Virus record (IMG/VR): IMGVR_UViG_3300028008_000152
Location: 1-20,158 of that record
Source: a virus
Length of the DNA stretch: 20,158 nt
Direction: 5' to 3' (one strand)
Part shown: piece after piece, positions 1 through 20,158 of the stretch
Layout of the letters: each line of letters starts with the position of its first letter
Numbering within the stretch: the first letter of the stretch is position 1
The notes under the pieces: model-generated
What the model saw: only the letters and a program-made list of their open reading frames with translations
Database searches by the model: none
Told to the model about the DNA's origin: nothing
Made by a program: the position numbers and the translations under genes

Positions 1-217
1 AAGTTTTTGTTGATCCTTGAGGTGCAGGCACATAAGTTAGTTCGTCAATATATTCTTTATAAAACGGAAATGTATCAGATATATAATCAATACCATCTGT
101 AATTAGTTGTACTGGTAAATTTAAATATTTCTTTACATGTTTAGCACAATAAATTGCTTGTTTTATATAGTCAATGCTTGAGTTGTTAAATGCAAATAAA
201 ACTACACCATTGCTCAT
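1..217 (-). CDS. Partial hypothetical protein, possible GT-A-type glycosyltransferase (N-terminal 72 residues)
   Basis: The frame opens at ATG 217-215 and is still open at the left edge, so only about 72 residues are visible. It starts MSNGVVLFAFNNSSIDYIKQ, followed by a lysine-rich helix and the strand LPVQLITD, then ends near VPAPQGSTKT. A hydrophobic first strand, a helix and a second strand ending in 'TD' fit the start of a nucleotide-sugar-binding Rossmann-like fold. Similar openings occur in hypothetical or glycosyltransferase-like proteins of T4-like marine phages. The DxD metal-binding motif that would decide the matter lies outside the window, so the function is inference. The start is supported by GAAGGA at 229-234 and by an ATGA overlap with the preceding gene, which suggests translational coupling from the sigma-70-type promoter at 587-615. 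Confidence 0.75.
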   Translation of the reverse strand, partial: MSNGVVLFAFNNSSIDYIKQAIYCAKHVKKYLNLPVQLITDGIDYISDTFPFYKEYIDELTYVPAPQGSTKT

Positions 218-561
218 AAACTTGCTAATCCTTCTACCGATCTACTAGATTTTATAGTTTTGTAATCATTAGCATACTTACTAGAAGCATATACATAAGT
301 TTCTAATAATTCTTTATAAAATTCATTAATGTCTGCTACATAAACTGGAACTTCGTTGTTGTCAATTACAACTGCTTCTTTTTCGTTCATTGAGGCTAAT
401 ACACTAACAAAATTAATAAATTCAGGAGTAGCAACAAACTTATGCCCATATGCATAGTAGATAAGATTGCTTTTATAATTCTTTAAAAATATGTTTTTTT
501 GATTAGCTTGTGTTTCTATAAATTTAGAAAAGTCAATAGCTTTTTCTAGTCTTTCGTCCAT
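214..561 (-). CDS. Conserved hypothetical phage protein, 115 aa
   Basis: A small, probably cytoplasmic protein with no signal peptide or membrane segment. The sequence starts MDERLEKAIDFSKFIETQAN and appears largely helical at both ends, with a central stretch (residues ~58-80: EKEAVVIDNNEVPVYVADIN) that looks like a short beta hairpin. The C-terminus, RSVEGLASL, is a memorable ending; to my recollection similar small proteins of this length occur in T4-like cyanophages and pelagiphages, without known function. The start is well supported: AAGGAG lies at 567-572, five bases before ATG. It is the first gene after the sigma-70-like promoter at 587-615, and its TGA overlaps the ATG of the next gene, so the two are probably co-expressed. 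Unlike the genes to its right it is not preceded by a late promoter, which suggests it is not a virion component. I assign no function. Confidence 0.85.
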   Translation of the reverse strand: MDERLEKAIDFSKFIETQANQKNIFLKNYKSNLIYYAYGHKFVATPEFINFVSVLASMNEKEAVVIDNNEVPVYVADINEFYKELLETYVYASSKYANDYKTIKSSRSVEGLASL

Positions 562-572
562 AAGATCTCCTT

Positions 573-595
573 GTATATACTGTTATAGTATATAC
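573..595. repeat. Paired 8-bp palindromes overlapping the -10 box (operator-like)
   Basis: GTATATAC occurs at 573-580 and again at 588-595, separated by seven bases. Each copy equals its own reverse complement, so the pair is both a direct and an inverted repeat, with a 15-base centre-to-centre spacing. The upstream copy covers most of the -10 element and the downstream copy covers the expected transcription start. This geometry resembles a repressor or activator site, but such AT-rich octamers can also arise by chance. Confidence 0.45.
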
Positions 596-615
596 TAAAA
601 CTAGGTGTTTGTCAA
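587..615 (-). promoter_or_regulatory. Sigma-70-type promoter for the 115-aa gene
   Basis: Read on the minus strand: TTGACA (610-615), a 17-base spacer, then TATACT (587-592). The -35 is a perfect match and the -10 matches five of six bases of the E. coli-type consensus. The expected transcript start is near 580, giving a short leader that contains AAGGAG before ATG 561. The -35 box begins only four bases before the stop codon of the upstream 307-aa gene. No NATAAATA late box is present in this gap. Phage early promoters are commonly of this type, so early or host-polymerase transcription is inferred. Confidence 0.85.
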
Positions 616-618
616 GTC

Positions 619-1542
619 TTATGTGAAAGTATTTGTGCCGCCAGTTGCTATAGTAGGAGCATTAACCTCTACTGCTGAGCCAGTTGCACGTACATATGAA
701 AATGCACTTGTAAGTGTACCTTGAACATTTTCATCAACTGCTGGTCCAGATCCTGTTTGGTCACCAACATCGTTATCTTCATATACAAGTCTAACACGTA
801 AACCGTTTGTGATAGATCTTGCTAAAATTTTGTATCTGTTTTCTGAGTACGGATTTGCTGAGTTGTTTTGCACATATAATTCACGTTCAGTGCCGTTAAT
901 ATCGTAATACCCATCATTGTTACTAATTGTACCGCTTGTACCAGTTTCTTTGTAAGCACTAATATGATTAAGTGCTATTACACTAGAATCTGATAGCATT
1001 GATTTCCATTGTAATGTTTTTGCTTCACCGCCAGTATATGAAAGTGTTGAACTCATTCTTAAATATCCACCTGCATTAAAAAATGCTTTTGCATCGTTAG
1101 CACTTGCCCAAGTAAATGTTACATCATGTATAATTGTACCATTCCAATTATTTGCTGTTTTTGATCTTGCTGATGTTGTTGTACTTTGTGCAGCTCCTAA
1201 ACTAAATCTATTTGCATCATTAGTAATAAAATTTGCTACAGTTTCGTAATCATTATGAATAGCGGCTGTAATTCCTGTATCAGTGTCAACTGTAACTAAT
1301 GCAGGTGCAGATGGAGCAGCATTTGTTTGGTGTGTAAATGCTCGTGTAATATCAGCTTTTAAAGCATTCCATTGTGATGCTAAAATTTTATCGCCTGGAT
1401 TAACTGCTGGAGCAGTTGTAGTTTGTAAATATCCAGCAGCGGCTGTCCCTGTACCGGAAGGTGTTCCCATTACTGTAAGCATTTTACTTCGTAATGTTGT
1501 ATATTCCGATTCACCAATCGTTGTTCCTGCTGTCACTGCCAT
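619..1542 (-). CDS. Virion structural protein, 307 aa (likely tail or fibre component)
   Basis: A hydrophilic protein rich in Thr, Ser, Ala and Asn, with no cysteine and no membrane segment. The N-terminal ~75 residues (LRSKMLTVMGTP, then DKILASQWNALKADITRAFT) include a helix with a conserved-looking Trp. The middle (~110-200) holds NWNGTIIHDVTFTWASANDA, then AKAFFNAGG and SYTGGEAKTLQWKSML, a beta-rich pattern that I recall from structural or tail proteins of several phage groups. The C-terminal third looks like beta sandwich (RYKILARSITNGLRVRLVYE). A structural role is inferred from this composition, from its own late promoter at 1571-1578, and from its place at the end of the fibre cluster. 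The start is set by AAAAGGA (1549-1555), six bases before ATG. It could bind receptor or cap a fibre; nothing here proves either. Confidence 0.8.
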   Translation of the reverse strand: MAVTAGTTIGESEYTTLRSKMLTVMGTPSGTGTAAAGYLQTTTAPAVNPGDKILASQWNALKADITRAFTHQTNAAPSAPALVTVDTDTGITAAIHNDYETVANFITNDANRFSLGAAQSTTTSARSKTANNWNGTIIHDVTFTWASANDAKAFFNAGGYLRMSSTLSYTGGEAKTLQWKSMLSDSSVIALNHISAYKETGTSGTISNNDGYYDINGTERELYVQNNSANPYSENRYKILARSITNGLRVRLVYEDNDVGDQTGSGPAVDENVQGTLTSAFSYVRATGSAVEVNAPTIATGGTNTFT

Positions 1543-1570
1543 AATTAATCCTTTTCTTAAAGTACGTAGT

Positions 1571-1578
1571 TATTTATA
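1571..1578 (-). promoter_or_regulatory. T4-type late promoter (TATAAATA) for the 307-aa gene
   Basis: On the minus strand this is an exact TATAAATA, the T4 late-promoter -10 consensus read by polymerase carrying gp55-like sigma. It ends 28 bases before ATG 1542. The upstream gene's TAA stop (1574-1576) is contained within the box, so one sequence serves both purposes. Confidence 0.8.
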
Positions 1579-3079
1579 CCTTTAAAACACACTCTATTAA
1601 TTTCTCTGATTCGTCTTCGCTTGATTCTAATGCAATACCAACTAACGCTGTTGCTGATTGTGTCGAACATACTCCGTCTTCCCAAGCATAAACAGGTTGT
1701 CCTTTTGTTACTGACCCTATTACTCTTACTGGAACACGCCCTTTAAGACCAATTGCTTGACCATCACAGTCGCTGTTCATTAAGTATGCTGGTTCTGCAG
1801 ATATAACACCAATACAATGATGCATTACATTTGCTGCTTTTGCTTCAGCTTCGCCGCCAACTGCCATTGCTGTACCTACTGGATACTCTCGATCAGTTGT
1901 ATATTTTTCTGCTAAGTCAGCATATCTTGCACTTGTTGCTGTACCTTGAAATAGTACTGCATTTAAGTTTCCTGAACTATCTCTTACTGCAACACTATTT
2001 CCTGTGCCAGTACCTGTTGAATCTACTGCTCCTGTTCTTGCGCTTCCGCCTACTATTAATGCAGTTGATTTTTCTGATATTCCATATATGTTAGATGCGT
2101 GTACTTCATTAAATTTTTCTGTTGTACTACCAATATTTACAGTTTCAACTGCTGAGCCTACACTATTTAAGCCTGGTTTTATCTTTCCTGGCTCCATAGT
2201 TACTATATTAGTAATAACTCCGCCTGTTTGTTTTGCTCTAAAACGTATCTCGTCACCTTGAGCGTTACTAATAACACCTTGGTTGTCGTTTTCAACAAAT
2301 ATTTTTAAATCTAATCCTGTACCAATTGCAATTCCTGCATCAGTTTGAAAGTTTGTAAGCTCTGAAAATACAGTCGGGCTTCCTGGATTAGCTTGCACAT
2401 AATTACTTGCATCAATACCATTTAACTTTAATGCGTTAGAAGCAGTTCCCCAAAATCTTTGACTTCCACTTGTTACACCTGCTGTTGCATTTGTTGTATT
2501 TTTAAGAGTTACACCTTGACGTACAATATCAAATCCAGAAATGGCGTTTTCTGAATCAGTTGAGTCAATAGTAAATTCACTTGGGCTAATAATAAAAATT
2601 ACTTCGTCATTTACAGTAGCTTTTATAACTGATCTTGCAACAGCACCAGTATCTAGTACACTAGCACTTTGCATTTGTGTAATACCTGAGCCTGCATCTT
2701 GTGGACCAACTAGAACAAAATCAGTTCCGTTGTAAACTTTTAGTTGTTCGTTTCCTGTATCCCACCAAAAATCACCAGTTGCTAATCCTGCTGGAGCAGT
2801 AGCACTAATCTCTGCGCCGCCTGTTGTGCGCCATTTTGTGCTATCATAAAATTTAAGTTTACTATTTACAGTGTCAAACCAAATTTGTCCTGTAATAGCT
2901 CTAGGTGGTTGGTTGCCACCAGCAAAATTTTCTAATAAGAATACAAAGTTTTCGTTTTGTATCTCACCGTATCCTGCATAGTTTTTACCAACTAACTTAA
3001 TGTCTGTAGTCTGATCAATTGTACCGTCTTGTACTACGGTTAATTGATTAGTATTATATGTGTTAATTGTATACGCCAT
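1574..3079 (-). CDS. Tail fibre-like protein, 501 aa, with C-terminal 'ADLAEKY' domain
   Basis: Residues 1-~175 are a domain shared with the next two genes upstream: LVGKNYAGYGE, LLENFAGG, then two W boxes (GQIWFDTVNSKLKFYDSTKW and GDFWWDTGNEQLKVYNGTDF) and LVGPQ. It probably anchors the protein to the virion. The middle (~175-340) looks like a beta-rich shaft, and 'VNIGSTTEKFNEVHASNIYG' near 315-340 is a common fibre pattern. The C-terminal ~120 residues begin ARYADLAEKYTTDREYPVGT and contain the GRVPVRVIGSVTKGQPVYAW segment, a type of end domain I associate with phage fibre tips and, more distantly, with the peptidase_G2 self-cleaving tailspike domain. All four cysteines lie in the last ~85 residues. 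AAAGGG (3091-3096) and a late promoter (3108-3115) support the ATG. Role in host contact is inferred. Confidence 0.85.
   Translation of the reverse strand: MAYTINTYNTNQLTVVQDGTIDQTTDIKLVGKNYAGYGEIQNENFVFLLENFAGGNQPPRAITGQIWFDTVNSKLKFYDSTKWRTTGGAEISATAPAGLATGDFWWDTGNEQLKVYNGTDFVLVGPQDAGSGITQMQSASVLDTGAVARSVIKATVNDEVIFIISPSEFTIDSTDSENAISGFDIVRQGVTLKNTTNATAGVTSGSQRFWGTASNALKLNGIDASNYVQANPGSPTVFSELTNFQTDAGIAIGTGLDLKIFVENDNQGVISNAQGDEIRFRAKQTGGVITNIVTMEPGKIKPGLNSVGSAVETVNIGSTTEKFNEVHASNIYGISEKSTALIVGGSARTGAVDSTGTGTGNSVAVRDSSGNLNAVLFQGTATSARYADLAEKYTTDREYPVGTAMAVGGEAEAKAANVMHHCIGVISAEPAYLMNSDCDGQAIGLKGRVPVRVIGSVTKGQPVYAWEDGVCSTQSATALVGIALESSEDESEKLIECVLKV
2560..3079 (-). repeat. Shared N-terminal fibre domain, copy 3
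   Basis: This is the coding segment for the ~173-residue domain common to the 501-, 634- and 703-aa proteins. It carries LENFA, then two 'G-x-x-W-x-D/N-T/S...L-x-x-Y' boxes ending in VGPQ. Homology is clear in protein, not in DNA. The boundaries are estimates. Confidence 0.75.
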
Positions 3080-3107
3080 AATTTTTTTAACCCTTTATTG
3101 TTATTAG

Positions 3108-3115
3108 TATTTATC
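3108..3115 (-). promoter_or_regulatory. T4-type late promoter (GATAAATA) for the 501-aa gene
   Basis: On the minus strand the gap between the 634- and 501-aa genes reads CGATAAATAC, matching the NATAAATA late box. The same ten bases occur before the 204-aa gene. The box ends 28 bases before ATG 3079, the same distance as for the 307-aa gene, and begins five bases after the upstream TAG. Confidence 0.75.
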
Positions 3116-3120
3116 GTAAC

Positions 3121-5025
3121 CTACGGATAATTACTTGTGCTTGTAAATGTCCAAGTTGCTCCTGTTACAGTAAACACCATTGTATATCTAGTCGGTGTAA
3201 GTGTAACATTACCCGAAGCTGTATTAGCAGCCGCAATATCTTGTATTACTGTTTCATTTTGTGTGCCTGCTGCATCAACAGCAATGCTTGATTTCTGTAG
3301 TGTTCCTGTTGCATCAGTAGTTACACTAATACCAATACCAGTTACAGTTGCTCCTGCATAACTTGTACAATGTATTTTTGCTACTGCATTTTCTCTTACA
3401 CTTGATGCTGGAGAAATGCTCTCTAATATGTTTTTTACATCTGTTATAGGACCATTTGATACACCAGCTGCATTTGGAGTTGTTAGTCCAGTAATATCTA
3501 ATGCAAGTGCTATGTCTGTTCCTGCTGTAGAACTATCAACATATGCTTTTGTAGCTGCATCAGTATTACCTGTTGGGGTTGCTAGTCCTGTAATTTTTTG
3601 GTTATTAATTGTTATATCGCCGGTTGAGCTAATATTTAATGCTCCAGGAGAGCTAATACTTCCAAATGCTCCGTTACCTGTTACGCTTAGAGATCCTAAA
3701 GTACCTATACTTGTTAATCCGTTAGCAGTAGTAACACTATCACCTAATTTAGTTTTAGACAATACTTGTACATTTTCAATTCTGTACTCTTTTCCTTGTA
3801 TCAAATCAATATTTTGATTAAAAGTCCAGTTACCTGTACTGTTTACCCAATGAATATCTTTACTGCCGTCGGTTGATCTTAATGTTATACCGCCGCCGTC
3901 GACTCCTGTATCATTTAATTCAGTACTATCATCTTGTATTCCTAATTCAATATTAGGATCTTGTACTCTCATAGTCTCTGTATTAAGATATGTAGTACTT
4001 CCTTCAACTGTAATATTTCCCCCTACAGTCAAATCGCCGCTAAATTTTCCGTCTCCAGTAACATCTAATGTTGCTGTTGGTGTATCTTGATATAAACCAA
4101 AACGTTGTGTACTTGTATCTAAAGTAAGTGCTTCAATATAATCGTTTCCTTGTGGAACACGAATTGAAAAATCATAATTTAATTGGCTTAATTCAATTGT
4201 AGTTGTTGTGCCGCTATCTAATGTTTTAAACGCAGCATACTTACTGTCACCAAATCCTACTGTTAATCCTGTATCACCTTTTACAAATAGTCCGCCTTCC
4301 ATTTGCTGATCAACTACTGCATTACTTGAATCTCTTTCGTTAGTTCTTACAAAGTCAATTGAGCTAAAAGTATTTCCAGCATCATCTGTTAAGTTTTCTG
4401 CACTAGTAGCAGTTCCATGATATTTAAATCCGGCAGTATCAACAGGATTAAATCCTATTTTTATTTCACGTCCGACTGCATACGGAGCAATTGCATAAGC
4501 ATTAGCCGGAGTAAAAGCAAACCTACTATAAAATCCAGCAAGCACTCCGCCAACGTATAATGCTACAACTGTTCTTGTTTGTGTACTTGTGTCTACCATA
4601 GTTACAGCTTCAAGTCCAGTTTTACCTTGTACTGCATTATACTGCGGTCCTACTATAGTCCAAACTGTGCCATCATACATTGAAAGACGTTTTTCACTGT
4701 TATCAATCCATAAATCTCCTGCTACAGGGTTAGTTGGCTGTGTTGCACTAACTGTAGGCGACCCAGATGTTGTAAAACTAGTTCCATTATATATTTTTAA
4801 TCTATCATCACTTGTATCATACCATAGTTGTCCTTCTAAAGGATTGCTAGGAGCACTCGAAGAAGCAAAATTTTCAATAATTTTTACAAAATTTTCATTA
4901 AATGCTTCACCAAACCCTTTATAGTTACGTCCAACTAGTGTTAAGTCTGTAGATGTAACATCTATTATTCCATCAGTAAGTTCTACTAACAAGGACCCGT
5001 CTGTTTTGTTTATTTTATAACTCAT
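3121..5025 (-). CDS. Tail fibre-like protein, 634 aa
   Basis: Residues 1-~175 are the shared anchoring domain (LVGRNYKGFGEAFNENFV, IIENFAS, GQLWYDTSDDRLKIYNGTSF, GDLWIDNSEKRLSMYDGTVW, IVGPQ). The middle is a repetitive beta shaft. Near 320-360 it carries SGDLTVGGNITVEGSTTYLN and RVQDPNIELGI, a module I recognise from many marine phage fibre proteins. At ~468-495 comes KITGLATPTGNTDAATKAYV, the widespread fibre motif that often precedes the tip. The last ~130 residues are a distinct Thr/Val-rich beta domain with a single Cys (KIHCTSYAG) that I do not recognise. The start is set by AGGAGT (5035-5040), nine bases before ATG. The ATG overlaps the TGA of the 703-aa gene, and no promoter lies between them, so translation is probably coupled. 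Host binding is inferred. Confidence 0.85.
   Translation of the reverse strand: MSYKINKTDGSLLVELTDGIIDVTSTDLTLVGRNYKGFGEAFNENFVKIIENFASSSAPSNPLEGQLWYDTSDDRLKIYNGTSFTTSGSPTVSATQPTNPVAGDLWIDNSEKRLSMYDGTVWTIVGPQYNAVQGKTGLEAVTMVDTSTQTRTVVALYVGGVLAGFYSRFAFTPANAYAIAPYAVGREIKIGFNPVDTAGFKYHGTATSAENLTDDAGNTFSSIDFVRTNERDSSNAVVDQQMEGGLFVKGDTGLTVGFGDSKYAAFKTLDSGTTTTIELSQLNYDFSIRVPQGNDYIEALTLDTSTQRFGLYQDTPTATLDVTGDGKFSGDLTVGGNITVEGSTTYLNTETMRVQDPNIELGIQDDSTELNDTGVDGGGITLRSTDGSKDIHWVNSTGNWTFNQNIDLIQGKEYRIENVQVLSKTKLGDSVTTANGLTSIGTLGSLSVTGNGAFGSISSPGALNISSTGDITINNQKITGLATPTGNTDAATKAYVDSSTAGTDIALALDITGLTTPNAAGVSNGPITDVKNILESISPASSVRENAVAKIHCTSYAGATVTGIGISVTTDATGTLQKSSIAVDAAGTQNETVIQDIAAANTASGNVTLTPTRYTMVFTVTGATWTFTSTSNYP
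4507..5025 (-). repeat. Shared N-terminal fibre domain, copy 2
   Basis: This is the N-terminal ~173 residues of the 634-aa protein, aligning by eye along its whole length with the starts of the 501- and 703-aa proteins, including both W boxes and VGPQ. The end is estimated at the FAFTP segment, which matches SEFTI and SEFTP in the paralogues. Confidence 0.75.
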
Positions 5026-7133
5026 GATCCTGTGACTCCTGTGTAGATAATGTAATTAATTGTTTGATACGGATTAGTTATATCTAATGGTGCTCCAACT
5101 TCGCTAAATCCGCTTCCAGTTGGAATAGCAACATCTCCACTTGACCCAAATCTTTGTGATAAATCTTCAGCTCCGGTTTGTAAGCTACTTGGTTGTGCAT
5201 CAGTTGGAATAACTCCTCGACCATCAACTTCACGATGTGCAAAAAACTGTTGTCCATCTGGTGCTTTTAAATCATGTTGGTGTTCTGGTAAGTTTTCAAC
5301 ATCAATAGTTTTAGAACCAGTTCCGTCTACTGCTCCTAATGTTTGTGAATTTACTGTATCAACCCTTGTTGTTTCTGCTGGTGGTACTGTAGTACCTCCC
5401 ATAACAGCACTACCCATTGGAAATCTTCCTCTTAGATCTGGTACAGAGAAAAATCCAGCTGTAGTTTCAATTTGTGGTTTATAATTATAATCAATTAACT
5501 GGAATAGCTGATTAAATACCCCTGTACTTAATTCTTGTCCGTTACAAAACTTCCAACCTGCGGGTTCTGCGTTTCCAGCATATGGCATAATACTGCCAAT
5601 CGGTGTAAGACCGCCTATTGCTTGGAATAGCGTTTGTCTAGTTATTCTTTTTAGTCCGGTATTATCACCACTAGTTCTATCTATTAGTATTTCATCGTTA
5701 GATAAACTGTTATTAACTAATTCTTTCCCACTAACAATAGTGTTTTTTACACTTAAATTAAATTCTTTAACTCCGCCGCCTGTTTGTCCGTCAAAACTTT
5801 GTTCAACTGTTTCAACATCACCTGTAACTCTAAACGTAGTTGCACTTGTTAGCTTATCTGCACTTCCTGCTTTTCCGCTAACGTTACCACTTACTTGTCC
5901 TTCTAAGTTTCCTAAGAAAGTAGTAGCATAAACTTTGCGCCATTTTAAATCAGCTGTACCTATGTTTCTAGCATTATTAAGATCGGGTAAAATTAAGTCA
6001 CTTGCTGCTGTATCTACAACTAAATCATTGTTACCTAATGTAATTGCTTTTTGGACTGTAATATTTTCACCAACATTTAGTGTTTTAGCAACACCAACAC
6101 CGCCTTTAGCAATAATACTACCGTTACTTATTGTAGTACTTTCAGTTATGTCATTGGTTTTAATTGTGCCACTAGATAAAATGTTACCTGTTACGTCTAA
6201 TGCTTCATCAGGTGCTTCGTTATTAATTCCAACTCGTAAACTTGAGTCAACTCTTAAAACAGTATTACTGTTTCCTGCATTTCTAACTCTAACATCAATA
6301 TTTGAACCTTCAATATTATGTTGTATTACACCAGCACTACCTTCAATACCAATATTAAGTTCAGCATTAATACCATAAGCAATACCACTGTTATTTTGAA
6401 TATTTAATGGACTAGTAGTTGTTGATTCTGCATCGCCTCTTAAGAAGTTTCCTGCTGGAATAGCTAAATTGTTTACAATTAGACTTTCAGATTTTTCAGC
6501 AATACCGTAAAACTTAACATTGTTAATTCCATCACCGTCTGTATCTCTACTTGCAAGGTTAATACCTGGACGTATAGGTGCGCCTGTAAATCCTGTAATT
6601 GTTGCTTTAGGAGTAAACTCACTAAAAGCAATTATAGCAACAATATTTGCTGCAACTTGAATTTCAATAACTGTGTTTTCTGCATTATCTTGACCGATAA
6701 TTGTATTTGGTACAGCACCAGTTGTTAGGCCATCACTAAATTGTGGGCCAACTAGTATCCAACCACTACCACTATACAAGTATAATTGTTGGTTATCTGT
6801 ATCAACCCATAAATCGCCAGTTAGTGAATTAATAGCATCAGGTTGTGTTGTACTTTTCTTTAGGCCGCCACTTGGAACCCAAATAGTGCCATCGTATACT
6901 AACAGTTGCTCCGACGAACTGTTATACCATAACTGTCCTTCGATTGGTCTATCTGGTGCAGTTGGTGCTGCAAAATTTTCTAATAAATGAAGTAAGTCTG
7001 TAGCAATTGCGGCGCCGTACCCAACACTGTTTTTTCCAGGTAACTGTAAACTAGTATCATTATTGATAGTTTGATCTTCAATTATTATGGGATTGTTTTC
7101 GTTACTATCAGTAAATTGTATTGTATATGGCAT
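5022..7133 (-). CDS. Tail fibre protein with phage tail-collar domain, 703 aa
   Basis: Residues 1-~176 are the shared anchoring domain (LPGKNSVGYGAA, LLENFAAP, GQLWYNSSSEQLLVYDGTIW, GDLWVDTDNQQLYLYSGSGW, LVGPQ). A beta-rich shaft follows (~177-505), with 'LDVTGNILSSGTI' and 'NIGTADLKWRKVYATTFLGN' patterns typical of fibre shafts. From ~510 a phage tail-collar domain is clear: PIGSIMPYAGNAEPAGWKFC, then DLRGRFPMGS near 565, ENLPEHQHD, and the characteristic end NPYQTINYIIYTG. In T4 such a domain is found in the short tail fibre gp12, which binds the receptor and carries metal bound by His-x-His. HQH is present here, so metal binding is plausible. GAGGGA at 7141-7146, inside the end of the 204-aa gene, sets the start. 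It is co-transcribed with its neighbours. Confidence 0.9.
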   Translation of the reverse strand: MPYTIQFTDSNENNPIIIEDQTINNDTSLQLPGKNSVGYGAAIATDLLHLLENFAAPTAPDRPIEGQLWYNSSSEQLLVYDGTIWVPSGGLKKSTTQPDAINSLTGDLWVDTDNQQLYLYSGSGWILVGPQFSDGLTTGAVPNTIIGQDNAENTVIEIQVAANIVAIIAFSEFTPKATITGFTGAPIRPGINLASRDTDGDGINNVKFYGIAEKSESLIVNNLAIPAGNFLRGDAESTTTSPLNIQNNSGIAYGINAELNIGIEGSAGVIQHNIEGSNIDVRVRNAGNSNTVLRVDSSLRVGINNEAPDEALDVTGNILSSGTIKTNDITESTTISNGSIIAKGGVGVAKTLNVGENITVQKAITLGNNDLVVDTAASDLILPDLNNARNIGTADLKWRKVYATTFLGNLEGQVSGNVSGKAGSADKLTSATTFRVTGDVETVEQSFDGQTGGGVKEFNLSVKNTIVSGKELVNNSLSNDEILIDRTSGDNTGLKRITRQTLFQAIGGLTPIGSIMPYAGNAEPAGWKFCNGQELSTGVFNQLFQLIDYNYKPQIETTAGFFSVPDLRGRFPMGSAVMGGTTVPPAETTRVDTVNSQTLGAVDGTGSKTIDVENLPEHQHDLKAPDGQQFFAHREVDGRGVIPTDAQPSSLQTGAEDLSQRFGSSGDVAIPTGSGFSEVGAPLDITNPYQTINYIIYTGVTGS
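6605..7133 (-). repeat. Shared N-terminal fibre domain, copy 1
   Basis: This is the N-terminal ~176 residues of the 703-aa protein, homologous to the starts of the 634- and 501-aa proteins. Within each copy the W box is itself duplicated, pointing to an older internal duplication. The boundary is estimated at SEFTP. Confidence 0.75.
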
Positions 7134-7137
7134 TCAA

Positions 7138-7752
7138 TTATCCCTCGTTAAAACCTGTTAGACTTTGTATTCTCACAGTGTAATCAATTTGTATCAATCT
7201 ATTCAATGACTTTTGTACAGGATGGAAAATTACATGAGTAAGTAATCTACCTGTACCGTCTGCACTATATGCTTTTAATCCTAATTCGTCAAATACATAT
7301 AAACTTTCTGAGTTAGTTGCAGTATCAAATGCATCTTGACCCTCTGGTTCACCATAATCTAACAAACAAGTTACTAATACATCAGTATAGTTTGTTCCGC
7401 TAACGTGTCTTGTTTCAATTTTATTTCTTGCAGGATCTAAATTGTTAACACTACGATCATCTACTACTTTAGTAAATGTTTCGTTATACAAACTTGCATT
7501 TGTACCTGTCGAGTTTGGTGTTAGGTATGTAATAATACCTGTATCATCAACGCTTGTACCGCCGTTTCCGAACCCCATTTGGTAAATCCAGCCAGTACCA
7601 GCATTTCCTATACTTTCTGCTAGGCTTATACTCATATTTTCATAATGGATAGCATTATTTTTATCCACTATTACTTCTCCAGTTTCTGGATTGTGTATTT
7701 TGATGTGTCCTTGTATTAACACACCGCTATTTTCATTTATTTTATCTGTCAT
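7138..7752 (-). CDS. Conserved virion protein, 204 aa (baseplate or fibre-attachment candidate)
   Basis: The sequence opens with GHIKIHNPETGEVIVDKNNA and IHYENMSISLAES, then IYQMGFGNGGTSVDDTGIIT, LYNETFTKVVDD and the ending LLTHVIFHPVQKSLNRLIQI. It is soluble, probably mixed alpha/beta, with one Cys (VLVTCLLDYG). I recognise the overall pattern as a conserved structural-region protein of T4-like marine phages but know no proven function. Its place between the giant protein and the fibre genes, and its own late promoter at 7774-7781, suggest a small baseplate or fibre-connector protein. An AGGA at 7763-7766 lies ten bases before ATG 7752. Its TAA is only four bases before the next ATG, so it heads a 204-703-634 transcription unit. 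Confidence 0.8.
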   Translation of the reverse strand: MTDKINENSGVLIQGHIKIHNPETGEVIVDKNNAIHYENMSISLAESIGNAGTGWIYQMGFGNGGTSVDDTGIITYLTPNSTGTNASLYNETFTKVVDDRSVNNLDPARNKIETRHVSGTNYTDVLVTCLLDYGEPEGQDAFDTATNSESLYVFDELGLKAYSADGTGRLLTHVIFHPVQKSLNRLIQIDYTVRIQSLTGFNEG

Positions 7753-7773
7753 TTGTTATACATCCTGCTGTTG

Positions 7774-7781
7774 TATTTATC
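7774..7781 (-). promoter_or_regulatory. T4-type late promoter (GATAAATA) for the 204-703-634 aa unit
   Basis: On the minus strand the sequence reads CGATAAATAC, identical over ten bases to the box at 3108-3115. It contains the TAA stop of the giant gene (7777-7779) and ends 21 bases before ATG 7752. No further late box is seen in front of the 703- and 634-aa genes. Confidence 0.75.
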
Positions 7782-10700
7782 GCGGCAAGTCAACTGTTGA
7801 GTCACGTAAGAATCTAGCTATGTCAGAATCTGCTTTACTCAGTTGAGTACCTGGATTTGTCCATATTATACCGCTACGTCTTACAACAGTTACCTTAACG
7901 TTTTCTGTTGGGGTTGTGGTTAATGTTAGTGTAGAACCATTCACACTAAACTCTGCCGGAAGTGTAACATCACCCTCCGGACTATCTTGATATGTTGGAT
8001 TTAATGATACGTAACTACTAATTGCGTTTTTACGTAAACGTTTGCCGCCAACAAATACTTCAAATTCGTTAATACTACTTGCAACAAAATCTAAAGTATA
8101 CGTACTTGATATACCGTCTGCTATAAACTGTGTTGTAAGTGTTTCGTCTTTGTACGGCATTACTGATGTCAAGCCACTGTTAAACACTGTAGTACCTTCA
8201 ATATGTGTATCTTTTACACCTGTACCTAATGTACCACGTCTTAGTTGACTCAATACATTGTCGTTTCTTACAAAATATTCTATTCTTTCGCCACCTATAA
8301 ATATTACACCTGGAACACTACTTGTTGCATCTGGAATAGGCAATGTACTTCCATCGCTTATTGTAATCTTTTGGTCATACCAATTTAAGTCTGTAACTAA
8401 TTGTATACCAGCAGTATCATCTAAACGCTTATAATGAGTACGGTTAAGCATATCTTTGAACTGGCTCCAACCATATTTGTTTACTGACTGTGTTTCTGCA
8501 AAATGTATTAATTCAATTACATCATTTTGTGCAATAGGAATATTAATTTTTACATATTTTTTATTATCTGTTACTTGGTACTGGATACTTGGTAATAATA
8601 ATTGACCGTTTATAGTAATCCAAACATATTCAGCATCTATAGCCGGAGTAGGTAATTCAATAAGACCAGCTGTTAAGTGATTAAACTTATACCAATCATC
8701 AGTATTAGGTGTAAGTGTAACTCTAGAAATTACATCTAGTTGCTGTCTTTCAAATCTTTGGCTATCATGATTACTAAATTGGTAAACTGTAAGTACATCA
8801 TTTTCGTTATATGCACTGTCAAGGTATATAGTTCCTGGTGTGTCTACAAATTCTCCACCAGCATCAATATAACCAAATGCATATTGTCCATCATTTACAA
8901 GATAAACATCAAGGATGTCACCTGTACTATGTCCTACTGCTGTTTTAATTCTTACAATACTACTTCCTGCAGAACTAGACGCACCAGTAAATGTCCAATC
9001 TTGCAAGTATGTTAATTTCTTACCGTTAATAAAAACTTGTAAGCCTTTGTTGTTTACTGATCCTGGCGGAATTTGGAAATTATCTAATTGATATTCTCTT
9101 GTTGCCGCTGCCATTGTAAACTTTTGTGTATATCCTGCATTTAAAATAATATCATTAACTTTTACTATAGTTTGCCACGGAACAGGTGTAGTAGTAAACG
9201 GTGTTGTATTTAATGCATAGGAAACTGTGCTACCGTCTAGTGTAAAGTTTTGTATGCCAACTTCACTGTAGTTTTGGACGTCTCCACCTTCAAAGAATGC
9301 AAAGTTAATTACACTCCCTGCAGCAGGAGGTGTTGCAAATTTAATTAATGCATTTCCGCTAATACCATCTGGCTTACGACTTTTTACAACAACATTTTCT
9401 AATTTTTGTCCGTCAAGTGTAATTACTGATTGCAAATTATCAGCAAAACGTACATTCGTTAAGAATCTTGCTGTACTTCCGTCTGCTACAAAATTATCAA
9501 TATCTATTATTTTTGTTCCGCTAACACCTAGTACTGCTAGATGTATTTTAGATCCAACTATTGGTGCAGTATTAAATGTAATAGTTTTAGCATTATAGTC
9601 TATTGTATATTCAGTGCTTGCAATTATAGCATAATTTATTTTTACAAATAAACTGTCTTGCTGTATTACTTCTGCTCCAAAATTAAACACAGTAGTTGTA
9701 CCATCGCCAGTGTAGTTCCTACTTGTAATTTTACTACTTCCGTCTGACGGTCTTTCGTAAACTTTAATATCTAATGTATCAAGTACTTGTCCAGGAACTA
9801 ACTCTTCAGGACCTGCACTTGTAGTTGGTGTTACAAATCCGTCACCGTCAATATTAATATCAGCTGCAGATATACCTGTTGCTGTACTGTAGTTTAGTGC
9901 GCCACCTTTTATAAGTGTATCATAACTGTTAGGTTCTGGTAAGTATGTTCCGTCACTAGTTGATTTTCTAAATATAATTATATCAGTATTACTAATTGAA
10001 ACAGCTTCTTCGTCAAATACTACTAAGTCTGTTGGAAGTGTACCATCGTCTGTTCTTGACCAACCAGTTTGTCCTGCTCCTGTTATACTTTGTATAACTG
10101 CATTTGGATTAGTTGGTGTACTTGGATAGTTAGGATCATCAATTCTTACATTATTTTTATATACATGATACTGTACTCCAGTTTCTAATACTTTAGCAAA
10201 AGTAAAAGTTGTTGTACTATCATCTAATTCAAAAATCTCATCTTCAAATGTTTCATCATATGAATCCCAAGTATCTCCTCCACTATCAAATCCACGACCT
10301 TGTTCAAATTCAAAACTCTTAACTTCAACTCCGCCGTAATCTAAGCCAGTCATAAGTTGTTTTAAATCAGTTACATAATTGCCATTCTTAGGAATAAAGT
10401 TATTAATCCTATCCTGTGCTTGCATTATGTCACTTGATAGTTTATACTCAATTAAAATTGTTTCGTTTAACTTAGGTAAATTTACAAATAATATCTGTCC
10501 AAAATATCTATCATATCCTTTGCTAACATCAAGTTTGTTTGTAAAAGTATATTCACTGTCTAATGCTTCTACATTGTTTACATAAACTTTTATATTTGAC
10601 TTATCTAAATCCATTGGCCAACTTAGATCATATTCAAATTTACTTCCACTAGCAACAAATGTTTCTGATTTGTTTAAGTTTGTATAAACGTATGTTCCTG

Positions 10701-13700
10701 TTGTTCTATCAAATTTTACACTAGTATGTAATCCACGTACAGGACTATCACCAATTTGTATACCGTATGTTGCTTTTTCACCTGTATCAGATATATTATC
10801 TAATGATTCAATTGTTGGAGCACTGTAGAATCCTGAACCTGCGTTAACTATTTTAACTCCAGTTACTTTACCGTTTGTTCCTATAGTTGTTTCTAATTCA
10901 ACTCCAGAGCCGCCGCCTCCTGATACTTTAAGCACAGGTGGACTAAAATATCCACTTCCTTGATTAACTACAGTTACTTTTACAACTTTATAACTGCTGT
11001 TGTCTAACCAATTTTTATTTGGATAAGTTTCAATATCTGCATTTGTGCCAACTAATGTATTAGACTGTACTTTTACATTTTGTGGAACTATTTTTCCTTC
11101 TACTACACTATAAGATGCTGGTAAATCAAAGTCAGTAACTACTGTTTGTGTATTGTCAAGTCCTTCGTATGCACTTAGATATTCACGTATTTTTGTTCCA
11201 AAAGGTTTAACTTCTTTAATATATGCTTCATAGCTAGGAAGACTATCATTATTAAATGTAATATCTTTTCTTAAACTTCCAACATTATGTTTTGCTTTTA
11301 TAAAGCTAGTTTTAAATGCCCAGTCAATATAAGTCTGCTCACTAAATGCATAACGTAAACTAGCAAAGAATAATTCATTAAATTTAACTTGTAGATCATT
11401 AATGAATAAATTATCCTTAATAGTGTTTAATATTATTCTTAATTCAGTACGTGGTTCACTGTCAAAGATTTTAGTATCAAAACTAATAGTATCAAATCCG
11501 GTAAATGCTGCTTCTGAATCATATAACGTTTCGTTAAATTTAATTGTACCATTTTGTCTACCAATTGTTTTGTAGTTGATTGTATAATCTTCAGTATCTT
11601 GGCTGTCTATTTTTTCAAGAAGTAACCAACCACCTGATCCAATATTACTGATTTTTACTACATTACTAATACCAGCGTCTAACTGTGTAAGTTCGTAAGC
11701 ATTGTCAATCAAATAATCTATGTCAGTAACTTCACTATATCCTGTTGCATACCAGTCTTTGTAGTCCCAAAATAGTTTTGTGTCATACGCTTGGCTTTTT
11801 ACTCTATTCCAAGTTCTAGCAACTGTGTCTCTTTCGTATAATGCCCATTTACCTAAAATTGTGTTGTCGCTGGACACTAGTACAGTAAACGGTCTAACAG
11901 TTAATATAACATTATCAGAATAATTTTCGCCGCTTTCTAAAATAGTTACACTAGACACTTTTCCAAGTGCGTCAATTGTTGTTTGTAATACTGCACCAGA
12001 ACCTAAACCTGTTACAGTAACTAGCGGAGCATTTCTATATCCTCTACCTGGGTCAGTAATTAATACGTTTGTAATTTTACCATTAACAACCACTGGTGTA
12101 AGAACAGCCTGTGATGCTTTAGCAACTCCAACAAATCCTAGATCATCTAACGTGTCAATTTTTACATCATATAAATTTGAAACTACTGTTGGTTCAGGAT
12201 CATTCTTATTCAAAGAAGTAATAATTTTATCATCAACAATTAAGTTTTCTGATAGCACTAAGTTTGTACGTTCGATAAACTGTTTTAAAGCTTCGTATCT
12301 ATTTTTAAACCAGCTTTGTCTTGGCTTGTTCAATGCGCCATATTTTTGTTTAGGACTTAGATATGGATCTGGAACAATTCTGTCTTGTTCATCGTATCCA
12401 CTTAAACTATCAAACCATTTACGTACAATATCGTTGTTAGGTTGACTTGTTTCTAATCCTTCACTAATAATTTGATACTGGTTATGTATATTCTGTGTTT
12501 GGTTAGGTATTGTCCAGTACTGTGTACTAAGTGCAACCTCAGTGCCTTTAATATATTTTTCAGCATTGTAAAGTACAAATTGTGACGGACTTATAAGTGC
12601 AGCAAACGTATATCCTTTAGCAATAGGATCTTGTATATAATCTGCAATATCAAAAATACTAGTATTTCTAAATTCTACATCCGGAACAGTCTTTTTATTC
12701 TTTACCCAGAAATAATAATTTGTTTTAAATATTTTTGCAACACCGTCGTATATTTTACGTGTACTATATGTGGCATCGCCATATAAACTTGTTCCGCTAA
12801 ATCCTTTTGCAAATCCATTTTCAGTATCAGCCTGAGCGTCCCATTCACTTGGAATTACTGGTGATTGTACCCATTCATATACATCGATTATATTTCCTTG
12901 GAATATTTTACTCCAGTTCTGTGTGCTAAAAACGACATCGCCTTGATATGGGTTAAAGAATTTTGCATTTGTTAAATCCCACCATACTTCGCCTACATGT
13001 TTTTCGCCCCAACTGTTTGTAGGATCAATTACTTGACCTGTAGAAGATAAATCGTATAGTGCAGGGTCATAATAAGTTTTATATGTTAAATCTTGTTCAG
13101 CAATGCCTGCAACTTTACCTTGAATTGGATCAATATAATCTATATAAGTTAAAAGTTCATTGTCCTTTGTATTATACAAGAACATTTTTTTAATTTTGTT
13201 TAGGTCAACTGTTGGCTTGTCAGATCTATAAATTTGCCAAATGTTTTCATTTCTATTATTTTTAAAATCAATTACGTTGCCAAGTCTTGTGCCGTCAACT
13301 CTATTAGGCAATCCAACATAAAAATGATTGTTTCTAGCAAGTATATTATTACCAAAATAATTAATGTTTGGATCTAATAATTCTGTACTAGGTATTTGAA
13401 TAGTTTGTGCAAAGATTAAATCTTGTTTAACTTTTTCATAAACATAAACTACTCCAGCATTATCATTAATTGTATTAAATGCTGTAAATCCTTGATCTAA
13501 AATAGTTTCTCCAGAGTCAAATATAGTTTTAGTTGCCATATCAGCATCTTTTGCAGAAACAAATAGTTGATCGCCGTCAAAGTCTAATCGCCATCCAAAT
13601 TTTTCACCTTGTTCATTGTTTGGACTTTTTAGTGTTTGAGCAATTTCAAATACACCATTAACTTGTTTGTAGATATAAATTATACCTTGATCAGCTTTAT

Positions 13701-16700
13701 AATTATCGTTATACGGCGCACTTATTGCTATTACTGTGCCGTCATTTGAAAGAGCTAGTGCATGTCCAAACCCTGATGTTATATCAGGAGCATCTATTTC
13801 TTGCGAACGTTCAAAGTGTCCATTGTTAGCTCTATATACAACAACTTTATTTGTACTATCGTTATACATTGCATTAGTAATTAAAACTTCGCCCGAGTTT
13901 GCTACATCAAATTCGCTTCCAAAATCTACTAGGCCGGCTTGGTCTAATACTGTATTGCCGTCACTTACACTTAGTCCTGTGCTGTTTGGAATATAACCTA
14001 CATAGTCAACTAAATCATCTGTTGATGTCCAATCATTAGCATCAAATGCTCCTGGAGCAACGTTAGTTTTAGCAACATAAAGTACACCACCAACATATAC
14101 AATGTCGTCTGTAAAATAATTTAAACTTTCGTCAAATGTGCCTTTAAACTTTTTATTCTTAGCATAATCCCAATTGTATGCTATATTATTTTCTGTACCT
14201 TTTTTAATAAAATAAATTTTACCAGGTAAACTTGTAGTACCGTTGCCTGCAGCGCCGATCATACCTCTATATAAATCATTATTTTTTGTAATTTTTATAC
14301 TTGAACCTAATTTATAGTTAGTAGCCTTTTCAGGAACAGTGTAAGAACTAATTAAATCATATCGACCAAACGTTGTTTTACTATAGATAGCATAGATTCC
14401 CTCGTTAGTCAACCCACTAGCAGTACCTGTTATATCAGTTGGGATTTTATAAGTTTGTTCCCATTCATTATTAATTGCACTAGGCGCATTTGCAGGACGA
14501 GGAATACCATTAACATTATCTTGTTGATAGAACCAATATTCTGCATCAGTTATATAATCAATTCCTGTAGGAACACTAAGATTGGTTGCATTTTGGAATA
14601 CTAACATTTTACCAATATTATCAGCTGGTAGTCCTAAACTTACAAATTGTATTTGTCCAATTATTCTATCTGCTTGATATGTTGGATTTGGATCGCCCGG
14701 TATTAATTTAAATTCAATTTCAGCATTTTGTCCGTAGTCGTCACCTTTTGACCACACACCTGTAACACTTTTTATAAAGATTGTTGCATTTAATCCGTCT
14801 CTTTGATAATATGTTACAACACCAGTTGCTCCAGTTGTTTTATCTTCTACACTTTGTCCAACTTTTGGTTCAAAAGGATTTCCAGATGCATCAAACTTTG
14901 TAAAGTCAAAATTAATGTATCCGTCCCATACATCATAAATCGTTTGCAATTTATTTGTAATTGTAGTTGTTAAATTTAATGCTGTAATATCTTTAATAAT
15001 ACCAGTTCCGTATTGAGGAAGTTGGTTAACATAAAAATTAATTGTATCACCTTGGTTAACTATATCAGTTACCGGCTTCGGAGCTCTAACTACATACAAG
15101 TCAGATAATATAGGACTGTTGTTGCCAAACGCTCCCGGTAATCCTTGACTACTTAATACTCGAATATAACTATTAAACGTATTTTGACTATCTAATACTG
15201 CACTATCAAAATCTAAAATATTATAATAATATCTATTTGACGATTCACTAGGCCTAATTACATCAGCAAATATAAGTCCTCTACCTTGATCTTTGTTAGT
15301 AGTTGCTGATGTTGGCGTATAAGACGGAGCAGTTATGTATAAAAATCCGCCTAGTTCAGTACTAGTATCTACGCTGTCAGTTGGTCCTTGCTTTTCGTAT
15401 TGTCCAATAAAGTCACCATCATTTCTAAATAAACTATCTAAAGAATTAAATGAACCGTTTACATCTTTTAAGTATATAACTAATTCAGCACCTTCATTGT
15501 ACACATAGTCAACAGTACCTGATCCTGTTTCTGTTTGTACAATGTCGTTAAGTTCAACTAAGTTAGTTGATGAATTAACATACAAAATTACATCAATTTT
15601 CTTTTGTACAACATGTCCGGCATCTAAGTAGGCTTCTGTAATACTAGGAAAACTGCCAGCAAATGGTGCTTGCTGTGCTAGTGCAGCTAAACTTTGATTA
15701 GAATATGTTATTGAATTCCATGCTAGTTTAACAGTGTCATTTAGTCCAATGCCTCTGTATATGTCTAAAGGAGCTCTAATAAGAATGTGATCAGTTACTA
15801 CATTTTGGAATGCATATTGGTTAGTCACTGTATCAATTGCATAGTTACCTGTTAGTAACATTGGAATATCTACAGTGTTTAAATTTTCAACGTTAAGTTG
15901 ATCAATTACATCTGTTACAGAATCAAAACTGTTGTATACTACATTTGCTACTTGAGGTTGTATATCTACCACCGAACGCCAAAGCTGTTGGTTAGAAGAA
16001 ACTATTGATCCTTTTGGATACGGATCGGTTGCTACAAAACTACCTTCGTATTTTGTTTTTACATTTGATGCATCAGGAGAACCTACTATAATAAAATCTC
16101 CATCTGGTGAAATATCAAGTCCTGCTCCAAAGCGTTCTAAATCGTTACCGTATTTTACTGGTTCTATTACTTGTGATTGAACAAAGTTTATACTATCAGA
16201 TGCTCTAGTATAGATATAAACTTTCCCGTCATTTTCATCTGGAGCACCTACAACTAATGTAGTATTACGACTGTCAACTGCCATTGAAGTAGCATATGAT
16301 AAGTCTACAGCTGATGAATCTTTTTGCACTTTTAGTTGTTCAGTAAAATTATTTGTATTTTTGATTACTGACCAATTTCCGTTAAAATTATCAATCCAAT
16401 GTAGATCGCCTTCATCTAAGTTTTTCTGTAATACAGTATTAGCATCCGGAATTGATGCACTTCTTACTGAAAGGAATTTAGTAATATTTCCTTTGCACTC
16501 TGCAATTTCTTGAACAGCAGACGAAGTTACTAATGTAATTACATTCTTATCTACTTTTGATACTATATAAAATTTATCTAAAGTAGTATTTCCAACATTT
16601 GACATTCCAATAACATCGTCTACAATAATATCTGTAACGTTTGTTGTTAATGTAATATTAAATTCAGTGCTACCTGCTTCAATGCTTTCAACAATATAAT

Positions 16701-19700
16701 CAGTGTCAACGTGTTTGTATACATTCCAATTAAGATTGTCATTGCCTACCCAAACATACTGGCCTCTTTTAATATCTGATATATTATAATCTGCAAGATT
16801 TCTATATGTTGTTGCAATACCTCTAACATCTGCTTGATTAACATATCCTGCATCTTTGATATAACTTTTGTTTACGTTTAGTGCAGGGAATGGCTGATGG
16901 TTATAATTTTTTGTTTTCTGATATACTTCATATGGTAATATTCTATAAACTAAATCTGTTTCATTGCCAGTAGTGCTATTAACTAATTCAATAGGCTGAG
17001 GGCTAAGTCTAAATTTACTTTCATCTAATAGTAATTCAAATTCTTCAAACCCTTCAGCAGCGCCATACTGACCATCTTTAATAGCCCACTCTTCATAAAA
17101 TTCTAAACTATCTTTGTCAGCACTACTTAATACATCAAACAATTTAGTAAGTGCATTTTTAGTACCTTTGTCTTGTAACATTCCTTGATAGAATTTATAT
17201 TGACTTACATCATCATTAACAATGTTTTCTAAATACTGTCGTTTTTGGTAACCAATTAAATGCTGTGCTACTTTTTGTTGTTCTGTATCAAAGTTGTCAC
17301 TATCTAAGTCATAAAAATCACTAAACTGATTTACTTTATAATCAAAGTTAGTATATAATCCAGCTTTAGGCTTATCATCTAAACGATGCCAATCTTGTGC
17401 ATCAAAGTTTTCTTTACCTGAAAGTTTTTTAATTGCACTATAATAAAATTCTTTATACTTTACAATATCTCCGACTGCATAATCTGTCCACTGTTGCCAG
17501 TTTGTTACAGTTGCATCGTCATAGACAAACCCAGGTATATTTAAACTACCGTCCCAATCCTGTGTTATATATCCAAGTACCTTTATTCGTTCTTGTCTAT
17601 ATCCTGGTTGAGTATCGTATATTATGTCTCCAAATACTGTTTTGTTATCTATCAGTAATACATGTTCTTTTTGTATTAAGGGAAGTTTAATTGCAAAAAT
17701 ACCTTCAGCAGTATTTTTTGGAGTTAAAATAAATTCGTTAGGCGAACGCCCTACACTACTAAATTCTTCTACTAAAGGAGTTCCGTCTGATTGTAATAAC
17801 GTATAACCGTATTCGCCGCCAAATACATTAGCAACCATATTATATTGGCTTACAAATTTAATCTGTTTACTTGCCGGACTTAGTGTAATTACACTACCTT
17901 CACCCCATTTTTGTGTAGTCCAGAATAAAAACTCATTTACACTATGGCGCCAATCAGTTAATATCTTTTCTTCACCTTCGTAATAATCAAATACAAAGCC
18001 TTGATCTTTTAAGTATTCTCCGTACCCTAATAAAAAGTCAACTACGTCTTGTATTTTTGCAAATATTTTTCCATAGTCAGCAGTTAGAACAATATTTTTA
18101 TTAAATTGCTTTCGAACAAATGCATCACGGCCACCTATAAGAGGTAAACTTGCAAGTTTAGCAAACTTAGTATTATCAAAAGAACCTGTACTTGTATGTG
18201 CTTCTTTTACTCTATAGTAAGATCCTTGATATTCAACGTTTGCTCCGGCTACATAATTTTTATTAGAGTCCCATATTAAAAATGATTCACTTATTCCGCC
18301 TATATTAATACTTGGGTCTCGTTGTGTACTAACAGTTTGGTAATATGTAAACGATGATGCTTGGGTATCGTAACCTTTTACAACATAACCATCACTACGT
18401 CTTTCTATAATTACACCACTATAACTAACAATTTTAGTAGGTGAACTTGTGTTTAAAAATATTTTATAATTTTCAAAAGGAACAAATACATTACCTTGAT
18501 TAGTTGGTGTTCTACTATCAAGAATTAACTTAAATTTTTCTTTATCAGTAAATCCTGAAAGTTTATACCCAAGCTGATTATTAATAGTAGTAATATTTTC
18601 TTTATACTCTTTATACAAATCTAATACACTTGTACTCATATAGTTAGATATGTAATTTACTATACCACTTGTATATACTTGTGTTGTATCTTCAGATGTA
18701 TTTGGAAATACAATATCTTTAAGTTGAAAACGTTTTTGAGTTGGTTTATAAACAATTTCATTGGCAATATTTTTTACTTGATTTATTCTATCAAATCCTG
18801 TAGCAAACAACTGTGCTGGTTTATTAATTGCAAATGCTTTTACTATACTAAAAGGATATTGTGAACTTGAACGCCAGGCACTTTCTACAGGCGATCCGTC
18901 ACCAAATATAAAACTTTGATCAATAAATGTTGGATCAAAGAATTTAACATATCCTGCATCTAATGGTGATAAAAGATTACCATTACTGTCAGCAGGTATA
19001 TGTCCTGTAAGACCAGGTCGCTTATAATTGTTTAAAACTTTAAATTTTTTGTTTGGTTCTCTTACAACTCCGTCTTCAAGATCTTGCCATAGTAGCGTAT
19101 TCTCTTTTGTGTAAGGAGCTGGTCCGTATTGTGTTTCCCACCAAGTAGGTTTAACACTAAAGCCTAGCATTTCCCAAGGATGAGTATGTGGACGATCAGT
19201 ATCAAATGCTTGTTTATATACTTCTCTCCAAAAACCTGGAAGTAATACATCTTGTTTATTTTGACTACCAGTATAATTAAATGTAAATCTATTAGTTCTT
19301 TCAAAGAAATTATGTAGTGTATAATCTTGATCAATAAACTTTGACCATGATATAAAATCGCCTAGTATAGTTTTATCAATGAAACTTTTAGTAACTCCGG
19401 TATTTCTAAAATCGCCGCCAACTAATGAATGTATATCAAACAATGTAGAATCATATGATACTTTAATGTTATTATAAATTCTTCTTTCTAATTCTAAAAG
19501 TATGTCATCTCTATAATCATTAAACGCAATTATTTTACTGCCATCGTGTCCTTGAATAACTTGTTGAGATTCTAAATATGTGTTGTCAGTATATTTTACA
19601 GGTTCGTATGCAGGATATAATCCTAATTTAGTTGGTGTTGGAGGAACATATGATCCATTAGTAGTTTCATATTCGTAAATATCAACAACATCATCTTGTT

Positions 19701-20158
19701 GTTTTGTAGCAGTAATTAACGCATACCCTTCTGAGTTAAACGTATAATCTTTGTTGTGTACTAACTGTACACCGTTAATATAAATTTGTACTGCTTTTCT
19801 TGATGCACTTGTTAGCGAAAACATACTTGACAAAGGAAAATATAAATCATCAACATCATCTATAATTCTAGTTGTCTTTTTTGTTGCACCAATTGGAACC
19901 ATATCACTAAAGAAAAACGGTTGTGATTTAGTTTTATCTTTGTTTATATCTTGTAAGATTTTATCCACATGATCTTTTATTGCACCTTGAAAACCTAAGT
20001 CTTCGGCTTTTTGTAAAAATAATCTTTTAAATACTGAATATTCTTTACTTGCATATTCTATACTTTTTACAATATTACTATTGTTATCTGTTGAATGATA
20101 CAATGGTAAATTTAGTGGTACACTGTGTTGTAAAAATCTACGACCCAGGGCAGTAACA
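7777..20158 (-). CDS. Giant virion structural protein, at least 4126 aa (5' end beyond window)
   Basis: Residue numbers below count from the TTG at 20103, which is not the real start: the frame continues 18 codons upstream (...LGRRFLQHSVPLNLP) to the edge without stop, ATG or ribosome site. The visible protein is mostly beta. It has an early 'YINGVQLVHNKDYTF' repeat (~103), CBM5/12-like motifs (~608-651, 865-913, 1985-2031), a helical block (~940-1070; YKFYQGMLQDKGTKNALTKL), an FG-GAP-like propeller in two parts (~1265-1348 and 2052-2268), a 'GEVWWDLTNAKFFNPYQGD' segment, two GxGY double repeats (~2675-2738, 3038-3103), about eight 'INGxxL' repeats (~3160-4080), and 'PGVIFIGGERIEYF...QLRRGTLGTGV' (~3928-3960). 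Only one Cys (residue 1203) was found. It contains no catalytic motif or membrane segment I recognise. Giant proteins of this kind occur in T4-like marine phages; a baseplate or long-fibre role is inferred. Confidence 0.85.
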   Translation of the reverse strand, partial: VTALGRRFLQHSVPLNLPLYHSTDNNSNIVKSIEYASKEYSVFKRLFLQKAEDLGFQGAIKDHVDKILQDINKDKTKSQPFFFSDMVPIGATKKTTRIIDDVDDLYFPLSSMFSLTSASRKAVQIYINGVQLVHNKDYTFNSEGYALITATKQQDDVVDIYEYETTNGSYVPPTPTKLGLYPAYEPVKYTDNTYLESQQVIQGHDGSKIIAFNDYRDDILLELERRIYNNIKVSYDSTLFDIHSLVGGDFRNTGVTKSFIDKTILGDFISWSKFIDQDYTLHNFFERTNRFTFNYTGSQNKQDVLLPGFWREVYKQAFDTDRPHTHPWEMLGFSVKPTWWETQYGPAPYTKENTLLWQDLEDGVVREPNKKFKVLNNYKRPGLTGHIPADSNGNLLSPLDAGYVKFFDPTFIDQSFIFGDGSPVESAWRSSSQYPFSIVKAFAINKPAQLFATGFDRINQVKNIANEIVYKPTQKRFQLKDIVFPNTSEDTTQVYTSGIVNYISNYMSTSVLDLYKEYKENITTINNQLGYKLSGFTDKEKFKLILDSRTPTNQGNVFVPFENYKIFLNTSSPTKIVSYSGVIIERRSDGYVVKGYDTQASSFTYYQTVSTQRDPSINIGGISESFLIWDSNKNYVAGANVEYQGSYYRVKEAHTSTGSFDNTKFAKLASLPLIGGRDAFVRKQFNKNIVLTADYGKIFAKIQDVVDFLLGYGEYLKDQGFVFDYYEGEEKILTDWRHSVNEFLFWTTQKWGEGSVITLSPASKQIKFVSQYNMVANVFGGEYGYTLLQSDGTPLVEEFSSVGRSPNEFILTPKNTAEGIFAIKLPLIQKEHVLLIDNKTVFGDIIYDTQPGYRQERIKVLGYITQDWDGSLNIPGFVYDDATVTNWQQWTDYAVGDIVKYKEFYYSAIKKLSGKENFDAQDWHRLDDKPKAGLYTNFDYKVNQFSDFYDLDSDNFDTEQQKVAQHLIGYQKRQYLENIVNDDVSQYKFYQGMLQDKGTKNALTKLFDVLSSADKDSLEFYEEWAIKDGQYGAAEGFEEFELLLDESKFRLSPQPIELVNSTTGNETDLVYRILPYEVYQKTKNYNHQPFPALNVNKSYIKDAGYVNQADVRGIATTYRNLADYNISDIKRGQYVWVGNDNLNWNVYKHVDTDYIVESIEAGSTEFNITLTTNVTDIIVDDVIGMSNVGNTTLDKFYIVSKVDKNVITLVTSSAVQEIAECKGNITKFLSVRSASIPDANTVLQKNLDEGDLHWIDNFNGNWSVIKNTNNFTEQLKVQKDSSAVDLSYATSMAVDSRNTTLVVGAPDENDGKVYIYTRASDSINFVQSQVIEPVKYGNDLERFGAGLDISPDGDFIIVGSPDASNVKTKYEGSFVATDPYPKGSIVSSNQQLWRSVVDIQPQVANVVYNSFDSVTDVIDQLNVENLNTVDIPMLLTGNYAIDTVTNQYAFQNVVTDHILIRAPLDIYRGIGLNDTVKLAWNSITYSNQSLAALAQQAPFAGSFPSITEAYLDAGHVVQKKIDVILYVNSSTNLVELNDIVQTETGSGTVDYVYNEGAELVIYLKDVNGSFNSLDSLFRNDGDFIGQYEKQGPTDSVDTSTELGGFLYITAPSYTPTSATTNKDQGRGLIFADVIRPSESSNRYYYNILDFDSAVLDSQNTFNSYIRVLSSQGLPGAFGNNSPILSDLYVVRAPKPVTDIVNQGDTINFYVNQLPQYGTGIIKDITALNLTTTITNKLQTIYDVWDGYINFDFTKFDASGNPFEPKVGQSVEDKTTGATGVVTYYQRDGLNATIFIKSVTGVWSKGDDYGQNAEIEFKLIPGDPNPTYQADRIIGQIQFVSLGLPADNIGKMLVFQNATNLSVPTGIDYITDAEYWFYQQDNVNGIPRPANAPSAINNEWEQTYKIPTDITGTASGLTNEGIYAIYSKTTFGRYDLISSYTVPEKATNYKLGSSIKITKNNDLYRGMIGAAGNGTTSLPGKIYFIKKGTENNIAYNWDYAKNKKFKGTFDESLNYFTDDIVYVGGVLYVAKTNVAPGAFDANDWTSTDDLVDYVGYIPNSTGLSVSDGNTVLDQAGLVDFGSEFDVANSGEVLITNAMYNDSTNKVVVYRANNGHFERSQEIDAPDITSGFGHALALSNDGTVIAISAPYNDNYKADQGIIYIYKQVNGVFEIAQTLKSPNNEQGEKFGWRLDFDGDQLFVSAKDADMATKTIFDSGETILDQGFTAFNTINDNAGVVYVYEKVKQDLIFAQTIQIPSTELLDPNINYFGNNILARNNHFYVGLPNRVDGTRLGNVIDFKNNRNENIWQIYRSDKPTVDLNKIKKMFLYNTKDNELLTYIDYIDPIQGKVAGIAEQDLTYKTYYDPALYDLSSTGQVIDPTNSWGEKHVGEVWWDLTNAKFFNPYQGDVVFSTQNWSKIFQGNIIDVYEWVQSPVIPSEWDAQADTENGFAKGFSGTSLYGDATYSTRKIYDGVAKIFKTNYYFWVKNKKTVPDVEFRNTSIFDIADYIQDPIAKGYTFAALISPSQFVLYNAEKYIKGTEVALSTQYWTIPNQTQNIHNQYQIISEGLETSQPNNDIVRKWFDSLSGYDEQDRIVPDPYLSPKQKYGALNKPRQSWFKNRYEALKQFIERTNLVLSENLIVDDKIITSLNKNDPEPTVVSNLYDVKIDTLDDLGFVGVAKASQAVLTPVVVNGKITNVLITDPGRGYRNAPLVTVTGLGSGAVLQTTIDALGKVSSVTILESGENYSDNVILTVRPFTVLVSSDNTILGKWALYERDTVARTWNRVKSQAYDTKLFWDYKDWYATGYSEVTDIDYLIDNAYELTQLDAGISNVVKISNIGSGGWLLLEKIDSQDTEDYTINYKTIGRQNGTIKFNETLYDSEAAFTGFDTISFDTKIFDSEPRTELRIILNTIKDNLFINDLQVKFNELFFASLRYAFSEQTYIDWAFKTSFIKAKHNVGSLRKDITFNNDSLPSYEAYIKEVKPFGTKIREYLSAYEGLDNTQTVVTDFDLPASYSVVEGKIVPQNVKVQSNTLVGTNADIETYPNKNWLDNSSYKVVKVTVVNQGSGYFSPPVLKVSGGGGSGVELETTIGTNGKVTGVKIVNAGSGFYSAPTIESLDNISDTGEKATYGIQIGDSPVRGLHTSVKFDRTTGTYVYTNLNKSETFVASGSKFEYDLSWPMDLDKSNIKVYVNNVEALDSEYTFTNKLDVSKGYDRYFGQILFVNLPKLNETILIEYKLSSDIMQAQDRINNFIPKNGNYVTDLKQLMTGLDYGGVEVKSFEFEQGRGFDSGGDTWDSYDETFEDEIFELDDSTTTFTFAKVLETGVQYHVYKNNVRIDDPNYPSTPTNPNAVIQSITGAGQTGWSRTDDGTLPTDLVVFDEEAVSISNTDIIIFRKSTSDGTYLPEPNSYDTLIKGGALNYSTATGISAADINIDGDGFVTPTTSAGPEELVPGQVLDTLDIKVYERPSDGSSKITSRNYTGDGTTTVFNFGAEVIQQDSLFVKINYAIIASTEYTIDYNAKTITFNTAPIVGSKIHLAVLGVSGTKIIDIDNFVADGSTARFLTNVRFADNLQSVITLDGQKLENVVVKSRKPDGISGNALIKFATPPAAGSVINFAFFEGGDVQNYSEVGIQNFTLDGSTVSYALNTTPFTTTPVPWQTIVKVNDIILNAGYTQKFTMAAATREYQLDNFQIPPGSVNNKGLQVFINGKKLTYLQDWTFTGASSSAGSSIVRIKTAVGHSTGDILDVYLVNDGQYAFGYIDAGGEFVDTPGTIYLDSAYNENDVLTVYQFSNHDSQRFERQQLDVISRVTLTPNTDDWYKFNHLTAGLIELPTPAIDAEYVWITINGQLLLPSIQYQVTDNKKYVKINIPIAQNDVIELIHFAETQSVNKYGWSQFKDMLNRTHYKRLDDTAGIQLVTDLNWYDQKITISDGSTLPIPDATSSVPGVIFIGGERIEYFVRNDNVLSQLRRGTLGTGVKDTHIEGTTVFNSGLTSVMPYKDETLTTQFIADGISSTYTLDFVASSINEFEVFVGGKRLRKNAISSYVSLNPTYQDSPEGDVTLPAEFSVNGSTLTLTTTPTENVKVTVVRRSGIIWTNPGTQLSKADSDIARFLRDSTVDLPR
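7865..10620 (-). repeat. C-terminal array of about eight 'xVxINGxxL' beta repeats in the giant protein
   Basis: Recurring units pair a 'V-x-I/V-N/G-G-x-x-L/I' turn with a following hydrophobic strand. Examples are KVYVNNVEALDSEYTF, VITLDGQKLENVVV, QVFINGKKLTYLQDWTF, ITINGQLLLPSIQYQV and EVFVGGKRLRKNAIS. Spacing is roughly 70-130 residues. The pattern is that of phage fibre or adhesin beta domains; identity between units is low, so the count is approximate. Confidence 0.55.
10795..10990 (-). repeat. GxGY double repeat, second copy
   Basis: The segment encodes VVNQGSGYFSPPVLKVSGGG, a linker, and then KVTGVKIVNAGSGFYSAPTI. Two 'GSG(Y/F)xxxP' units are separated by about 35 residues. This matches the copy at 11890-12080 in layout and spacing. 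Confidence 0.6.
11890..12080 (-). repeat. GxGY double repeat, first copy
   Basis: The segment encodes VLITDPGRGYRNAPLVTVTG, then GKVSSVTILESGENYSDNVI. It has the same architecture as 10795-10990, including a 'TTID/TTIG...GKV' linker in the middle, so the pair is an internal duplication in the protein. Confidence 0.6.
13300..13950 (-). other. FG-GAP-like propeller, second part (about four blades)
   Basis: Consecutive units start with 'FG': FGSEFDVANSGEVLI, FGHALALSNDGTVIAISAPY, FGWRLDFDGDQLFVSA and FGNNILARNNHFYVGLPNRV. Several close with a 'G-V/I-x-Y-V/I-Y' strand (QGIIYIYKQ, GVVYVYEK). This is the integrin-alpha/FG-GAP pattern. Confidence 0.6.
14010..14150 (-). other. CBM5/12-like motif 3 in the giant protein
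   Basis: The segment reads FDESLNYFTDDIVYVGGVLY, then VAKTNVAPGAFDANDW. It fits 'W/Y-xx-G/D-D-x-V-x-Y-xG-xx-Y-xx-x...F-D-xx-x-W', the pattern of chitin- or cellulose-binding CBM5/12 modules, although the leading aromatic is Tyr. Confidence 0.5.
16060..16310 (-). other. FG-GAP-like propeller, first part (about two blades)
   Basis: The segment encodes ATSMAVDSRNTTLVVGAPDE followed by GKVYIYTR, then FGAGLDISPDGDFIIVGSPD. The 'VVGAPD...GKVYIY' and 'FG-x-x-LDIS-x-DGD-x-x-IVGSPD' elements are close to the FG-GAP consensus. Confidence 0.6.
17365..17510 (-). other. CBM5/12-like motif 2 in the giant protein
   Basis: The segment encodes WQQWTDYAVGDIVKYKEFYY, then FDAQDWHRLDDKP. This is the best fit of the three to the CBM5/12 pattern, with Trp, 'Y-xx-GD-x-V-x-Y', a paired Tyr, and 'FD-xx-DW-x-x-L'. 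Confidence 0.6.
18150..18280 (-). other. CBM5/12-like motif 1 in the giant protein
   Basis: The segment encodes IWDSNKNYVAGANVEYQGSY, then YRVKEAHTSTGSFDNTKF. It has the same 'W...Y-V-xG-x-x-V-x-Y-x-G-x-Y-Y...F' layout, with Lys-Phe in place of the final Trp. Confidence 0.55.

Follow-up and report, generated by a model that had tools for sequence, protein, structure and literature searches.

A giant virion protein of a T4-like marine phage appears to carry a large domain nested in one blade of an FG-GAP-type propeller

An uncultured T4-like marine phage encodes, as one of its largest proteins, a giant virion structural protein with a predicted propeller. The window (the whole 20,158 nt stretch of DNA analyzed) holds its open reading frame (ORF), which matches phrog_10938 'virion structural protein' at E 2.3e-231. 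The contig end truncates the ORF at its 5' end and about 800 N-terminal residues are absent; relatives with both ends measure 4,951–5,585 aa from stop to stop, with L042 as the exception. Compared by sequence with solved structures, the N-terminal ~2,030 residues gave a best E of 0.97. One set of relatives, A2, comprises 51 of 83 loci, drawn partly from the best 80 of 396, with near-copies and truncated loci excluded. The relatives used to count the insert described below are the best 80 of 574, found through a conserved stretch that follows the propeller. The ORF, the propeller elements and this stretch map as follows, with residues in P0001 numbering.

7777..20157, minus strand: giant virion structural ORF housing the propeller
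16324..16344, minus strand: N-terminal strand (1254–1260), probably closing blade 7; from DSSP and the VIA start
16165..16287, minus strand: blade 1, four strands (1273–1313); profile, model, relatives' profile
16078..16122, minus strand: blade 2 strands A and B (1328–1342); profile, model, relatives' profile
14338..14400, minus strand: blade 2 strands C and D (1902–1922); model, L194 homology, profile split
14164..14310, minus strand: blade 3 (1932–1980), overlooked by the first-pass annotation and weak by sequence; model, relatives' profile
13792..13932, minus strand: blade 4 (2058–2104); profile comparison, model
13627..13758, minus strand: blade 5 (2116–2159), best FG-GAP_2 match; Pfam, profile, model
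13399..13599, minus strand: blade 6 (2169–2235), with a 33-residue B-C loop; profile, model, alignment
13261..13344, minus strand: blade 7 strands A–C (2254–2281), weak by sequence; model, VIA, relatives' profile
13099..13248, minus strand: conserved post-propeller stretch (IKKMFLYNTK...DYIDPIQGK), also present in phages without a detected propeller

The two FG-GAP-like parts of this ORF appear to form one closed, seven-bladed, integrin-like propeller. An AlphaFold2 model of residues ~1254–2281 (pLDDT 86.5, pTM 0.69) places both parts in a single ring. It has seven blades of four strands each, and strands from the two ends of the region probably close it. Strands were assigned to blades from DSSP, relatives and VIA ranges, which give only the first and last aligned residue; the N-terminal strand is placed by ranges whose first pair is integrin residue 1 with model residue 71. 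VIA-align spans both halves against integrin alpha-M (Z 25.2, 352 residues, model 71..1105). Integrin rows score Z 23.6–25.2 over 352–359 residues, tied in Z with whole Gbeta/WD40 propellers (Z ~24, 285–309 residues). Foldseek alignments of the full model, and those of the insert, stayed at TM < 0.4 and were set aside as fold evidence: those to integrins were poor (TM <= 0.39, rmsd mostly 10–14 A), and the top match, an Elongator chain, was aligned at 32 A.

Profile comparison links blades from one part to blades from the other as homologues. Pfam FG-GAP_2 (PF14312) scores 32.8 bits over residues 1201–2287 and 29.5 bits with the whole ORF (cut-off 23), and it matches 15 of 16 members of relative set A1 at E <= 0.01; PF01839 FG-GAP has no match in the window. 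Against blade 5, the first part gives prob 98.2 (blade 1) and 98.0 (first half of blade 2), and the second part gives 97.9 (blade 4) and 96.1 (blade 6). As controls, ten windows were taken stepwise along the insert, one overlapping the GGFLYITAP stretch and the last extending 14 residues beyond the insert; over four reference blades none exceeded 15.7. By sequence, blade 3 (best prob 24) and blade 7 (21) stand only slightly higher than this, and blade 2's second half (11.4) stands no higher; the support for all three comes from the model and from relatives.

A first-pass annotation had proposed a closed propeller built from both parts, with inserts leaving blade loops, and the model, VIA-align and insert-less relatives speak in its favor, while the Pfam match confirms its FG-GAP assignment. 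Its repeats lie where it put them, but in place of two blades the first part comprises a complete blade and the opening half of the next. The four later blades, given as ~2052–2268, are present with slightly different edges (2058–2281), and of its six or seven blades, seven fit. Two independent small propellers, or unrelated beta domains, flanking a long middle region would be a very improbable arrangement. The first part does amount to fewer than two blades and the second to four, and the Foldseek list includes Elp2 and DDB1, which are multi-propeller proteins. Against it, VIA-align runs through both halves against single seven-bladed propellers, nine loci of three types have the propeller without the large insert, and the middle region folds as its own unit.

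That unit is a 559-residue domain lodged within blade 2. It and a small module elsewhere in the ring comprise the following elements.

14401..16077, minus strand: nested insert, 559 aa (1343–1901), between blade 2 strands B and C
15949..16041, minus strand: CBM5/12-like start of the insert; match to L194
15382..15594, minus strand: first beta-barrel of the insert (model 162–232), weakly resembling domain V of T4/KP1 gp7
15256..15357, minus strand: two insert strands, GGFLYITAPSY...GRGLIFADV; profile comparison, model, insert fold
14638..14925, minus strand: second beta-barrel of the insert (model 385–481), weakly like aIF2gamma/EF-Tu barrels
14014..14163, minus strand: CBM5/12-like module between blades 3 and 4; family profile matches L194 at 9e-17

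Predicted alone, the insert folds with pLDDT 93.7 and pTM 0.86, mostly as strands. The ~700-residue insertion of the first-pass annotation turns out to be composite, containing this insert, half of blade 2, blade 3 and the CBM5/12-like module (residues 1981–2057 with its linker). The GGFLYITAP stretch, correctly located there and read as a displaced blade strand, is rejected as one: its prob against blades is at most 2.5, and it belongs to the self-folding insert. The first barrel aligns by VIA to 9f4a (Z 7.7, 70 residues, 2.3 A) and 5hx2_A (Z 6.7, 71 residues, 2.2 A), where the matched chains are gp7 (T4 gp7 766–861 is Pfam Gp7_5th), with scores that overlap those of unrelated barrels at 6.7. 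The second barrel reaches Z 6.7 over about 80 residues. Pfam has no match in the insert, Foldseek against the PDB gives none at E <= 0.001, and no enzyme or lectin fold was recognized. In BFVD, 20 entries match at E <= 0.001, some of them cyanophage structural proteins, and none exceeds TM 0.18. Mean pairwise identity in a 52-sequence alignment is 0.448 for the insert versus 0.416–0.469 for the blades.

Relatives also back a seven-bladed ring. Among the best 80 of 574, the insert is present in 68, the large insert is absent from nine and three are undecidable. The nine belong to three types (L152, L171 and L194), and their blade 2 is either longer by ~70 residues or has nothing more than an ordinary loop. 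In L194, the homologue of strands C and D terminates blade 2 (8.9e-5), and the first 33 positions of the insert profile still match (5.3e-5) at a site that the second CBM-like module's profile also recognizes (1.1e-8). When a 440-position profile of insert-less forms is aligned to the window, it hits two separate stretches (model residues 56–177 and 660–1075), which overlap in the profile (1–111 and 80–402) and so give no clean split. Of 52 sequences, 30 have the break at profile positions 98–135, and in 17 of these the pieces do not overlap; in 51 of the 52, two of the matched pieces lie more than 400 residues apart.

A tree places the insert-less forms inside the insert-bearing ones. Four distinct insert-less rows form one clade (99/93) within insert-bearing rows, and two forks outside it have support of 87/97 and 87/98. 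The tree covers 72 distinct of 87 proteins (nine copies and six proteins without the anchor were dropped); its jumbo-phage rows are long-branched, and L200 is labeled insert-bearing from match length. This nesting favors loss of the large insert in one clade. A stepwise series from no propeller through a bare to a nested one fits lengths alone and is disfavored by the tree. Both the nesting and the 68-to-9 count among the best 80 of 574 would also suit an insert that is an ancient, obligatory part, with the shorter forms as assembly gaps or degenerate copies. We consider this improbable: the L152 type is an open frame of 4,694 aa in which blade 2 reads complete, and the nine loci stem from nine contigs.

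Accessory modules recur on one side of the propeller. In relatives, CBM5/12-like modules occupy three sites on the same face. Pfam CBM_5_12 matches above its cut-off in L015 at D1-A2 (5.5e-8) and in L022 at D3-A4, between blades 3 and 4, and below it in L014 at the start of the insert (20.4 versus 26.2). The CBM-like motif first noticed in the window thus passes Pfam in these two relatives, but CBM5/12 (PF02839) has no match in two segments of the window's propeller region. In the 52-sequence alignment, 11 of 14 B-C and D-A loops are at least 8 aa longer than the window's somewhere among relatives, versus 0 of 13 A-B and C-D loops (Fisher p 3.4e-5, treating loops as independent). We take the assignment of these two loop classes to opposite faces from general propeller topology. 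The asymmetry is in part due to propeller construction. Some length variation also falls inside model strands: blade 5 gains as many as 8 residues in its outer strand, and blade 7 gains up to 4.

Gene order points to the baseplate. Gp6-like sequence lies just upstream in 68 of 68 loci whose upstream flank is 600 nt or longer, the window itself being cut off, and in L011 the upstream gene is a baseplate wedge by PHROGs. In PA5oct, the homologue gp355 comes directly behind two genes for baseplate-wedge proteins and bears the annotation ESI-MS/MS; the SCTP-2 homologue is not adjacent to gp6. No homology to gp7 was detected by profile: comparison of T4 gp7 with the family gave prob below 1, which divergence could also explain, and the best alignment (prob 0.2, non-significant) pairs the first barrel of the insert with gp7 domain V.

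On balance, we favor a giant baseplate-wedge protein in the T4 gene 7 position that serves as a scaffold with accessory domains on one face. Its single seven-bladed FG-GAP-type propeller, probably closed by the N-terminal strand in blade 7, would act as a rigid hub with its narrow face of A-B and C-D turns against the baseplate core. The other face, made of B-C and D-A loops, may present accessory domains outward: the self-folding domain on the blade 2 B-C loop and the small CBM5/12-like module on the blade 3-4 loop. These could contact neighboring wedge or fiber subunits, or the host surface. The same architecture could instead be a host-adhesion platform whose insert and CBM-like modules bind cell-surface polysaccharide, presented on the propeller face in the way that an integrin I domain presents its ligand site. 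We regard this as rather unlikely, even with CBM5/12-like modules at three places on that face, between-strand length variation in the B-C and D-A loops, and a D3-A4 module at which the A1 profile matches parts of two solved structures, tail spike gp124 (8fqc, E 4.6e-4) and a protein described as a putative tail fiber (9rkv, E 0.008). The insert has neither an enzyme nor a lectin fold that we recognize and is as conserved as the blades, which makes structural contact in the virion likelier than a fast-changing receptor-binding role.

Known phage proteins share parts of this design. T4 gp7 is encoded directly after gp6, the slot the family occupies, and its domain V weakly resembles the insert barrel, but the family protein is ~5x as long and shows no detectable sequence homology. 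The phrog_10938 proteins of RaK2, 121Q, PA5oct, SCTP-2, Atu_ph07 and Phosso share homology with it through most of its first ~1,900 residues and again beyond the propeller, and five of the six (not SCTP-2) have an annotated baseplate-wedge gene upstream. No propeller was detected in them: the site is a gap of about 100 aa in RaK2, 121Q and PA5oct and 360 aa in SCTP-2, and other repeats fill it in Phosso and Atu_ph07. FG-GAP propeller repeats occur in other phage genes (LR797314 UFOVP1367_22, Phosso gene 108), unmatched by the insert profile, and the Kelch proteins of phage CBB carry propeller repeats in distinct genes.

The first-pass annotation called integrin-like propellers with nested domains unusual in a virion protein, which is too strong for propellers as such; what is unusual is the large domain nested in an FG-GAP blade. 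Passages of PMC5259590 place the propeller protein CBB_552 in the phage CBB virion, and passages of PMC10607447 describe propellers in T7 and SU10 nozzles, K1F endosialidase and phAss-1. Among the open-access papers searched, we found none on such a nested arrangement. Our analysis gives a name to a domain of a protein that ranks among the largest in uncultured marine T4-like phages, and it supplies a natural pair with and without the insert for asking how a propeller tolerates, in one blade, a domain that exceeds it in size. A further suggestion is that giant proteins in the gp7 position are built of exchangeable modules, which would make jumbo-phage tail evolution testable.

A close parallel lies in integrin alpha chains (alpha-M, alpha-L and alpha-X), which have seven FG-GAP blades and an extra domain leaving near blade 2, as here; a blade of integrin alpha-4 was matched by sequence profile (E 4.9e-4). 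The integrin I domain sits between blades 2 and 3, whereas the phage insert is larger, mostly beta and within the blade 2 B-C loop. The DxDxDG calcium motif of integrin alpha is absent from the phage propeller region: D.[DN].[DN]G has no match in residues 1181–2340, and a looser pattern gives only DISPDG. Phages may, we suggest tentatively, have independently reached the I-domain integrin design, in which the back of the propeller stays constant while whole domains come and go at the front. The ~500-residue nested domain seems to have been lost in one clade that kept the ring, which would make this baseplate protein remodelable by swapping front-face modules.

Prediction and comparative sequence together give good support for a single seven-bladed propeller, built from sequence on both sides of a large insertion. 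We modeled residues 1181–2340 of P0001, the protein of the giant open reading frame (ORF), from an alignment of the window and 51 relatives (mean pLDDT 86.5, pTM 0.69). VIA-align matched model residues 71–1105 to integrin alpha-M (Z 25.2, 352 residues, 3.0 Å) and gave the model Z ~24 against complete propellers of Gbeta and WD40 proteins (285–309 residues), scores that we count as tied. The predicted strands fit seven blades, all on the minus strand and assigned from DSSP and alignment ranges.

Blades of the propeller (P0001 residues, strand)
1273–1313, minus: blade 1
1328–1342 plus 1902–1922, minus: blade 2
1932–1980, minus: blade 3
2058–2104, minus: blade 4
2116–2159, minus: blade 5
2169–2235, minus: blade 6
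2254–2281, minus: blade 7, closed by N-terminal strand 1254–1260

The first-pass annotation had proposed an FG-GAP-like propeller split by a ~700-residue insertion. Model, VIA-align and relatives bear out one ring made from both parts, with its boundaries redrawn as listed. Blade-to-blade sequence comparison shows clear homology across the gap, with blades on either side matching blade 5 at probabilities of 96–98. Blades 3 and 7 were weak in this comparison, and for blade 2 the second half did not rise above controls. FG-GAP_2 scores above the Pfam cut-off in the giant ORF and reaches E ≤ 0.01 in 15 of 16 aligned relatives, and, run against the PDB, a profile of the propeller region matched a blade of integrin alpha-4 (E 4.9e-4).

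The giant ORF (7777–20157, minus strand) extends past the window end, and P0001 numbering starts at a TTG at 20103. Relatives with both ends span 4,951–5,585 residues stop to stop (4,694 in the insert-less L152 type), so the window ORF lacks ~800 N-terminal residues. The exception, L042 (3875–14914), stops after 3,680 residues near the end of its sequence, either a real end or a sequence error.

Profile matches that fall in separated pieces place the split of blade 2 on more than structure prediction. A 440-position profile from the propellers of nine insert-less loci matched the window in two pieces that overlap in the profile, model residues 56–177 at positions 1–111 (5e-10) and 660–1075 at positions 80–402 (9e-28). 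A gap of >400 residues separated profile pieces in 51 of 52 sequences. Exactly two pieces, split at positions 98–135, occurred in 30 of 52, 17 of them without overlap (in L012, 5–114 and 124–439); the other 22, window included, split less cleanly or into more pieces.

The insert (1343–1901), between strands B and C of blade 2, is predicted to fold alone (pLDDT 93.7, pTM 0.86). It occurs in all 52 sequences, at 549–655 residues. Patterns taken from the insert and its border had served in part to collect these loci, and we therefore searched anew with a profile of the stretch after the propeller. Among the best 80 of 574 matches, 68 loci carry the insert, nine have a propeller without it and three are truncated, their insert state not judged. 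The nine form three types. The L152 type (L152, L153, L154, L156 and L157, mutually identical across the compared piece) and the L171 type yielded neither a large insert in blade 2 nor a match to the CBM-like profile. The other three (L194, L197, L198) carry a CBM-like module of about 65–70 residues at the insert's spot, followed by a blade 2 end homologous to window residues ~1896–1924 (8.9e-5).

In a tree from flanking segments (72 distinct rows of 87 proteins; 9 copies dropped, 6 without an anchor), the six homologues from jumbo phages, in which no propeller was detected, fall to one side, and insert-less rows form one clade within insert-bearing rows. Within the limits of rooting and long branches, this nesting favors a single loss over late gain. 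Two contigs of a Neomarinimicrobiota MAG, 153 kb and 335 kb long, carry a relative with 30% identity; they may be large phage contigs that were binned together with other sequence.

The insert matched no Pfam family. The first two VIA-align rows were gp7 proteins, from phage KP1 (Z 7.7) and from T4 (Z 6.7), both matching along about 70 residues at domain V. Because unrelated translation-factor barrels reach Z 6.7, the likeness of the predicted barrel to domain V is only a hint. In the model, the supposed displaced blade strand forms two strands of the insert, directly after this barrel.

In propeller topology, B–C and D–A loops lie on one common face. Loops at least 8 residues longer than the window's occurred at 11 of 14 B–C and D–A loops (63 cases) and at none of 13 A–B and C–D turns across the 52 sequences (p 3.4e-5, among related rows); a further two strands differ in length, by 8 residues at most. 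That one face carries the inserts is descriptive, given the relatedness of the rows and the frequent tendency of propellers to bear their longer loops on a single face. In L015 (10001–13834), an extra CBM5/12 module separates blade 1 from blade 2, and the B–C loop of blade 3 is much longer.

Gene order and homologues suggest a place in the baseplate wedge. The wedge gene gp6 lies upstream in 68 of 68 loci with at least 600 nt of upstream sequence, as T4 gene 7 directly follows gene 6. Two baseplate-wedge genes precede the PA5oct homologue, annotated as seen by mass spectrometry. PMC5259590 lists structural protein CBB_236 of phage CBB, probably a homologue, next to CBB_237, the gp6. Salicola phage SCTP-2 differs from five other jumbo phages looked at, its giant gene (140) and its gp6 homologue lying about 90 kb apart. 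PHROGs classes the family of the window ORF (7777–20157) as 'head and packaging' (phrog_10938), whereas gene order suggests baseplate; PHROGs 'head closure Hc2' matches residues 3033–3102. As a working explanation, the giant protein would be a wedge scaffold with a propeller hub. The insert is as conserved as the blades (mean pairwise identity 0.448 versus 0.416–0.469, 52 sequences), which makes a structural contact in the virion its more likely role. CBM-like modules, one of them similar to portions of solved tail spikes or fibres, also allow for adhesion.

Profile comparisons found no sequence homology to T4 gp7. Residues 212–219 of T4 gp7 (L088, 5061–8156) read SNDKGQTW, which we take to be Asp-box-like, and T4 gp7 may therefore itself hold a propeller. 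Gene 108 of Sinorhizobium phage Phosso, in a genome region apart from the giant gp7-position gene, encodes ~3,690 residues; along the 2,883 examined, roughly two to three dozen profile matches are FG-GAP-like, many of them weak. A freshwater phage (LR797314; L023, 14461–15882) has a stand-alone 473-residue FG-GAP gene downstream of its tape-measure gene. Propellers with nested domains are known from integrins. PMC5259590 and PMC10607447 describe propellers in other phage virion proteins. Both precedents make the nested phage propeller a variation on known designs rather than a new category.
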